64,000 bases of DNA from Bacteroidota bacterium. GTDB taxonomy: Bacteria > Bacteroidota > Bacteroidia > Chitinophagales > Chitinophagaceae. The translations under genes and the position numbers were made by a program. The stretch covers positions 1-64,000 of the forward strand of contig JAUZOA010000008.1 in NCBI GenBank assembly GCA_030706685.1, in the 5' to 3' direction. Of the stretch, positions 1-64,000 are shown piece by piece. The notes below the pieces were generated by a model, which saw nothing but the letters and a program-made list of their open reading frames with translations, was not told where the DNA came from and made no database searches. How positions within the stretch are numbered: position 1 is the stretch's first letter; each line of letters starts with the position of its first letter.

Positions 1-40
1 GATAAGCAAACTATCAGGAAGAAAATAGGGAGCTTATAAT

Positions 41-134
41 AAGTACGAGGTACGAAGTAAGAAGTACGCCACTCAAAAAGCGAAAATCTTTCATTTGCTG
101 GCCGAACGTACTTCTTACTTCGTACCTCGTACTT
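41..134. repeat. Long perfect inverted repeat after the M1 peptidase gene
   Basis: Two 28-bp arms (41-68 and 107-134) are exact reverse complements around a 38-bp centre. Each arm is itself a stutter of GTACGA/GTAAGAA-like words. It abuts the stop codon of the minus-strand peptidase gene, so it would form a large hairpin in that transcript, although no clear U-tract follows. A fragment of the same words (CGTACCTCGTAC) recurs near 41825. It is either a transcript-end structure or a mobile palindrome. Confidence 0.85.
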
Positions 135-135
135 G

Positions 136-2100
136 TCAGAAGGCTTTTTTCCACTTATTATTATCCCTATTCCAGTCAGGAAGTTTTTTATCGGGATCGA
201 GTGTTACTTCTTTGATCTCACTGGTGGTAGGCAGAGACAATGTATAGTCGGCGCCCCGCTGCCATATTTCAACAGGGAGGTTTATCTTATGTTCCTGGCC
301 ATTGGCTTCCTTGACCAGTATCGTTACCGGCATGGGCATTTTTTCCAGGTTCTCCAGGGTGATCTGTGAACCACTTTCGGGGGAATTGTTTTTTATATAT
401 TTTACTTCTTTTACAGACTGATCAATTTTCCAGGTATTCAATACCCAGCCGCGCCAGAACCAGCCCAGGTCCTCGCCGCCTACGTTTTCCATAGTATGAA
501 AAAAGTCCCAGGGGGTAGGATGCTTAAAAGCCCAGCGGTGTACATATTCACGAAAAGCCGCGTCAAAACGATCGGGACCAAGAACAAGGTCGCGTAGTGC
601 ATGAAGCATCATAGCGGGTTTGCTGTAAGCGGCCGTGCCAAGGTACTGCTGTTGTATCACGTCGGGAATATTGAATAACCCGTCTACTTTATCTCCAAAA
701 GTGCCTTTTACCACATAATTAGCGGTTGGGTCATCAAAGAAACTTTGATGTTTAAATTCGCCTTTGTTGAAAGCTTCAGTTGAAAGATCATTGATAAATG
801 TATTAAAGCCCTCATCCATCCAGGCGTATTTTCTTTCATTACTGCCTACTATCATCGGAAACCAGGTATGCCCGAATTCATGATCCTCCACTCCCCATAA
901 ACCTCCGCCTCTTGAATTATAGCCGCAAAAAACGATCCCGGGGTATTCCATTCCGCCGACAGTACCGGCTACATTGGTAGCGGCAGGATAGGGGAATTCA
1001 AACCATTTGCCGGAATAATGTTCGATAGAAGCTTTTACCATTTCACTGGAACGGCGCCAATCATTTCCATTTTTATCTTTTGTGCTTTCAACCGGGTAAG
1101 CGCTGATCGCCAATGATTTTTTTCCGCTGGGCAAGTTGATCCTGGCCGCGTCCAATATAAATGCTCTTGAGGCGGCCCAGGCCACATCCCTGGTGCTTTG
1201 TATTTTAAACTTCCAGGTGGAAGATGATTTTTTGGATGGCATAGTTTTGCCGGTTACGTCAGCTTCACTCCGTATCGTAACAGTTTTATCACTGTTCTTC
1301 GCTTCACTGTATTTTTTACTTTGATCCGGGGTAAAACATTCATCGGGGTTTTGCAATTCTCCTGATCCGACTACTATTAAATTAGACGGAGCTGTAACGG
1401 TATATTCAATATCGCCATATTCGAGATAGAATTCTCCCTGGCCTACATAAGGCAGAACGTTCCATCCCTGTATATCATCATATACACACATGCGGGGAAA
1501 CCATTGACCGATTTCATATATCCAGCCATTCTTTGTATTTAATCTTCCCATCCTGTCCGTTCCGTATTCCGGTACTTCGAATTCAAACTGGATCGATATT
1601 TTTATTTTTCCCCCGGAAGATTTTAATGCATCCTGCAACCATACCTGCATACGGGTATCGGAGACGGTATATTTTGGGGTGTATTTTTTTCCGTTGTATT
1701 CCGCTGAGATCGATTTGATGACATCGCCTTCTGTGAATTTGGAATTGGCCCACCGGCCGCCTTCTTCCGTAGTAGTAGCTGAACCGCGGGAATCCTTCCG
1801 GTAAATATTCTGGTCTACCTGCATCCACAGGAACTTCATATTATCAGGACTATTATTGGTGTACGTCAATTCCACTTCCCCGCTCACGGAATGTTTTGTT
1901 GTGTCGAGAGTGCAATCAATCCTGTAATCAGCACGATTTTGCCAGTATTTAGGCCCCGGCTCACCACTGGTACTCCGAAAATCGGTACCGGGGTATGGAT
2001 AAAACTGGGGATTAAATGCTTCTTTGGCGTCATAATTGGATTGTGCGAACGACATGCAGGTGATAACAAAGGCAAGCAAACTAAAGGCGATTTTTTTCAT
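136..2100 (-). CDS. M1 family metallopeptidase, secreted
   Basis: A zinc aminopeptidase-type protein of 654 residues. The N-terminus is a Sec signal peptide (MKKIAFSLLAFVITCMSFAQ), so it acts in the periplasm or outside. The zinc motif HEFGHTW lies near residue 406 and the third zinc ligand is the Glu of WMDEGF 19 residues after the second His, the normal M1 spacing. The exopeptidase motif reads GGMEYPG where the family consensus is GxMEN, a variant I believe occurs in other bacterial M1 proteins. Substrate is not predictable. The gene stands alone, with 124 bp to its upstream neighbour and a long inverted repeat right after its stop. Confidence 0.9.
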   Translation of the reverse strand: MKKIAFSLLAFVITCMSFAQSNYDAKEAFNPQFYPYPGTDFRSTSGEPGPKYWQNRADYRIDCTLDTTKHSVSGEVELTYTNNSPDNMKFLWMQVDQNIYRKDSRGSATTTEEGGRWANSKFTEGDVIKSISAEYNGKKYTPKYTVSDTRMQVWLQDALKSSGGKIKISIQFEFEVPEYGTDRMGRLNTKNGWIYEIGQWFPRMCVYDDIQGWNVLPYVGQGEFYLEYGDIEYTVTAPSNLIVVGSGELQNPDECFTPDQSKKYSEAKNSDKTVTIRSEADVTGKTMPSKKSSSTWKFKIQSTRDVAWAASRAFILDAARINLPSGKKSLAISAYPVESTKDKNGNDWRRSSEMVKASIEHYSGKWFEFPYPAATNVAGTVGGMEYPGIVFCGYNSRGGGLWGVEDHEFGHTWFPMIVGSNERKYAWMDEGFNTFINDLSTEAFNKGEFKHQSFFDDPTANYVVKGTFGDKVDGLFNIPDVIQQQYLGTAAYSKPAMMLHALRDLVLGPDRFDAAFREYVHRWAFKHPTPWDFFHTMENVGGEDLGWFWRGWVLNTWKIDQSVKEVKYIKNNSPESGSQITLENLEKMPMPVTILVKEANGQEHKINLPVEIWQRGADYTLSLPTTSEIKEVTLDPDKKLPDWNRDNNKWKKAF

Positions 2101-2224
2101 GTGTATAGTTTATAAGATAACGTAATTTAAAACAAATAGGCTGCAGGGAAACTACCGTCCATAAGGAATTTGAAAATATTTTAAAGGTCCGGGTATTGAT
2201 TTAAGTCCATGAATGGATTACTCA

Positions 2225-2998
2225 TCAGGGAAACAAAGCTTCCGCAATACCAATGCTTTCCGGTTTGCCTACATCTACCAGCCTGTCGCCGCTATGGTCG
2301 TAACCGAGAATAAGATGATCTTTTGCCAGGGCCAAATAAACATCCAGTAGGGAAAATTTCCCGGTAAAAGGCATTAGCCTGAAAATATCATATTCAAAAA
2401 CTGCTACGCAGCTATAGGCCCTGAGCCTCATCCCTTGCCCTTCTCCTGGCGGAGAAGGGAGCGGAATTACAATCCTTTCCTCACCCGTTGCAATATTTCT
2501 CCAGCCGCAAAGACGGTCATTTTCATCAAATAAAAAATAGCGGGACGTTTTTCTGTCCGTGACGCCAATAGTGATCAGCGGACGACGCTTCTCATGAAAG
2601 GCAACCAGTTTATGGATATTGAGATCGGTGAGAATATCCACGTTGCATGTAATGAATTTTTCGCCGGGAGTAAAAAGGTCTTTTGCTTTTAATAACCCGC
2701 CGCCGGTTTCGAGTAGTTGACCGGTCTCATCGCTGATGATGATATGGCTTCCCCAGCCGTTATTTTTTTTTATTGCTTCAATGACCTGTTCGGCAAAATG
2801 ATGCACATTGACGATCACTTCTTGTATTCCGAATTGCCGGAGGTATTCGATGTTGCGCTGAAGCAAAGATTTGCCATTGACTAATGCCAATGCTTTAGGA
2901 TGTTTATCTGTCCAGGGTTTGAAACGCGTGCCGAGGCCGGCTGAAAAGATCATTGCACCCCCAACCCCTAAAGGGGAGTTACTGACGTTGCTCTCCAT
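2225..2998 (-). CDS. MurU-like sugar-1-phosphate nucleotidyltransferase
   Basis: A 257-residue nucleotidyltransferase with the signature GLGTRFKPWTDKHPKAL near residues 22-38. Family members such as MurU make UDP-MurNAc from MurNAc-1-phosphate in peptidoglycan recycling. The neighbouring APH-type kinase (3381-4874) fits the AmgK partner that supplies the substrate, which supports the MurU reading; another NDP-sugar is possible. Two oddities: the first residues before AMIFSAG are encoded by a dispersed palindrome, so the native start may lie nearer that point, and an in-frame palindromic segment (PLPSPPGEGQG, about residues 176-190) interrupts the body. Confidence 0.75.
   Translation of the reverse strand: MESNVSNSPLGVGGAMIFSAGLGTRFKPWTDKHPKALALVNGKSLLQRNIEYLRQFGIQEVIVNVHHFAEQVIEAIKKNNGWGSHIIISDETGQLLETGGGLLKAKDLFTPGEKFITCNVDILTDLNIHKLVAFHEKRRPLITIGVTDRKTSRYFLFDENDRLCGWRNIATGEERIVIPLPSPPGEGQGMRLRAYSCVAVFEYDIFRLMPFTGKFSLLDVYLALAKDHLILGYDHSGDRLVDVGKPESIGIAEALFP
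2427..2462. repeat. Palindromic repeat inside the MurU-like gene
   Basis: The segment contains the near-palindrome CCCTTCTCCTGGCGGAGAAG and is read in frame in the minus-strand gene as PLPSPPGEGQG. Related words occur at 36488-36517 and 38022-38057. Confidence 0.7.
2946..2969. repeat. Left copy of the inverted palindrome flanking a DUF559 gene
   Basis: This carries CCCCAACCCCTAAAGGGGAG. The reverse complement is present at about 3398-3418, on the other side of the DUF559 gene. This copy encodes the N-terminal extension of the MurU-like protein on the minus strand. Confidence 0.75.
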
Positions 2999-3374
2999 TC
3001 GCTTGTTTTAAAATATATTCTTCTATAGCCCGTATTACTTCTTCGAAGTGTGTTTCAACCTGATCGTTCAGGAATCGCATTACAGTTAAGTTGTCCTTTT
3101 CCAAAAGAAGTTGTCTCTGCTGATCATTTTGTTTTATGTCTTCCCTGTCATGAATTTTGCCATCAACTTCAACTGCTAATTTTAGAGCATGACAATAGAA
3201 ATCAAGAATGTAAACTGAATAAGGGTGTTGTCTCCGGAATTTATAGCCGGATGGTTTAGTTTTTAAATAACCCCATAAGATATCTTCTGCATAGGTTGAA
3301 TCGTTTCGCAACTCTCTTGCTCTTTGATATAGATGCTTGACAGCTCCCGCATGCATTTTTCTTTCCATGACCAC
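2979..3374 (-). CDS. DUF559 endonuclease-like protein
   Basis: A 131-residue protein of the DUF559 family, which is related to the very-short-patch-repair (VSR) PD-(D/E)XK nuclease fold. Visible family features are [29 protein letters not shown] and the catalytic-looking stretch LAVEVDGKIHD. The same pattern is found inside the IcmF protein (about 9661-10017). The gene separates the kinase and MurU-like genes, overlaps the start of the MurU-like gene by 20 bp, and lies between inverted palindrome copies. The start is uncertain: residue 1, 3 or 7 (MVMERKMHAG). No function is established for stand-alone members; a role in moving the flanking repeats is my inference. Confidence 0.85.
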   Translation of the reverse strand: MVMERKMHAGAVKHLYQRARELRNDSTYAEDILWGYLKTKPSGYKFRRQHPYSVYILDFYCHALKLAVEVDGKIHDREDIKQNDQQRQLLLEKDNLTVMRFLNDQVETHFEEVIRAIEEYILKQANGEQRQ

Positions 3375-3380
3375 TTTATT

Positions 3381-4874
3381 TTAGTCGGAGTGCTCGTTAC
3401 TCCCCTTTAGGGGTTGGGGCTGTAATGGATTCTGCCAGTTTTTTTCATCCTGGATCAAATGTCTCAGATCGATCTTTACCTTAAACTTATTTCTCAAATG
3501 TCTTGCCAGTGCATCGGCAGCATATACGCTCCGGTGCTGGCCGCCGGTGCAACCGAAACTCACCATCAGGCTTTCAAAATCTCTTTTAATATATTCTTCG
3601 ACGGTCATGTCGACAATATCGAATACACTATTGAGGTAAGGAAGCATTTGTGTCTGCTGTTCCAGGTAATCTTTTACCGCTTTATCCCGGCCATGCTGTG
3701 TTTTGAATTCTTCTATCCGGCCCGGGTTAAGAATACCGCGGCAGTCAAAAACAAAACCTCCTCCATTCGGGGTTTCATCAGCGGGGATTTCTTTCCGGTA
3801 AGAGAAGCTGCAGATTTTAACAACCAAAGGCGTTTTATCTGTTGCCTGGGTAGGTGTGAACTGCTGAATGATCTCGTCGGCTACACATATATCCAGCACT
3901 TTCCTGAATTCAGGAACAGAAATTCCCAGGCTTTGATTTTTAAAGAATTCCCGGAGATTACGCAACGCCATCGGGATGCTGGTAAGAAACTGGGCTTTGC
4001 GTTCGAACAGACCACGGAACCCATAAGCCCCGAGTACCTGCAGCAATCTTATCAATACATAACCATTATACTGGCTATGGAATATCATTTTATCCATCGG
4101 CCCGTCAATAAGCATTTCAAACACGTTCATATAATCCACCAGCAATTTTTCTTTCCATTCATCCGGGAGATTTGCCCTTGCCTGCCATAGCATACTGGCC
4201 ACATCGTATTGCGGCGCGCCTTTCATGCCGCCCTGGTAATCTATAAAATGAACGCTGTTGTCTTTTTCAATAAATATGTTCCGGCTCTGGAAATCACGAA
4301 ACATGAAATATTTATATTCGGTATGAGTGAGATAATTGCTCAGCGCTTCAAAATCTTTGATCAGTTTTTGTTTGTCATAAGGTTTCCGTAAAGCATCGAG
4401 AAAATAGTATTTGAAATAAAGCAGGTCAGCCATGATAGCTTCTTTACCAAATTCTTTATTGGTCAGGCACCGGCTGTAATCGAGACCTTTGTCGCCACTT
4501 ACCTGCAGGGAAGCGAGCGCTGCCAGGCTTTTCCTGAACAGGTCATAAACAGGTTGCGTAAAGCCACCCGTCTCCAGGCAATCCAGGAGCGAGGTCTTGC
4601 CAAAATCCTGTTGCAGGTAATACATCCCGTCATTACTGACAGCATATATTTCAGGAACAGCGAGATTCTTTTTATGAAACTGTTCGGAGAAATAAATGAA
4701 CGTTTCGTTTTCCTTAATATTGGCCCCGTAGGTGCCAATGATGGATCTGTCTTGTTCATGAAGGCGGAAATAGCGGCGTTCACTGCCGGATATCGGCAAT
4801 ACGTCCACCGATAAGGGTTCAATGCCTTTCCATTCGGTATATAGATTTTTAATGGCGTCAATCAATGACTGCAT
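3381..4874 (-). CDS. AmgK-like sugar kinase fused to a RapZ C-terminal domain
   Basis: A 497-residue fusion. Residues 1 to about 330 are an APH/choline-kinase fold: FRDFQSRN near residue 193 matches the catalytic Brenner motif and FIDYQGG the metal-binding Asp. This is the family of AmgK, the anomeric MurNAc/GlcNAc kinase. Residues of about 345-485 match the C-terminal domain of RapZ, with FSYRK, FVFDCRG(x)LNP and FGCTGGQHRSVY; in enterobacteria that domain binds amino-sugar phosphate and RNA. The N-terminal P-loop domain of RapZ is absent. With the MurU-like gene next door this suggests cell-wall sugar recycling coupled to sensing; the sensing role is inferred. The last residues derive from a palindromic repeat. 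Confidence 0.8.
   Translation of the reverse strand: MQSLIDAIKNLYTEWKGIEPLSVDVLPISGSERRYFRLHEQDRSIIGTYGANIKENETFIYFSEQFHKKNLAVPEIYAVSNDGMYYLQQDFGKTSLLDCLETGGFTQPVYDLFRKSLAALASLQVSGDKGLDYSRCLTNKEFGKEAIMADLLYFKYYFLDALRKPYDKQKLIKDFEALSNYLTHTEYKYFMFRDFQSRNIFIEKDNSVHFIDYQGGMKGAPQYDVASMLWQARANLPDEWKEKLLVDYMNVFEMLIDGPMDKMIFHSQYNGYVLIRLLQVLGAYGFRGLFERKAQFLTSIPMALRNLREFFKNQSLGISVPEFRKVLDICVADEIIQQFTPTQATDKTPLVVKICSFSYRKEIPADETPNGGGFVFDCRGILNPGRIEEFKTQHGRDKAVKDYLEQQTQMLPYLNSVFDIVDMTVEEYIKRDFESLMVSFGCTGGQHRSVYAADALARHLRNKFKVKIDLRHLIQDEKNWQNPLQPQPLKGSNEHSD
3398..3421. repeat. Right copy of the inverted palindrome flanking a DUF559 gene
   Basis: The core CTCCCCTTTAGGGGTTGGGG is the reverse complement of the copy near 2948-2968. 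It encodes the last residues (PQPLKGSN) of the kinase gene on the minus strand, so the kinase C-terminus comes from repeat sequence. Confidence 0.75.
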
Positions 4875-4886
4875 GGAGCAAATGTA

Positions 4887-5876
4887 TCAAAATAGTTTCA
4901 GCCATTCTTTTAATACCGTCATTTCTCTCTGATCCACTACGTTAATTTTTAGCAAAGCTTCGTAGGCATTGAATAAGTTGTCGGCTACGGAAACATTTCC
5001 GGTACTTTTACTTACCGCTTCCAGTGATTTTTCGGTATGCAAATACATGGGCACTTCACTTTCAAAATCTTTAAAGTAATCATGTTCATTTCTTTTTTGT
5101 ATCACAGTCGCTTCGGTAAAACCAAGACGATGATCGTGTTGCCAGAGAATGGGCTGGGCAATAATGCCTCTTAAAATATCGGTAAAACGGAAAGTCACAA
5201 AGGAGGGAAGAAAAAGCAAAGGGAAGAATTCTTTTTGTATGGCGGTGTTTTGAGAATTGAAAGGGCAAACCGTTCCCTTTTCCAGTACAACGGATCCTTT
5301 CTTTTGAAATACGCAGGGCGTGTTGGAAGTGAGGCGGTAAATAGCATCTACATCAGGATCATCATCGGCGAGACCCTGCCAGATGCCAACACGCTGATTG
5401 ATTTTTTCCTTTTGCCATTGGAGTTTTTCCCGGCTGTCATTTATATTTCTCAATGGAAGGCCTCTTGGCCAGATTGGCTGTTCACTGAAATGATGATAAA
5501 TATTTACCCACCCAAGATCATTTTTTGATGTAAGAAAATTTCCCTCAAAAGCCGGAAAGCTCCAGTTGGCATAGGGTATATTATCATCGTCTGTATCGAT
5601 GATCATATCAGCGCCTTGCTGCATGGCGAATACATAACCGGTCATCTTCCTGCCGTAATGATTGAAAGGAATCACATGGGCTAATGCAGGAGACAAGGCG
5701 ACCTGGTCATCTGTATCCAGGAAAGTGCAGTTTTCATGATACCAGCCGGCCGGGGTCTTTTTATCACCCACCACCACCAAATGATAATCTTTCAGCGCTG
5801 AGAATTTTTCGATGGCTTCTGTCGGCTTGAATATGCTGGTAATAACGATAAACTTTTTCAGAGGTCGTTGTTCCAT
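4887..5876 (-). CDS. STELLO (DUF288)-type glycosyltransferase
   Basis: A 329-residue protein resembling the STELLO/DUF288 family: KKFIVITSIFKPTEAI at the start, then NHYGRKMTGYVFAMQQGAD and the acidic motif MIIDTDDDNIP near residue 95, which fits a DxD nucleotide-sugar/metal site. No signal peptide is seen, so it is probably cytoplasmic. It overlaps the end of the upstream gene by 19 bp and lies 12 bp upstream of the kinase-RapZ gene, so the three may be co-transcribed. The acceptor is unknown. Confidence 0.7.
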   Translation of the reverse strand: MEQRPLKKFIVITSIFKPTEAIEKFSALKDYHLVVVGDKKTPAGWYHENCTFLDTDDQVALSPALAHVIPFNHYGRKMTGYVFAMQQGADMIIDTDDDNIPYANWSFPAFEGNFLTSKNDLGWVNIYHHFSEQPIWPRGLPLRNINDSREKLQWQKEKINQRVGIWQGLADDDPDVDAIYRLTSNTPCVFQKKGSVVLEKGTVCPFNSQNTAIQKEFFPLLFLPSFVTFRFTDILRGIIAQPILWQHDHRLGFTEATVIQKRNEHDYFKDFESEVPMYLHTEKSLEAVSKSTGNVSVADNLFNAYEALLKINVVDQREMTVLKEWLKLF

Positions 5877-6793
5877 TTGGACAATTTAACGGGATGGTAA
5901 TATAACTGGCCTGCCGGAAAACCTTTTAGTAATGCAGTCAGCGATTTATTAAATTCTTTTTCTACGGCTTCTACTTCTTCCGGAGACCAGAGAGCTTTAC
6001 CCTGCAGCCGCATATCTTTTTCCTGTACAATTTTAGCCGAAGATAATAACAGGGCGGTAGGAATAGCAATTTCTACAAACAAACCTACGGCTGCCAATAT
6101 TCCGCAATAGCGGCAGAAACCGGTAATACTTTCCCTGGTGACAATAAACATATCAGAATAAGACCCTGCTACGGGATAAGGTAATTCGATCTTCCCGTTT
6201 TTCCTGTATGGTTTCCACTTAACACGAAGGAAAAACTGTTTGTATAGCCATGATTGCCACCATCGCAGGGATCTGATTTTTTTATTGCCAAAAATGTTTT
6301 GTTTGGTTAATGGCTGAATAGTTATACCATGTTTATTGAAACGTTTCAGCGCCTCTTCTTTTGATGGCAACTCTTTCTGCACCTCCGCCCCTTCACGATT
6401 GTGAAAGAAATCAATCGCCTTTTTGGTATGCCACCATCCGCCTTCTTTTAATGTATGAAATTCAATAAAGCCGGGAATAAAATCGGCTCCTTCCTGCAAT
6501 CCTGCCTGCTCCATAAAATTATTCTCATTAACAGATGGGTTCAGCAGGCAATCGTCCCCGGCAAAAATATAATGCGTGAAATCCTGACGGAAAAAGCGAT
6601 GGTACCCCTGGGCAAAATAAGATTGAAAGTAATTGGAGCTTTCATATACCGGGATCACATCCGGATCGGCGCCATTATAAAAAGGAACTAAAAAATAAAT
6701 ATGTGAAAACCGGGAGGAATAAATTTTACGAAGTACCGGGATATTCTTATCGTACCGGTGATTAAATATTATTATCAGGCAGGGTTTAGCCAT
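5858..6793 (-). CDS. Uncharacterised protein, translationally coupled to the STELLO-type gene
   Basis: A 311-residue protein I cannot place firmly. It starts MAKPCLIIIFNHRYDKNIP and contains YIFAGDDCLLNP near residue 77, where GDD could be a glycosyltransferase acidic motif. The composition is rich in aromatic and basic residues. A weak hydrophobic stretch of about 22 residues near 227-250 (ILAAVGLFVEIAIPTALLLS) may be buried or a membrane segment. The 19-bp overlap with the next gene implies coordinated translation and a shared pathway, probably surface glycan synthesis. Confidence 0.65.
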   Translation of the reverse strand: MAKPCLIIIFNHRYDKNIPVLRKIYSSRFSHIYFLVPFYNGADPDVIPVYESSNYFQSYFAQGYHRFFRQDFTHYIFAGDDCLLNPSVNENNFMEQAGLQEGADFIPGFIEFHTLKEGGWWHTKKAIDFFHNREGAEVQKELPSKEEALKRFNKHGITIQPLTKQNIFGNKKIRSLRWWQSWLYKQFFLRVKWKPYRKNGKIELPYPVAGSYSDMFIVTRESITGFCRYCGILAAVGLFVEIAIPTALLLSSAKIVQEKDMRLQGKALWSPEEVEAVEKEFNKSLTALLKGFPAGQLYYHPVKLSKWNNDL

Positions 6794-6803
6794 AGCGCGG
6801 CCA

Positions 6804-6840
6804 AAATAATTAATAATTTATAATTATTGATTATTAATTA
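6804..6840. repeat. AT-only inverted repeat
   Basis: The spacer between two minus-strand genes is an almost pure A/T palindrome built from TAATTAATAATT and AATTATTGATTATTAATTA. It may act as a promoter-region structure for the downstream glycosyltransferase-like operon. No -7 box is obvious in it. Confidence 0.5.
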
Positions 6841-6858
6841 TCGGGTGTATTACAATTG

Positions 6859-8235
6859 TCAGACTATTATATTTTCAATAGTAAGGTTTTTCCGGCTTCT
6901 CTCTGCAGCGAAGGCCATAATATGACTTTCGACTGATACATCGATGGAAGAGCTCAGTAATGCCGGGTTTTGCTGACTCACTGCCTGTATCCAGTCCCTG
7001 ACCAGTGGATGATCGCCACCGCCATGCGCATCCGTCTTCATACTCCAGGATAGTTTTTTTCCTGTTCTGAATGTTGTGAGAACGAAAGTCTCCATATCAC
7101 CGTTGATATCACCCATGGATCCCATGATCCGGGTACGACGACCCTCATAGGAAACAAATGCTTCCATCGAAAAAGCAGCCGTGACCCCATTCCTGAACAA
7201 AAGATTTACTGTAAGATGATCCGGCTGATCATTATCCATCCGGTAAACGCAACGGCCATAGTTGGTGGTATTTAATCCCTGGAGGATGAGCTTATCCCAT
7301 TTGCTTTTATCACCAGGCAGATCGAATACATATAGTCTTTTCCTGTCGCGATAATAGATCTGCAGTGCCGAATAAGGGCAGTCATGTTCTACAGCACATC
7401 CCCCGGTACAGCGTTCAGTGCTGCCCGCCGGAGCATTGGCGCTTTTAAACCATTTTAAATTGCCAAAGCAATGCACGTTTTCAGAATGTTCGTTGACCAG
7501 CCAGCGTATGATATCTGTATCATGACAGGATTTGGCCAGTATAATGGGGGTAGCTACTTTACTATTACGCCAGTTTCCCCGTACATAAGAATGGCTCATG
7601 TGAATATATTCAATCGGTTCCAGGTGCTGTATGCTGATCACTTCACCAATCATTTTAGCATCGAGTATTTCTTTCAGCTCCCGGAAATAAGGTGTATAAC
7701 GAAGTACATGGCATACACCCACAATGCGTCCTGTTTCTTTCGTTTTAGCTAATATCAGCCGACATTCTTCTTCGGTAGGTGCGATGGGTTTTTCCAGTAA
7801 AACATCATAGCCCATTTCAAGCGCTTTCAGGCAGGGAGCGGTATGCAAATGATCGGGGGTGGCAATGATGACGGCATCAGCAAATTTTTCTCTTTTAAAA
7901 ACTTCTTCCCATGTGCCAAAACAATGGGCCGGTATTATCTTATGGATCTTTGCCATTTTCTGTACCCTGTAGGGATTAGGATCCGCAACCGCCACAATAT
8001 TCATTTCGCGTGGATTTTTAACAGCATAATCCGCGTAAATGCTGCCCCGGTGGCCAGCCCCGACAAGGATCACCGTGACGGGTTTAGAAAGTTTTTTATG
8101 CAGAGGGTTATAATAAAGGTCTTCCTGCAAACCAAACCTTTTTGCCACTTCTTTCCAGCCATGCAGGGCTGTATTCTTTACAATACTGAAAGGTTTTAAT
8201 AAATTTTCCGGGGAAATAAACTGGCGTACTGACAT
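6859..8235 (-). CDS. Gfo/Idh/MocA family oxidoreductase
   Basis: A 458-residue NAD(P)-dependent sugar dehydrogenase-type protein. The Rossmann nucleotide motif VTVILVGAGHRGSIYADYA lies near residues 53-71, followed by IIATPDHLH and the family signature LLEKPIAPTEEE (lysine of EKP). A cysteine-rich stretch, GSTERCTGGCAVEHDCPYS near residue 275, gives four closely spaced Cys and is not general to the family; it could bind a metal. No signal peptide or Tat motif is visible. Substrate unknown; neighbours give no specific hint. Confidence 0.85.
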   Translation of the reverse strand: MSVRQFISPENLLKPFSIVKNTALHGWKEVAKRFGLQEDLYYNPLHKKLSKPVTVILVGAGHRGSIYADYAVKNPREMNIVAVADPNPYRVQKMAKIHKIIPAHCFGTWEEVFKREKFADAVIIATPDHLHTAPCLKALEMGYDVLLEKPIAPTEEECRLILAKTKETGRIVGVCHVLRYTPYFRELKEILDAKMIGEVISIQHLEPIEYIHMSHSYVRGNWRNSKVATPIILAKSCHDTDIIRWLVNEHSENVHCFGNLKWFKSANAPAGSTERCTGGCAVEHDCPYSALQIYYRDRKRLYVFDLPGDKSKWDKLILQGLNTTNYGRCVYRMDNDQPDHLTVNLLFRNGVTAAFSMEAFVSYEGRRTRIMGSMGDINGDMETFVLTTFRTGKKLSWSMKTDAHGGGDHPLVRDWIQAVSQQNPALLSSSIDVSVESHIMAFAAERSRKNLTIENIIV

Positions 8236-9039
8236 TCTACCGGTCGTTATAAGAGTTAAAATTAAACGAAGCGGGGCCGTATTATATTTAAAAAGCGTGC
8301 ATTATTTACGATACTTCAGGAAACCGCCTGAAAATTATCTTTTTGAAGTAAAGACAAATCTCATTCCACGAAAAACAAATCCATAAATTCTGTAAATAAA
8401 CTAATCATTGTAGCCCGGCTAACCGGAGATTGCAAAACCATAAAAAGAGACAAACGGTAGCCTCTGCCATACTTCTGGGATAGCTCTGGAATACTTCTGC
8501 CATAGCTTTGGTATATCGGGTGTATGACAATGGTATGCCTCTGCCATACTTCGGGCATAGCTCTGGAATACTTCCCCCATAAGTCTCCCATACCTCTGGC
8601 ATACGGGGACCATACGGAAATGATACGGAAACCATACGAGAACCATACGGAAGCCTCTCTTTTCTTTCTATTTATCAATATTTTAGAGTTTTTCTTTTTG
8701 CAATTGCTTGTGTACCAGGAATTAAAAAATTAGGGAAAATAGCCGGAAACAGGGAATCTCTTTCAATATTTCCGGCAGCCCGGTATACTTTCCCGGGAGA
8801 TTTTTTCGGCCTCCTTCGACTCTCGTTCGTATTAAAAGCGCATGGACTAAGTGATGGGTTGGACAGACTCAGAGAAGACCCGGATGAGCGTTCGGCGAGG
8901 TTTATCTAAACATAAAAATTTTCCGGACAGCAGGTATCCTGAAGAAAACCCAACCTGGGATATTGATACTAAAGCTCTTGTACTAACAAGTGTTAATCTT
9001 TGTGTTTAAAAACTTAATTTTACCCGCTAATAATAAGGT
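8236..9039. other. Gene-free divergent spacer upstream of icmF
   Basis: About 800 bp between divergent genes. It holds the 11-bp-period array at 8458-8650 (separate entry). The rest, including 8740-9039, shows no convincing gene. Part of 8811-8900 (CCTTCGACTC ... GAGCGTTCGGCGAGG) resembles a dispersed intergenic repeat. The icmF promoter should be in the last 100 bp, but no clean TTG/TAnnTTTG pair is visible. Confidence 0.6.
8458..8650. repeat. 11-bp-period tandem array with ATAC/ATAG cores
   Basis: Seventeen cores (mostly ATAC or ATAG) begin at 8469, 8480, 8491 and every 11 bp through 8645 without a single phase slip. The seven bases between cores vary (CTTCTGCC, GCTCTGGA, CGGAAACC). Eleven is not a multiple of three, so all three minus-strand frames stay open and give similar Tyr/Gly/Arg/Ser-rich pseudo-proteins. 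Near-helical spacing suggests DNA bending or a protein-binding platform rather than coding. Confidence 0.9.
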
Positions 9040-12000
9040 ATGGCTTATCAACCCGCTAATAAAGTAAGGATAGTGACGGCTGCCAGTTTGTTTGATGGTC
9101 ATGATGCGGCTATTAATATCATGCGGCGCATCATGCAAAGCAAGGGCGCTGAGATCATTCACCTTGGACATAACCGGTCTGTGAAAGAAATCGTGGAAAC
9201 GGCTATTGAGGAAGATGTACAAGGCATTGCCATTACTTCCTACCAGGGCGGGCATGTAGAGTTTTTTAAATATATGAAAGACATGCTGGAGGAAAATGGT
9301 TGCGGGCATATCAAGATATTTGGCGGAGGAGGGGGAACCATTTTACCGGACGAAATTAAAGAGCTGCATAGTTACGGTATAACAAAGATCTATTCCCCGG
9401 ATGATGGAAGGAGATTGGGGCTGGAAGGGATGATTGAGGAAGTTATCCGTTTGTGCAACCCCCTTCCATCTTCCCCCGGTGGGGGAAGGGATGGGCAACT
9501 CTCCGATTTTTGGGAGGCATCAAAAAAATGGAATGGGAAATTGCCGTTGAATGAAGCCAGGGATATAAGAAAAGTTGCAAGGGCTATTACTTTAGCGGAA
9601 AGTGGCGTGGAATATAAGTATAACTATAATGGATCTTCAGTAACAGTTGGTCAGTTCAAAGCTGATCCAATGATATATGCGAAATTGAAAAAGTTTACTC
9701 TTGATCACCGGAAGGAGCCAACAGTTGCTGAAAGTATATTATGGGATAAATTGAGGAGTAAGAAAGAAGGATATAAATTCAGGAGGCAGCATATAATAGG
9801 CCAATTTATTGCCGATTTTGTTTGCTTGAAAAAAGGGCTGGTTGTTGAAGTTGATGGCAACTATCATCAACTTCCTGAAATGAAGATTAGTGATGAAGAC
9901 CGAACTTACGCTTTAAAAGGATTAGGTTTTGATGTGGTAAGAGTTACTAACGATGATGTGTTGTATCATTCTGATAAGGTGCTTGAAAAAATACATACTG
10001 TTCTTTCAGGTCTTCCTGATAAAGAAAATATAGAAGGCGATATTGATTTTTCGGAAGTCTCCCCCGCCGGGGGAGATTTAGAGGGGGCTCCTGTTCTTGG
10101 AATAACCGGCACAGGCGGGGCTGGTAAATCTTCCGTAACCGATGAAATTGTTCGCCGCTTTCTTCACAATTTCACTGACAAAACCATTGCCGTTATTTCG
10201 GTTGATCCCTCCAAGAAAAAAACAGGCGGCGCATTACTGGGCGACAGGATAAGAATGAATTCTATTTCTCACCCGAGAGCCTATATGCGGAGCCTGGCTA
10301 CAAGAGATGATAATACAGCATTAAGTTCGCATGTACAGGAAGCTATTGACATCTGCAAAGCAGCGGGATACGATCTTGTCATTTTAGAATCCGCGGGCGT
10401 TGGCCAGAGTGATGCTTCCATTTTAGATCATTGTGATGTGAGTATGTACGTGATGACACCTGAATATGGCGCCGCTTCGCAATTGGAGAAGATCAATATG
10501 CTCGATTATGCCGATATCGTCTGCATCAATAAATTTGATAAAGCGGGAGCGCTGGATGCGTTGGCAGATGTCCGTAAACAATACAAAAGAAACCACCAAT
10601 TATTTACCGCAAAAGATACAGACCTGCCCATTATAGGTACGATGGCCAGCAAGTTCAATGATGAAGGTGTGAATCACCTTTTTGAATTGATGTTGAAAAA
10701 AATACAGGAAAAAACAAAAACCGGTTTTGGAAAATTTCATTTTGCTGAAACGGCTAAAGTATCGCAGGCGATCATACCGGCTAACCGTACCCGTTATCTT
10801 TCTGAAATCGCCGAGAACAACCGTAACTATGACCAGTTGGTAAATGACCAGGCAGCGATTGCATCTAAATTATATCAACTGCATGGAGCCCTGGAAACAC
10901 TTCGATCTAAGGGTTCTCCAATCTCTCCGTCAACTGGCGGTGGAGCCCCGATAGCTATCGGGATAGAGGAGGCTATTGCTTTCTACACCGATCAGCTTAC
11001 TCCTGTCAGTCGTAAACTTATTCAAAACTGGGATGAAAAGGTAAAAGAATACGGGAAAGACTTTTATGAATATACTGTCCGGGATAAAGTGATCAAGCTG
11101 CCTATGTTTACTTTAAGCCTGAGCGGAACAAGGATACCTAAAGTTGTTTTGCCAAAATACAAAGACTGGGGTGATATACTGAAATGGCAGGCACAGGAGA
11201 ATGTGCCGGGTCATTTTCCCTTTACATCGGGTGTATTTCCGTTGAAGAGAGAAGGTGAAGACCCGACCAGGATGTTTGCAGGAGAAGGTGGCCCGGAAAG
11301 AACGAACAGGCGCTTTCATTACGTATCAGTCGATCAGCCGGCGAAAAGATTATCTACTGCTTTTGACAGCGTGACATTATATGGAGAAGATCCCGGTCAT
11401 CGCCCTGATATATATGGCAAGGTAGGTAACAGCGGCGTCAGTATCGCTACAGTGGATGATGCCAAGAAATTATATAGTGGTTTTGATCTTTGTGATCCAA
11501 GAACTTCGGTGAGCATGACCATTAATGGCCCTGCTCCCATGTTGCTGGCTTTCTTTATGAATGCAGCGATAGATCAGCAATGTGAAAAATATATCCTGCG
11601 GAATAATTTAAAAGACGAAGTAAATAAGATCATTGAATCAACATACAAACAGGATAAACTTCCAAAATATATTGGTACCGGCAATCAACCCGTTTCACTC
11701 GTAAAAGGAGAATTGCAGGGCGCTTTGCCAAATGGAAATGATGGATTGGGTTTGCGGCTACTTGGTTTATCCGGCGCCGACGTTTTGCCTGCAGCTATTT
11801 ATGAAAAAATAAAAGCAGAAGCCTTGTCACAGGTCAGGGGAACGGTACAGGCCGATATTTTGAAAGAGGACCAGGCGCAAAATACCTGTATATTCTCGAC
11901 GGAATTTGCATTAAAGCTGATGGGTGACGTACAGGAATATTTTATCAAACATAAAGTTCGCAACTTCTATAGTGTATCTATCAGCGGTTATCATATTGCA

Positions 12001-12936
12001 GAGGCGGGCGCTAATCCTATAACACAATTGGCATTTACGTTGTCCAACGGATTCACTTATGTAGAGTATTATCTCAGCCGCGGAATGAGTATTGATGATT
12101 TTGCACCTAATCTTTCTTTCTTTTTCAGCAATGGGATGGACCCGGAGTATAGCGTAATTGGGCGTGTGGCGCGGCGATTATGGGCCAAAGCGATGAAATA
12201 TAAATACAAGGCCAATAAGCGCAGCCAGATGCTGAAATATCATATTCAAACATCAGGCAGGAGCCTGCATGCACAGGAAATTGATTTTAACGATATAAGA
12301 ACAACCCTGCAGGCGCTTTATGCTATTTATGATAACTGCAATTCACTTCATACCAATGCTTATGATGAAGCGATAACAACACCTACAGAAGAAAGTGTCA
12401 GGCGTGCGATGGCTATTCAACTGATCATTAACCGGGAGCTGGGTTCTGCGAAGACAGAAAATTTTATCCAGGGGAGTTTTGCCATTGAAGAACTAACTGA
12501 TCTCGTTGAAGAAGCCGTATTGTCGGAGTTTGACCGCATTTCTGAAAGAGGCGGCGTATTGGGGGCCATGGAAAGAATGTACCAGCGAAATAAGATCCAG
12601 GAAGAAAGTCTTTTTTATGAGCACCAGAAGCATACTGGTGAATTGCCGTTGGTGGGAGTAAATACTTTTTTAAATAAGAAAGGAAGCCCCACGATCATTC
12701 CGAATGAAATCATCAGGAGTACACCTGAAGAAAAGGAATGGCAGATAAATAATCTCGAAGCATTCTGGAAAAGGAATGAAGGAAGATCGGCTGAAATGCT
12801 GAAGCGGCTGAAAGCGGTTGCGATTAATAACGGTAATTTATTTGAAGAATTAATGGAGACCGTGAAATATTGTTCTCTTGGACAAATTACTCATGCATTA
12901 TATGAGGTGGGGGGACAATATCGCAGGAATATGTAG
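9040..12936 (+). CDS. icmF: Fused B12-dependent isobutyryl-CoA mutase (IcmF) with an embedded DUF559 domain
   Basis: IcmF interconverts isobutyryl-CoA and butyryl-CoA using adenosylcobalamin, with its own G-protein chaperone. Domain order here: B12-binding domain (about residues 5-135, base-off motif DGHDAA at 19-24); DUF559 nuclease-like domain (about 208-326); P-loop GTPase ([11 protein letters not shown], 354-364; NKFDKAG later); mutase barrel from about residue 610 to the end ([30 protein letters not shown]). The length, 1298, is well above the roughly 1100 usual for the family, and the P-loop Lys is at 363 where I recall about 213 in the characterised Cupriavidus enzyme. Palindromic-repeat-coded segments lie at about 141-154, 342-352 and 625-642. 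The reading frame is intact throughout, so the enzyme may still be made. Confidence 0.92.
9457..9501. repeat. Palindromic repeat read in frame inside icmF (1)
   Basis: The core TTCCCCCGGTGGGGGAAGGG is a near-perfect palindrome, translated as [13 protein letters not shown] in the linker after the B12-binding domain. Confidence 0.75.
9661..10017 (+). other. DUF559 domain embedded in the icmF reading frame
   Basis: Residues of about 208-326 of IcmF match the stand-alone DUF559 protein at 2979-3374: [20 protein letters not shown] against AEDILWGYLKTKPSGYKFRR, then DFVC and VVEVDGNYH against DFYC and VEVDGKIH. The acidic residues and His expected in the nuclease-like core are kept. No splice or intein motifs are seen at its borders. 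Confidence 0.9.
10063..10098. repeat. Palindromic repeat read in frame inside icmF (2)
   Basis: The core TCTCCCCCGCCGGGGGAGA lies between the embedded DUF559 domain and the GTPase P-loop and is translated as [13 protein letters not shown] close relative is at 36256-36291. Confidence 0.75.
10911..10972. repeat. Palindromic repeats read in frame inside icmF (3)
   Basis: A compound of TCTCCGTCAACTGGCGGTGGA and the palindrome CCCGATAGCTATCGGG, translated as [16 protein letters not shown] at the junction before the mutase barrel. The same CCCGATAGCTATCGGG is inserted in a tRNA-like sequence at 33591. Confidence 0.7.
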
Positions 12937-13040
12937 TTTTTACTGAAAGAAAATGGCCTTATTCAAAAATTGAGCCCAACTATTATTCAGCATCAGCCGC
13001 CATAGACACAAAATATCCGTCCAGCCTGATAAAAATAAAA

Positions 13041-13069
13041 AAGGGCATCCCATTGTATTGAGACACCCT
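13041..13069 (-). terminator. Rho-independent terminator of the PfpI-like gene
   Basis: On the minus strand AGGGTGTCTCAAT pairs imperfectly with ATGGGATGCCCT and is followed by TTTTTTATTTTT. It lies 30 bp beyond the stop of the minus-strand gene, in the convergent gap with icmF. Confidence 0.75.
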
Positions 13070-13098
13070 CTGAATATATAATATATGCAGACAACTCC

Positions 13099-13677
13099 TT
13101 AATGTGAAGGAGTTGGGGTATAAGCGGCAAGCGAATGTTTACCTTCTTCGATTTCTTCAATCATTTTTTTATTAAATGCCGGAAGGTCTTTGGGGCTGCG
13201 GCTTGTTACCAGTCCATTGTCTGCCACCACTTCCTTGTCGTCCCAGAATGCACCTGCGTTTTCTAGGTCGGTTCTTATAGAAGGATAAGAAGTAAGGCTG
13301 CGACCGGCGACCAGCCCCGTTTCAATTAATAATTGGGGGCCGTGACAAATAGCGGCAACAGGCTTGCCTGCTTCTAAAAACTGTTGCGCGAATTCTACAC
13401 AATCCTTATTTGCTCTCATTTTGTCAGGATTCATGACACCGCCGGGAATCACTAATGCGTCATATTCCCCGGCGTCTGCTTTTTCTAAAGCTACATCTAC
13501 GGGCAATTCAATAGACCAGTGATCATGATCCCATGCTTTTACTTTATTTTTTTGCGGTGATACAATGTCAACATGCGCCCCGGCTGCTTCCAATTCCTTT
13601 TTAGGGCTTGTCAACTCTACTTCTTCAAAGCCATTCTCTGTGAGGATGGCTATTTTCTTCCCGGTTAACTTTGCCAT
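13099..13677 (-). CDS. DJ-1/PfpI family type 1 glutamine amidotransferase-like protein
   Basis: A 192-residue protein of the PfpI/YhbO/YraA group, cytoplasmic stress proteins variously described as proteases, chaperones or deglycases. The nucleophile elbow VAAICHGPQLLIE carries Cys near residue 110 followed by His, as in the family, and the acidic residue of the nucleophile contact sits in the N-terminal TENGFEEVELTSP. A hairpin terminator follows it and there is about 120 bp to the next gene, so it is probably monocistronic. The exact reaction of the family is debated. Confidence 0.88.
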   Translation of the reverse strand: MAKLTGKKIAILTENGFEEVELTSPKKELEAAGAHVDIVSPQKNKVKAWDHDHWSIELPVDVALEKADAGEYDALVIPGGVMNPDKMRANKDCVEFAQQFLEAGKPVAAICHGPQLLIETGLVAGRSLTSYPSIRTDLENAGAFWDDKEVVADNGLVTSRSPKDLPAFNKKMIEEIEEGKHSLAAYTPTPSH

Positions 13678-13794
13678 AATGCTTTATTTTAAGAGTGAAA
13701 TAATCAGTTTTACGGAATGATACGCCCAAAAAGAATACCATAAATAGAAATGTGCCAAAAAATAATGCAAGGGAAGGAAAAGTATAGTGATTTC

Positions 13795-14511
13795 TTAACC
13801 TGCTGCGGCTTTATCAATTATCCATAATGATTTTTCCGGGTTTACATATTGGACGGGAAATACCTTTTTTACCGGTTTGCTGAAGACAGCATCCACTACA
13901 TGCTTTTTTTCTTTGCCTGATACGAGGAGGATAATTTGTTTGGCTTTATTAATGAGAGGATAGGTAAACGTGATCCGCCATGCCTGTTTTTCTTCCAGCC
14001 ATACCTGTTTGATTAATCTCCTGTTTTCGATCAAAACAGGAGTATTCGGGAACAAAGAAGCGGTATGACCGTCATTTCCTGTGCCAAGCAGCAGCCAGTC
14101 AAAGGCTGCTGGCTTGTTATCAAAGAATTTTTTTATCATCATTTCATATTGACGGGCGCATTGTTCGGGGTCGCCGGTTACGGGTACGGGAAAAATATTT
14201 TTGGGAGGGATGTCAATATGATCAAGCAGGCTATCCTTTACCATTTTATAATTGCTGTCGGGGGATGTATGTATGACAAAGCGTTCATCACTCCAGAAAA
14301 AAAATACTTTTTTCCAGGGAATGTTTTGACTGAACATGGGGGAAGCTAATATTTCATAAAGCCGTTTAGGCGTATTGCCGCCGGAAAGAGCTACCACAAA
14401 CTTTCCTTGTTTTGTGATGGCCCGGTGACAAGCGGCTACAAAGAAATGTGCCGCCGCGAGACTCATGGCTTCATAATCTTTCCAGGTTGTTTGGTCAGGA
14501 ATTTTTTTCAT
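13795..14511 (-). CDS. pgl: 6-phosphogluconolactonase
   Basis: This 238-residue protein hydrolyses 6-phosphogluconolactone to 6-phosphogluconate, the second step of the oxidative pentose phosphate route. Family features are VVALSGGNTPKRLYEILA near residues 38-55, FFWSDERFV near 70 and WLLLGTGNDGHTASLFPNTP near 140-160. The length is normal for the DevB type. It overlaps the end of zwf by 4 bp (ATGA-type overlap), so it is translated from the gnd-zwf-pgl message. Confidence 0.93.
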   Translation of the reverse strand: MKKIPDQTTWKDYEAMSLAAAHFFVAACHRAITKQGKFVVALSGGNTPKRLYEILASPMFSQNIPWKKVFFFWSDERFVIHTSPDSNYKMVKDSLLDHIDIPPKNIFPVPVTGDPEQCARQYEMMIKKFFDNKPAAFDWLLLGTGNDGHTASLFPNTPVLIENRRLIKQVWLEEKQAWRITFTYPLINKAKQIILLVSGKEKKHVVDAVFSKPVKKVFPVQYVNPEKSLWIIDKAAAG

Positions 14512-16043
14512 TTCATTTTTTTCACCCTGTTTTTAATGATCCCGTTTTCCGGAAGTAATGTCCAGCACCGGTCATCTTTTTTTACCAGGGCTTCTGCGGC
14601 TTTAGGCCCCCAGCTTCCGGGCTGATAGTTGGGAAAATGAAGCGGAGATTCTTTTTTCCATGATTCCAGTATGGGTGTTACTACTTTCCAGGCGGCTTCT
14701 ACCTGGTCGGCGCGCATGAACAAAGTCGCATCGCATTCCAGTGCTTCCAGCAATAAAGTCTCATAAGCTTCGGGTACAGGAGCATCGTAACTTTCTTTAT
14801 AGGTAAAATCCATTTCCACCGGCCTGATCTGCAACTTCACTCCCGGTTCCTTTGCATGAAACAGTAACGAGATCTCCATTTCCGGTTGAATACTGATGAT
14901 AAGCTGGTTGGGTTTCGGATCGAACAGGATTTTATTGCCAAATAAATTGTGCGGGATTTGTTTAAATTGAATGACGATTAACGAGGTGGATTTCCCCAGG
15001 CATTTACCTGTGCGAAGGTAGAAAGGTACATTCTGCCAGCGCCAGTTGTCAACGAACAGCTTCAAAGCAACGAATGTCTCCGTGTTTGATTTCGGGTTTA
15101 TATTTTTTTCTTTCCGGTAAGGAACCTGTTTTTTACCGTTTAGCGTTCCGGCTCCGTATTGTCCTCTCACTACATTTCTTTTAACATCGGTCTTCGTCAG
15201 CGGGCGAACAGCTTTCAGTACATCTACTTTCTTATTGCGGATATCCTCGGCATCCATGGAGACAGGCGGTTCCATGGCAGTCACACACAATAATTGCAGC
15301 AGGTGATTCTGGATCATATCTCTCAGGGCACCGGCCTGTTCATAATAATTTCCGCGGCCGCCCACACCAATATTTTCCGCGACGGTTATTTGTATATGAT
15401 CAATATAGTTGTGATTCCAGACAGATTCATACACGATATTGGCAAAGCGGAAGGTCATCAGGTTTTGTACGGTTTCTTTGCCTAAATAATGATCAATGCG
15501 ATAGATCTGGCTTTCTTTAAAATGTTTAGTTAGCAATTGATTTAATTCCATAGCCGTGTGCAGATCGCTTCCAAAAGGCTTTTCTACAACTATCCTGTCC
15601 CGTAAAACTTCATCGGCCAATGCGAATTTTGACAGCAATAATGAAATGGGTTCTATGAAACGCGGCGACACGGAATAATAAAATAAACGAACAGCCCGGT
15701 TTTTCCATTCTTTATCATTCTTAGTCAAAGTGACAGCTAAACGCCTGAAAGTATCGTCGGCGGTAAAATCTCCTTCAAAGAAAAAAATATGCTGAACAAA
15801 TTTTTTCCATTGCTCTTTTTTTGCAGGGCCGCTTCGCGAAAAAGTATTGACTCCCTTCAGTAAATGAGCTTCATAGTCTTTTTGATCCATTTTTTCATAA
15901 TGGACTCCATAGATAGCAAATTGCCCGGGCAGGAACCCGTTGATAAAGAGGTTATAAAAAGCCGGTATCAATTTTCTCCAGGCAAGATCACCCTTGCCCC
16001 CGAAGATGACAATATTGGCAGGCGATGTTTCTTTTTTCTTCAT
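14508..16043 (-). CDS. zwf: Glucose-6-phosphate 1-dehydrogenase
   Basis: A 511-residue enzyme oxidising glucose-6-phosphate with NAD(P)+. The cofactor motif NIVIFGGKGDLAWRKLIPAF lies at residues 9-28; GGKGDLAWRK corresponds to the usual GxxGDLAxRK fingerprint. The catalytic motif YRIDHYLGKETVQN is near residue 183. Normal length. The gene starts 11 bp after the gnd stop and overlaps pgl by 4 bp, making a compact operon with the enzymes in near pathway order reversed. Confidence 0.95.
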   Translation of the reverse strand: MKKKETSPANIVIFGGKGDLAWRKLIPAFYNLFINGFLPGQFAIYGVHYEKMDQKDYEAHLLKGVNTFSRSGPAKKEQWKKFVQHIFFFEGDFTADDTFRRLAVTLTKNDKEWKNRAVRLFYYSVSPRFIEPISLLLSKFALADEVLRDRIVVEKPFGSDLHTAMELNQLLTKHFKESQIYRIDHYLGKETVQNLMTFRFANIVYESVWNHNYIDHIQITVAENIGVGGRGNYYEQAGALRDMIQNHLLQLLCVTAMEPPVSMDAEDIRNKKVDVLKAVRPLTKTDVKRNVVRGQYGAGTLNGKKQVPYRKEKNINPKSNTETFVALKLFVDNWRWQNVPFYLRTGKCLGKSTSLIVIQFKQIPHNLFGNKILFDPKPNQLIISIQPEMEISLLFHAKEPGVKLQIRPVEMDFTYKESYDAPVPEAYETLLLEALECDATLFMRADQVEAAWKVVTPILESWKKESPLHFPNYQPGSWGPKAAEALVKKDDRCWTLLPENGIIKNRVKKMK

Positions 16044-16054
16044 GTTACTATCAT

Positions 16055-17500
16055 TTAATCTCCTTTAGGTTTTTGCAGGGGTGCAGCAAGAGGTGACTTA
16101 CTTTCCCATTCCGCATGAAAGACCCCTGTTTTATCAATCCGTTCATAAGTATGCGCGCCGAAATAATCCCTTTGTGCCTGGATAAGGTTAGCCGGGAGGC
16201 GGTCTGTAATATACGCATCAAAGTAATGCAACGAAGCAGCCAGTGAAGCAGCCGGCAGGTTATTATCCATTGCAAGCTTCAATAGCGTGACGGCATCTTT
16301 TCTACATTCATCCAGCACAGGCTGAAACAAAGGCGATGAAATAATATTGGCTAAAGAACTATCCCGGAGGTAAGCTTTGCGAAGATCATTCAAAAGAGCT
16401 GAGCGGATAATGCAACCTCCTTTCCATACGCGAAGTACTTCCGCGATACTGACACCATAGTTGTATTGCGCTGAAGCCACCGATAGCAATTGCAGGCCCT
16501 GGGCATAGGATAATAAGAATCCAAAATGAAGTGCGTTTTTACAAACCCGGGCCAGTTGATCTTTCCCGACTGTATTTTTCACGCCATTAAAAGAATGCAG
16601 CCTGGAGTTTTTTACCCTTTCTTCTTTTAATGCAGAGAGGTATCTCATGCTAACCGCAGCATCAATAACAGGGATGGGCACATTCAGGTCCATAGCGCTT
16701 TGGCTGGTCCACATACCCGTACCTTTCTGTTTTGCTTTGTCCAGTATCATATCTACCAGGTCTTTCCCGGTATCATCATCTTTTTTCAGGAATACGCCCG
16801 CGGTGATTTCGACCAGGAAAGATTGCAATTCCGTTTCATTCCATTTTGCGAACAGGTCATGAAGTTCTTCATTATTGAATTGCCCGGCCTTTTTTAAAAC
16901 TCCATATACTTCGCTGATCAATTGCATAATGGCGTATTCGATACCATTGTGCACCATCTTGGTATAGTGACCGGCCGCCGTATTTCCAATAAAGGTTACG
17001 CAGGGACCCTCATCACTTTTTGCTGCAACGGCTTCCAGTATATCTTTAACCAGTTCATAGCTTTCTTTATTTCCCCCGGGCATCAGGCTGGGACCGAACC
17101 TGGCTCCTTCATCGCCGCCGCTTACACCCATCCCGATAAAATGAACGCCTGAATTTTGCAGTTGCTGGTATCTTCTTTCGGTATCTATAAAATGAGAATT
17201 GCCGCCATCAATGATTATATCGCCTTCCTGCACCAGGGGTAACAGATCCGTTAAGACATTATCTACAATTTTTCCCGCAGGGACCAATAACATGATAACA
17301 CGGGGAGTTTTCAGCGAATCTATAAATTCCGGCAGGGATGCAGCTGCTTTTACAAGCTTGTCTTTCGCTTCCGGCAATAGTCTTTTTTGCTGGGCGGGAT
17401 CGCGGTCATAGCCACAAGCTTCAAATCCATGATCCGCTACATTTAAAATAAGGTTTCTTCCCATTGTTCCCAGCCCGATCATTCCAAAATGCGCCGCCAT
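16055..17500 (-). CDS. gnd: 6-phosphogluconate dehydrogenase, decarboxylating
   Basis: This 481-residue enzyme converts 6-phosphogluconate to ribulose-5-phosphate. The N-terminal Rossmann motif FGMIGLGTMGRNL is at residues 5-17, GNSHFIDT near 101, GMGVSGGDEGARFGPSLMPGG near 122-142 and the active-site KMVHNGIEYAIMQL near 180. It is the first gene of the gnd-zwf-pgl operon. The promoter must lie in the short divergent gap with the amidase gene (17501-17595). Confidence 0.96.
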   Translation of the reverse strand: MAAHFGMIGLGTMGRNLILNVADHGFEACGYDRDPAQQKRLLPEAKDKLVKAAASLPEFIDSLKTPRVIMLLVPAGKIVDNVLTDLLPLVQEGDIIIDGGNSHFIDTERRYQQLQNSGVHFIGMGVSGGDEGARFGPSLMPGGNKESYELVKDILEAVAAKSDEGPCVTFIGNTAAGHYTKMVHNGIEYAIMQLISEVYGVLKKAGQFNNEELHDLFAKWNETELQSFLVEITAGVFLKKDDDTGKDLVDMILDKAKQKGTGMWTSQSAMDLNVPIPVIDAAVSMRYLSALKEERVKNSRLHSFNGVKNTVGKDQLARVCKNALHFGFLLSYAQGLQLLSVASAQYNYGVSIAEVLRVWKGGCIIRSALLNDLRKAYLRDSSLANIISSPLFQPVLDECRKDAVTLLKLAMDNNLPAASLAASLHYFDAYITDRLPANLIQAQRDYFGAHTYERIDKTGVFHAEWESKSPLAAPLQKPKGD

Positions 17501-17595
17501 AGAATAAATTTTTGATGAAGGTACGGCAGCAGGGGTTAATGTTCATTGCCATACCTTTGCCGCACTATTGTTTTATAAGCCTATTCATATTTTGT

Positions 17596-18414
17596 ATGAT
17601 CAACCTGTTTCGATTTGTTTTCCTTGCTGCCATGATTATCATGGCGAACGGTTGCGCCCGCAATCCCTATGCCACCACCAATAAAGCCTATAAAAAACAG
17701 GCGAAGGGATATGCGAAATTGTTGCGGGAATACCCTGTTGAAGATTCAGCGGGATTAAATTATGCGCCATCCTGGACCGGCACGACAAATTTCACCATGC
17801 GGCGTCCGAATTTTGTAGTGATACATCATACCGCTCAAAACAGTTGCGACCAGACGCTGAAGACGTTTACATTAACGAGGACCCAGGTCAGCGCGCATTA
17901 CGTGATCTGCCGTGACGGGACGATCCATCACATGCTCAACGACCTGTTGAGGGCGCATCACGCCGGGGCAAGCAGATGGGGCAATGCTACCGATATCAAT
18001 AGCAGCAGCATCGGAATTGAAATTGATAATAATGGCTTTGAACCTTTTACTGACGCGCAGATAAACAGCTTAATTGATTTACTCGGACGATTAAAAAGAG
18101 CCTATAATATTCCCAGCACCAATTTTGTCGGGCATGCCGATGTCGCCCCGGGCAGAAAAGTTGATCCCAGCCGGTATTTTCCCTGGCAGAAGCTGGCAGA
18201 AAACGGTTATGGATTATGGTATGATACAACAGGAGTAGTAATACCGGAAGGGTTTAATGAAATGCAGGCGCTGCGGATAATCGGCTATGACATTAAAAAT
18301 CCTGCCAATGCCATTCAGTCTTTCAAAATACATTTTACACCGGCAGATTCAACCAGTATGATCAATGATGATGATAAAAAAATCCTTTTTGATCTTGAGA
18401 AAAAATACCAATAA
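17596..18414 (+). CDS. Lipoprotein N-acetylmuramoyl-L-alanine amidase (Amidase_2 family)
   Basis: A peptidoglycan amidase anchored in a membrane. I chose the ATG at 17596 because MINLFRFVFLAAMIIMANGC then forms a lipoprotein signal with lipobox ANGC; an upstream in-frame ATG at 17512 would add 28 residues and bury it. Zinc-site residues are in FVVIHHTAQ, and HADVAPGRKVDPSRYFPW supplies the second His and the Asp, as in AmpD-like amidases. About 272 residues. Divergent from gnd. Confidence 0.88.
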   Translation: MINLFRFVFLAAMIIMANGCARNPYATTNKAYKKQAKGYAKLLREYPVEDSAGLNYAPSWTGTTNFTMRRPNFVVIHHTAQNSCDQTLKTFTLTRTQVSAHYVICRDGTIHHMLNDLLRAHHAGASRWGNATDINSSSIGIEIDNNGFEPFTDAQINSLIDLLGRLKRAYNIPSTNFVGHADVAPGRKVDPSRYFPWQKLAENGYGLWYDTTGVVIPEGFNEMQALRIIGYDIKNPANAIQSFKIHFTPADSTSMINDDDKKILFDLEKKYQ

Positions 18415-18515
18415 ATACTTTCTGCTTGCGTGTATACAGTTAATTCATATCTATTCTTTAATTTCATCCGTCTAATTGCAGCCCGCTTGCCTGTTACAGA
18501 CGACAAAAAACCTAC

Positions 18516-21137
18516 ATGACAGCAGAACATCACCGACTGGCAGTGAATGCAACCCGGGAAATTCCATTAGTACAGTGGGGGCCGTACCTGAGCGAGCGGC
18601 AATGGGGCACTGTCCGCGAAGATTACAGTCCTAATGGCGACGCCTGGCATTATTTCCCTTTTGATCACGCTCATTGCCGCTCCTATATGTGGGGAGAAGA
18701 TGGCCTGGGCGGCATATCCGATTTCTTTGGCAACCTTTGTTTTTGCATTGCATTGTGGAATGGTAATGATCCTATTCTAAAAGAACGTTTATTCGGGCTG
18801 AGCAACCCGCAGGGAAATCATGGTGAAGATGTAAAGGAATTGTATTACTACCTCGATAATCTTCCTACCCACTATTACATGGAGTATTTATACAAATACC
18901 CGCAACTGGCCTTCCCTTATGAAAAATTGAGACAGGAAAACCAGGCGAGAACAAAGCAGGACACCGAATATGAAATACTGGATACAGGTGTGTTTAATAA
19001 TAACCAGTATTTTGATGTAATGGTGACCTATGCTAAGCAAAGCGCGCAGGATATTTTTATAAAAATTGATATTACTAACCAGTATTCGAAAGCGGCCGAA
19101 ATAACCGTGTTGCCCACCTTATGGTTCTATAACCGCTGGAAATACGGGAGCCTCAAAGAGAAACCGGTGCTCAGCTATATTGATAAAACGACTGTAAAGG
19201 CTGAACACGAGCGCCTGGGAGATTATTATTTTTATTTTCAGCCGGCTGATAAATGTCTTTTTACCGAGAACGAAACCAATACCGAAACGGTAAAAGGGCA
19301 GCCCAACGAAACAATATTTGTAAAGGATGCTTTTCACGATGCCATCATCAGCGGGAAGAATCTTCTGGAGCTATCGAAGAAAGAAACCGGTACGAAGTTT
19401 TCACCCGTCTATAAAATGAAGATTAGTGGCGGCGCCACTAAAACTATTTACTGCCGCCTGAATAATAACCTTGTGGACAACCCTTTTACTGCGGGATTCA
19501 AAGATGTATTTACCATTCGTAAGAAAGAAGCTGATGAGTTTTATGCCGCCATTTTGCCAAAAGGAATGAGTGGAGGCATGGCACAGATACAAAGACAGGC
19601 ATTGGCAGGTGTATTGTGGAGCAAGCAATATTACCATTTTGACGTGGAGCGATGGCTAACGACAAGTGATGATATCACAGCGGTGAGTACCACAAAAATG
19701 AGCGGCCGTAATTATGACTGGAAACATCTGAAGAACCAGGATATCATTATGATGCCGGACAAGTGGGAATATCCCTGGTATGCGGCATGGGACCTTGCTT
19801 TTCAGTGTATCTCCATGGCTGTAGTGGATCCCACTTTCGCGAAACACCAGCTTTTGCTCGTGATGCGGGAATGGTATATGAAACCGGACGGGCAATTGCC
19901 TTCTTATGAATGGAACTTCAGCGATGTGAATCCTCCTGTGCAGGCATGGGCGGCAATGCAGGTATATAATATTGAAAAGAAAAAAAGAGGAACCGGTGAT
20001 ATTAATTTCCTGAAAAAAATATTTCATAAGCTGCTGATCAATTTTACCTGGTGGATCAACCGGAAGGATGTAAATGGCAATAACATATTTGAAGGCGGCT
20101 TTCTGGGTTTGGATAATATCGGTGTATTCAACCGTAGTTTTCATTTCCCGGGTGAAATGCAACTGGAGCAGGCGGATGGCACAAGCTGGATGGGAACCTA
20201 TGCACTGGATATGATGGAAATGGCTATCGAAATAGCGATGCACGACGAATCGTTCGAGGACACGGCTACAAAATTTTTTGAACATTTTGTGCTGATCGCT
20301 GAATCATTGAATGAACATGGTTTGTGGAATGAAGAAGATAAATTCTTTTATGATGTATTATGTATCAGCGGCGCTGACCCCATACCTCTTCGTATCCAGT
20401 CAATCGTCGGCGCCACATCTTTGTTCGCGGTATCCTCTATCAGTAAACAGGTACTGGACAAATTAACTGATTTTAAAAAGAGGCTTACCTGGTTTGAAGA
20501 TTACCGGAAGAAGAATAATAAATTCTGGCCAAATGAAGAAAGAAGCGATGATGGAGAAATCCTCTTGTCATTGGTTCCTAAAGACAGGTTAGTGGACTTG
20601 CTGCAGCGCTTATTAGACGAAGATGAGTTTTTATCAGATGGCGGAATAAGAGCTTTGTCGAAATACCATGATAAAAATCCTTATTCTGTAGTGGTGGAAG
20701 GCAACACGTATACGATACGCTATGACCCGGGCGACTCAACATCGGATATGTTTGGAGGTAATTCAAACTGGCGGGGCCCTGTATGGATGCCGATCAATTT
20801 CTTAACCATCCAGTCTATCCGCAAATACGGGGAATTTTATAATGATTCTTTGCATGTTGAATTTCCTTCCGGTTCGGGTAATAAGATGAACCTTTCGCAG
20901 GTAGCCGATGAACTGACAAAACGCGTGATCAGTTTATTTGAAAAGGACAGTGATGGGAATCGCCGGTTGTACGGCGATTATAGCTGGTTCTATAAACAGC
21001 CGGGCAATGAACATCTCGTATTGTTCTTTGAGTACTTTCATGGGAATAATGGAAGAGGCCTGGGATCCAGCCACCAGACAGGATGGACAGCGCTGGTAGC
21101 GGAATTGATCAGTGAATATGGTAATAAGACGACTTAA
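18516..21137 (+). CDS. GH63-like (MGH1-type) glucosidase
   Basis: An 873-residue protein resembling bacterial glycoside hydrolase family 63 enzymes, whose eukaryotic relative is mannosyl-oligosaccharide glucosidase. Family-like stretches are WGTVREDYSPNGDAWHYFPF near residue 29, YPWYAAWDLAFQ near 420 (with the Asp expected as the general acid region), YEWNFSDVNPPVQAWA near 465 and FGGNSNWRGPVWMPINFL near 745. There is no signal peptide, so it is probably cytoplasmic and may act on intracellular glucosides such as trehalose or glucosylglycerate; that part is inference. It converges on the sulfatase gene with a 4-bp overlap. Confidence 0.82.
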   Translation: MTAEHHRLAVNATREIPLVQWGPYLSERQWGTVREDYSPNGDAWHYFPFDHAHCRSYMWGEDGLGGISDFFGNLCFCIALWNGNDPILKERLFGLSNPQGNHGEDVKELYYYLDNLPTHYYMEYLYKYPQLAFPYEKLRQENQARTKQDTEYEILDTGVFNNNQYFDVMVTYAKQSAQDIFIKIDITNQYSKAAEITVLPTLWFYNRWKYGSLKEKPVLSYIDKTTVKAEHERLGDYYFYFQPADKCLFTENETNTETVKGQPNETIFVKDAFHDAIISGKNLLELSKKETGTKFSPVYKMKISGGATKTIYCRLNNNLVDNPFTAGFKDVFTIRKKEADEFYAAILPKGMSGGMAQIQRQALAGVLWSKQYYHFDVERWLTTSDDITAVSTTKMSGRNYDWKHLKNQDIIMMPDKWEYPWYAAWDLAFQCISMAVVDPTFAKHQLLLVMREWYMKPDGQLPSYEWNFSDVNPPVQAWAAMQVYNIEKKKRGTGDINFLKKIFHKLLINFTWWINRKDVNGNNIFEGGFLGLDNIGVFNRSFHFPGEMQLEQADGTSWMGTYALDMMEMAIEIAMHDESFEDTATKFFEHFVLIAESLNEHGLWNEEDKFFYDVLCISGADPIPLRIQSIVGATSLFAVSSISKQVLDKLTDFKKRLTWFEDYRKKNNKFWPNEERSDDGEILLSLVPKDRLVDLLQRLLDEDEFLSDGGIRALSKYHDKNPYSVVVEGNTYTIRYDPGDSTSDMFGGNSNWRGPVWMPINFLTIQSIRKYGEFYNDSLHVEFPSGSGNKMNLSQVADELTKRVISLFEKDSDGNRRLYGDYSWFYKQPGNEHLVLFFEYFHGNNGRGLGSSHQTGWTALVAELISEYGNKTT

Positions 21138-22702
21138 TTTAATTCCCCGGCCGGCTCGTGGTCATCATAGAGATCACGGAGTTTCTTCAATTCGGTTTTC
21201 AATTGTTTAATGATGGCCTGCTGTTGCGGCGATTGTATAAGATTGTGTTGCTCGGCGGGATCTTTTTCCAGGTCATATAGTTCCCATTCATTGACAGTGT
21301 AAAAATAAATGAGCTTATATTTTTCTCCGCGTATAGCCAAATGAGGAATGACGGTATGATCTTTTCCAAATTCATAATAATGATAATACAGGTATTTTCT
21401 TGGCAGGGTCTTTTGTTTGCCGGTAAGTAAAGGCAGGAGGCTTACACCCTGCATCCATTCAGGAACTTTGGCGCGGGCGATATCAAGAATAGTAGGAGCG
21501 AAATCAATATTCTGCACTAATGTATTGCTGACCGAACCTGGCTGAATATGTCCGGGCCATCTTACTATCAAAGGGGTTCTCATAGATACGTCATAGGCAA
21601 AACGTTTATCAAACCAGCCATTCTCACCTAAATAAAAGCCCTGGTCGCTGGTATAAATGACCACTGTATTTTTAGCCAATTGATGTTGATCGAGATAATC
21701 AAGCACTTTACCGATACTTTCATCAATGGAAGCGACGCAGGCAAGATAATCCTGCATATACCATTGGTATTTGTATTTGAGCAACTCCTTACCTTTTGGT
21801 CTTAATTGCTGAATGAGTTGCCCGCGTTCCGCATAAATCTCTTTAAAACGTTGCCGTTGATTTTCGGGCATCCGTTTCATGATCGCGTTATAAGTAGCGA
21901 TATCATCAGCGTCCGGTTTTAGCTCTGGTATATCCGCCAGGTATTGCGGATCCACTTTCAGGTCGCCGCATAACCGCATCACGGATAAGATACTCATAGT
22001 TTGGATGCGCCAGGCGCTTCCATGGCCTGCTGTATCATTATATAATGTAGGAGGTTCAGGAAAAATTTTAGTATGATACTGTTCAAGGTATTTCAATGCC
22101 GGAACAAAATTCCTGTGCGGCGCTTTATGATGAAGGAACAGGACAAAGGGCTGGTGTCTGTCAATATTGTTGAGCCATTGCAGTGCATCATCGGTAATGA
22201 CGTCCGTAGAATATCCTTTCTCAATAATAGTATCGCCGCCCATTGTTATCATTCTTGTGTCAAAATACTGTCCCATACCGGGTAATATTCGCCAGTAATC
22301 AAAACCGGCGGGGTAAGACTGGAGATGCCATTTCCCGATCATGGCTGTTGAGTAACCTTCTTTTCTTAACAAAGGAGCAATCGTAATTTTCGAAGAATCA
22401 AATCTTGTAAAATTATCTTTCACCCCGTTCTTATGGGAATGTTGCCCCGTGAGCAGGGTAGCCCTGGCAGGAGCGCAGATCGAATTGCCAACAAAGGCCC
22501 TGTTGAACCTCATTCCTTCTTTGGCGAGCCTGTCAATATTCGGAGTAGAAATAAATCGCTTGTTATAGGCGCTGATGGCATCATTATCATGGTCATCGCT
22601 CATAATATAAATGATATTGGGTCTTTGCCCACCGGGTTTTGCGGACTGGCTAAAAGCCATATCGGCAAAAAATATAAAAGCAAGTATAAAACGCATAATC
22701 AA
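21134..22702 (-). CDS. Secreted sulfatase (alkaline phosphatase superfamily)
   Basis: A 522-residue arylsulfatase-type enzyme. The N-terminal MIMRFILAFIFFADMAFSQS is a signal peptide. The motif SICAPARATLLTGQ near residue 75 has the CxPxR signature whose Cys becomes formylglycine, so an FGE or anSME activity must be encoded elsewhere. Metal-site residues appear in NIIYIMSDDHDND and YTSDQGFYLGENGWFDKRF. Its substrate is unknown; host or algal sulfated glycans are typical for the family. It converges with the glucosidase gene, overlapping by 4 bp. Confidence 0.92.
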   Translation of the reverse strand: MIMRFILAFIFFADMAFSQSAKPGGQRPNIIYIMSDDHDNDAISAYNKRFISTPNIDRLAKEGMRFNRAFVGNSICAPARATLLTGQHSHKNGVKDNFTRFDSSKITIAPLLRKEGYSTAMIGKWHLQSYPAGFDYWRILPGMGQYFDTRMITMGGDTIIEKGYSTDVITDDALQWLNNIDRHQPFVLFLHHKAPHRNFVPALKYLEQYHTKIFPEPPTLYNDTAGHGSAWRIQTMSILSVMRLCGDLKVDPQYLADIPELKPDADDIATYNAIMKRMPENQRQRFKEIYAERGQLIQQLRPKGKELLKYKYQWYMQDYLACVASIDESIGKVLDYLDQHQLAKNTVVIYTSDQGFYLGENGWFDKRFAYDVSMRTPLIVRWPGHIQPGSVSNTLVQNIDFAPTILDIARAKVPEWMQGVSLLPLLTGKQKTLPRKYLYYHYYEFGKDHTVIPHLAIRGEKYKLIYFYTVNEWELYDLEKDPAEQHNLIQSPQQQAIIKQLKTELKKLRDLYDDHEPAGELN

Positions 22703-22844
22703 CCGGGATTGGCTGGTGTATCCATTTAAATTTCTTTGTGCTCTTTGCGTATTCTTTGAGAGAAAGAAAATTCAAACTGCTACACTGCCGGGGTGAGATC
22801 AAGTTACACAATTACATTTAGATTTGTAATAGTAAACTTAAAAT

Positions 22845-23774
22845 ATGGAGTTTGGAAGAGTACCTGAAAATGAACTGGAGCATATTGATTTCAGTTTACC
22901 GGCAGAGCCGGCAGATAATAAAAAAATATTGAAAGGGAAACCTATTATGAATCCCAAAATATATTTTGGCTGTGCTAAATGGGGGAGAACCGAATGGGTA
23001 GGGAAGATATATCCTCCCGGGACAAAGGAAAAAGACTTCCTGCAATATTATGTGCAACATTATAATTGCATCGAATTAAATGCTACTCATTATAAAATAT
23101 ACGGCGAAAAAGGCATAAGCAACTGGGCAGCGAAAGCACAGGGAAAAGACTTTGTCTTTTGCCCTAAAATGTACCAGGGCATTACTCATCGCGGCAGCCT
23201 GAAAGGGAAGGATTTTCTCACCAATGAATTCTTTCGTGGCATTGTTGCTTTTGGAAAACATCTCGGTCCTGTTTTCGTACAGGTGAGCGATACTTTTTCG
23301 CCCAAACGAAAAGAGGAATTATTTACTTACCTGGCTTCTTTGCCGAAGGATCTGCAATTCTTTTTAGAAGTTCGTCATCCTGATTGGTTTGCCAAGGAGA
23401 AAGAGCGGGAAGATCTATTTAATTTTCTCCGCGGGCATAATATGGGATCGGTGATAACCGACACAGCAGGCCGGAGAGATTGTGCGCACATGCGCCTTAC
23501 TATTCCCAAAGCATTTATCCGGTATGTGGGTAACAGCCTGCATCCTACCGATTATACCCGTACCAATATATGGGTTAGCAGGATGAAATACTGGCTGGAT
23601 CATGGATTAGAGGAATTGTATTTTTTCATGCACATGCATGATGAAGCTACTTCGCCTGAACTGACTGTTTACCTGGTTGATAAAATGAATGCGGCTTGCG
23701 GGTTGAATTTGATCAAACCAAAGTTTATAGATAAAACATTATTAACAGGGGGGTCACAGAGTATGTTGTTTTGA
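22845..23774 (+). CDS. DUF72 family protein
   Basis: A 309-residue protein of the DUF72/YecE family, TIM-barrel proteins without a settled function. The family core begins IYFGCAKWGRTEWVGKIYPPGT near residue 39 and continues with NCIELNATHYKIYG, FFLEVRHPDWF and YFFMHMHDEATSPE. About 35 residues precede the core, so an internal ATG at 22947 (MNPKIYFGC) may be the true start. Confidence 0.85.
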   Translation: MEFGRVPENELEHIDFSLPAEPADNKKILKGKPIMNPKIYFGCAKWGRTEWVGKIYPPGTKEKDFLQYYVQHYNCIELNATHYKIYGEKGISNWAAKAQGKDFVFCPKMYQGITHRGSLKGKDFLTNEFFRGIVAFGKHLGPVFVQVSDTFSPKRKEELFTYLASLPKDLQFFLEVRHPDWFAKEKEREDLFNFLRGHNMGSVITDTAGRRDCAHMRLTIPKAFIRYVGNSLHPTDYTRTNIWVSRMKYWLDHGLEELYFFMHMHDEATSPELTVYLVDKMNAACGLNLIKPKFIDKTLLTGGSQSMLF

Positions 23775-24633
23775 TCAATTACTGTTTGTTCCCCGCCGTC
23801 GGCGTACCGGCGCCAGGCTAAGAAGCAGTTCAATGTGATACACACTCTTACTGCGTGAAATTCTTTTCTGATCTTTTCACGCGACTTCAAAACGTTTCAG
23901 GGTTGCCTTCAAGAAGCACAATGAATGCCGTTTACCAGTGCTATCGGCCTCTGACTCCCGGCGGGTAATACAACTCTTCAATAAATCAGCTTATTTACTT
24001 GACGCCTAAGCACCGTGGGCGGAGTAAAACAAATGAGAAGCCTGACCAGAACTGAAGCCTCATCGAGGAGTATAAAAAATGATATAGTGCTTAAAATTAT
24101 CTTTCTTCAAAAGAACTGAGGGTCCTCTGCGCTGTGGAAAAGAGAGCAGTGATGCATGCTTCCAGTTCTTTTAGAGCCCCCCTTTACCTGGGAAATTCCT
24201 GCCAGGATGAACCAATAATGGTTCCTGCTTTGCCTGCTATCGGCCCCTTTGATGGTATTACTAAAATTGGCTGATAGCCCTGTTTTACCAGGTTTTGCTC
24301 CTATTTAAATATGGTTAAAAAGATATATATAAGGGAGAAAAAAGGAGATAAAGAGGGACCAAACAGGGACTAAAGACGGATCAAAGACGAATCAAAGACG
24401 GATATTATCCCTGTTTGGTCCCTGTTTGGTCCCTCTTTAACCCTTGTTTAATCCTGTTTACCTTATATTTTATTGTCAAAACAATAAGCGGGAGCAGGCC
24501 ATGGTTACTTTAATAGTTGATAATTGGCCCGTCTTGCAAACGCTATTTGTTGGAGAAAAAACGGGGAAAATCCGGCAGCGGACAATTTTAATTTCACTCC
24601 GCCGTCGGGGGAGTCGTGGCGGGGAATATCTAT
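23775..24633. other. Gene-free convergent spacer
   Basis: About 860 bp between the converging DUF72 and umuC genes. It includes a GC-rich palindromic remnant at 23791-23818 (GCCGTCGGCGTACCGGCGCC), the 11-bp-unit cruciform at 24349-24459 (separate entry) and another GC palindrome at 24597-24618 (CTCCGCCGTCGGGGGAG). Short ORFs here have no family features and overlap the repeats. Confidence 0.6.
24349..24459. repeat. 11-bp-unit array with mirror-image halves (large cruciform)
   Basis: Units start at 24350, 24361, 24372, 24383 and 24394 with the form AAAGAGGGACC, then continue in the same 11-bp register at 24405-24449 in reverse-complement form (TGGTCCCTGTT). The outer parts are a perfect 22-bp inverted repeat (24349-24370 with 24418-24439). 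It can form a hairpin in either transcript of the converging genes. Confidence 0.9.
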
Positions 24634-25917
24634 TCAGCTTACTTCAAACAACTCTTCCCATCTTGTCGTGTATCTTTTACTTTTTAATTCCTGCCGCATC
24701 TTCCAGTCGCGGGTAGTGCCGGTCGCGGCGAATTTTAATACATCATCCCGCTGGCTGAAGTTGATATTATCGATCATATCCATCAGTTTTCTTTCACAGT
24801 TTTTTGCTTCGGGTAAAAAAAGATTTCCCTGTACCGACGCATCAGGTACGATGCCACTTAACATGACGCCGGCTTTTTTGTACAAAGTCCCTTTTTTGTA
24901 TAAAGTGTCAACAAGGGCCAGGGCGGGTTTGATCAGTTCATTGGTAAATGAAGTGGCTGCTGGTAATGTGGTATAATTGCTGTGAGTGGCCCCCCGGTTA
25001 AAGTTGACGGAATGATTTTCTTCCTTCGATACTACGAATACGCTGATGATCCTGGCGGCGCTATGCTGCCTGCGCAGTTTTTCCGCGGCTCTTGATGTAT
25101 AAGTGGCCACGGCTTCTTTTATGTCATTGATATCGGCGACGGGGGTGCCAAACATTCTCGTAGTGGCGATCATTTTTTTATTCACCAGTTCATCCTCCAT
25201 TTCTTTGGACGCTTCGCCTTTCAATTCCCTGACCAGCCGGGCGCCGACTACACCGCCGAGATAAGTTCTTGCAAACTCTTCACTTACATTTCTTAGTTGC
25301 AATGCATCATAAATACCCCATTGCTCTTTTAATTTTTGTGCATATTGGTACCCAACGCCCCAGATATCGCCAACAGGAGTTTTTTGCAGGGCTTCAATAA
25401 TCTTTTCATCTGTGTCAAGCACCATTATACAGTTTGTTTTCTGTTTGTTCTTTTTGGCTAAACGGTTTGCCAGTTTAGCCAATACTTTGGTAGGAGCTAC
25501 GCCCACTGATACTTTGATGCCTGTCCATTGTTCTGTTGTTTCCCGGATCTCTTTGGCGATAGCCTGTAATTCATTGGCGGGAAAAATATCCAGGTCGAGA
25601 AAAGCTTCATCTACCGAATAGACTTCCACATTTTTTTTGCCCAGCAGGGTACGCAATGTTTCCATTACGCGCCAGCTCAGGTCGCCATATAAATTGTAGT
25701 TGGAAGAAAATACAGCTACATTATATTTTTGTATCAGGGGTTTCGCCATGAAATAGGGACCGGCCATTTCTACTCCCAATTTTTTGGCTTCATCGCTGCG
25801 GGAGATGATGCAGCCGTCGTTATTGCTGAGCACGACAACCGGCTTATTGTTCAATTGCGGTTCGAATAGCCGCTCACAGGAGCAATAAAAGTTATTACAA
25901 TCCACTATGGCCTTCAT
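24634..25917 (-). CDS. umuC: Y-family DNA polymerase V catalytic subunit
   Basis: A translesion polymerase of about 427 residues. I chose the ATG at 25917 because MKAIVDCNNFYCSCERLFEP is the conserved family start; an upstream in-frame start at 26016 adds 33 unconserved residues. Catalytic carboxylates are in VDCNNFY and YSVDEAFLDLD. Further family features are LSNNDGCIISRSDEAK and VSVGVAPTKVLAKLANRLAKK. The gene lies 144 bp downstream of umuD on the same strand and is likely damage-inducible with it. Confidence 0.93.
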   Translation of the reverse strand: MKAIVDCNNFYCSCERLFEPQLNNKPVVVLSNNDGCIISRSDEAKKLGVEMAGPYFMAKPLIQKYNVAVFSSNYNLYGDLSWRVMETLRTLLGKKNVEVYSVDEAFLDLDIFPANELQAIAKEIRETTEQWTGIKVSVGVAPTKVLAKLANRLAKKNKQKTNCIMVLDTDEKIIEALQKTPVGDIWGVGYQYAQKLKEQWGIYDALQLRNVSEEFARTYLGGVVGARLVRELKGEASKEMEDELVNKKMIATTRMFGTPVADINDIKEAVATYTSRAAEKLRRQHSAARIISVFVVSKEENHSVNFNRGATHSNYTTLPAATSFTNELIKPALALVDTLYKKGTLYKKAGVMLSGIVPDASVQGNLFLPEAKNCERKLMDMIDNINFSQRDDVLKFAATGTTRDWKMRQELKSKRYTTRWEELFEVS

Positions 25918-26061
25918 GGTGATACGAATTGCATGAATGAAAGAATTTTCGTCAATTGCTGAATAATGAACAGGAAGATGAACGGAGCCCTTCGCAAGTT
26001 CAGGGCAAACCTGCAACAGAAGCCTGGTAATAATAATGCAGCCGGGTTCATAAAAAATATT

Positions 26062-26493
26062 TTACACGGCGTGAATTATGTAGGTAACCACTCCCCACAT
26101 CGTGAAATCACTAAACTCAGCAAGATTAATAGGCTTATAACGGTTGTTTTCGGGGATTAGAAAGGCGGAAGTGAAATTTTTATGAAACCGCCGCACCAAT
26201 AATTCGCCGTTCAATATAGCGACAATGATCTTTCCGCTGGTTAATTTCAATGAGCGGTCAACGATCAGCACATCATTGTCAAATATGCCGGCTTCGCGCA
26301 TGGCATCTCCTTTCATGCGGAAAAAATAAGTAGCCGGTTTATTCCTGACCAATTGTTCATTCAGGTCAATGCCCCGCTCCATATAATCATCGGCCGCGGC
26401 GCCGAAACCACTAGCATTGGCTGTCTTTACTTCCTGCTGCGTAAATTGCTTGGAGCCTTTATAGGAGGCACCGTAGAATTCTTCCCCATCCAT
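26062..26493 (-). CDS. umuD: UmuD-like S24 family protein lacking both catalytic residues
   Basis: A 143-residue UmuD homologue upstream of umuC. It aligns along its whole length with E. coli UmuD: ASGFGAAADDYME at the cleavage-site region (Ser-Gly for Cys-Gly), then ATYFFRMKGDAMREAGIF and NGELLVRRF. In E. coli UmuD the catalytic Ser60 is in SGDSM and Lys97 in FTVKKL; here the codons read GAT GCC ATG (Asp-Ala-Met) and GTG CGG CGG (Val-Arg-Arg). Self-cleavage by the standard Ser-Lys dyad is therefore not expected. Confidence 0.88.
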   Translation of the reverse strand: MDGEEFYGASYKGSKQFTQQEVKTANASGFGAAADDYMERGIDLNEQLVRNKPATYFFRMKGDAMREAGIFDNDVLIVDRSLKLTSGKIIVAILNGELLVRRFHKNFTSAFLIPENNRYKPINLAEFSDFTMWGVVTYIIHAV

Positions 26494-26517
26494 AAAAAAA
26501 CATTTTTCAAAATAAAG

Positions 26518-26562
26518 TTAGTAAAATTTTTTGAAAAACTAAATTATTTAGTAAATTTATGC
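26518..26562. promoter_or_regulatory. Candidate operator between umuD and the 2H protein gene
   Basis: The divergent gap has TTAGTAAAATTT at 26518 and TTAGTAAATTT at 26548, exactly 30 bp apart, with an inverted ACTAA at 26538-26542 between them. Three helical turns between copies suggests a repressor or SOS-type operator. This rests on pattern only. Confidence 0.4.
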
Positions 26563-26603
26563 TAACAAAATGGGTAAGTACTTTTAATTTAAATGGAGGG
26601 GTT

Positions 26604-27218
26604 ATGAAAACTATTATCAACACTATCCCGGGCTACCGGGTGTACGAGTATTTGCTGGTCCTGAATCCGCACGAGGAATTGAGGAATAAGATCCTGCAGG
26701 TAAAAAAAGAATTTTATGACGGGTATAAAGCAGCAACAGCCATCGGAGGCAAGCCTCATGTGACCTTAGTGAATTTTGTACAGTACGAAATGATGGAAGA
26801 AAGAATCATCAACCGGCTCAAGGTAGTCGCGATGAGTTATCCACCCTTCAAAGTAGAGCTGAAAGATTTTGGCAGCTTTCCTTCGCATACCATATATATA
26901 AATGTAGTCAGCAAAATACCGGTTCAGGGACTGGTAAAAGAAGTACGGAGTGAGACGCAACGCCTGATGAAACTCAATGATGATAATAAACCACATTTCA
27001 TCCTGGAGCCGCATCTTACCATTGCCCGGAAACTACAACCCTGGCAATATGAAAAAGGATGGCTGGAGTATAGTAACAAACATTTCTCCGGACGATTCAT
27101 TGCGGATTCCATGGTATTGCTAAAACGGTTGGTGGGTGAAATGAAATACCAGTCCGTGCAACGTTTTGAATTCCGGAATATGCCGGTGTTGACGAAACAG
27201 GGAGAATTGTTTGGCTAA
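26604..27218 (+). CDS. 2H phosphoesterase / 2'-5' RNA ligase-like protein
   Basis: A protein of about 204 residues with the two HxT motifs that define the 2H superfamily: KPHVTLVNF near residue 52 and EPHLTIARK near 140. Members act on 2',3'-cyclic phosphate or 2'-5' linkages in RNA. I chose ATG 26604 because GGAGGGG lies 10 bp upstream, a strong ribosome-binding site by the standards of this genome; an upstream in-frame ATG at 26559 lacks one. Divergent from umuD, so possibly under the same regulator. It may process RNA ends in concert with RtcB further downstream, but that is a guess. Confidence 0.85.
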   Translation: MKTIINTIPGYRVYEYLLVLNPHEELRNKILQVKKEFYDGYKAATAIGGKPHVTLVNFVQYEMMEERIINRLKVVAMSYPPFKVELKDFGSFPSHTIYINVVSKIPVQGLVKEVRSETQRLMKLNDDNKPHFILEPHLTIARKLQPWQYEKGWLEYSNKHFSGRFIADSMVLLKRLVGEMKYQSVQRFEFRNMPVLTKQGELFG

Positions 27219-27336
27219 AGCTAAGAGTTTAAAAAAGAAAAAGAGACCGGGGGAAACAGAACTAAAGATTATAAGAGGCTAATAGCTAAAGGCCAAAAAC
27301 TAAAAGCTTAAAACGTGTGATTGAATATGTGTGGCG

Positions 27337-27410
27337 GAAAGGAGAATAAAGAGTGAGAATTTGTGCAGTAGGATAAGCAGCGACAACTCTTTGTTCTCCT
27401 TTCTTTTTTT
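27337..27410 (+). terminator. Long hairpin with U-tract after the 2H protein gene
   Basis: Arms 27337-27354 and 27386-27403 pair over 18 bp with a single G-U wobble (outer word GAAAGGAGAA), the loop is 31 bases, and seven Ts follow. The size is far above that of a simple terminator and recalls the other long inverted repeats of this window. The AAAGCT/TAAAGG stutter just upstream (27280-27312) is part of the same low-complexity spacer. Confidence 0.7.
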
Positions 27411-27441
27411 GAAATACCTATAACTATATATAAGAAACGTG

Positions 27442-28617
27442 ATGTCTGAAAAACTGCAGCAGGACCATTTTAAAGTGAGTCCGAAAAAACATGAAGGTTC
27501 AAAACCCTCTCCGCCGGATGGCAGAGAAGATTTGACCAGCGATCAGGCAGGTTCTGAAGGCGCTACCGATCAGTACCTGTTAGGAAGAGGGGCCCAGTTC
27601 AATACGAAGAACCGCTTCCTGAAAGATGAAAGGACAAAGGAACATATAGAAGGCATAGATGACTGGAGCGAAGAGAATGTTCCTACGCAATACCTGGAAC
27701 AGGAATCGAAAACCATCGTCAACAAAGTGGAGAGCCCCGATGTGGGCATGATGTACAGCATGAATCCTTATGCCGGCTGCGAACATGGTTGTATTTATTG
27801 TTATGCCCGCAATGTGCATGAGTACTGGGGTTATAGCGCCGGTCTTGATTTTGAAAGAAAGATCATCATCAAAAAAAACGCGCCGCAACTATTACGAAAA
27901 TTCCTGATGAATCCCAGGTGGCAATGCACGCCGATCATGCTGAGCGGGAATACCGATTGTTACCAGCCCGCTGAACAGACCTACCGGCTGACAAGAGGAT
28001 TGCTGGAAGTATGTCATGAATTCAACCAGCCGGTGGGAATACTTACCAAGAATTCCTGGATACTAAGGGATAAAGATGTCTTGCAGGATATGGCAAAGAA
28101 AAGACTGGTATCCGCGATGGTCTCCATTACTTCCTTTAACGAGGACTTGCGGAGGGTAATGGAACCAAGGACCACGACAGCCAAACAAAAACTAAAAGTG
28201 ATCCATGATCTCAGCAGCGCGGGTGTACGCATGGGTATCATGATGGGGCCGATGATACCGGGACTGAATGAACATGAGATGCAAAGGATCATGAAAGCGG
28301 CAAGGGATAACGGGGCCACCTTTACGGCGTATACATTCATCCGTTTGAATGGCGCGATCAAGTTTTTATTTCATGACTGGCTGTATAAAAATTTTCCCGA
28401 CAGGGCGGATAAGGTCTGGCACCTGATTGAACAAAGTCATGATGGTAAAGTAAATGATACACGATGGGGTGTGCGGATGAGAGGCGAAGGGAATATCGCG
28501 CAGATGGTGGCGCAGCAGTATAAAAAGTATGGCAAGCTGTATGGGATGAATGCAGAAGAATGGCATTTGGATACGAGTATTTTCAGGAGACCGGGGGAAC
28601 AGGGGAGGTTGTTTTGA
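27442..28617 (+). CDS. PA0069-type radical SAM protein
   Basis: A 391-residue radical SAM enzyme of the PA0069/Rv2578c group, whose reaction is not settled. The iron-sulfur motif is NPYAGCEHGCIYCYAR near residue 110 (C-x3-C-x2-C). Further core features are LSGNTDCYQPAE, VGILTKN and GPMIPGLNEHEM. I start at the ATG at 27442; a GTG three bases earlier is in frame. Monocistronic, preceded by a long hairpin. Confidence 0.9.
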   Translation: MSEKLQQDHFKVSPKKHEGSKPSPPDGREDLTSDQAGSEGATDQYLLGRGAQFNTKNRFLKDERTKEHIEGIDDWSEENVPTQYLEQESKTIVNKVESPDVGMMYSMNPYAGCEHGCIYCYARNVHEYWGYSAGLDFERKIIIKKNAPQLLRKFLMNPRWQCTPIMLSGNTDCYQPAEQTYRLTRGLLEVCHEFNQPVGILTKNSWILRDKDVLQDMAKKRLVSAMVSITSFNEDLRRVMEPRTTTAKQKLKVIHDLSSAGVRMGIMMGPMIPGLNEHEMQRIMKAARDNGATFTAYTFIRLNGAIKFLFHDWLYKNFPDRADKVWHLIEQSHDGKVNDTRWGVRMRGEGNIAQMVAQQYKKYGKLYGMNAEEWHLDTSIFRRPGEQGRLF

Positions 28618-28664
28618 TTGTTTAGGAAGATTTTTTTTATTTTTAGGTACTTATCCTGTTTTCT

Positions 28665-29752
28665 ATGCCAAGTAAAAGTTTGTTTAGCGAGCCTTTTGAT
28701 GATGGAACACTTTTCAAACTAAAAATTTTTAAGGATTACTTTAAAGAGTGGCTGCCTGTTTTTATATCTTCCACTAAACCAATATGGAAAACAGTTCAAA
28801 TCTTTGACCTTTTTGCAGGAATGGGGAAAGATTCTAATGGGATACTAGGAAGTCCTTTGATAATTCTCGAAGAATTAAATAAGTGGAAATTAACCATTCA
28901 AACAAATGGGATAAATGTAAAAGTTATTTTAAATGAATATGAGAAGAAATATTATGAAACTTTACAGAATATCTAAAAGTCGCTGTCGCTAAAAATGGGT
29001 ATGAGCTACAATTATATAACGATGAGTTTAAGACAATTTTCCATCAATATTTAAAATCTATGCAAGAAAGTGTGAACTTTCTTTTCTTAGATCAAAATGG
29101 CATAAAGCAAATAACTGAGGACGTTTTCAGATCAATAATTAACCTAAAAAAGACTGACTTTATTTTTTTTATTTCATCTTCGTTTATTAAGAGATTTGGT
29201 GATTCTCATAGTTTTCAAAAGTATCTAAAGATCACAAGACAAGATTTGAAAGGGAAGAGCAATTATCATATTCATCGTATTGTTTTTGAATACTACAAGA
29301 GTTTGGTGCCTGCTAGTGTTAATTATTATTTAGCACCTTTTACTATTAAAAAACCAGCTGGTATTTATGGTTTAATATTTGGCACTAACCATATTTATGG
29401 ACTTGAGAAATTTCTTACTGTTTGCTGGCGACACGATAAGTTGACTGGAGAAGCCAATTTTGACATTGATAATGAAAAAATTGATGTGAAAAAACCCTCT
29501 TTGTTTGAGCAATATAATATTCCTAAAAAGATTCAATTATTTGAGCTTAATCTAAGAGTTGGCATAATGAAGGGAGATTTGGCTTCGAATTTGGATGTAT
29601 ATACTTGGTCACTTGAAGAGGGGTTTCTGCCAAATCATGCAAATAGAGTACTTGCCGCAATGAAGGAAGACAGAAGCATTAATTTCGATTTTAAATTAAT
29701 TTCTGGTAAGGTACATAAAATTACAAGTCCTTCATTAATAACAAGAAAATAG
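28665..29752 (+). pseudogene. tcmP: Three-Cys-motif partner protein TcmP, split by a one-base frameshift
   Basis: The N-terminal part (28665-28976, FDLFAGMGKDSNGILGSPL near residue 47) ends early at TAA 28974. The continuation (VAKNGYELQLYNDEFKTIF ...) is open in another frame from about 28970 and runs to 29752. Adding one T in AATATC near 28970 restores a single ORF of about 363 codons, so this is a one-base deletion outside any homopolymer. TcmP proteins are named for always accompanying the three-Cys-motif (Gp37/Gp68-type) protein, which follows directly. The region is visibly richer in A+T than its neighbours, suggesting transfer. A sequencing error cannot be excluded. Confidence 0.8.
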
Positions 29753-29754
29753 TT

Positions 29755-30492
29755 ATGGCACAATCTAGCATTGAATGGACCGAAATGACCTGGAACCCCA
29801 CAACAGGCTGCGATAAAATTTCAGCGGGTTGTAAATATTGTTACGCAGAAGTAATGGCCCGCCGCTTACAAGCAATGGGAGTTGATAAATACAAAGATGG
29901 GTTTGATCTGAAAATGCATGAAGATGCTTTGCTAATTCCTTATGGCTGGAAATCACCCAAGATTGTTTTCGTAAACTCTATGAGTGATATGTTTCATAAG
30001 GATGTGCCGCTTTCATTCATTCAAAAGGTTTTTAAAACAATGAATGAAAATCCTCAACATACTTTCCAGGTATTGACTAAAAGATCGGATATTTTATTGA
30101 AATATCACAAAAGCCTGAATTGGACACATAATATCTGGATGGGAGTTTCTGTGGAAAATGAAAAAGTAAAGCACCGCATTGACGATTTGCGCAAAACTAA
30201 TGCAAGAACCAAATTTCTTTCTCTTGAACCTTTGATCGGGCCTTTGCCAAAAATTAATTTAAAGAAAATTGATTGGGTAATAGTCGGTGGTGAAAGCGGA
30301 CGGAAGCCACGACCGATGGATGTAGATTGGGTGCTGGATATCCAACAACAATGTGAAAAAGTCAAAGTAGCTTTCTTCTTCAAACAATGGGGTGGTACCA
30401 ATAAAAAGAAAACGGGCAGGATTCTCAATGGCAGGACCTACGATGCCATGCCCTTTGTCGCTGACCAATTGGAAAAAATGGAATTTGAGTAA
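29755..30492 (+). CDS. Phage Gp37/Gp68-type (DUF5131) three-Cys-motif protein
   Basis: A 245-residue protein with an N-terminal triple Cys motif TTGCDKISAGCKYCYAE (C-x6-C-x2-C, residues 20-30) that resembles a radical SAM cluster site. Then come VFVNSMSDMFHKDVP, FQVLTKRSD, MGVSVENEKVKHRI, LSLEPLIGPL and WVIVGGESGRKPRP, all typical of the family. It starts 2 bp after tcmP, so the pair is one unit. Such pairs occur on phages and in accessory regions; their role is unknown and a link to defence is only a suspicion. Confidence 0.88.
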   Translation: MAQSSIEWTEMTWNPTTGCDKISAGCKYCYAEVMARRLQAMGVDKYKDGFDLKMHEDALLIPYGWKSPKIVFVNSMSDMFHKDVPLSFIQKVFKTMNENPQHTFQVLTKRSDILLKYHKSLNWTHNIWMGVSVENEKVKHRIDDLRKTNARTKFLSLEPLIGPLPKINLKKIDWVIVGGESGRKPRPMDVDWVLDIQQQCEKVKVAFFFKQWGGTNKKKTGRILNGRTYDAMPFVADQLEKMEFE

Positions 30493-30904
30493 ATCATTTC
30501 GCATAGATCAAATGTCCTTTGACGGAACCTTGTCTGATGTATTTCCCCGGAATGTATCACATACCTCTCATATCCTTACCATACCTGTCTTATCCCCGGG
30601 GTATATAGGAAGATGACCTTAAGCATATCTTGAGTATACCTGGAGCGTATCCCCTATAATTCCCCTATAACCTCCCTATAACTTTTACAGTTTTTCTCGT
30701 CTTGTAGTAAAGTATGGCTGCCAATTTATTTAAAGTATATACCAGGATATTTCATAAGGGTAAGCAAAATTATTTGGCTCATCAATCATTTTTTTAACGC
30801 CAACAAATGTTTTTTACCCTTTGAAACCGGCTCCCCATCAGCTTATATTTAATACCGATAGGAGCATAAAAATTTAAATAATTTAAACCTTAAACCATCT
30901 ATTT
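30493..30904. other. Gene-free spacer with an 11-bp-period array
   Basis: About 410 bp with no gene. At 30555-30690 short TAT/ATAC words recur on an 11-bp grid: cores at 30570, 30581, 30592 and 30603, again at 30625 and 30636, and CTATAA at 30654, 30665 and 30676. Phase slips separate these blocks. It resembles the arrays at 8458 and 24349 in period but not in unit sequence. The promoter of the next gene should lie in the A/T-rich end. Confidence 0.65.
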
Positions 30905-31750
30905 ATGGAAGAAGATTTTTCTCCTTTAAATGAAAAGGAGCAGCTGCAAACCGAAAATGATTTCATCAAAATGAAGTTAATGCTCGAAAAAGGCGCTGAA
31001 TTTGGCAGCGCCGGCAGTGAAGAACTGAGCCCCGAACTGGAAAACATTTTTCTTAAAAATGTAATGGCCTTCGAGGAGCAGTTTGAACAACATAAAACAA
31101 TTAAAGTATTTGATAAAATCGGACGGCCAGGTCATTTCAAACCTGTCAATGAGATCCCGGATAACGATATGGGCAAAGCCTGGGATGAGTTACGCGACTA
31201 CCTGAATAAATACGGATTAGACCTGGGTGTATGCAGCCCCTATATTTCCACGAGAGAATTATACAGGTTCACCATCGAGGAATTGTTCGATCATGAAACG
31301 GATGATATGCTTTTGCCAGGCTGGACAACCAATTTCATATACGATGAATTTCACCCGGACCCGGTATATGAATCAGAGAAAGCAGTAAAGGAAGATTTAT
31401 TCCCTGCTTTATTCAAGACTGCGCCTGTCGATGAATATTTTTATTGCCTGCATGATCAAAATATCCTGCTTAATGGAAAATGCTACCGGGAACGGAAAGA
31501 TATTAATGCCGCGTTTAACCGTTTCAAGTCGCTCTTTTCCGAAATGGATTTGCAAAAAGTAATTATTGACCGCTGCGATGTAAAAAGCGACTCAAAAACA
31601 GTTGTTTCAGGTAATTACAAGGTTATTGCCACCTCCATAACTGATAAAAAGGAAGAATCTTTCGAAGGGAAATTTACTATCGAATTAAGGCCTGATGATC
31701 TTGGATACTGGAGTATCAAGAACATGGAAATAGAGGCGGTAAACTTTTAG
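30905..31750 (+). CDS. Hypothetical protein, acidic
   Basis: A 281-residue protein I do not recognise. It is acidic, with no signal peptide or membrane segment. Residues 1-75 look helical and charged; a middle part holds GKAWDELRDYLNKYGLDLGV and a Tyr/Phe/His-rich stretch (NFIYDEFHPDPVYE). The last 100 residues (from about RKDINAAFNRFKSLF) alternate in a way that could be an NTF2/SnoaL-like fold. It precedes the leader of the tRNA island on the same strand, with a promoter between them. Confidence 0.65.
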   Translation: MEEDFSPLNEKEQLQTENDFIKMKLMLEKGAEFGSAGSEELSPELENIFLKNVMAFEEQFEQHKTIKVFDKIGRPGHFKPVNEIPDNDMGKAWDELRDYLNKYGLDLGVCSPYISTRELYRFTIEELFDHETDDMLLPGWTTNFIYDEFHPDPVYESEKAVKEDLFPALFKTAPVDEYFYCLHDQNILLNGKCYRERKDINAAFNRFKSLFSEMDLQKVIIDRCDVKSDSKTVVSGNYKVIATSITDKKEESFEGKFTIELRPDDLGYWSIKNMEIEAVNF

Positions 31751-31794
31751 GTAATAGAGATCAAAAAAATATTTTTAAAATTTCTCTCTAAAAA

Positions 31795-31827
31795 TTTGGC
31801 AGCATCGGAAAATTATTTTCATCTTTG
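31795..31827 (+). promoter_or_regulatory. Bacteroidota-type promoter heading the tRNA island
   Basis: TTTG at 31795-31798 and CATCTTTG at 31820-31827 match the -33 TTTG and -7 TAnnTTTG boxes with a 21-bp gap; only the T of TA is changed. Transcription would begin near 31834, a dozen bases before the ATG of a 30-residue ORF. Confidence 0.6.
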
Positions 31828-31845
31828 CAGCCGCAAAACAAAAAC

Positions 31846-31938
31846 ATGCTGAACACACGATTACATATTGAATCAACAGACCAGTTTTCACTTAAAAGTG
31901 ATTATACAGGTTGTGGGGCATGTGTGACTGCTGAATAA
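31846..31938 (+). CDS. Candidate 30-residue leader peptide
   Basis: An ORF of 30 codons immediately after the promoter and ahead of a strong terminator, so it is the only thing this short transcript could encode. The C-terminus reads TGCGACVTAE, giving a Cys-Gly-Ala-Cys pair. No ribosome-binding site is visible, which is normal in this phylum. It could be a leader peptide controlling read-through into the island, a small toxin or peptide precursor, or a by-product of a small RNA. Confidence 0.4.
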   Translation: MLNTRLHIESTDQFSLKSDYTGCGACVTAE

Positions 31939-31968
31939 GTTAAATTAACAAATTCGATGAAATACAGG

Positions 31969-31995
31969 CCCCGCAAGAGATAGCGGGGTTTTTTA
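31969..31995 (+). terminator. Rho-independent terminator
   Basis: CCCCGC (31969-31974) and GCGGGG (31983-31988) form a 6-bp GC stem with an 8-base loop followed by TTTTTT. It closes a transcript of about 160 bases starting at the promoter near 31795. Confidence 0.85.
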
Positions 31996-32120
31996 TTGCC
32001 TCCCTAAACCCTCCGGAGGAGGAGCTCAGGAAGAGACTGAAATATTGAAAAATAAAAATAAGGTGAAACAATTTGTGTAAATAAAAGGGAATTGAATCTT
32101 TATCATCAAAGAAAATAAAA

Positions 32121-32297
32121 ATGCTGAAACAGATGAAACATAAACGATTTAGAACTGTGTTAGCTGACCGGCTGATGCAGCGTGACCGGCTATCATTACC
32201 AGGATATTATTGGTATGCACAGACGAAAACATGTAGTGAGCTTCCGGGTAATAGGCAAAGCAGTGATCATAAACGACCGTGGTATATCCATACGTAG
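32121..32297 (+). CDS. Candidate 58-residue basic protein
   Basis: MLKQMKHKRFRTVLADRLMQ opens a highly basic ORF of 58 codons ending at TAG 32295. No family is recognised. It lies between the first terminator and a second one at 32323-32354, so it forms its own short unit. It is spurious if the region is a structured RNA; the segment has direct GACCGGCT repeats at 32167 and 32184 and a hairpin around ACCAGGATATTATTGGTAT. Confidence 0.35.
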   Translation: MLKQMKHKRFRTVLADRLMQRDRLSLPGYYWYAQTKTCSELPGNRQSSDHKRPWYIHT

Positions 32298-32322
32298 GCA
32301 ATAATATGCGTTTACGAACAGG

Positions 32323-32357
32323 AACCCGGTCGCAAAGAACGACCGGGTTTTTTTATT
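32323..32357 (+). terminator. Strong Rho-independent terminator
   Basis: AACCCGGTCG pairs perfectly with CGACCGGGTT over 10 bp around CAAAGAA, followed by six or more further Ts. It ends the unit with the 58-codon ORF. Confidence 0.9.
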
Positions 32358-32476
32358 ATGAAAACAAGCGGGAATTAGTTAAGAATATTGGAATGGGTAC
32401 ACATGATTGCAACAATGTTAACCCCGGTGGTGCCAATGGGCGAAAGACCATCCGGGATAGGGAAAAGGAGGTAACT

Positions 32477-32617
32477 ATGAAACTTTTACTGGCAACATTC
32501 GCTGTTCGTGTCGTCATTGAAATGACCAGCAATAAAAGAAGAGAAAAAATAAAGACCGGGGGAATGAAAAAAATAAAAAAGCTCTTCACCCGGCAGAGTT
32601 TTCTATGCGATAAATAA
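32477..32617 (+). CDS. Candidate 46-residue basic protein with strong Shine-Dalgarno
   Basis: AAGGAGG lies 5 bp upstream of the ATG, unusually strong for this genome and the reason to call this start. The product, MKLLLATFAVRVVIEMTSNK onward, has a hydrophobic N-terminus and a Lys/Arg-rich rest with KKIKKLFTRQSF. No family known. A possible RNA hairpin just upstream (CCGGTGGT with ACCATCCGG, 32424-32455) could control it. Confidence 0.45.
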   Translation: MKLLLATFAVRVVIEMTSNKRREKIKTGGMKKIKKLFTRQSFLCDK

Positions 32618-32626
32618 AGGTAGTAG

Positions 32627-32797
32627 ATGCAGAAGGAGGAAATAAGCATTCCCCGTGAGATGCAACGGGGACGCTTTTCGAAAGCGTTCTTTGATAAATA
32701 TAGCAGCATTCCAATTGGCTGGATACTCCGCCCGGAACGGAGAGGGCGTCCCGATACTAATCAGAACCTGCTAAATCCGGCAGACAGCCGTAAATAG
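32627..32797 (+). CDS. Candidate 56-residue protein or structured RNA
   Basis: The ORF MQKEEISIPREMQRGRFSKA onward ends at TAG 32795, nine bases after the previous ORF. The same DNA has several hairpins: CCCCGT/ACGGGG (32651-32670), ACGCTTT/AAAGCGT (32671-32687), and CTCCG-CCCGGAA-CGGAG (32727-32743), which looks like a tRNA anticodon arm with loop bases CGG and a D-arm-like TCCA/TGGA before it. It may therefore be a degenerate tRNA-like RNA instead of a gene. Confidence 0.3.
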   Translation: MQKEEISIPREMQRGRFSKAFFDKYSSIPIGWILRPERRGRPDTNQNLLNPADSRK

Positions 32798-32841
32798 CTT
32801 AGCCTGTTTGTCTAATCGCTAATCCGGATATTTATCGGAAT

Positions 32842-32917
32842 GCGGTTCGTTGGTGTAACGGCTAACATTACAGATTGTCGATCTGTCGCCACGGGTTCGA
32901 CTCCCGTACGAACCGCT
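32842..32917 (+). tRNA. tRNA-Asp (GTC)
   Basis: A complete cloverleaf: acceptor GCGGTTC/GAACCGC, anticodon stem ACAGA/TCTGT with loop TTGTCGA (anticodon 32877-32879), T arm ACGGG-TTCGACT-CCCGT. No CCA encoded. This is the most regular member at the start of the array. Confidence 0.8.
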
Positions 32918-32926
32918 ATTGAAACC

Positions 32927-32997
32927 GACCTGTAGCCCAACGGAAGAGGCAATAGTTTCAGGAACTATGAAGTGTGAGTTCGAATCTCACCAGGTCA
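32927..32997 (+). tRNA. tRNA-like, anticodon CAG (Leu by code, class I shape)
   Basis: Acceptor GACCTG/CAGGTC (6 bp), anticodon stem ATAGT/ACTAT with loop TTCAGGA, T arm GTGAG-TTCGAAT-CTCAC. The anticodon reads Leu, yet the variable region is only about 5 bases, whereas bacterial tRNA-Leu has a long variable arm. It is either a different identity or a non-canonical tRNA. Confidence 0.6.
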
Positions 32998-33003
32998 ACT
33001 GAA

Positions 33004-33075
33004 TACCGGGTGGTGTAATTGGCAACACGCCAGAATTTGACTCTGGTATTCTCAGTTCGGATCTGAGCCCGGTGA
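33004..33075 (+). tRNA. tRNA-Gln (TTG)
   Basis: Acceptor TACCGGG/CCCGGTG, anticodon stem CCAGA/TCTGG with loop ATTTGAC, T arm CTCAG-TTCGGAT-CTGAG. No CCA. A fragment of its 5' end reappears at 36424. Confidence 0.72.
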
Positions 33076-33101
33076 CAAGATGGTGATTGTCGTTTATAAA
33101 G

Positions 33102-33177
33102 TGGCTTATAGTTCAACGGATGAGAACACTTCACTACGAATGAAGAGACACAAGTTCGAATCTTGTTAGGCCAGCCA
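33102..33177 (+). tRNA. tRNA-Arg (ACG)
   Basis: Acceptor TGGCTTA/TAGGCCA with one G-U pair, anticodon stem CTTCA/TGAAG with loop CTACGAA, T arm ACAAG-TTCGAAT-CTTGT, and CCA encoded after the discriminator G. Regular. Confidence 0.82.
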
Positions 33178-33180
33178 AAA

Positions 33181-33251
33181 GGATGAATAGCTTAACGGGA
33201 AAGCGGCCCCTTCTAAGGAGCAGGTTGAAAGTCCGGCTCTTTCTTCATCCG
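33181..33251 (+). tRNA. tRNA-Arg-like (TCT), degenerate
   Basis: The acceptor GGATGAA/TTCATCC is perfect and the D stem GCTT/AAGC is good. The anticodon loop CTTCTAA is textbook for Arg(TCT), but its stem GGCCC/GGAGC has two mismatches, and the T loop reads TCCGGCT instead of TTCRANY. It may be decayed or recoded. Confidence 0.55.
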
Positions 33252-33269
33252 CTGAAAAGGAGATTAACC

Positions 33270-33360
33270 TATGGCGTAGTGGAAGAGGTAATAGCTAAAA
33301 AGCTATCGCAGTATGCTGATGCTGTAAAGGTTGATAGTTCGAACCTGGTAGTCGCGATAA
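33270..33360 (+). tRNA. tRNA-Leu-like (TAA), degenerate
   Basis: Acceptor TATGGCG/CGCGATA has one mismatch. The anticodon stem ATAGC/GCTAT encloses TAAAAA, there is a long variable arm after 33306 as expected for Leu, and a T-loop TTCGAAC is present, but three extra bases (AGT) separate the T arm from the acceptor strand. Confidence 0.45.
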
Positions 33361-33364
33361 TATT

Positions 33365-33443
33365 GGTTCGTAGCTTAATGGACAAAGTACCCGGCTTTTA
33401 ACCGTGGGATTGAGAGTTCTCCCGCCTTATGCGGGACGGGCCA
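33365..33443 (+). tRNA. tRNA-Lys-like (TTT) with T arm replaced by a dispersed palindrome
   Basis: Acceptor GGTTCGT/ACGGGCC (two G-U pairs) and loop CTTTTAA on stem CCCGG/CCGTG indicate Lys. After GAGAGTTC the 3' half of the T arm is replaced by TCCCGCCTTATGCGGGA (33420-33436), a member of the dispersed family also at 33689. The replacement forms its own 5-bp hairpin directly against the acceptor strand. Confidence 0.5.
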
Positions 33444-33496
33444 ACAAAGAATAAATGTAAAACGGGAAATGCTGAATGTAAAATGTAAAACAAACT

Positions 33497-33567
33497 GGAA
33501 ACATAGTTCAATGGCAGAACGGTCGCTTGTTAAGCGGCGAATGAATGTTCGAATCATTCTGTTTTCG
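33497..33567 (+). tRNA. tRNA-Asn (GTT)
   Basis: Acceptor GGAAACA/TGTTTTC, anticodon stem GTCGC/GCGGC with loop TTGTTAA, T arm GAATG-TTCGAAT-CATTC. No CCA. A repeated AAATGTAAAAC spacer (33454-33492) precedes it. Confidence 0.8.
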
Positions 33568-33570
33568 CTA

Positions 33571-33664
33571 GTGTGAGTGAGATGAAGATGCCCGATAGCT
33601 ATCGGGGGAGGCGGTGTAACACCGTTGCTCTCAGGCTGAATAAGTTCGAATCCTATCACGCACA
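33571..33664 (+). tRNA. tRNA-like with an inserted palindrome, isotype unclear
   Basis: Acceptor GTGTGAG/CACGCAC has one mismatch and a T loop TTCGAAT follows. The palindrome CCCGATAGCTATCGGG (33591-33606) lies where the D arm should be. The anticodon region CGGTGTAACACCG closes on itself; GTA (Tyr) or TAA (Leu) are both readable, and the long variable part would fit either. Confidence 0.4.
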
Positions 33665-33667
33665 TAC

Positions 33668-33758
33668 GAAGGGAGCCCGGTTGGTCGTCCCGCCAGAGGC
33701 GGGATGAAAACAGTAACCCGGTGAAAAGCGGAGCAGGGGTTCAATTCCCTTCCTTTCC
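33668..33758 (+). tRNA. tRNA-like with palindrome in the D arm, probably Phe (GAA)
   Basis: Acceptor GAAGGGA/TCCTTTC is fully paired with one G-U. The D-loop-like GGTTGGTCG is followed by TCCCGCCAGAGGCGGGA (33689-33705), then a loop GTGAAAAG with anticodon GAA on a weak stem (CCG/CGG), then T loop TTCAATT. Confidence 0.4.
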
Positions 33759-33798
33759 GCAGATGATAGACGTATCGTATTGGGAACATAAAATATTG

Positions 33799-33886
33799 GG
33801 AGAGTTGACTGAGAGGTAAAGCACTGGCTTGCTAAGTCAGGGTTGGATTAACACACGGCTAAGTTCGATTCTTACACTCTCCGCCA
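33799..33886 (+). tRNA. tRNA-Ser (GCT)
   Basis: Acceptor GGAGAGT/ACTCTCC, anticodon stem CTGGC/GTCAG with loop TTGCTAA, a long variable arm, T loop TTCGATT, discriminator G and encoded CCA. Regular class II tRNA. Confidence 0.85.
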
Positions 33887-33953
33887 TTGTTTGCAGGTGA
33901 GTGAATTCGATAATGATGAAACAGCAATCGGTCAATATTCATCGCCAACAAAG

Positions 33954-34042
33954 GGTGCCCTGGCAGAGATGGTTCTATTTGTATCAGCCGTAAGAACTGG
34001 TTATCGTGGTTCGTCCCGATTGCTATCGGGACCCGGGCACCA
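33954..34042 (+). tRNA. tRNA-like with T arm replaced by a palindrome, isotype unclear
   Basis: Acceptor GGTGCCC/GGGCACC is a perfect 7 bp. An anticodon-like stem ATCAG/CTGGT encloses a 9-base loop with GTA in it. After GTGGTTC the T arm is replaced by GTCCCGATTGCTATCGGGAC (34013-34032), the same arrangement as in the Lys-like member. Confidence 0.4.
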
Positions 34043-34070
34043 CTGGTAAACGGAAGCAAAGAAATGTAAA

Positions 34071-34583
34071 ATGATGAATTTTAAAAACAAAACAATGGAA
34101 CAGGAACAACAATGGAGAAAATTGTCCGGGGAAAGGATCAGGATTCCTATTACAGATGAAGTAAGTAAAGTATTGACACGTGAAAGGGAAATGGGCCATG
34201 AGCTGAAAGCATGTATTGGAACCGATAGCCAGGTAAAAGGAAAGATTATTGAGTTTGCCACCGTTATTGTATTCGTGCGGAAAGGAAAGGGCGGATTCAT
34301 GTATATACATAACGAAATAACCCGGCTAAGGATGAGTATCAGGCAACGGATGCTGGCGGAAGTGAGCAGGAGCATTGAAGTAGCTTATGCATTGTGTAAT
34401 ACCTTTTCCCGTTACAGTGTGGATATGGAAGTGCATGCTGATATTAATACTAACCCGAGTTTCAAAAGCAATGACGCACTGAAAGAAGCCATGGGCTATA
34501 TCATGGGTATGGGGTTTGCTTTTAAAGCCAAGCCGGAAGCGTTCGCCAGTTCGAGTTGCGCGAATAAAGTGGTGAACCCCTGA
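34071..34583 (+). CDS. YkuK-type (DUF458) RNase H-fold protein
   Basis: A protein of about 162-170 residues of the YkuK/DUF458 family, predicted RNase H-like. Core features: KACIGTDSQVKGKIIEFATV near residue 44 with the Asp of TDS, then IHNEITRLRMSIRQRMLAEV and YSVDMEVHADINTNPSFKSN with a second acidic cluster. The start is ATG 34071 or the internal ATG at 34095. The C-terminus (VVNP) runs into a dispersed palindrome. It lies between the tRNA-like array and the AAA ATPase on the same strand, so a role on RNA/DNA hybrids or tRNA is plausible. Confidence 0.8.
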   Translation: MMNFKNKTMEQEQQWRKLSGERIRIPITDEVSKVLTREREMGHELKACIGTDSQVKGKIIEFATVIVFVRKGKGGFMYIHNEITRLRMSIRQRMLAEVSRSIEVAYALCNTFSRYSVDMEVHADINTNPSFKSNDALKEAMGYIMGMGFAFKAKPEAFASSSCANKVVNP

Positions 34584-34603
34584 ATCCCTTAGAGGGGATC
34601 CTG
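34573..34603. repeat. Palindromic repeat at the YkuK-type gene end
   Basis: AACCCCTGAATCCCTTAGAG followed by GGGATCC is a diverged member of the CCCCTAAAGGGG family also found at 2946, 3398 and 37624. It contributes the stop codon of the gene. Confidence 0.55.
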
Positions 34604-34737
34604 GAAGAACCGACGGGATTGAAACAGTCTGAATATAATAACTATAAAACTTAAACTTATGCTGACTCGTGTAATGAAATAGTAAAAGCAAATTTTATAT
34701 TGAAGGAATAAGATTTTACTATTTAAAAACAAATAAA

Positions 34738-35814
34738 ATGGACAATTTATTTAGCCAGAAGGTGATCAATGCGAACAACGTGTTTGTTGATTCCTTCCTG
34801 GATGCGAAAATACTTTACCTGTATAGCTTCAACCTGCTGCCAAGTATAAATTATATCGGTCAGATTGATGGTGAGAAAGCGTTTGTTTCCATCAGGGAAA
34901 AGTTCGCAGGCCACATAAAGAATATACACCGGACGAGGTGGTATAAGAAGAAGAAAAAGCGGTTTGAGTTTGATAAAACGATCATTATAATGGATAACAA
35001 TTGCGTGCTGGAACTGGATAATGATTATTGTGAGATACTGCACGACGGCAAGCAACCGGATTTTGTAGAAGCTGTTTCGGCTATTGCCATCCAGTTTAAG
35101 GAAAGGCAAAGAAGGCAACCGCTCGAAATCAATCTCATCGTACAAACGAGAAACAGGCTTGACCTGAAAGCTATGGAGATCAAACGTACCAAACTTGACC
35201 TGGATCTTTTTTATGAGGATGATTTTAAAACGACTGATGAAACTATACGGGAAAGATTGGGCCGGAAAAATGATAAAGGCATTGTGTTATTGCATGGCTT
35301 GCCGGGAACGGGAAAGACAACTTACCTGCGCTACCTGGTTGGGAAAATCAAAAAGCGGGTATTGTTCTTATCTCCATCCGTCGCCGGTAACCTGATGAAT
35401 CCTGAGTTCATTGAATTGCTGATTGATAACCCGAATACGGTTTTGATCATTGAGGACGCGGAGAACATCATCATGGACAGGAAATATAACTCGGATTCAG
35501 CTGTATCCAACCTGTTGAACATCTCGGATGGGTTGCTGGCAGACTTCCTGAATGTGCAACTGATCTGTACATTCAACAGTTCCCTGGCAATGATAGACGG
35601 TGCTCTTATGAGAAAAGGAAGATTGATCGCTAAATATGAATTCGGGAAACTTGGAATCACTAAAGCAAAAAAGTTATCCGAACATTTCGGGTTTGATACT
35701 GTGATAGACAAGCCCATGACGATAGCCGAAATCGCGAACCCTCATGAAAAGGCGCATAACATGGAGAGAACTGAAGTAGTTGGTTTCAGGAGAAAAGAAG
35801 TGTTGATGAATTAA
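34738..35814 (+). CDS. AAA ATPase, BCS1-like
   Basis: A 358-residue protein. Residues 1-170 are unrecognised and basic in the middle (RWYKKKKKRFEF). The ATPase core follows: Walker A HGLPGTGKTTYLRYL near residue 188, Walker B VLIIEDAENII near 237, sensor 1 ICTFNSS near 280, and MRKGRLIAKYEF, the arginine-containing segment seen in BCS1-type AAA proteins. It probably remodels a protein or RNP. It sits between the YkuK-type gene and the second tRNA-like cluster, ahead of slipin and rtcB. Confidence 0.82.
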   Translation: MDNLFSQKVINANNVFVDSFLDAKILYLYSFNLLPSINYIGQIDGEKAFVSIREKFAGHIKNIHRTRWYKKKKKRFEFDKTIIIMDNNCVLELDNDYCEILHDGKQPDFVEAVSAIAIQFKERQRRQPLEINLIVQTRNRLDLKAMEIKRTKLDLDLFYEDDFKTTDETIRERLGRKNDKGIVLLHGLPGTGKTTYLRYLVGKIKKRVLFLSPSVAGNLMNPEFIELLIDNPNTVLIIEDAENIIMDRKYNSDSAVSNLLNISDGLLADFLNVQLICTFNSSLAMIDGALMRKGRLIAKYEFGKLGITKAKKLSEHFGFDTVIDKPMTIAEIANPHEKAHNMERTEVVGFRRKEVLMN

Positions 35815-35845
35815 AGTTTGTAAGAGGTGAAGCCGCTTTAGACGG

Positions 35846-36022
35846 CAGGACCGGTAAAGAGCTTGCTTAACGGCAAGACTGATATACACTGGCAAAGCAA
35901 ACCAGGTCGGTGTTTCAAAGAAGCACTACAGTACAGGTGCGGTAGCTGCCTGTATGCTGTTGTTCTGGCAGGATATGTCAGCCATCACGCTGGAGTCGGG
36001 GGTTCGATTCCCCCTCGGATCA
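35846..36022 (+). tRNA. tRNA-like halves separated by an intervening stretch
   Basis: A 3' half with T arm GGGGG-TTCGATT-CCCCC (35998-36014), acceptor strand TCGGATC and an arm TCAGC-CATCAC-GCTGG resembles a tRNA-Asp 3' half with an altered loop. No 5' half is adjacent. GGACCGG at 35846 followed by a hairpin CTTGC-TTAACG-GCAAG could be its 5' half (six of seven acceptor pairs), which would leave roughly 90 bases between the halves. This pairing is speculative; the 3' half itself is clear. Confidence 0.3.
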
Positions 36023-36026
36023 CAGG

Positions 36027-36089
36027 GTCCGGTAGTTCAGTGGCAGAGCACAGCCCAGGTCGCAGGTTCGAATCCTGCTTCATCGGATG
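36027..36089 (+). tRNA. tRNA-like lacking an anticodon arm
   Basis: Acceptor GTCCGG/TCGGAT, D region TAGTTCAGTGGCAGAGCA and a perfect T arm GCAGG-TTCGAAT-CCTGC. Between the D stem and T stem there are only about 12 bases (ACAGCCCAGGTC) where a tRNA needs about 23, so the anticodon arm is missing. Confidence 0.55.
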
Positions 36090-36090
36090 C

Positions 36091-36176
36091 GATGAATAGT
36101 TCAGTTGGTTAGAACACTACACGTGGGATGTAGAGAAAAAGAAGTACACCACTTCTTTAAAAATGGTGAATCATTA
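36091..36176 (+). tRNA. tRNA-like (TGG by position, Pro) with foreign T-arm hairpin
   Basis: Acceptor GATGAAT/AATCATT (6 of 7 pairs), normal D region AGTTCAGTTGGTTAGAACA, anticodon stem CTACA/TGTAG with loop CGTGGGA, where base 33 is G and not the usual U. The T arm is replaced by a perfect hairpin AAAGAAGT-ACACC-ACTTCTTT (36138-36158) with no TTCRANY loop. Confidence 0.45.
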
Positions 36177-36178
36177 AA

Positions 36179-36255
36179 GCCGGAGTTGCTTACCGGCAGA
36201 CCTCTCACAAGGTTCTGATAAAATGATAATTCGTTTATCAGTCGGAGTCTTCGGA
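36179..36255 (+). tRNA. Weak tRNA-like sequence (CAC, Val)
   Basis: Acceptor CCGGAG/CTTCGG with a G-U pair, loop CTCACAA on stem GACCT/GGTTC (one mismatch) and a T arm TGATA-ATTCGTT-TATCA. Eight extra bases separate the T arm from the acceptor. A palindromic repeat follows directly. Confidence 0.25.
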
Positions 36256-36292
36256 AGCCTCCCCCAACCGGGGGAGGTTTAGAGGGGGCTGC
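36256..36292. repeat. Palindromic repeat after the tRNA-like cluster
   Basis: The core CCTCCCCCAACCGGGGGAGG followed by TTTAGAGGGGGCTG closely matches the repeat inside icmF at 10063-10098. Confidence 0.75.
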
Positions 36293-36423
36293 AATTCAGT
36301 AAGCACCTGCAGGCAGGTAAACAATGGTGCAGCCTGCATCACTTTTCTTCATGGGCTATTGAAAACATTTTGATAGCTGAATGCGGTGAACTGATGCAAA
36401 AAACATTATTGCAACCCGCTTCC

Positions 36424-36450
36424 GTGAATACCGGGTGGTAAGCAACAACG
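36424..36450 (+). repeat. 5' fragment of the tRNA-Gln gene
   Basis: GAATACCGGGTGGT at 36426 equals the start of the tRNA-Gln region at 33001 and is followed by AAGCAACAACG, similar to its D-arm end. The rest of the tRNA is missing, leaving a 5' remnant just before the slipin gene. Confidence 0.5.
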
Positions 36451-36536
36451 GCTTTATTAGAAAAGTATTTAATAACAGGCTCTTCGAAAGCCTTTTCCGC
36501 TGGAGAGGGTTAGGGTGTGGCCTAAAACGTAAAAAG

Positions 36537-37652
36537 ATGAAAAGAGTAAAAGTAAATGCCTACCAGGTGGGCTTGGTATTTAAGAATGGAGTGTACCAGC
36601 GTATGTTAACAGCCGGCAGCTACTGGTTTTGGGGCAATGAGGTGGTACAGTTGTATGATATTACAAAACCGTTCTACGCGTCGGTTGAATTGAATTTCCT
36701 GTTGCAGGATAAAGCCCTGGCCGATATACTGCATGTGGTGGAAGTAAAGGACAACGAAATTGTACTGCAATACGAGAATGATCTGCTGAAGCAGGTATTG
36801 ACCACTGGCCGGTATGCTTACTGGAAAAGCGTAGTACGGTATGAATTCGTTCGTGCTGATACCAGTAAAATAAATATCGGGGAAAATATAGAGGCGGCTG
36901 TATTGCAAAACAGGCTGGTGGCGTCTTATGTACGCAGTTATACTGTGGAAAGTTTTGAAAAAGGCTTGCTGTTCGTAGATGGTAAATATGTGCAGCCGCT
37001 GGAAAGCGGTGTTTATTACTGGTGGAAGAACAGTACTGTTATCCATGTTGGTAAAGTAGATACACGCCAACAGCAACTTGAAGTGAATGGCCAGGAGATA
37101 CTGACTAAAGACAGAGCCGCTTTACGCATCAATGCAAGAGCGCAGTACAAGGTAGCGGATATTGAAAAGGCTTTGCTGGACAACAAAGAGTATGACAAGC
37201 AATTGTATGTAGTTTTTCAACTGGCCTTACGTGAGTATATTGCTGGTTTCAGTTTTGATGAATTGCTGGAGAAGAAAGAAAGCATTGCGCCATTCATTTT
37301 GCAGAGCGTAAAACAAAACGCCGAAGCATTGGGTGTGGAAGTGAAGGATTTCGGTATCCGGGATATCATCCTGCCGGGCGATGTGAAGGAAATCATGAAC
37401 CAGGTACTGATCGCGGAGAAAAAAGCGCAGGCAAACATTATCATGCGTCGTGAAGAAACCGCCAGTACCCGCAGTTTGCTGAACACAGCGAAGCTGATGG
37501 AAGAAAATGCGATGCTATGGAAGCTGAAGGAAATGGAATATGTGGAAAAGATCGCGGACAAGATAAGTAGTATCAGTGTCAGTGGTAATGGTACGCTGAT
37601 CGAGCAGTTGAAGCAGATCCTTGTATCACCCCCAACCCCCAAAGGGGAGTAA
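36537..37652 (+). CDS. Slipin / SPFH (band 7) family protein
   Basis: About 371 residues. I start at ATG 36537 (MKRVKVNAYQVGLVFKNGVY); upstream in-frame codons from 36435 are coded by a tRNA fragment and a dispersed repeat. Typical slipins begin with a transmembrane helix, which is absent here, so it may be soluble or peripheral. The SPFH core lies at about 165-320, with ILTKDRAALRINARAQYKV and VKDFGIRDIILPGDVKEIMNQVLIAEK; a helical tail follows. The last residues (SPPTPKGE) are coded by a palindromic repeat (37624-37652). Slipin next to RtcB is a recurring association in bacterial RNA-repair loci. Confidence 0.82.
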   Translation: MKRVKVNAYQVGLVFKNGVYQRMLTAGSYWFWGNEVVQLYDITKPFYASVELNFLLQDKALADILHVVEVKDNEIVLQYENDLLKQVLTTGRYAYWKSVVRYEFVRADTSKINIGENIEAAVLQNRLVASYVRSYTVESFEKGLLFVDGKYVQPLESGVYYWWKNSTVIHVGKVDTRQQQLEVNGQEILTKDRAALRINARAQYKVADIEKALLDNKEYDKQLYVVFQLALREYIAGFSFDELLEKKESIAPFILQSVKQNAEALGVEVKDFGIRDIILPGDVKEIMNQVLIAEKKAQANIIMRREETASTRSLLNTAKLMEENAMLWKLKEMEYVEKIADKISSISVSGNGTLIEQLKQILVSPPTPKGE

Positions 37653-37803
37653 TTGAACATCCGGTATCATTCTGGTGCCGGATGTTTTCTATTAGAGTCC
37701 GGCTGCAGTGCTGCAATCGGGTTTCGTTGTGTCGCACACTTCAGGGTTCGGTAACTTTACTGAGCAATTTGATCAAGAGCAAATTGATGAAATATTATAG
37801 ATT

Positions 37804-39288
37804 ATGAAGTTAAAGCTACAAGGAAAAGAATTGCGTGCCATTGGTTACCCCGAAGGCCCGGTGATCAGTATTGCCATGAATATAATGGAAAAAAATTACA
37901 AGCATGCGGGTAAGCAAGAAGCAATGGAAATTCTAAAAAAAGTACTCGTATCGCCGGCAGAATATAAGGGCGATGCTGTACTAGGGTTGATAGCCGAAAA
38001 GCTTTTACCCCAAAAAGAGTCTTTGGAAGCCCTTTCCTTCGGAGAAGGTTTGGGTGAGGTCTCTCTAAACCAAAACGGTATTCAGTTCAATGTCTTCGGC
38101 AGCGAACATATTGAGCAAGGCGCCATGCACCAGATGTATGTAGCTGCCAAATTACCTATAGCCGTAGCAGGCGCCCTGATGCCGGATGCACATTCCGGCT
38201 ATGGCTTGCCGATAGGAGGGGTACTGGCAACAGAGAATGCCGTTATTCCTTATGGAGTAGGCGTGGATATTGGATGCAGGATGTGCATGAGCATTTTTGA
38301 TATTGATCCGAAAGAATTGGTACAAAAGGAAAATTACTTCACCCTTGAATTGAACGAAGCGACATTGTTTGGAAGCGGGGCTCAATTTCAGCAGGCAAGC
38401 AATCATGAAGTGATGGAGAACGAAGCATTTACTCTTTTGCCTTTACTAAAAGGACTGCAGGGAAGGGCGTGGAAACAATTGGGCTCATCCGGGTCAGGGA
38501 ATCATTTTGCAGAGTTTGGTATTGTTGAGATCACGACGAAAGATGAAGTGATGGGTGTCGGGCCGGGAACTTACCTGGGATTCTTATCTCATTCCGGGTC
38601 GAGGGCACTCGGCGCAAATATTGCGAATCATTATACTAAGATCGCCAAACAAAAAAGACGATTGCCCGGCGAAGCTGCCAACCTCGCCTGGCTTACATTG
38701 GATGAACAGGAAGGCATTGAATACTGGATGGCCATGAACCTTGCTGGTGACTATGCTTCTGCCTGCCATCATATCATCCATGCAAAGATTGCCAGGCAAT
38801 TAGGTCGTCAACCTATGACCATGGTAGAGAACCATCACAATTTTGCCTGGAAAGAAACCCTGAGCCTTGGCGAAGGAGCCGGAAGAAATGTGATCGTTCA
38901 CCGGAAAGGAGCGACGCCCGCAGGTAAAGATGTGCTGGGTATTATTCCGGGGTCCATGACGGCTGCTGGCTTTATTGTGAAAGGGAAGGGAGAGAACGCA
39001 TCTTTCAATTCCGCATCACATGGCGCCGGAAGAAAGATGAGTCGTACGGCCGCATTAAAATCTATTACCCAAAACGCTTTGAAGGAAGAACTGAAAAAAC
39101 ATAATGTGAAATTGATTGGTGGCGGCTTAGATGAAGCGCCGTTTGCTTACAAGGATATTGAAGCAGTCATGCAGTCGCAGAAAGCGCTGGTGGATATAGT
39201 GGGAAGATTCTTGCCCCGGATCGTGAAGATGGATGGAACTACACCAAAACAATGGAGAAATGGAAAAGAAGAGGTGACGGGTGAATAA
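37804..39288 (+). CDS. rtcB: RtcB family RNA ligase
   Basis: RtcB joins 2',3'-cyclic phosphate or 3'-phosphate RNA ends to 5'-OH ends with GTP and Mn2+, for example to repair cleaved tRNAs. The 494-residue protein keeps the metal-binding Cys in YGVGVDIGCRM (about residue 159), GSGNHFAEFG, FLSHSGSRALG, MVENHHNFAW, and the nucleotidylated His in ASHGAGRKMSR (about residue 406). All active-site residues I can check are present, so it is probably active. Residues of about 75-88 (ALSFGEGLGEV) are coded by a dispersed palindrome inserted in frame. It is the last protein gene of the tRNA-like island. Confidence 0.93.
   Translation: MKLKLQGKELRAIGYPEGPVISIAMNIMEKNYKHAGKQEAMEILKKVLVSPAEYKGDAVLGLIAEKLLPQKESLEALSFGEGLGEVSLNQNGIQFNVFGSEHIEQGAMHQMYVAAKLPIAVAGALMPDAHSGYGLPIGGVLATENAVIPYGVGVDIGCRMCMSIFDIDPKELVQKENYFTLELNEATLFGSGAQFQQASNHEVMENEAFTLLPLLKGLQGRAWKQLGSSGSGNHFAEFGIVEITTKDEVMGVGPGTYLGFLSHSGSRALGANIANHYTKIAKQKRRLPGEAANLAWLTLDEQEGIEYWMAMNLAGDYASACHHIIHAKIARQLGRQPMTMVENHHNFAWKETLSLGEGAGRNVIVHRKGATPAGKDVLGIIPGSMTAAGFIVKGKGENASFNSASHGAGRKMSRTAALKSITQNALKEELKKHNVKLIGGGLDEAPFAYKDIEAVMQSQKALVDIVGRFLPRIVKMDGTTPKQWRNGKEEVTGE
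38022..38058. repeat. Palindromic repeat read in frame inside rtcB
   Basis: CCCTTTCCTTCGGAGAAGG plus TTTGGGTGAGG matches the family seen in the MurU-like gene (2427) and upstream of slipin (36488-36517). It keeps the rtcB frame open. Confidence 0.7.
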
Positions 39289-39291
39289 ATG

Positions 39292-39321
39292 TTATGCAAC
39301 AGGAATAAGGTTCTTGCATAA
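39292..39321. repeat. Inverted repeat after rtcB
   Basis: TTATGCAA and TTGCATAA are perfect 8-bp arms around 14 bases just after the stop. No U-tract follows. It may be a transcript-end structure of the island. Confidence 0.5.
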
Positions 39322-39576
39322 TAAACATAATAAAATTGCTTATCTAAATTAATGTGCTTCAATTCAGAACCCATTTAGGTTTGAGGTAAGCTACAAATGA
39401 GCACACCGTACCTGGCTGCGTCATGCAGGCAAGGGGCAGGAACAGAAAAATGCATGTATTTGCGTTAATCTATGTTTTCCTATCTCAAGCCTTTCTTTCA
39501 CTCTTGACATTTTAGCCGGACAGGTATTGGCAATACCGAATCATGTCCGAAATAAAATATCCCAATGAAAGCTTAT

Positions 39577-39819
39577 TCAGGGCTCTTTCTGATCGCCCCA
39601 TTCATCTGCCGCGCAATCCAACAATTCAAAAAAATCAGACAATTCCCATATACAGATATGGAAATCCAAAGGGAAGCCCTGCATTTGCTGGGCGATCATA
39701 TAATCCATCAGCAAGCCGCGAAGATGACGGCTGAACCCGGATGGGGGATGCTGAATAAGAAAATCACGGAATTTCTCGGAAAGATTCCTGCTTAGTTTTT
39801 GGGGTTGATCGTTTGACAT
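39577..39819 (-). CDS. Small hypothetical helical protein
   Basis: About 80 residues from MSNDQPQKLSRNLSEKFRDF to the stop; an upstream ATG at 39849 is possible. The part LRGLLMDYMIAQQMQGFPLD with SDFFELLDCAADEW looks like two packed amphipathic helices and resembles small accessory proteins I have seen in this phylum, which is why I prefer it over the overlapping plus-strand ORFs. Function unknown. Confidence 0.5.
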   Translation of the reverse strand: MSNDQPQKLSRNLSEKFRDFLIQHPPSGFSRHLRGLLMDYMIAQQMQGFPLDFHICIWELSDFFELLDCAADEWGDQKEP

Positions 39820-40048
39820 ACACCTGCCGGATAAAAAATGACCGGACAATTCCTACGCTTCAAATTCACTGTCAAATCTGCCTTAAAAAAATTAAAGGTC
39901 CGAATACTATACGAAGACAGATCAAGGTTGAAAACATTGCTGTTTTCATAATTAATTACTTATTTCGTAAGAACAATTACAAGCCACAACTTAAACTATT
40001 TTCTATTAATTTTAGACTTTTATAGTATTATTTTTTCCACATTTTATT

Positions 40049-40453
40049 ATGCGAATCATAGACAGGCTGGCACAATATCTTGAGTACAAGAAAATAACGG
40101 CATATTCGTTTGAAAGAACTTGCCGGGTAGCGAATGGTTATTTAAAAAAACAGCAGAAAGGAAAGGGAAGTATCGGCTCGGATATACTCGAAAGAATTCA
40201 CAAGAATTATTTTGATCTCAATATGCTTTGGCTGATAACCGGTGAAGGTGATATGCTTGAAGCTGAGGAAGACAGCAAAACAGCCAGGAGGCAGATGTTG
40301 CAGGAAGAAAAAGAATACTATGGCAAGGATGAAATGATAAAATTTTTGCAGGAACGCGTCGCCTTGCTGGAGTCATCCCTGGCAGACAAGGAAAAAATCA
40401 TTGCTCTGCTGGAAGCACAAACGGGAAAAATAAGGAAGAAGAATAGTCAATAG
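40049..40453 (+). CDS. Small HTH-like regulator with C-terminal coiled coil
   Basis: A 134-residue protein. Residues 1-65 (IIDRLAQYLEYKKITAYSFE ... LNMLWLITGEGDML) fit the XRE/phage-repressor-type helix-turn-helix pattern, ending in the frequent WLLTGEG-like motif. Residues 75-130 are a coiled coil rich in Glu and Leu (FLQERVALLESSLADKEKII). Such proteins are common in accessory regions of Bacteroidota. Its targets are unknown. It converges on the acyltransferase gene with a long inverted repeat between them. Confidence 0.7.
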   Translation: MRIIDRLAQYLEYKKITAYSFERTCRVANGYLKKQQKGKGSIGSDILERIHKNYFDLNMLWLITGEGDMLEAEEDSKTARRQMLQEEKEYYGKDEMIKFLQERVALLESSLADKEKIIALLEAQTGKIRKKNSQ

Positions 40454-40454
40454 C

Positions 40455-40505
40455 CAGTAGTGAGTAAAGGCTTCATTCAGAAAGAAGTCGCGGCACTCAC
40501 TACTG
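40455..40505. repeat. Inverted repeat between convergent genes
   Basis: CAGTAGTGAGT (40455-40465) and ACTCACTACTG (40495-40505) are perfect 11-bp arms around 29 bases, built like the larger repeat at 41-134. Probably a shared transcript-end hairpin. Confidence 0.7.
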
Positions 40506-40517
40506 ACCACTTACCTC

Positions 40518-41699
40518 TCACACTTTCACATAGATCTTCTTCTTATCCATCCAGTAGCAGATTGCCCACATGAAAATGATGAAGCAAATCGCAAAAACCA
40601 GGGAACCGATCCTTGGATCACCTGGAATCTTAGCGCAGACATATTTATAGAAACCATGCCATAGATCTGTATAAACCGGTTTACCCGCCTTGTCAGTTCC
40701 ATCAGGGATACGGAAAAGCCATATGATCTTGGGCAGAAAAGCGCTTAATGCAAAAACGAACAAGGCATTTTTACCAAATACATCAAAGAATTTACTGAAC
40801 CACCCCTTTACATTTTTAAATTCAATCAGGTAGATCATGGTAGCGATAGTAATAGTAGCAAGCCCTGTAGTATACACTGTGTAAGAGCTTGTCCATATCT
40901 TTTTATTAATGGGAAACACCATGTCCCAGCAAAAACCGGTTACAAGCATGGCTACACCTGCAACAAACAATCCGGCTATCATTTCAAAATTCTTTCCCTT
41001 CTTTTGTATGTAATCCCCCACCAGGTAGCCGAAAATGACTTGTACGATAGCTGACATCGTACTCATAATACCCTCGGGATCGAATGGAATACCTTCGCCA
41101 TGGTACATATGTGCTTCGTGCAAGATCGCTTTATCCACCCTGTTTCCAAAAAAACCGGTCATGCTGTAAGGATCGGCTTTATCACCCAGAAGAAAGCAAA
41201 GCGCCCAGTACAGCAGCAGCAGGAGGAGACCGACATAAAAAGCTACTCTTGGTTTCAGGTAATAAATAATCACTGAAGCAAAAAAATAACAGATAGCGAT
41301 CCGTGCCAATACGCCTAAAATGCGGACTCCCTGGGGATTACCCTGCGCATCAATATAAAACCAGGGCTTAAATACTAAATGTCCCACATCATTCCATTTT
41401 ACAAATGGCCACCAGGTAAGGAATAAACCAATGAGATAAATAAGCAAAGTCCTTTTAATTACTTTTTTCCAGAATACGGCGTCCCCGCCCGCCTGCAGCC
41501 GGGGCATAACAAATGAAAGGGCATTGCCTACTGCGAACAGGAAAAAAGGAAAGACAAGATCGGTAGGAGTAAGGCCATGCCATTCCGCATGATCGAGAGG
41601 GGCATAAATATGCGACCAGGACCCCGGATTGTTTACCAGTATCATCAGGCAAACAGTAGCACCGCGAAATACGTCGAGTGAATAAAATCGTTGGTTCAA
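40518..41699 (-). CDS. HGSNAT-like (DUF1624/DUF5009) membrane acyltransferase
   Basis: A 393-residue polytopic membrane protein with about ten hydrophobic segments. The N-terminus RFYSLDVFRGATVCLMILVN and the following PGSWSHIYAPLDHAEWHGLTPTD with LVFPFFLFAVG match the heparan-alpha-glucosaminide N-acetyltransferase-like family, in which the His of the first loop is catalytic. It would transfer acetyl groups across the inner membrane to an amino sugar. Its position next to the polysaccharide locus hints at glycan modification, but it is on the opposite strand. Confidence 0.85.
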   Translation of the reverse strand: MNQRFYSLDVFRGATVCLMILVNNPGSWSHIYAPLDHAEWHGLTPTDLVFPFFLFAVGNALSFVMPRLQAGGDAVFWKKVIKRTLLIYLIGLFLTWWPFVKWNDVGHLVFKPWFYIDAQGNPQGVRILGVLARIAICYFFASVIIYYLKPRVAFYVGLLLLLLYWALCFLLGDKADPYSMTGFFGNRVDKAILHEAHMYHGEGIPFDPEGIMSTMSAIVQVIFGYLVGDYIQKKGKNFEMIAGLFVAGVAMLVTGFCWDMVFPINKKIWTSSYTVYTTGLATITIATMIYLIEFKNVKGWFSKFFDVFGKNALFVFALSAFLPKIIWLFRIPDGTDKAGKPVYTDLWHGFYKYVCAKIPGDPRIGSLVFAICFIIFMWAICYWMDKKKIYVKV

Positions 41700-41880
41700 G
41701 CAGTCGTATTTTAATAACTAAATGTAGTGAATTCATAGCGGGCTGCCAACCAATGCAGGAAGGAATTACAATATACGGAGTACCCCTGTCCAAAATCAGA
41801 ACGATATTTCTTTCTTGAGGCTGGCGTACCTCGTACATTGTAATTGATCTTGTTTAAAACAAATGATTTATTTTGGTACT

Positions 41881-42462
41881 ATGGAAGGCAAAGATTTTTT
41901 TGTTCATCCCAGTTCAGTAGTAGATAAAGGCGCTCAAATAGGAGCCGGTACTAAAATCTGGCATTTCTGTCACCTGGCGCCAACCTGTAAAGTAGGAGAG
42001 CGGTGTAATATTGGTCAGAACGTGTATATAGACAATAATGCAATCATCGGTAATGGCGTGAAGATCCAGAATAATGTATCGGTCTATAACGGGGTGATCA
42101 TTGAAGACGATGTTTTTCTTGGCCCTTCTATGGTTTTTACCAATGTGATCAATCCCCGTAGCTTTATTGAAAGAAAAGATGAGTTTAAAAAAACTACTAT
42201 CCGTAAAGGAGCTACTATTGGCGCCAACGCTACAATCCTTTGCGGGATTGAGGTTGGCGTATACGCTATGATCGGGGCCGGTGCGGTAGTAACAAAAAAT
42301 GTATTGGCTTATTCAGTAATGACCGGTAACCCTGCACGTCAAAACGGCTGGGTAAGCGAAGCCGGTATCAGGCTTAATTTCGATAGCGAAGGAATGGCTA
42401 AATGTCCTCAGACAAACAGGGTATACAAGTTAAAAAATGGAATGGTCGGCCCGGTACAATAG
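41881..42462 (+). CDS. Hexapeptide-repeat N-acetyltransferase, WbpD/WlbB-like
   Basis: About 193 residues forming a left-handed beta-helix. It begins MEGKDFFVHPSSVVDKGAQI, then KIWHFCHLAP, NIGQNVYIDNNAIIGNGVKI and VIIEDDVFLGPSMVFTNVIN, which match enzymes acetylating the 3-amino group of UDP-2-acetamido-3-amino sugars. I prefer ATG 41881 to the upstream ATG at 41863. It starts the plus-strand polysaccharide region. No dedicated aminotransferase or dehydrogenase for this sugar is seen in the window, so those may be elsewhere. Confidence 0.82.
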   Translation: MEGKDFFVHPSSVVDKGAQIGAGTKIWHFCHLAPTCKVGERCNIGQNVYIDNNAIIGNGVKIQNNVSVYNGVIIEDDVFLGPSMVFTNVINPRSFIERKDEFKKTTIRKGATIGANATILCGIEVGVYAMIGAGAVVTKNVLAYSVMTGNPARQNGWVSEAGIRLNFDSEGMAKCPQTNRVYKLKNGMVGPVQ

Positions 42463-42510
42463 TTATCTACTCGTGGGGACAATTCATTCAAAATCCGCCA
42501 ATTTTAGTTA

Positions 42511-42541
42511 CTTGTCAGTCCCATTCTTCCTCCTATATTTG
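42511..42541 (+). promoter_or_regulatory. Promoter of the polysaccharide operon
   Basis: CTTG at 42511-42514 and TATATTTG at 42534-42541 match the -33 and -7 boxes of Bacteroidota with a 19-bp gap. A leader of roughly 110 bases follows before the UpxY-type gene, the place where such antiterminators act. Confidence 0.65.
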
Positions 42542-42657
42542 CAACCGAAAAGAAACCAACAGAACGTTAGTTTCCTGGTTCTTTTCACGATTTAACCAGT
42601 CATCCTAAAAAAAACTCGTGTGACTGAGGTGGCGAAGCCTTCTAAAAAACCTGGTGT

Positions 42658-43158
42658 GTGAGTCGTAAATGGTTAGCAATCTATAGCCGTCCCCGGTGGG
42701 AAAAGAAAGTGAATCAGCTTCTTTTGGAAAAAGGGTTTGAGAGTTATTGCCCGCTTAATAAAGTCAGGCGCAAATGGAGTGACAGGGTAAAGATCGTAGA
42801 AGAGCCGCTTTTCAAATCATATGTATTCGTGAAAGTGAATGATGAGGACAGAACTGCTGTGAGAATGACTCCCGGCGTAATCAATTTCGTGTACTGGGAC
42901 AGTAAGCCCGCCGTAATAAAAGAAAAAGAGATCAATGCGATCAAGCGTTTTTTGAATGAGTACGAAAATGTAGAAGTACAACCGATCGATTTACAGGTAC
43001 ACCAGCGGGTAAAGATCATTACAGGACCCCTGATGGATCACGAAGGTGAAATACTGAGCCTTCAGCGCAAAATTGTGAAAGTGGCTATTGACAGCCTGGG
43101 GTATATGCTGGTGGCGTATATTGACAGAACTAAATTAACTTCGGCCCGGCCGGAATAA
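42658..43158 (+). CDS. UpxY-type NusG-like transcription antiterminator
   Basis: A 166-residue NusG paralogue. The NGN domain starts KWLAIYSRPRWEKKVNQLLL with the typical YxRPRWEK, and a KOW motif follows (HQRVKIITGPLMDHEGEIL near residue 122). UpxY proteins in Bacteroides prevent early termination in the leader of their own capsule operon. The start is GTG 42658; the frame is closed at 42643 and no ATG is available. First gene after the promoter. Confidence 0.9.
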   Translation: MSRKWLAIYSRPRWEKKVNQLLLEKGFESYCPLNKVRRKWSDRVKIVEEPLFKSYVFVKVNDEDRTAVRMTPGVINFVYWDSKPAVIKEKEINAIKRFLNEYENVEVQPIDLQVHQRVKIITGPLMDHEGEILSLQRKIVKVAIDSLGYMLVAYIDRTKLTSARPE

Positions 43159-43204
43159 CGTCAAAGCTTATTTTTGCAAATCGAATATCCATAAAGACAT
43201 TTCA

Positions 43205-43999
43205 ATGAAATTTATCCGAACTGCATTGTTGCTTGCCCTTCCTTTCTATTTTATATCCTGCGGCACGCAAAAAAAACTTCCTGATTATTTAGAGAGAGTT
43301 ACTGATACCAGTGGTAAGGGAGATGTAAAGATCACCGAGTTGCGCATTCAGAAAAATGATATTCTTTCTATCCAGGTCTTCAGCGCCAGTACGGTACCAA
43401 CGACAGATATTTTATATAACCCATTATCATCCAACACTTCGGCGGGTGGCCAGGGTTCATCCGGCGGGGGATCGACAAGCGGTTACCTGGTAGACCCAAG
43501 AGGGAATATTGAATATCCGAGGCTGGGCAGTTTTCATGCAGAAGGGCTTACTAAAGATGAGCTGGCGGCGCAGATAAAGAAAAGACTGACTGAGCCGGTT
43601 GAATTGCTGAAAGACCCTTCTGTTATTATACGGTTTGTGAATTTTAAAATATCCGTGCTGGGAGAAGTAGGCAACCAGGGAGTCATTAATATACCTGGCG
43701 AAAGAATGACCATACTCGAAGCCGTTGGATTGGCAGGGGGGATCACAGAATATGGGTTAAAAAATTCGGTTAAGATTATCCGCGAAACGAATGGTAAGCG
43801 TGAAATAGGCATGGTAGATCTTTCTTCTGATTCTTTATTTCAATCTCCTTATTATAACCTGGTTCAGAACGACGTGGTACTCGTGCCGCCCGCCGGTAAA
43901 AAAGCCAAAAAAGCTGAACAGGATGTGGTGCTCCAGAGGGTTAGTTTCGGGCTGAGTGTTATTACTGCGTTTGCCCTTATCTATAATATTTTTAAATAA
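43205..43999 (+). CDS. wza: Wza-like outer membrane polysaccharide export lipoprotein
   Basis: 264 residues. Signal MKFIRTALLLALPFYFISCG with lipobox ISCG. The polysaccharide export domain (LRIQKNDILSIQVFSASTVP ... YLVDPRGNIEYPRLGSFHAE) is followed by an SLBB-type part (SVLGEVGNQGVINIPGERMT) and a final hydrophobic helix (VSFGLSVITAFALIYNIF) that may form the outer-membrane barrel. It makes the export channel together with the Wzc protein encoded next. Confidence 0.9.
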   Translation: MKFIRTALLLALPFYFISCGTQKKLPDYLERVTDTSGKGDVKITELRIQKNDILSIQVFSASTVPTTDILYNPLSSNTSAGGQGSSGGGSTSGYLVDPRGNIEYPRLGSFHAEGLTKDELAAQIKKRLTEPVELLKDPSVIIRFVNFKISVLGEVGNQGVINIPGERMTILEAVGLAGGITEYGLKNSVKIIRETNGKREIGMVDLSSDSLFQSPYYNLVQNDVVLVPPAGKKAKKAEQDVVLQRVSFGLSVITAFALIYNIFK

Positions 44000-44030
44000 C
44001 ATCCCATAATAAGATTTACAATTTTATTTA

Positions 44031-46442
44031 ATGGAAGAGCAACAGGTAATAAATAGTAATAAAAGCGAGCTCTGGAATATGAGCCTTAAAGATCTTTTCT
44101 ATAAGTATGTACGTTTCCTGCCTGTGTTTCTCTTGTCAGTTGCCATTGCTCTTTTTTTGGCGTTTGCTTACCTGCGTTACACTACCCGTATTTATAGTGC
44201 GACCGGCTCTATGCTTATCAAAAATAATGAGCAGCAGTCAGGCCGTTCAGATAAAGTAGAAGATATCATTGAGGGGAATAACCGCAGCCAGAATATTCAA
44301 AACGAGATAGAAGTGTTGAAGTCACGCCCGTTGATGGAAAGAGTGGTAAAAAAACTTAATCTTGAGTTTAGTTATACGGCCAAAGGAAAAATAAAAGACT
44401 ATAACATATATAAGCAGGGGCCTTTTGTTATTGAAGCATTCGAAATCACTGATTCTGCCAGGGGCTTTTCACAGAACATTAAATTCAGTAATGACCAGGA
44501 ATTTCGTATTGATAATGGGACCACTACGTTTCAGTTGGGCCAGGTGATCAAGAATGGGTATGGTGTATTCAGGCTGGTTAAAAAACCTCCTCATGCTGCT
44601 CCTGGCAGTGAATTTGTAGTCACCTGGCAACCTCCGGAAAATGTAGCCGCCGGCCTTGCCGGGGGAGTCAAAGTACAACCTAAAACGCCCGGAACCACTA
44701 TTCTCTCTATCAACCTCCAAAGTACGAATGCGCAAATGGCTGCTGATATTATAAACAGCCTGATGCTCGAATATGATTCCTTGTCTGTTGAACAAAACAA
44801 TCATTCCAATGACCAGATGCTGAGTTTTATCAACGGGCGGCTAAAGGTTATGAATAATGAGCTGGACACATTGCAGTTAAAATTTCTGAAATACAAACAA
44901 GATAACAATCTCATAGATATTGACAAACAGCTAGGGGACTACTTTACCAAACTAAGCGACGCGGATAAAAGCTTGCTGGAAGAACAATACAAATTAAGCG
45001 TAGCCGACGAGATCAACGATTATTTAAAAGATAAAAAAAATAAATATAACCAGGTCAGCCCCTCAGCATTAATGCTCCAGGATATTACGCTTAACGAGCA
45101 GGTAAGTTTGTATAACAAGGCTCAATTGGAAAGACAGGCATTACTTGATGCCAACGTGCCGGTAGAAAACCCTTCTGTTAAAGAGGCCGAAGGGCAGATC
45201 GAAAAGATCCGTCAAAATGTACTCGAAACCGTCAACAATATCCGGCTATCCCTGAATTCAGCTATTAATACACTAAAGCTGCGCAATAACAATGAGCAGT
45301 CAAAACTGCAGCAACTCCCTTTTAAGCTGAAAGAATATGTGGAAATGGAGCGCCAGATAAAGACCAAGCAGGAATTGTATAATCTTTTAGAGAGCAAAAA
45401 AGAAGAAGCGGCTATCAGGCGGGCCTCTACTCTTTCCAATTCTGAAGTATTGGATGAGGCTAATGCGTCATCTGAGCCTGTAAAACCCAATAGAAGAACC
45501 ATACAGATACTCGCTATTCTTGTAGGTATAGGTCTCCCCGCTCTTTTCATATTCGTTGGCGAAGTTTTGAATGATAAGATCAGTACAAGATATGATATTG
45601 AAAAACTTACCCAGGCGCCGATTCTCGGTGAGATCGGCCACTCCTTTGCAGATAATACCCTCATTGTAAATAAAACAAGCCGTACGATGGTGGCCGAGCA
45701 ATTCCGGATTGTCCGGTCAAACCTCCAGTATGTCGTCAATAAACAGGATAAATCTGTTATACTTGTAACATCCTCCTTCAGCGGTGAAGGAAAGTCATTT
45801 GTCAGTACAAATATGGCAGCGGTATTGGCACTCGCGGGTAAGAAGACAATCATCCTGGAATTTGACATTCGCAAACCAAAAGTATTGTCAGGGCTGCATA
45901 TCAGTAAACGACCGGGTATAACTAATTACCTGATGGGAAAAGCAGAGCTGGAAGAATTAATAACGCCTGTTCCCGATCACGACAATTTTTTTGTAATGGC
46001 CTGTGGCCCTATCCCTCCTAATCCTTCGGAAATGTTGCTTGATCCCAAAGTAGCAGAACTGTTTAGTAAGTTAGGCAAGCAATTCGAAGTCATCATTATT
46101 GATACAGCGCCAGTGGGCATGGTAAGTGATGCATTAACATTAAGCAAATTCGTGGATTGTACTTTGTACCTGGTTCGCCAGGGCCACACATTTAAAAAAC
46201 AAGTTGCCCTGATTGATGAACTTTACCGGGAAAGTAAACTGCCGCGGGTATCCATCGTTATCAACGATGTGAAAAACAAACCCGGTTATGGCTATTACGG
46301 TTACGGACGATACGGGTATGGTTATGGCTATGGTTATGGAAGCAGTTATTATGAAGAGGAAAAACAGCCTACTACTTTATTTGAACGAATATTAAAGAAG
46401 CTGGATCTCCGGAAAACGATGCGGCGTATATTCAGGAGGTAA
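44031..46442 (+). CDS. wzc: Wzc-like polysaccharide co-polymerase and tyrosine autokinase
   Basis: 803 residues: Wzz domain with membrane helices near 27-47 and 490-510, a coiled-coil periplasmic part between them, then a cytoplasmic BY-kinase domain. Walker A is SSFSGEGKSFVSTN near residue 583, Walker A' IILEFDIRKPK and Walker B VIIIDTAPVG near 689. The tail is a tyrosine cluster (YGYYGYGRYGYGYGYGYGSS), the usual autophosphorylation site. It controls chain length and export of the polysaccharide. Confidence 0.92.
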   Translation: MEEQQVINSNKSELWNMSLKDLFYKYVRFLPVFLLSVAIALFLAFAYLRYTTRIYSATGSMLIKNNEQQSGRSDKVEDIIEGNNRSQNIQNEIEVLKSRPLMERVVKKLNLEFSYTAKGKIKDYNIYKQGPFVIEAFEITDSARGFSQNIKFSNDQEFRIDNGTTTFQLGQVIKNGYGVFRLVKKPPHAAPGSEFVVTWQPPENVAAGLAGGVKVQPKTPGTTILSINLQSTNAQMAADIINSLMLEYDSLSVEQNNHSNDQMLSFINGRLKVMNNELDTLQLKFLKYKQDNNLIDIDKQLGDYFTKLSDADKSLLEEQYKLSVADEINDYLKDKKNKYNQVSPSALMLQDITLNEQVSLYNKAQLERQALLDANVPVENPSVKEAEGQIEKIRQNVLETVNNIRLSLNSAINTLKLRNNNEQSKLQQLPFKLKEYVEMERQIKTKQELYNLLESKKEEAAIRRASTLSNSEVLDEANASSEPVKPNRRTIQILAILVGIGLPALFIFVGEVLNDKISTRYDIEKLTQAPILGEIGHSFADNTLIVNKTSRTMVAEQFRIVRSNLQYVVNKQDKSVILVTSSFSGEGKSFVSTNMAAVLALAGKKTIILEFDIRKPKVLSGLHISKRPGITNYLMGKAELEELITPVPDHDNFFVMACGPIPPNPSEMLLDPKVAELFSKLGKQFEVIIIDTAPVGMVSDALTLSKFVDCTLYLVRQGHTFKKQVALIDELYRESKLPRVSIVINDVKNKPGYGYYGYGRYGYGYGYGYGSSYYEEEKQPTTLFERILKKLDLRKTMRRIFRR

Positions 46443-46458
46443 ATCAATTCAATTTTTT

Positions 46459-47427
46459 ATGCGAATTCTGGTAACTGGGGGCGCCGGGTTTATTGGTTGC
46501 AATCTTGCAGAAAAATTATTGCAGGATGACAGGGTAAACCTTGTGCGGGTACTGGACAACCTGGCGACAGGCTCTATGCAGAATATAGCATCATTGATTG
46601 CCCATCCGAAATTTGAATTCGTGCAGGGGGATATCCGTCATTATGATACTTGTCTTGCAGCGTGCAAGGGGATTGATCTTATTACTCACCAGGCTGCATT
46701 GGGATCCGTACCAAGGTCCATAGCTGATCCACTCACAACAAACGAAGTCAATATTACCGGCACGCTGAATGTATTCACAGCTGCTAAAGAAAGAAATATT
46801 AAACGCATTGTCTATGCTGCCAGCTCATCTACTTATGGTGATCATCCCGGACTTCCAAAAGTAGAAGATGAAATTGGCAATCCGCTTTCTCCCTATGCGG
46901 TCACTAAATATGTAAATGAATTATATGCCCGGGTATATGCCAGTCTTTATGGAACAGAGTTTATAGGACTCCGATATTTCAATATATTCGGTCCAAGGCA
47001 AAACCCGCAGGGTCCTTATGCAGCCGTGATCCCGCTTTTTGTAAAAGGGTTACTGGAAAATAAATCTCCGGTGATCAATGGCGACGGAAGCCATGGCCGC
47101 GATTTTACTTTTGTTGATAATGCCGTACAGGCAAATATTTTATCGCTTTTTACGGACAATCACGCGGCCATTAACCAGGTATATAATATTGCCTGCGGTC
47201 ATCAAACATCCCTGCTTGCGTTATTTAACTATCTGAAAGAAGAGGCAGGCAGTACTTTGCAACCCTTGCACGGCCCCGAACGAAAAGGCGATGTAAAATA
47301 CAGCCTGGCCAATATTTCCAAAGCCCGTCAATTACTGGGATACGATCCCCTTGTTTCTGTAGAAGAAGGATTGAAAAAAACCTTCAGGTGGTATAAGGAA
47401 GAGAGTTTAAAAAGTTTAAAGGTATAA
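46459..47427 (+). CDS. UDP-N-acetylglucosamine 4-epimerase-like SDR
   Basis: A 322-residue extended short-chain dehydrogenase. The NAD motif RILVTGGAGFIGCNLAE is at the start, then HQAALGSVPRSIADP near 75 and the catalytic YxxxK in SPYAVTKYVNELY near 148. The sequence GSVPRS resembles the WbpP/WbgU group that acts on N-acetylated UDP-hexoses. It precedes rfbB by 5 bp. Confidence 0.82.
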   Translation: MRILVTGGAGFIGCNLAEKLLQDDRVNLVRVLDNLATGSMQNIASLIAHPKFEFVQGDIRHYDTCLAACKGIDLITHQAALGSVPRSIADPLTTNEVNITGTLNVFTAAKERNIKRIVYAASSSTYGDHPGLPKVEDEIGNPLSPYAVTKYVNELYARVYASLYGTEFIGLRYFNIFGPRQNPQGPYAAVIPLFVKGLLENKSPVINGDGSHGRDFTFVDNAVQANILSLFTDNHAAINQVYNIACGHQTSLLALFNYLKEEAGSTLQPLHGPERKGDVKYSLANISKARQLLGYDPLVSVEEGLKKTFRWYKEESLKSLKV

Positions 47428-47432
47428 GGGTT

Positions 47433-48485
47433 ATGAGCCAAACGATCATTATAACAGGCGGGGCTGGTTTTATCGGATCCCATGTCGTTCGCCGTTTTGT
47501 TACCCATTATCCCAATTACCGGATCATTAATCTCGATGCATTGACCTATGCCGGGAACCTGGAAAACCTGCACGATATAGAAGACCGCTCTAATTATATT
47601 TTTGAGAAAGCCAACATTCTCAATGCAGAAGCAATTGATAAATTGTTTGCAAGTTACCATCCTGATGGTATTATTCACCTGGCGGCTGAAAGCCATGTAG
47701 ATCGTTCTATATTATCACCATTGGATTTTGTTTATACCAATGTAATCGGTACCGTAAACTTGTTAAATGCAGCCAAAAAACTATGGAACGGGCAGCATAG
47801 CAATAAACGCTTTTATCACATTTCCACCGATGAAGTTTACGGCGCTTTGGGGGAATCCGGTTTTTTTACAGAGCAAACAAGATACGATCCTCATTCACCC
47901 TACAGCGCTTCGAAGGCCGCTTCGGATCATTTTGTCAGGGCATATGGCGATACCTATCAAATGCCGGTGATAATAAGCAATTGCTCCAATAATTATGGCC
48001 CGAATCATTTTCCCGAAAAGCTTATTCCGCTTTTTATCAATAATATCATTGAAAAAAAACCATTGCCTGTATACGGCGATGGCTTGTATACAAGAGATTG
48101 GTTGTTTGTAAAAGATCATGCAGCCGCTATTGATCTTGTTTTTCATAAAGGGAAAGACCATGAAACCTATAATATTGGCGGGTTTAATGAATGGAAAAAT
48201 ATAGACCTGGTGAAATTACTTTGTAAACTGGCGGATGAAAAATTGAACAGGCCAAAAGGGGAAAGTGAAAAGCTGATCACTTATGTAAAGGATCGTCCGG
48301 GGCATGACCGGAGATATGCTATTGATGCTTCAAAGATCAGCAAAGAATTGGGATGGAAGCCTTCAGTAACCTTTGAAGAAGGATTAAGCCAGACCATTGA
48401 CTGGTACCTGCAAAATACGGAATGGCTCAGGCATGTGACCTCCGGGGAATACCAACAGTATTATAAAAAGCAATACCAATCTTAA
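47433..48485 (+). CDS. rfbB: dTDP-glucose 4,6-dehydratase
   Basis: 350 residues. It converts dTDP-glucose to dTDP-4-keto-6-deoxyglucose. NAD motif ITGGAGFIGSHVVRRF, HLAAESHVDRSI near 83, the ISTDEVYG catalytic Asp-Glu near 133 and YSASKAASDHFVRAY near 160 are all present, as is RDWLFVKDH. Together with rfbA (50624) it makes the precursor of deoxy- or aminodeoxy-sugars; rfbC and rfbD are not in the window, so the product is probably not rhamnose but an amino sugar made by the aminotransferase at 54383. Confidence 0.95.
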   Translation: MSQTIIITGGAGFIGSHVVRRFVTHYPNYRIINLDALTYAGNLENLHDIEDRSNYIFEKANILNAEAIDKLFASYHPDGIIHLAAESHVDRSILSPLDFVYTNVIGTVNLLNAAKKLWNGQHSNKRFYHISTDEVYGALGESGFFTEQTRYDPHSPYSASKAASDHFVRAYGDTYQMPVIISNCSNNYGPNHFPEKLIPLFINNIIEKKPLPVYGDGLYTRDWLFVKDHAAAIDLVFHKGKDHETYNIGGFNEWKNIDLVKLLCKLADEKLNRPKGESEKLITYVKDRPGHDRRYAIDASKISKELGWKPSVTFEEGLSQTIDWYLQNTEWLRHVTSGEYQQYYKKQYQS

Positions 48486-48497
48486 ACTAAACAGCAT

Positions 48498-49511
48498 ATG
48501 GCTAAATCACTAGTTACAGGCGGCGCCGGGTTTATCGGGTCACATGTTGCGAGGCATTGTCTCCTGATGGGGCATGAAGTAGTTGTCGTGGATGATCTGA
48601 GTGGCGGATTTGAAGATCACCTGCCTCCGGGCGTGACCTTTATTAAAGGAAGCGTGACCGATCAGCGATTCATCAACCAGCTATTCACTGATCACCAGTT
48701 TGACTATGTTTATCACCTGGCCGCTTATGCTGCGGAAGGCTTATCCCATTTTATCCGCCGCTATAATTATAATACCAACCTTATAGGCAGCATCAACCTG
48801 GTCAATGAGTCGGTAAAGCAAAAAGTAAAATGTTTTGTTTTTACTTCATCCATCGCGGTATATGGGAAAGGCCAATTACCGATGACAGAAAAAATGACGC
48901 CTGTCCCTGAAGACCCGTATGGTGTATCCAAATACGCGGTGGAACTGGACCTGCGTGCCGCCCATGAAATGTTTGGATTGAATTATGTTATTTTCCGTCC
49001 CCACAATGTATACGGCGAAAACCAGAATATCGGTGATAAATACCGTAACGTGATCGGGATTTTTATGAACCAGATCATGCAGGGAAAACAGTTGACCGTA
49101 TTTGGCGACGGAATGCAAACCCGTGCTTTCAGCTATATTGATGATGTAGCTATTCCCATTGCAAAATGTGTTACTATACCGCAAGCCCATAACCAGGTAT
49201 TTAATGTCGGCGCTGATAAGCCTTATACGGTAAATGAACTGGCTACCGTAGTTTGCAAAGAATTCGGAGTAAGTCCTGATATCCGTCATCTCGCTGCACG
49301 TAATGAAGTGGTGCATGCTTATTCAGATCATTCCAAAGCCCAAAAAGTATTTGGTAACCCAACAGGGATCACACTGGAAGAAGGTATTGCACGCATGGCA
49401 TCCTGGGCAAAAAAGACAGGATCCAGGCAGGGACAGGAATTTGATAATATCGAGATAACAGAGAAACTTCCCGACGGATGGAACCTCGCCTTGAAAAGCC
49501 AGATTCACTAA
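48498..49511 (+). CDS. NAD-dependent epimerase/dehydratase
   Basis: 337 residues of the extended SDR family. NAD motif SLVTGGAGFIGSHVARHC, Ser in FVFTSSIAVYGKGQ near 116 and YGVSKYAVELD near 139 (catalytic Tyr and Lys). It is GalE-like, but the substrate cannot be fixed. It is the third consecutive SDR of the cluster, 12 bp after rfbB. Confidence 0.85.
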   Translation: MAKSLVTGGAGFIGSHVARHCLLMGHEVVVVDDLSGGFEDHLPPGVTFIKGSVTDQRFINQLFTDHQFDYVYHLAAYAAEGLSHFIRRYNYNTNLIGSINLVNESVKQKVKCFVFTSSIAVYGKGQLPMTEKMTPVPEDPYGVSKYAVELDLRAAHEMFGLNYVIFRPHNVYGENQNIGDKYRNVIGIFMNQIMQGKQLTVFGDGMQTRAFSYIDDVAIPIAKCVTIPQAHNQVFNVGADKPYTVNELATVVCKEFGVSPDIRHLAARNEVVHAYSDHSKAQKVFGNPTGITLEEGIARMASWAKKTGSRQGQEFDNIEITEKLPDGWNLALKSQIH

Positions 49512-49541
49512 TCAATCAATAATTTTACCGAATCACCCAAG

Positions 49542-50627
49542 ATGAAAAGGGTACTCATCCTTTGTCTTCACCGACCTAACAGGTCGCCTTCGCAGCGTTT
49601 TCGTTTTGAGCAATACCTCCCTTACCTGGAGCAGAATGGCTATTCATTTGAGTTTTCTTATTTGCTGGATGAAAGGGATGATAGAATATTTTATATGCCC
49701 GGCCATACCTGGGGAAAAGCACGGATCGTATTAAAAAGTATCGCCAAAAGATGGCGTGAGATTCGCAAAGCTGCACGGTACGACCTGGTGTTCGTGCAGC
49801 GCGAAGCTTTTATGCTGGGTACCGCTTATTTTGAAAGAAAGATTGCCCGGAAAGTGCCGCTCATATTTGACTTCGATGATTCTATCTGGCTGCAAAATGT
49901 ATCAGATGCCAATAAACGACTGAATTTTTTGAAGGATGCTGCGAAGACTTCGAGACTGATAAAATGCGCTAAAGAAGTTTTTGCCGGCAATGAATACCTG
50001 GCTGCCTATGCCCGCCAGTATAATACAGACGTAGTGATCATACCCACTACTATTGAAACATCTGTATATAAACAGGAGCCTTTGCCACCTTCCGGTAAAA
50101 TCTGTATTGGGTGGAGCGGCAGTTTTTCAACCATCCAGCATTTTGCTTTGGCCATACCGGCTCTGAAAAGGATAAAGGAAAAATACGGGGACAAAGTGTA
50201 TTTCAAAATAATTGGAGATGGTAATTATTACTGCCAGGAACTGGAAACAAAAGGAACACCCTGGGTTGAGGCAACAGAGCTGCGTGATTTGTCAGGGATT
50301 GATATCGGGATCATGCCATTGCCGGACGATGAGTGGGCTAAAGGTAAATGCGGTTTGAAAGGGTTGCAATACATGGCTCTTTCTATTCCTGCATTGATGT
50401 CGCCGGTAGGAGTAAATAATAATATTATACAACATGGTGTGAATGGATTCCTGCCTGCCACTGAACAAGAATGGGTTGATAGTTTATCAAAACTGGTGGA
50501 GAGCCGGGAATTGCGAAGAGAGATCGGGGAGGCGGGGCGAAAGACAGTAGTTGATAAGTATTCCGTAGATGTATGGAAGGAAAAATACCTGGAATATTTT
50601 GACCGGGTAGCACAAAAAAAATTATGA
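49542..50627 (+). CDS. Glycosyltransferase, GT-B fold (family 4-like)
   Basis: 361 residues. The N-terminal half ([20 protein letters not shown]) and the C-terminal donor domain ([58 protein letters not shown]) are typical of GT4-like enzymes that retain the anomeric configuration. Soluble. It overlaps rfbA by 4 bp. Confidence 0.85.
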
Positions 50628-51487
50628 AAGGAATTATTCTTGCCGGTGGATCGGGTACAAGACTTTACCCTATTACCCGGGCGATTTCCAAGCAATTGAT
50701 GCCGATCTACGACAAACCCATGATTTATTATCCCTTGTCGACGCTGATGATGGCGGGTATCCGCGAAATACTGATCATCACTACGCCGGAGGATAACCAG
50801 CAATTTAAAAGATTGCTGGATGACGGGAGCCAATTAGGTTGCCGGTTTGAATATGCCATACAAGAAATCCCGAACGGGCTGGCGCAGGCATTTGTAATCG
50901 GAGCGCCGTTTATCGGTAAGGATAAAGTGGCATTAATTCTTGGGGATAATATTTTTTATGGTGCGGGCTTAGGCAGCCAGCTGAAAAAATTAAATGATAT
51001 CGCGGGCGGATATGTTTTTGCTTACCAGGTATCCGATCCTGAACGATATGGTGTGGTAGAATTTGACAGTGACATGAACGTCGTCTCGATTGAGGAAAAG
51101 CCGGCAAAACCCAAATCGAACTTCGCCATACCGGGTCTTTATTTTTATGACAATGAGGTAGTAGCTATTGCAAAGAATCTTAAACCGTCTGCAAGGGGTG
51201 AATATGAAATAACGGATGTTAATAAAGAATACCTCCGGAGAGGAGCGTTAAAGGTAGCTGTATTAGACAGGGGAACGGCCTGGCTGGATACGGGTACTTT
51301 TGATTCATTGAGCGATGCCAGCGAATTTGTAAGGGTGATCGAAAAAAGACAAGGAACCAAGATTGGTTGCATAGAAGAAGTAGCTTACCGCAAAGGCTTT
51401 ATTAATAAAGAACAATTATTGAAAGCGGCCGCGGCGCTGAATAAAAGCGGCTATGGCCTTTACCTTGAAAAAATTGTCCGGCAATAA
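50624..51487 (+). CDS. rfbA: Glucose-1-phosphate thymidylyltransferase
   Basis: 287 residues. It makes dTDP-glucose, the substrate of RfbB. The signature [20 protein letters not shown] begins at residue 2 and is followed by [30 protein letters not shown] near 107 and [20 protein letters not shown] near 158 are also typical. It overlaps the preceding glycosyltransferase gene by 4 bp. Confidence 0.96.
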
Positions 51488-51488
51488 C

Positions 51489-52316
51489 ATGAGTTTTCGC
51501 ATCATTATAGAACCCGGGCGAACGGAAAAAAATTATTGGAATGACTTATGGCGGTACCGGGAACTATTTTATATATTAAGCTGGCGGGATATTAAGGTTC
51601 GTTATAAACAAGCCGCTCTTGGTATAGTATGGGCTATCCTCCGTCCCTTGCTGACGATGCTTATCCTTGTATATATTTTTGGGACCGTAGCAGGCATGAG
51701 GGAAAATAGTATTGTACCGTATGCTATTATTGTTTTTGCAGGATTATTGCCCTGGCAGTTTTTTTCCAATTCACTCATGGAAAGCAGTAATAGTTTAACC
51801 GGCAATGAGAGACTGATCACCAAAGTGTATTTCCCCAGGATGATCATTCCGGCCAGCTCAGTTATTACCAGCTTCATTGATTTTTTTATTTCTTTTCTCC
51901 TCTTACTGGTATTATTTATTGTATACGATTATTTGCCATCGGCCAGGATTTTTGCTTTGCCGGCATTCTGGATCATTGCCTTCATAGCTTCTATAGGCCC
52001 GGGTCTTTACCTGACTGCATTAAATGTGAAATACCGGGACTTTCGTTATATCATTCCTTTCATCGTTCAGTTGGGATTATATATATCACCGGTGGGCTTC
52101 AGCAGTAATGTAATACCCGGCAAATGGCAATGGCTTTATTCACTCAACCCGATGGTGGGAGTAATTGATGCGTTTCGCTGGTGTATTGTAAAAGATGCCG
52201 GCAATCCTTTATTGGATTACCCGTTTTATATTTCTCTTGGCGCAGCCCTGTTATTTCTATGGATGGGTATTCACCGGTTCAGAAAAATGGAAAGAAGCTT
52301 TGCTGATTTAATTTAA
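51489..52316 (+). CDS. wzm: Polysaccharide ABC exporter, permease
   Basis: About 275 residues with six hydrophobic segments. The N-terminal cytoplasmic part includes LSWRDIKVRYKQAALGIVWA, characteristic of Wzm/TagG-type permeases (ABC-2). I use ATG 51489 (MSFRIIIEPG), right after the rfbA stop, over the overlapping ATG at 51453. It pairs with the ATPase at 53125, with a HAD gene between them. Confidence 0.92.
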   Translation: MSFRIIIEPGRTEKNYWNDLWRYRELFYILSWRDIKVRYKQAALGIVWAILRPLLTMLILVYIFGTVAGMRENSIVPYAIIVFAGLLPWQFFSNSLMESSNSLTGNERLITKVYFPRMIIPASSVITSFIDFFISFLLLLVLFIVYDYLPSARIFALPAFWIIAFIASIGPGLYLTALNVKYRDFRYIIPFIVQLGLYISPVGFSSNVIPGKWQWLYSLNPMVGVIDAFRWCIVKDAGNPLLDYPFYISLGAALLFLWMGIHRFRKMERSFADLI

Positions 52317-52355
52317 ATGACAGACCTGTAAGGCTGCTGCAGCGGGCTATTTTAA

Positions 52356-53051
52356 ATGATGCTCATGATTAAAGCGGTTTTATTTGATTTTATTGGAACA
52401 ACAGTCAAAGAGGCGCACCCTGAAGTCATTAATAACTGTTTTGAAAAAGCGTTTACCGACAACAATGTACCCGTGGATATTTCATTGTTAAAAAAGGAGC
52501 GGGGCAAAGACAAAAAAGTTATTATCGAAAACGTTTTACAATCTCTGCAACTTCCCTTGTCACTTGTGCAGGACATTTATGCGTCTTTTAAAGGAAACGT
52601 TGAAATAAATATACATGAGTTTTATGAAAATGATGGCGCATCTGTTATCTTCTCTTACCTGCGGGAAAAGAATATAAAGGTTTGTATAGGTACCGGTTTG
52701 GAAAGAACTGTTTTTAGTAAGATTTTCAATCACCTTAAATGGGATAGCTCTTATTTCGACTACATTGGGATAGCTGGTGAGACCGGAAGAAGCCGGCCCC
52801 ACCCCGATATGATTTTCGACATGATAGATAAATTAGGCATTCCTGACAAAAACGCAATTCTAAAAGTGGGCGATACTCTTGCCGACATCCGGGAAGGCAA
52901 GAATGCAAAAGTCAGGACAGCAGTAATTCTCTCCGGCACACAACCCAGGGATATTTTATTGGAGGCAAAGCCTGACTTTGTTGTGACGTCATTATCCGGC
53001 ATCAAAGAAATTGTAGAAGAAAAGCAGCCTGCAATCAGGGCAAAATTGTAA
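52356..53051 (+). CDS. Phosphonatase-like HAD hydrolase
   Basis: 231 residues. The nucleophile motif is FDFIGTTV: Asp is present, and the second Asp of the common DxDxT is replaced, as in phosphonoacetaldehyde hydrolase-like members (DxxGTT). Motif III region RPHPDMIFDMIDKL and motif IV VGDTLADIREGKNA follow. A start at 52365 (MIKAVLFD) is equally good. It may dephosphorylate a sugar-phosphate intermediate. Its place between the two exporter genes is unusual. Confidence 0.8.
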   Translation: MMLMIKAVLFDFIGTTVKEAHPEVINNCFEKAFTDNNVPVDISLLKKERGKDKKVIIENVLQSLQLPLSLVQDIYASFKGNVEINIHEFYENDGASVIFSYLREKNIKVCIGTGLERTVFSKIFNHLKWDSSYFDYIGIAGETGRSRPHPDMIFDMIDKLGIPDKNAILKVGDTLADIREGKNAKVRTAVILSGTQPRDILLEAKPDFVVTSLSGIKEIVEEKQPAIRAKL

Positions 53052-53124
53052 GGTTTGCAAAAGCAGAGATCAATGCCCGTGCTTGACAGTAGAAACCCGC
53101 AGGTTTAATTTAAACTCAAAATAA

Positions 53125-54393
53125 GTGAATGACATCGTCATAAAAGCGGAGAATCTTGGGAAAAAGTATATGATTTTCCATGAAAGCCCTGAAAGGTACA
53201 GCACATTGCGGGATGTCATTCATCAAAAAACAAAATCACTATTCAGTAAAAAAAAACAAACGGCCCGGGAAGAATTCTGGGCATTAAAAGATATAAATTT
53301 TGAAGTAAAGAGGGGTGAAGCGGTGGGTATCATCGGCCGCAACGGCGCCGGCAAAAGTACTTTACTGAAAATACTTAGTCGTATTACAGAACCGGCAGAA
53401 GGATATGTTGAAATGAATGGAAGAGTTTCTTCTTTACTGGAAGTAGGTACAGGTTTTCATCCCGAATTGACAGGCCGTGAAAACATATTCCTGAACGGCG
53501 CTATTCTTGGAATGAGCCGGGCGGAAATAAAAAAAAAGTTTGATGACATTGTTGACTTTTCAGGAGTGGAAAAATTCCTCGATACTCCTGTCAAACGTTA
53601 CAGCAGTGGCATGTATTTACGACTGGCCTTTGCTGTGGCAGCGCACCTGGAACCGGAAATACTGATTGTAGATGAAGTGTTGGCGGTCGGTGATGCTGAA
53701 TTTCAAAAAAAATGCCTGGGAAAAATGGATGAGGTGAGTAAGAAAGAAGGAAGGACCGTTTTGTTTGTAAGTCATAATCTCGGGGCTGTTCAAAATTTAT
53801 GCTCGCGGGGTTTGCTGCTGCAGGATGGCGCCCTGTCTTTTTCCGGCGATATGGATAAAACCATCAGCAGGTATGTATCTGTCTTTTTGGTCGAACAAAC
53901 AGCAAGGGCGTGGAAAAAGGAAAACGCGCCGGGAAATGAATATGCCAGGCTATTACAGGCAAAGGTATCGGACGCACGAACCGGTGATACGCATACATTC
54001 AATGCCATGAATGGTTTTGTACTCGAACTGGAAATAGAGAACCTTATCAGTGAAAAAACGCAATTGGATATCACCTATCACCTGCTGGATGAAAAAGGGA
54101 TATTGATCACAGTTTCCTCTTCCGCTTTTTCACCGGAAACAAATTATTACAGCGGCGGCACAATGAAAATCAGGACAAATTTTCCCGGGAATATATTAAA
54201 TGAAGGCACTTATACCTTTTCCCGTCTCCTGTTTGTGATGAATAAGGAAATCGTACTGACGGAATGGAACGATGTTCTTTCATTCAAAGTAGTGAAGGCG
54301 GCGGCTACCATCATGGAAGGTATGTGGGGGAAAGAAGGTGTCGTAAAAATCAATAACCTTAACTGGGAGATTCATTCAGCCAATGCCCATTAA
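53125..54393 (+). CDS. wzt: Polysaccharide ABC exporter, ATPase with C-terminal Wzt domain
   Basis: 422 residues. ATPase part: Walker A GIIGRNGAGKSTLLK near 70, signature YSSGMYLRLAFAVA near 155, Walker B ILIVDEVLAVGD near 178 and the switch His in FVSHN. Residues of about 260-410 form a beta-rich domain that in O8/O9-type Wzt proteins recognises the chain end. The start is GTG 53125 (MNDIVIKAENLGKKY). It forms the exporter with Wzm (51489). Confidence 0.93.
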   Translation: MNDIVIKAENLGKKYMIFHESPERYSTLRDVIHQKTKSLFSKKKQTAREEFWALKDINFEVKRGEAVGIIGRNGAGKSTLLKILSRITEPAEGYVEMNGRVSSLLEVGTGFHPELTGRENIFLNGAILGMSRAEIKKKFDDIVDFSGVEKFLDTPVKRYSSGMYLRLAFAVAAHLEPEILIVDEVLAVGDAEFQKKCLGKMDEVSKKEGRTVLFVSHNLGAVQNLCSRGLLLQDGALSFSGDMDKTISRYVSVFLVEQTARAWKKENAPGNEYARLLQAKVSDARTGDTHTFNAMNGFVLELEIENLISEKTQLDITYHLLDEKGILITVSSSAFSPETNYYSGGTMKIRTNFPGNILNEGTYTFSRLLFVMNKEIVLTEWNDVLSFKVVKAAATIMEGMWGKEGVVKINNLNWEIHSANAH

Positions 54394-55468
54394 TGTCACG
54401 AAAACATTTCTCCCTCCCTTTGAAGAATATACCCGGCAGCTCAAAAGAGCGTGGGACAAAGGATGGATCACCAACAATGGTGAATTGGTCCGGGAACTCG
54501 AACAAAAATTAAGGGACTACTTAGGGGTAAAGAATTTGTTGTTTTGCAGTAATGGCACTATCGCTTTGCAGATGGCCATCAAGGCCCTGGATATTACAGG
54601 TGAGATAATCACCACTCCCTTTTCTTATGTAGCGACTGCCGGTGCGATCCTGTGGGAAGGATGCACGCCCGTCTTTGTGGATATTGATAAAAAAACATTT
54701 TGTATTGATGCGGATAAGATAGCCGCATCAATTACTTCCAATACACAAGCCATAATTGCCACGCATGTATATGGTCTTCCCTGCGATACAGGAAAGATAC
54801 AGGCCATTGCTGACAAATATCATCTCAAAGTGATCTATGACGGGGCACATGCTTTTGGATGCACCTATAAAGGCAGGTCATTATTAAGTTATGGAGAAGT
54901 ATCCATCTGCAGTTTTCACGCTACAAAAATTTTTCATACGGCAGAGGGCGGCTGTATTATCTGCCACACAGATGAATTGTATGAAAAGCTATTCCTGCTC
55001 AGGAGCTTTGGTCATCGGGGAGATGATTATTATTGTACAGGTATTAATGCCAAAAATTCAGAGCTTCACGCAGCCATGGGGCTTTCTGTTTTGCCGCATA
55101 TGGAATCTTTGATAAAAAGACATAAAGAGATATTCCAATGGTACAGGGACCGCTTCAAACAATATCCATCAGCATTACTTCCCTTTAATGATGAAGAACT
55201 CTCCTACAACTATGGATACTTCCCTTTTTTATTTGAGAGTGAGAAGATATTGCTGGCGGCTAAAAATTCCCTGGAGGATAATTGGATTTTCCCAAGGAGA
55301 TATTTTTATCCTTCGCTTAATACATTGCCCTATCTAAGCAAAACCAGCGATTGCCCTGCAAGCGAGGATATAAGTAAAAGAGTCCTTTGCCTTCCGATGC
55401 AGGCAGACTTGTCTGTAAAGGATGTTGACAGGATATCATCATTAGTGTTAAAGGTTATCAGCGAATGA
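54383..55468 (+). CDS. DegT/DnrJ/EryC1/StrS-type sugar aminotransferase
   Basis: 361 residues. PLP-dependent: IYDGAHAFGC has the cofactor-binding Asp and SICSFHATKIFHTAEGGCI the Schiff-base Lys near residue 180. It probably aminates the 4-keto sugar made by RfbB, giving dTDP-4-amino-4,6-dideoxy-hexose. It overlaps wzt by 11 bp and the WbqC gene by 4 bp. Confidence 0.92.
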   Translation: MPINVTKTFLPPFEEYTRQLKRAWDKGWITNNGELVRELEQKLRDYLGVKNLLFCSNGTIALQMAIKALDITGEIITTPFSYVATAGAILWEGCTPVFVDIDKKTFCIDADKIAASITSNTQAIIATHVYGLPCDTGKIQAIADKYHLKVIYDGAHAFGCTYKGRSLLSYGEVSICSFHATKIFHTAEGGCIICHTDELYEKLFLLRSFGHRGDDYYCTGINAKNSELHAAMGLSVLPHMESLIKRHKEIFQWYRDRFKQYPSALLPFNDEELSYNYGYFPFLFESEKILLAAKNSLEDNWIFPRRYFYPSLNTLPYLSKTSDCPASEDISKRVLCLPMQADLSVKDVDRISSLVLKVISE

Positions 55469-56163
55469 AGCTGGCAATCATGCAGCCATATGTTTTTCCT
55501 TACATAGGTTATTTTCAATTGATTCATGCCGTAGATCTTTTCGTGTTTTACAATGATGTAAATTTTATTAAGAAGGGATGGATTCATCGCAACAAAATTT
55601 TAGTGAATAGCAAAGAATTTTTATTTACAATCCCCTGCACAGATGCAAGCCAGAATAAGCGCATTTGTGATACCAGAATTTCATTCGGGGCAAAAGAACG
55701 GAGTAAACTATTGGCTACTGTACGGCAAGCCTATGCAAAAGCTCCCTTCTTTAATGTAGCTTATAAAATAGTGGAGAATGTTTTGTCCGGAGATTATACG
55801 TTTATCGATGAAATGGCCATAAGGAGTGTGAAAGAAGTATGCGGTTACCTGGATGTCGCGACGAAGTTCCGGGAAAGCAATGACCGGTATCACAACAGCG
55901 GATTAATGCAGGCAGACCGGTTAATTGATATTTGTTTGCAGGAGAAAGCAGATCATTATATCAATGCGGTTGGCGGCAGGGAAATTTATTCGAAAGAGCG
56001 ATTTGACAAATCAGGTATAGCATTGAATTTCCTGGAAACCACACCCGGCTCCTACCGGCAATTCGATAATGAATTTGTGCCTTTTCTTTCTATAATCGAT
56101 GTATTAATGTTCAATCAAAAGGAAGAAGTGAAGCAAATGCTTGACTTATTCGAATTAGTATGA
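55465..56163 (+). CDS. WbqC family protein
   Basis: 232 residues of the WbqC family, found in O-antigen and capsule loci. It starts with the family hallmark KLAIMQPYVFPYIGYFQLIH, then VFYNDVNFIKKGWIHRNKIL. The family has been suggested to help attach amino acids or acyl groups to amino sugars; that is not proven. Its place after the aminotransferase and before a methyltransferase agrees with amino-sugar decoration. Confidence 0.88.
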   Translation: MKLAIMQPYVFPYIGYFQLIHAVDLFVFYNDVNFIKKGWIHRNKILVNSKEFLFTIPCTDASQNKRICDTRISFGAKERSKLLATVRQAYAKAPFFNVAYKIVENVLSGDYTFIDEMAIRSVKEVCGYLDVATKFRESNDRYHNSGLMQADRLIDICLQEKADHYINAVGGREIYSKERFDKSGIALNFLETTPGSYRQFDNEFVPFLSIIDVLMFNQKEEVKQMLDLFELV

Positions 56164-56795
56164 TCAAAAAATACATGAACACGATTGTCAAACATTATGA
56201 AAGCTGCCTCGATCAATACGGTGATACCCATTTAGGGGTGGATTGGCCAAAACAGGAAGATGCCGCTAAGCGCTATGCAATCATGCTGGACATTATCCGG
56301 TTTGACGCGAAAGCTCCCGGAAATATAACTTTACTTGATTTTGGTTGCGGGGCAGCTCACCTATTCCAGTATATGCTTGATCAGCATATCGGGAATATAA
56401 ATTATGCGGGCCTGGATATTTCAGAAAAGTTTGTGTCTCTTAGTAAAAATAAATATCCCGGTGTTTCCTTTTACCAAATGGATATCCTGGATGACAAACG
56501 GGAATTGCCTGCTTTCGATTATATAATCATGAATGGTGTGTTTACAGAGAAAAGGGGGTTGAGCTTTGAAGAAATGTGGGAATATTTTTGTGAAATACTG
56601 GTCAAAGTCTTCCCGCATTGTAAGCGTGGCATCGCTTTTAATGTAATGTCAAAAGCCGTGGATTGGGAAAGAGAAGACCTTTTTCATGTGCCGGCCGATC
56701 TTTTAATTGAATTCCTTGCCAAAAACCTGAACCGGAATTTTATTATACGGAATGATTACGGGCTGTATGAATTTACCACCTATGTTTATAAATAG
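56160..56795 (+). CDS. Class I SAM-dependent methyltransferase
   Basis: 211 residues. Motif I is ITLLDFGCGAAHLFQYML near residue 60, motif II YAGLDISEKFVSLS, and YIIMNGVFTEK follows. Probably methylates a sugar or an acyl group on it. It overlaps the WbqC gene by 4 bp. Confidence 0.82.
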   Translation: MIKKYMNTIVKHYESCLDQYGDTHLGVDWPKQEDAAKRYAIMLDIIRFDAKAPGNITLLDFGCGAAHLFQYMLDQHIGNINYAGLDISEKFVSLSKNKYPGVSFYQMDILDDKRELPAFDYIIMNGVFTEKRGLSFEEMWEYFCEILVKVFPHCKRGIAFNVMSKAVDWEREDLFHVPADLLIEFLAKNLNRNFIIRNDYGLYEFTTYVYK

Positions 56796-56800
56796 ACTAT

Positions 56801-57463
56801 ATGGGTGAGAGAGTCATTGTTTTTGGTATTAGAGATTATGCGGAATTAGCGCATTATTACCTGGAGCACGATTCTCCCCATAAAGTGGTAGCTTTTTGTG
56901 TGAACGAAAAATATATGCCGGTTGAAAAAGAGTTTAAGGGACTGCCGGTCATTCCTTTTGAAAGCGTTGATGAGGAATATCCTGTTCATGAGTTTTCTTT
57001 CTTTGCGCCCATGTCGCCTAAAAAGATGAACCAGCTCAGGGAAGCTGCATACAATGATATCAAGCGTAAAGGATACCGCCTGATCAGTTATATCAGCAGC
57101 AGGGCGACAATGTTTGATAACGAGATTGGTGATAACTGTTTTATTCTTGAAAATAACACGTTGCAGCCTTTCGTAAAGATTGGAAACAATGTGATTTTAT
57201 GGAGCGGCAATCATATCGGGCATCATGGAGAAATAAGGAATCATGTCACCTTTACTTCGCATGTAGTAATGTCCGGTCATTGCAGGATAGGTGAAAATGC
57301 TTTTCTTGGCGTTAATGCTACCTTGAAGGATGGCATTACCCTCGCGAAAGGCACTTTGGTCGGAATGGCCGCTGCCGTCACAAAGGACACCGAAGAGTGG
57401 GGCGTATATGTCGGGAACCCCGCTATTAAATTAGAGGGAAAGCTTAGCTCTTCAATGTTGTAG
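56801..57463 (+). CDS. NeuD-like hexapeptide-repeat acetyltransferase
   Basis: 220 residues: an N-terminal nucleotide-binding-like part (RVIVFGIRDYAELAHYYLEH) and a C-terminal left-handed beta-helix (NCFILENNTLQPFVKIGNNV ... HCRIGENAFLGVNATLKDGI) as in NeuD/PglD acetyltransferases. It likely acetylates the amino group installed by the aminotransferase at 54383. Confidence 0.85.
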   Translation: MGERVIVFGIRDYAELAHYYLEHDSPHKVVAFCVNEKYMPVEKEFKGLPVIPFESVDEEYPVHEFSFFAPMSPKKMNQLREAAYNDIKRKGYRLISYISSRATMFDNEIGDNCFILENNTLQPFVKIGNNVILWSGNHIGHHGEIRNHVTFTSHVVMSGHCRIGENAFLGVNATLKDGITLAKGTLVGMAAAVTKDTEEWGVYVGNPAIKLEGKLSSSML

Positions 57464-57464
57464 T

Positions 57465-58403
57465 ATGGCCTGGGAAAAAAAAAGTTTACTCTTCAATACT
57501 GATCATAATTGCGATTGGATGGTCTCTCATGCTACGGTACCAACCGCGATCATCCTGCCTGATGAAAGTATCCGTATTTATTTTGCCCCGCGTAATGAAA
57601 AGGGGCAAAGCATTCCTGCATTCATTGATGTTGATGTAACCGGGGAAGGTGATTTACAAATGAAATATTTACATACCACACCGATATTGCCGCCCGGCAA
57701 AACGGGAACCTTTGATGATTCAGGGATTATGCCCTGCTCTGTATCCGAGGTGGATGGTAAGATTTATTTATACTACACGGGTTGGAACCTGGCGGTCACA
57801 GTTCCTTACAGGAATTCCATTGGACTGGCCATAAGTATTGATGGAGGTTATAGTTTTGAGCGGTTATTTGATGGCCCTATTGTTGACCGGGATAGAGAGG
57901 AACCTTACTTTACATTGACTCCCTGTGTTTATCATGACGGAGACGATTGGCATATGTGGTACGGGTCAGGGACAGGCTTCGTGATGATCAATGAAAAACC
58001 GGAGCCGCTCTACGTCATTAAATATGCTTCTTCTGCAGATGGAATTGTATGGCAAAGAAAAAATATTACCTGTATTCATCCTAAATCAGGGTTGGAATCT
58101 AATGCAAGACCTGCTGTAATCAGGGAGCAAGGCATTTATAAAATGTGGTTTGCATACCGGGGTAGTTTGGATTACCGTGATGGAACAGATAGTTATCGCA
58201 TTGGTTATGCTGAGTCAACCGATGCTAAAACCTGGAGGAGAATGGACGAAGCAGCGGGGATTGATGTATCGGCCAATGGGTGGGATTCCACGATGATCAC
58301 TTATCCTTTTGTGCTGCCCTATAAAGAAAAAAAGTATTTATTCTATAACGGAAACGGTTTTGGCCGTTCGGGAATTGGCTATGCCGTATGGAAGGATCAA
58401 TAA
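57465..58403 (+). CDS. Five-bladed beta-propeller, glycosidase-like protein
   Basis: 312 residues with repeated blade motifs (IRIYFAPRNEKG, IYLYYTGWNL, WHMWYGSGTG, YKMWFAYRGS, KYLFYNGNGFG) typical of GH32/GH43/GH130-like propellers. No signal peptide, so cytoplasmic. Similar proteins occur in polysaccharide loci with unknown roles. It begins one base after the previous stop. Whether it is catalytic cannot be judged here. Confidence 0.7.
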   Translation: MAWEKKSLLFNTDHNCDWMVSHATVPTAIILPDESIRIYFAPRNEKGQSIPAFIDVDVTGEGDLQMKYLHTTPILPPGKTGTFDDSGIMPCSVSEVDGKIYLYYTGWNLAVTVPYRNSIGLAISIDGGYSFERLFDGPIVDRDREEPYFTLTPCVYHDGDDWHMWYGSGTGFVMINEKPEPLYVIKYASSADGIVWQRKNITCIHPKSGLESNARPAVIREQGIYKMWFAYRGSLDYRDGTDSYRIGYAESTDAKTWRRMDEAAGIDVSANGWDSTMITYPFVLPYKEKKYLFYNGNGFGRSGIGYAVWKDQ

Positions 58404-58421
58404 ATTTGCCGGCAAACAATC

Positions 58422-59402
58422 ATGAGCCAGGACCCTGTTATATTATCCATATCAATGATAACTTATAACCAGAAAGCATACATTAAAGAGGCTGTGGAAG
58501 GGGTATTGATGCAAAAGACAAATTTTCGCATTGAGCTCATCATCGGGGACGATTGTTCTACAGATGGGACGAGAGATCTGTTAATAAAATACCGGGAAAG
58601 ATACCCGAAGGTGATCCGTCTTATTCTTCATCCCCAAAAAAATGAAGGCATTCCTGGTAAAATGAATTTCCTTTCAACCCTTCATGCCGCAACCGGCAAA
58701 TACGTTGCCTTATGTGATGGGGATGATTACTGGACAGACCGGGGCAAGCTTCAAAAGCAGGTAGATTTTTTAGAAACAAACCCTGAGTATGCTATTTGCT
58801 GTCACCGGGTCTATATAAAGAAGGGTAAAAAGAAGCCAAAGCTGGATGATAAGAATATTTTTGCCCCGGTCACAGAAGCCACTTATGATATCGGGATGAT
58901 GGCTAAATACGGCAATCTCACTGCCACACCTTCAGTAGTTTACAGGAATAAGCTGTTTTCATCTTTTCCAACCTGGTTTAATCAGTCACCTATTGGCGAC
59001 TATGTATTACATATGCTGAATGCTCAATATGGCAAGATCAAATATTTTCCTGAGCCAATGGCTGTATACCGTGATCATTCAACAGGGGCCTGGGGAGGAA
59101 AGACGGTAAAAGTAAATGCAGCGGGCATGATGAAAGCGCTGGAATTGTTATTAACGGAACCTTTTAATGAACCGGTGAAAGAAGGTTTGAGAGAACAGCT
59201 TCGTAATCAGAAAGCAACTTACCTGAATGAACTGGTAAAGGAGGACTGGGATTTTTTCTATCATGAATTCAATAGAATAACGAAAGAGGACAAGGGAGTC
59301 CCTTTAGCATTGATAGAAAAGATGAAAAATGATATGGATGCTTTCCGGGGCTCACGGACCTACCGGGCGATGGATAAATTAAAAAGGATGTCTAAAAGCT
59401 GA
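58422..59402 (+). CDS. Family 2 glycosyltransferase
   Basis: 326 residues. GT-A features: LSISMITYNQKAYIKEAVEG at the start, IGDDCSTDGTRD near 44, and the DxD-like VALCDGDDYWTD near 96. Cytoplasmic, probably adding a residue of the repeat unit. Confidence 0.9.
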   Translation: MSQDPVILSISMITYNQKAYIKEAVEGVLMQKTNFRIELIIGDDCSTDGTRDLLIKYRERYPKVIRLILHPQKNEGIPGKMNFLSTLHAATGKYVALCDGDDYWTDRGKLQKQVDFLETNPEYAICCHRVYIKKGKKKPKLDDKNIFAPVTEATYDIGMMAKYGNLTATPSVVYRNKLFSSFPTWFNQSPIGDYVLHMLNAQYGKIKYFPEPMAVYRDHSTGAWGGKTVKVNAAGMMKALELLLTEPFNEPVKEGLREQLRNQKATYLNELVKEDWDFFYHEFNRITKEDKGVPLALIEKMKNDMDAFRGSRTYRAMDKLKRMSKS

Positions 59403-59456
59403 GTTGATCTTTTCTATAATTCATTACCTGACTCATTCTGAAAAACCGGATAAAAA

Positions 59457-60545
59457 ATGAAACTTAAATCGCTTGAAGTGCTCCGTTCGGGCAACCGTAT
59501 ATCCAGCGTGGATGTTTTCAGGGCCTTTGCTATATTGCCGGTGGTGGTATTTCATTTCAACAAGTTTCTGCCTTATGGAGAATTAGGGGTTGATCTTTTC
59601 TTTGTTATTTCAGGGCTTTTGGTGGGAAGTATATTGATCCGGAAATTTAAAAGAAATGAAAGAATCAGTTTCTCGCAATTTATTCTTCAAAGAGGTTTTA
59701 AAATATGGCCCTCTTATTATTGGTTTCTGCTGGTAGGCAGTTTCCTGGCTTACTTGTTTTATAGCCAGGACAAACCGGAATATATTATCGGGGGAGGCAG
59801 GGATATGCTTCGGTATATATTTTTTTACCAGAATTATACCGGTCTTCCTTTTCATTGGCCCTTTGATCATATCTGGTCCCTATGCGTGGAAGAACATTTT
59901 TATATCCTGCTCCCTATACTTTTTATTATTATTAAAGGCCTTTTCAGCAATAACCGCAATTTTCTTTTTTTATCCGTTGCAGGATTGATTGCGGCGGGAA
60001 TAGTGTTTAAGATATTGAGTATCTATTTCACGAACAGCAAGGATACCTATTCGGCCACGCACAACAGGATTGATGCGCTGGGATGGGGTGTAATGCTGGG
60101 CATACTGGTGACCTATTTCGAGAACTATTGGAAAAAGGTAAAGTGGCTTTTTTTGTTATTTATTTTGGGTGCGATCCTTTTTGCCGCTGATGTTCTCATT
60201 CTCATCTATTCGAAGAATTATTTTTTTGAAAAAGTAATATTTCACTCAGTAGTACCGTTTTGTTTCTTCTTAATGCTTCTTGGGTTGTATTACCGTGATT
60301 TTTCCAGATGGAAACCGATCCGGTTTATTGCGTATTATAGCTATAACTGGTATTTGTGGCACCCGATTTTTGTATGGATAATCAGTAAGTATGTCGGGAT
60401 TAATGTCATGGGGCTTGTCACTTATATGATCGTTTCATTCTTAACCGCCATGCTCTTTACGATACTGGTTGAAGAAAGGTTTTTGAGTATCCGGGAAACC
60501 GTAATGGGCCGGATTTTTAAAAGAAGGGCCCCTGCGGCTGCTTAA
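59457..60545 (+). CDS. Acyltransferase 3 (OafA-like) membrane protein
   Basis: 362 residues with about ten hydrophobic segments. Family motifs: SVDVFRAFAILPVVVFHFNK (catalytic His region) near 18-37 and LGVDLFFVISGLLVG. Later SLCVEEHFYILLPILF matches the usual SLSVEEQFYLxxP. It likely O-acetylates the surface polysaccharide. Confidence 0.9.
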   Translation: MKLKSLEVLRSGNRISSVDVFRAFAILPVVVFHFNKFLPYGELGVDLFFVISGLLVGSILIRKFKRNERISFSQFILQRGFKIWPSYYWFLLVGSFLAYLFYSQDKPEYIIGGGRDMLRYIFFYQNYTGLPFHWPFDHIWSLCVEEHFYILLPILFIIIKGLFSNNRNFLFLSVAGLIAAGIVFKILSIYFTNSKDTYSATHNRIDALGWGVMLGILVTYFENYWKKVKWLFLLFILGAILFAADVLILIYSKNYFFEKVIFHSVVPFCFFLMLLGLYYRDFSRWKPIRFIAYYSYNWYLWHPIFVWIISKYVGINVMGLVTYMIVSFLTAMLFTILVEERFLSIRETVMGRIFKRRAPAAA

Positions 60546-60597
60546 AAGGTTTAGTACAATTTTTTTAAACTTTTGTTAGCTTTCAAGTAGATACTTT

Positions 60598-63051
60598 ATG
60601 AAATATCGTTTCCTGTACCTGGTTATTGTCCTGTCTGTCTTTTTACCTTCCGGGATACGCGCACAAAACAGTATTGAAATTTTTGCAGACATAGCCGCTA
60701 ACGATACACTTCAAAAGCTGGTAACAAGTTTCACGCAACAGCTCCAAAAAAGCCTGCCGAGTGAATTCGTTGTCCGTCCGACAACCCTTTACAAAGGAAC
60801 CGGGATTTATATTGCAAACGCAGCTGTTGCCAACCCGGCAGTAAAGCCATCCTCTCAATTAGTAAAATCAGGAGTGGAAGCATTTGCTGTTAATGCGAAC
60901 GGCCAAACAGTGCAAATAGTAGGTAACAGTAATATGGCGCTGGGTCATGGCATCTTTTCTTATCTTGATTTCCTGGGATATCGTTTTTATTTCCCTAATA
61001 CCGATTGGCATATCATTCCAGTAAAACCCGACCTGTTCCGGAAATGGAGCATAGTTTCATCTCCGTCATTTGATCACCGGCGTATCTGGTACGGGTACGG
61101 AACGGGATCAAAAATTGCCGATGCTGATTATAATTTCTGGGTATTGGCCAATAAGCTCGGAGGAGCCATGAATGCATCTTTTGGTCATTCTTACGGCGCC
61201 ATTATCGCCCGTAACCGGGCTACTTTTTTAAAACATCCTGAATGGTTCTACCCGCATGCCTTTTCCGATGACGGCAAATTTGACATGAGTAATGAAGACC
61301 TCGTACAATTCATTATACATGATACCGAAGGTGAAATAGAAAAATCACTAAAAGGCAAAACAAGCGCTTACAAAATGATTACGCTGGCGCCTTCCGATGG
61401 ACCGGGTACCTGCAACAGCCCTGCCTGCCAGGAGCTTGGTACTTACACTGACAGGGTTTATTATCTTATCAACAGGGTAGCCCGGGCTATCCGGAATAAA
61501 TACCCTTCCACGCTGATCGGTTGTCTCGCTTATGGCGAATACATCAACCCACCGGCAAAAAAAGTAGAACCGAATGTTTTTGTCGGCATTACCACCGCGT
61601 TTAATAGCTCAAAATATTCCATAGAGCAATTAGTAGATGAATGGAAAAAAAAAGGCGCGATTACCGGTATTTATGATTATTTCAGCTGGTATGCCTGGGA
61701 TTATGATATCCCCGGTCAGTGCGTCGCGTCCAAAGTCACGGATATGATAAAGAACATGAAGAAATATTACGCGAAAGGTGTAAAAGCCTATGAAGGGGAG
61801 TCTTCTATAGGATGGGTTAGTAAAGGACTTGGCTATTACCTGGCAGCCCGGCAAATGTGGGATATAAAATCCGATGCGGAAGCCGCTAAGAAAGAATTTT
61901 TTACCCTCTGTTTCGGAAAAGCTTCCGGCATTATGCAAAAATTATGGAATGAATGGGAAAATTATTCTTTTGCTTTTGTACGGGAGACTGATCTTGGCCG
62001 GTGGATAGATTACACATCTGCCGCGGAAAAAGCAGAACCGGATGTCCGTGTAAAGAAAAGATTGTTCCAGGTGAAATCATATCTCCATTATCTTTTTCTT
62101 TATCGCAATTACCGGTCGGAAAAAACGGAAGCCAGTTTGCTTGCCTTGTTGAATTTTGGATACCGGAAATTAGATGATGGGTCCATAGCCGGTTATCCTG
62201 CATTTTTTGAATTGGGCAACCGTTCCGGTATAGCGGGCATGTCGTATGATGATAAAGCCAAATGGCGGGCTAATAGTATGCCTGTTTCTATGGAAGAAAT
62301 GAACAGGCTGATGGCAGAAGACAAAAGCAAGCTGAAGACAGAAGCCGCAGTAACTATTTTTGAACCGGCAAAAAAATTTACAAACGTTCCCAATCTGGAC
62401 CGCTATAAAAAGCTGATTGATGATAATGCGGATACCAATAACGGGTATTGGCACACCAATGAATGGGTGATTGAAATAAAAAATAAGGGCGCCAATAATT
62501 ATATAGATTTTACTGGTGATTATATTGGGGATACCACCAATATTAAACCCTTTAAAATAAGCGTCTATCCTTATACGGTGAATGGGGATATCTCGTCGCA
62601 GCAAAAAGCGATGTATTATGAGTATAACAAGAGGAAGGTGAAAGAGAAGATAAGCCTCGCCCAGTTGGAACCGGGTTATTATACTGTCATCATTGAAGAC
62701 CCTGTAAAAATCTTCCAGCTTGCTTTCAGCCCTTCTGTAAATTATAGTTTGGTGATGCGGCCAACGCGTCAATTGAAATGCACCATGCTTAATTACGCTT
62801 TCTTCTATGTGCCTGAAGGCGTCAAAGCTTTCAATGTGATAAAAGCGGGGACGGTGAAGCTTATTACTCCGACCGGGCGAAAGATAGACCTTACGAATAA
62901 TAAACCCGAAGATCTGCAGGTACAGGTGCAGGAAGGGGAAGCCGGGCTTTGGCGCATCAAGCCCCTGTATGACCAACTTTATCTCGAAGGAGTTCCTCCT
63001 TACCTGGGTGCATCACCAAAGCAAATGCTGATCCCGGCGGGAATTAAATAA
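60598..63051 (+). CDS. Secreted DUF4838 protein, glycosidase-like
   Basis: 817 residues with an N-terminal signal peptide (YRFLYLVIVLSVFLPSGIRA). The middle part (LGHGIFSYLDFLGYRFYFPN, then SHSYG-like and IGCLAYGEYINPPAKKVEPN, AYEGESSIGWVSKGLGYYLA) resembles the DUF4838 family, distantly like alpha-glucuronidase or hexosaminidase barrels. The C-terminal 250 residues are beta-rich. Probable role: cutting or trimming a polysaccharide outside the cell. It is the only secreted enzyme in the cluster. Confidence 0.75.
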   Translation: MKYRFLYLVIVLSVFLPSGIRAQNSIEIFADIAANDTLQKLVTSFTQQLQKSLPSEFVVRPTTLYKGTGIYIANAAVANPAVKPSSQLVKSGVEAFAVNANGQTVQIVGNSNMALGHGIFSYLDFLGYRFYFPNTDWHIIPVKPDLFRKWSIVSSPSFDHRRIWYGYGTGSKIADADYNFWVLANKLGGAMNASFGHSYGAIIARNRATFLKHPEWFYPHAFSDDGKFDMSNEDLVQFIIHDTEGEIEKSLKGKTSAYKMITLAPSDGPGTCNSPACQELGTYTDRVYYLINRVARAIRNKYPSTLIGCLAYGEYINPPAKKVEPNVFVGITTAFNSSKYSIEQLVDEWKKKGAITGIYDYFSWYAWDYDIPGQCVASKVTDMIKNMKKYYAKGVKAYEGESSIGWVSKGLGYYLAARQMWDIKSDAEAAKKEFFTLCFGKASGIMQKLWNEWENYSFAFVRETDLGRWIDYTSAAEKAEPDVRVKKRLFQVKSYLHYLFLYRNYRSEKTEASLLALLNFGYRKLDDGSIAGYPAFFELGNRSGIAGMSYDDKAKWRANSMPVSMEEMNRLMAEDKSKLKTEAAVTIFEPAKKFTNVPNLDRYKKLIDDNADTNNGYWHTNEWVIEIKNKGANNYIDFTGDYIGDTTNIKPFKISVYPYTVNGDISSQQKAMYYEYNKRKVKEKISLAQLEPGYYTVIIEDPVKIFQLAFSPSVNYSLVMRPTRQLKCTMLNYAFFYVPEGVKAFNVIKAGTVKLITPTGRKIDLTNNKPEDLQVQVQEGEAGLWRIKPLYDQLYLEGVPPYLGASPKQMLIPAGIK

Positions 63052-63098
63052 GTAATTCATATAATAGATTCGCAGCGGGTCTTAACGCTTGTTACAAG

Positions 63099-64000
63099 AT
63101 GATTAAAGTCACTTATATTATTTCGGATACCGACCAGGCAATATTCTTTGAAAATACATTCCGGTTGATTGATAAAAGCCGCTTTGCCATTTCGGTCATC
63201 CTGCTGAACCCGGGCAATACACCGTTTGAGGAAACGCTGGTTAAAGAAAATATTCCGCACAAGCGGATACGTTACACCGGCAAAAAAGATTATCCCAGGG
63301 CCATTATTCAGGCAATAATCTATTTGCGAAAAATAAAACCTGACATTGTACATACCCATTTGGCCAATGCCAGCGTCATTGGTTTATTCGCTGCGAAAAT
63401 TGCCGGGGTGAAAAAAAGAATTTATACACGTCATGGCGGTACACAAAAATTTTTTTTCGATAAAGGAAAAAAATACGACAAAGCCGTTCATTATATGGCA
63501 ACGCATATTATTGCCACCTGTGAAAATGTAAAAGAGGTATTAATGGAAGAAGATCATGTCGCGGCCGGGAAGATCACCATTGTGAACCTTGCTTTTGAAA
63601 CGGAAAAATTCGCGAATCCCGATCCTGTAATCGTTGAACAACTAAAACAAAAATACAACCCTCACGCAAGGGGCCCGGTGATTGGCGTCATCTCCCGCTG
63701 GGCAGGTTATAAAGGAATTCAGTATATCCTCCCGGCGTTCAAGGAATTGCTGAAAACATTTCCCAATGCCTTGCTGATATTAGCTAATGCAAGGGGTAAT
63801 TACGCCGGTGAGATCCAGAAAATGGTGGATGAGTTCAGACCGGAAGAAATTACAGCTATTCCCTTTGAAAATAATATTTACGAATTATACCAGCTCTTCG
63901 ATGTATTCGTACATGTACCGGTAGGAAAACATTATGAAGCCTTTGGCCAGATTTATATAGAAGCGCTTGCCGGTGGCATACCTTCTGTCGTCACCATGGC
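63099..64000 (+). CDS. Glycosyltransferase family 4-like, cut by the window edge
   Basis: The ORF starting MIKVTYIISDTDQAIFFENT is open to the last base (about 300 residues seen). It has the GT-B N-terminal pattern (KPDIVHTHLANASVIGLFAA) and the donor-domain motif (GVISRWAGYKGIQYILPAFK). HVPVGKHYEAFGQIYIEALA near residue 270 holds the E(x7)E-type retaining site. The 3' end lies outside the window. Confidence 0.88.
   Translation, partial: MIKVTYIISDTDQAIFFENTFRLIDKSRFAISVILLNPGNTPFEETLVKENIPHKRIRYTGKKDYPRAIIQAIIYLRKIKPDIVHTHLANASVIGLFAAKIAGVKKRIYTRHGGTQKFFFDKGKKYDKAVHYMATHIIATCENVKEVLMEEDHVAAGKITIVNLAFETEKFANPDPVIVEQLKQKYNPHARGPVIGVISRWAGYKGIQYILPAFKELLKTFPNALLILANARGNYAGEIQKMVDEFRPEEITAIPFENNIYELYQLFDVFVHVPVGKHYEAFGQIYIEALAGGIPSVVTM

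Follow-up and report, generated by a model that had tools for sequence, protein, structure and literature searches.

The window, by which we mean the whole 64-kb stretch of DNA analysed, contains on its forward strand, at positions 9040-12936, the gene icmF for a fused isobutyryl-CoA mutase/GTPase, whose frame runs open through an inserted domain and was recognised by both Pfam and NCBIfam. The stop-free frame encodes 1298 aa and matched the NCBIfam model of IcmF (NF045497) with 1729 bits (cut-off 1500). Precisely, the domain order given by Pfam was B12-binding at residues 10-110, DUF559 at residues 216-322 and MeaB GTPase at residues 350-564. The DUF559 match (PF04480) reached 95 bits versus a cut-off of 20.6, covered positions 3-108 of a profile of 109 and retained the Asp, Glu, Asp and His residues of the motif (aDF ... 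vEvDGnyH). The original prediction had described an intact frame of 1298 codons holding, between the B12 and GTPase domains, a complete DUF559 domain with its acidic and His residues kept; this was borne out, and the domain, which occupies 9685-10005 of the forward strand, had been placed correctly. A displaced P-loop and a lack of intein motifs had been noticed as well, and both observations hold: measured from the stop codon upstream of the frame to a point 60 aa beyond the P-loop, the stretch was 414 aa in the IcmF of the window versus 218-308 aa in the IcmF loci without DUF559 (27 of the 30 considered; the shortest of them ends at a contig end), and no Hint or intein domain was found in IcmF by Pfam.

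The Pfam match, the motif and a structure model assign residues 216-322 to the PD-(D/E)XK nucleases, close to the Vsr/EDxHD type. The structure model of the domain (pLDDT 86) was compared with known folds and gave Z 14.1 with NGO0050 (3HRL), Z 10.6 with I-Bth0305I (3R3P) and Z 9.0 with Vsr (1CW0), and the sequence profile also matched 3R3P (I-Bth0305I) with an E-value of 7.6e-7. By fold and conserved residues the DUF559 insert is a predicted nuclease of the EDxHD/Vsr-like type, and no extra DNA-binding part was seen in it. DUF559 was linked to Vsr-like nucleases earlier in Caulobacter, according to PMC12907096. When residues 1-617 of IcmF were modelled, DUF559 appeared as a confident domain of its own (block means 84-96, with one of 70) between linkers of low confidence; the model was weak overall (mean pLDDT 63, pTM 0.36), with GTPase block means of 27-71, and its GTPase part is poor because the alignment held no GTPase rows.

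Two translated arms of an inverted repeat, each of them itself a hairpin, bracket DUF559 at 9459-9486 and 10060-10087 of the forward strand; they pair with each other and constitute the top-scoring inverted repeat of the icmF region. Between the left arm and DUF559 there is a piece of native IcmF linker (9502-9606, forward strand), to which a similar stretch corresponds in the relatives with an empty linker, and hence the icmF element is not one clean block. A 20-mer of the right arm occurs exactly at two further places of the genome, and at more with 0-2 mismatches, but these counts are not usable as evidence because a reversed-pattern control gave counts as high or nearly as high, the pattern being almost symmetric. 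The window as a whole contains five C/G hairpins, including both icmF arms, versus 0 to 2 in ten shuffles. A solo palindrome of the family of the right icmF arm is located at 36258-36277, outside frames of at least 150 aa. A candidate second palindromic peptide of the solo kind (CCGATAGCTATCGG) may be present at 10906-10980 of the forward strand, in the GTPase-mutase linker of IcmF, as far as the letters alone can tell. In the same linker of another locus (L155) a palindrome-like peptide was seen by eye.

The second DUF559 copy of the window is a stand-alone gene of 129 aa, located between two genes on the reverse strand (2979-3368), with terminal inverted repeats at 2951-2982 and 3396-3427 that agree in 29 of 32 positions. 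The first of these arms contains the likely start codon (2951-2953) of the gene that follows. A solo in-frame palindrome (..IPLPSPPGEGQG..) is located at 2438-2459 of the reverse strand, in a gene (2225-2953) next to the stand-alone DUF559 that looks by eye like a nucleotidyltransferase; there the solo palindrome peptide reads PLPSPPGEGQG.

Distribution among genomes and host proteins

We considered a sample of 148 genomes, consisting of that of the window and 147 relatives, 70 of which contained a DUF559 match; at the level of the phylum, a match was present in 222 of the 395 genomes sampled. For the 120 matches above 60 bits in the 148 genomes, among which a double insert (G019) accounts for two, the frames were at least 250 aa long in 54 cases, at least 180 aa in 57 and shorter than 180 aa in 63. 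This was taken as the fair count, since a separate tally, with 57 of 69 ORFs in frames of at least 180 aa, is biased by 35 loci taken for their long frames. Of the five DUF559 matches found in the genome of the window, two are embedded in frame within larger proteins, namely IcmF and chorismate synthase. When we scanned with Bacteroidota sequences, 70 of the best 80 named loci among the matches listed had frames of 180 aa or more, and judging by their titles 78 of the 80 belonged to Bacteroidota, one to a Balneolales MAG and one to a Nitrotoga MAG. A MetH with DUF559 was observed on a contig labelled Candidatus Nitrotoga (L127), which is perhaps a mis-binned contig of Bacteroidota.

A search for other proteins with internal DUF559, which had been suggested from the start, returned many of them, in unrelated and often essential hosts of Bacteroidota. 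The hosts, identified by Pfam or by motif, included LeuS, MetH, IleS, MetG, AroC, CinA, RecG, UvrA, adenine deaminase, HsdR and IcmF. Host domains flanked DUF559 on both sides in 9 of the 10 proteins scanned with Pfam, and in the tenth DUF559 was followed by guanylate kinase. In IcmF and 10 other DUF559-bearing proteins the Pfam matches consisted only of host domains and DUF559 (or the related MTES_1575 and DUF2726), without any recognised transposase and, at E-values up to 0.001, without a Hint domain. As for RNA elements, no Rfam match was obtained at 8900-13100 of the window (E up to 0.1), and no intron was found in 11 other loci at Rfam gathering scores, the matches there being only SAM riboswitch, tRNA and sRNA. 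A defence gene was considered and rejected as an identity of the domain: PADLOC gave a weak 'HEase' match (E 0.006), and the matches in PHROGs were weak as well (best E 0.0005).

The motif D..ExDGxxH was intact in 145 of the 148 domains collected. The three misses were L066, which lost the Glu, L024, with Ser for Gly, and L173, in which the motif was kept except for an Ala outside the pattern. L066 is the CinA of G046, in which the insert without the catalytic Glu still keeps the frame; it may be a degenerate copy that has become stuck in this host.

Insertion sites and palindromes

The inserts occupy variable loops and linkers, in many cases a few residues away from a motif that is conserved; as examples, the insert stands directly before KILMATVKGDVHDIGKN in MetH and directly before VYTTRPDTIFG in LeuS. 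MetH is occupied at several sites and LeuS at two, both of which are filled in one protein of 1315 aa (G019). IcmF, AroC, LeuS and MetH each have a fixed site at which both empty and filled alleles were seen. Within 99 genomes including that of the window, 95 of them with an IcmF match, DUF559 was located between the B12 and GTPase domains in four (G000, G018, G044 and G036), and the IcmF of G099 had it at a position different from the B12-GTPase linker. In the genus of the window, the IcmF linker was found empty, with DUF559 (G000) or, by eye, with a palindrome-like peptide without DUF559 (G003 and G006). The AroC site was either empty or full. Site 1 of LeuS was empty in most relatives shown, held a solo palindrome in the genome of the window and was full in G005, G018, G019, G034 and G032; at site 2 the full element was present in G019, G070 and G013, and G000 as well as G005 had a solo palindrome there. 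In G005, G013, G019, G032 and G034 there was one LeuS match each (E up to 1e-15), and it is this sole match that bears the insert; the working synthetase of these genomes must therefore be either the form with the insert or one from which the insert has somehow been taken out.

In Flavobacterium, 183 of 199 genomes had a MetH match, and most of the frames listed were near 890-940 aa in length. The MetH site was filled in 12 of the 43 loci that we read, 13 of the 43 having been chosen mainly for their long frames, and three of these 13 (L270, L271 and L282) did not have the site filled. In the 12 filled proteins the insert replaces 8-12 linker residues, with a common right junction. No target-site duplication was seen by eye at the MetH junctions, where the empty and the filled alleles differ by the replaced residues. 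At L270, in one Flavobacterium genome, the MetH site holds a different in-frame palindrome (GCTCGACTTCGTCGAGC); being distinct, it indicates that palindromes of at least two families occur at this position.

Solo in-frame palindromes were also found, within one genus, in proteins whose names were given by eye from about 90 residues, that is, thymidylate synthase (L307), RecQ (L311 and L319), RarA (L290, L300 and L306), NuoD (L288), HisD (L316) and TrpE (L304, L315 and L320). The TrpE palindrome is at approximately the same place in the three genomes. The one of L315 comes from a genome without a DUF559 match (G002).

We considered the flanks of a copy as bearing an inverted repeat if their score was better than that of all of 100 shuffles. 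Of the 119 copies whose frames span at least 250 aa, 77 had such a repeat, as did 19 of the 26 others (3 of the 148 copies, with short or N-holding flanks, were left out); in the remaining 42 long-frame copies no significant inverted repeat was seen. When flanks taken from different copies were combined as a control, 20 of 95 pairs also scored, because the palindromes form families; hence part of the repeat signal is due to a shared palindrome family. A typical arm reads CCTCACCCC-nnn-CCCCTCTCC followed by the hairpin partner, and the repeats with inner hairpins translate as Pro/Gly-rich linkers. Of the 60 genomes whose best DUF559 match had an E-value up to 1e-15, 26 contained the hairpin CCTCTCCNNNGGAGAGG, versus 11 of the 88 without DUF559 (Fisher P 3e-5, uncorrected for the relatedness of the genomes), the association becoming weaker (P 0.011) if two palindromes were subtracted for each DUF559 match; a control for this pattern gave 1 match, in 1 genome.

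In a tree of the 148 domains, built on 106 columns and with half of its forks unresolved, the copies grouped by host site, with 48 label changes versus a mean of 105 after shuffling and with none of 200 shuffles as low. A single clade (97) united the 7 RecG copies, and the IcmF copies, of which there are 4, were together (87). Either homing or vertical descent can produce such clustering by host site. As for the genome of the window, its five copies are far apart, scattered over the tree, and a recent spread within this genome was thus rejected.

In MetH the dN/dS of the element had a median of 0.17 (58 of 66 pairs with finite values) and was 0.06-0.10 in the seven closest pairs; judging from these ratios, the nuclease is under purifying selection. 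The median synonymous divergence of the MetH pairs was 0.66 for the element versus 0.68 and 0.69 for the flanks, and in 19 of 28 same-site pairs, many of whose values are near saturation, the synonymous divergence of the element was equal to or higher than that of the host. Since the element is as diverged as its host in most pairs, most copies look long resident. Two MetH pairs had elements more alike than their hosts: G703/G509, with synonymous changes at 17/71 in the element versus 200/405 in the host flanks (pS 0.24 versus 0.49, P 4e-5 uncorrected), and G573/G654, with 25/68 versus 231/402 (P 0.0013 uncorrected). They had been selected out of the 66 MetH pairs because their elements were the most similar; as another 28 pairs were also tested, their P values need a correction for about 94 pairs in all, which G703/G509 survives and G573/G654 and an HsdR pair (P 0.004) do not. 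We infer from the substitution counts that the element of G703/G509 is younger than its host gene, so that recent lateral movement is clear once.

Interpretation and nearest known systems

We consider it probable that the insert in IcmF is a copy of a palindrome-flanked nuclease element of the homing type, which resides in frame in conserved genes and does so without splicing. The mobile element would consist of a small DUF559 endonuclease with a C/G-rich inverted repeat on either side, each repeat forming a hairpin by itself, and it would stay in the translated host protein, in which the repeats would act as flexible Pro/Gly/Ser-rich linkers and the nuclease as an independent domain. The nuclease would cut an empty or palindrome-only allele, the repair of the break would copy the element in (homing), and rare jumps to new sites might take place via the shared palindromes. 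By residing in indispensable genes the element would be shielded from deletion in the way that inteins are, yet with no splicing involved; it would spread selfishly, and we propose no benefit to IcmF. That a nuclease-like domain is tolerated in IcmF, one of the two options of the original prediction, stands, whereas a one-off fusion does not, the insert being a copy of a dispersed, often palindrome-flanked element found in many unrelated proteins.

A further reading, which we put forward tentatively and with less than even confidence, is that these copies represent a new selfish class, i.e. a non-splicing homing nuclease permanently inside essential proteins, whose palindromic ends would be both DNA target and peptide linker. 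Any palindrome that already lies in frame in a different gene would then offer a landing site, and the nuclease would be copied into it by the repair of a break. The solo palindromes in the thymidylate synthase-, RarA-, NuoD-, RecQ- and TrpE-like proteins and in LeuS would, on this view, represent its footprints or its unoccupied docking sites.

A transposon with terminal inverted repeats, whose transposase DUF559 would cut at its own repeats and carry or copy the element to other loci, with only the in-frame insertions into loops surviving, would account for the repeats of the stand-alone copy of the window (29/32 positions), for the solo palindromes scattered through the genome and for the abundance of stand-alone copies (63/120 matches in frames shorter than 180 aa). 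We regard it as unlikely, because the copies group by host site across genera, with the five of the genome of the window scattered over the tree, because the MetH junctions showed no target-site duplication, and because the best folds were a putative endonuclease, a homing endonuclease and Vsr, and no known transposase.

An unrecognised kind of splicing, by an unknown type of intein or intron, could remove the insert from the protein or from the mRNA. Like an intein, the insert adjoins motifs that are highly conserved in essential genes, and the inverted repeats could pair in RNA. Nevertheless, this explanation seems quite improbable, given that neither a Hint domain nor, at the thresholds used, an Rfam intron was found, that the linkers vary in length and sequence and that the inserts keep the frame open, which would be needless if they were removed from the RNA.

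The domain could instead be a domesticated fusion, i.e. a nuclease kept for a service to the host enzyme or to the cell, such as defence or repair, and its purifying selection and long residence are what such a service would leave; in PMC12907096, moreover, a DUF559 protein is implicated in the DNA damage response of Caulobacter. We give little credit to this explanation, since the hosts are unrelated, the presence is patchy within a genus, the loop sites recur, stand-alone copies exist and the orthologues are mostly without the insert in the IcmF, AroC, LeuS and MetH samples. A role of the nuclease within IcmF, the other option initially proposed, is likewise unsupported, because the same element is present in tRNA synthetases, helicases and methionine synthase and 27 of the 30 nearest IcmF proteins are without DUF559.

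The latter count also refutes the reading of DUF559 as an ancestral IcmF domain, and an assembly error is very unlikely because the arrangement recurs in many genomes, among them the single-contig G010 (L044) and named cultured strains, so that this pair of explanations can practically be dismissed.

Among known systems, inteins with a homing endonuclease place a nuclease in frame in conserved genes, in site-specific families and with patchy presence. The DUF559 inserts resemble them in all these respects and differ in that no splicing domain was found in their hosts and that the insert apparently stays in the protein. REP palindromes with RAYT transposase genes are dispersed palindromes as well, some of which flank a nuclease gene as some do here; the difference is that many of the palindromes described here are intragenic, and DUF559 is, we assume, not a RAYT transposase.

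Rickettsia palindromic elements (RPE) are short palindromes of about 150 bp that have entered numerous unrelated genes without breaking the frame and are translated as a short peptide of the host protein, as described in the review PMC10969869. In-frame palindromic insertions translated with the host occur here too, the solo palindromes being the closer counterpart, whereas in the full elements the repeats enclose a complete DUF559 domain, about 105 aa long, in place of the short peptide given for RPE in that text. The DUF559 element may thus be likened to the homing half of an intein without the splicing half, or to an RPE with a nuclease inside.

The nearest elements that we found with homing into a conserved gene and without protein splicing are the WHO elements of yeast, which, according to PMC7282813, replace the 3′ end of FBA1; the present elements instead belong to bacteria, are found at many loci, have inverted repeats and lie within the protein. 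With I-Bth0305I and Vsr the DUF559 insert shares the fold of the catalytic domain, and its sequence profile matches I-Bth0305I; it appears as a lone catalytic domain, whereas I-Bth0305I has long DNA-binding regions, as stated in PMC3943268. No report of in-frame DUF559, or of coding palindromes in Bacteroidota, was found among open-licence papers of PubMed Central judged by their titles and the openings of their abstracts.

In PMC3943268, the association with self-splicing sequences is said to free homing nucleases to invade conserved genes. If confirmed, the elements described here would provide another route by which selfish DNA can reside inside essential genes, namely tolerance in the finished protein. 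They would also give a biology to DUF559, listed by Pfam as of unknown function, explain why over-long forms of housekeeping enzymes exist in Bacteroidota and alert annotators to the nature of such 'fusions' as insertions. The inserts are natural examples of how a domain of some 120 residues can be accommodated by loops of essential enzymes.
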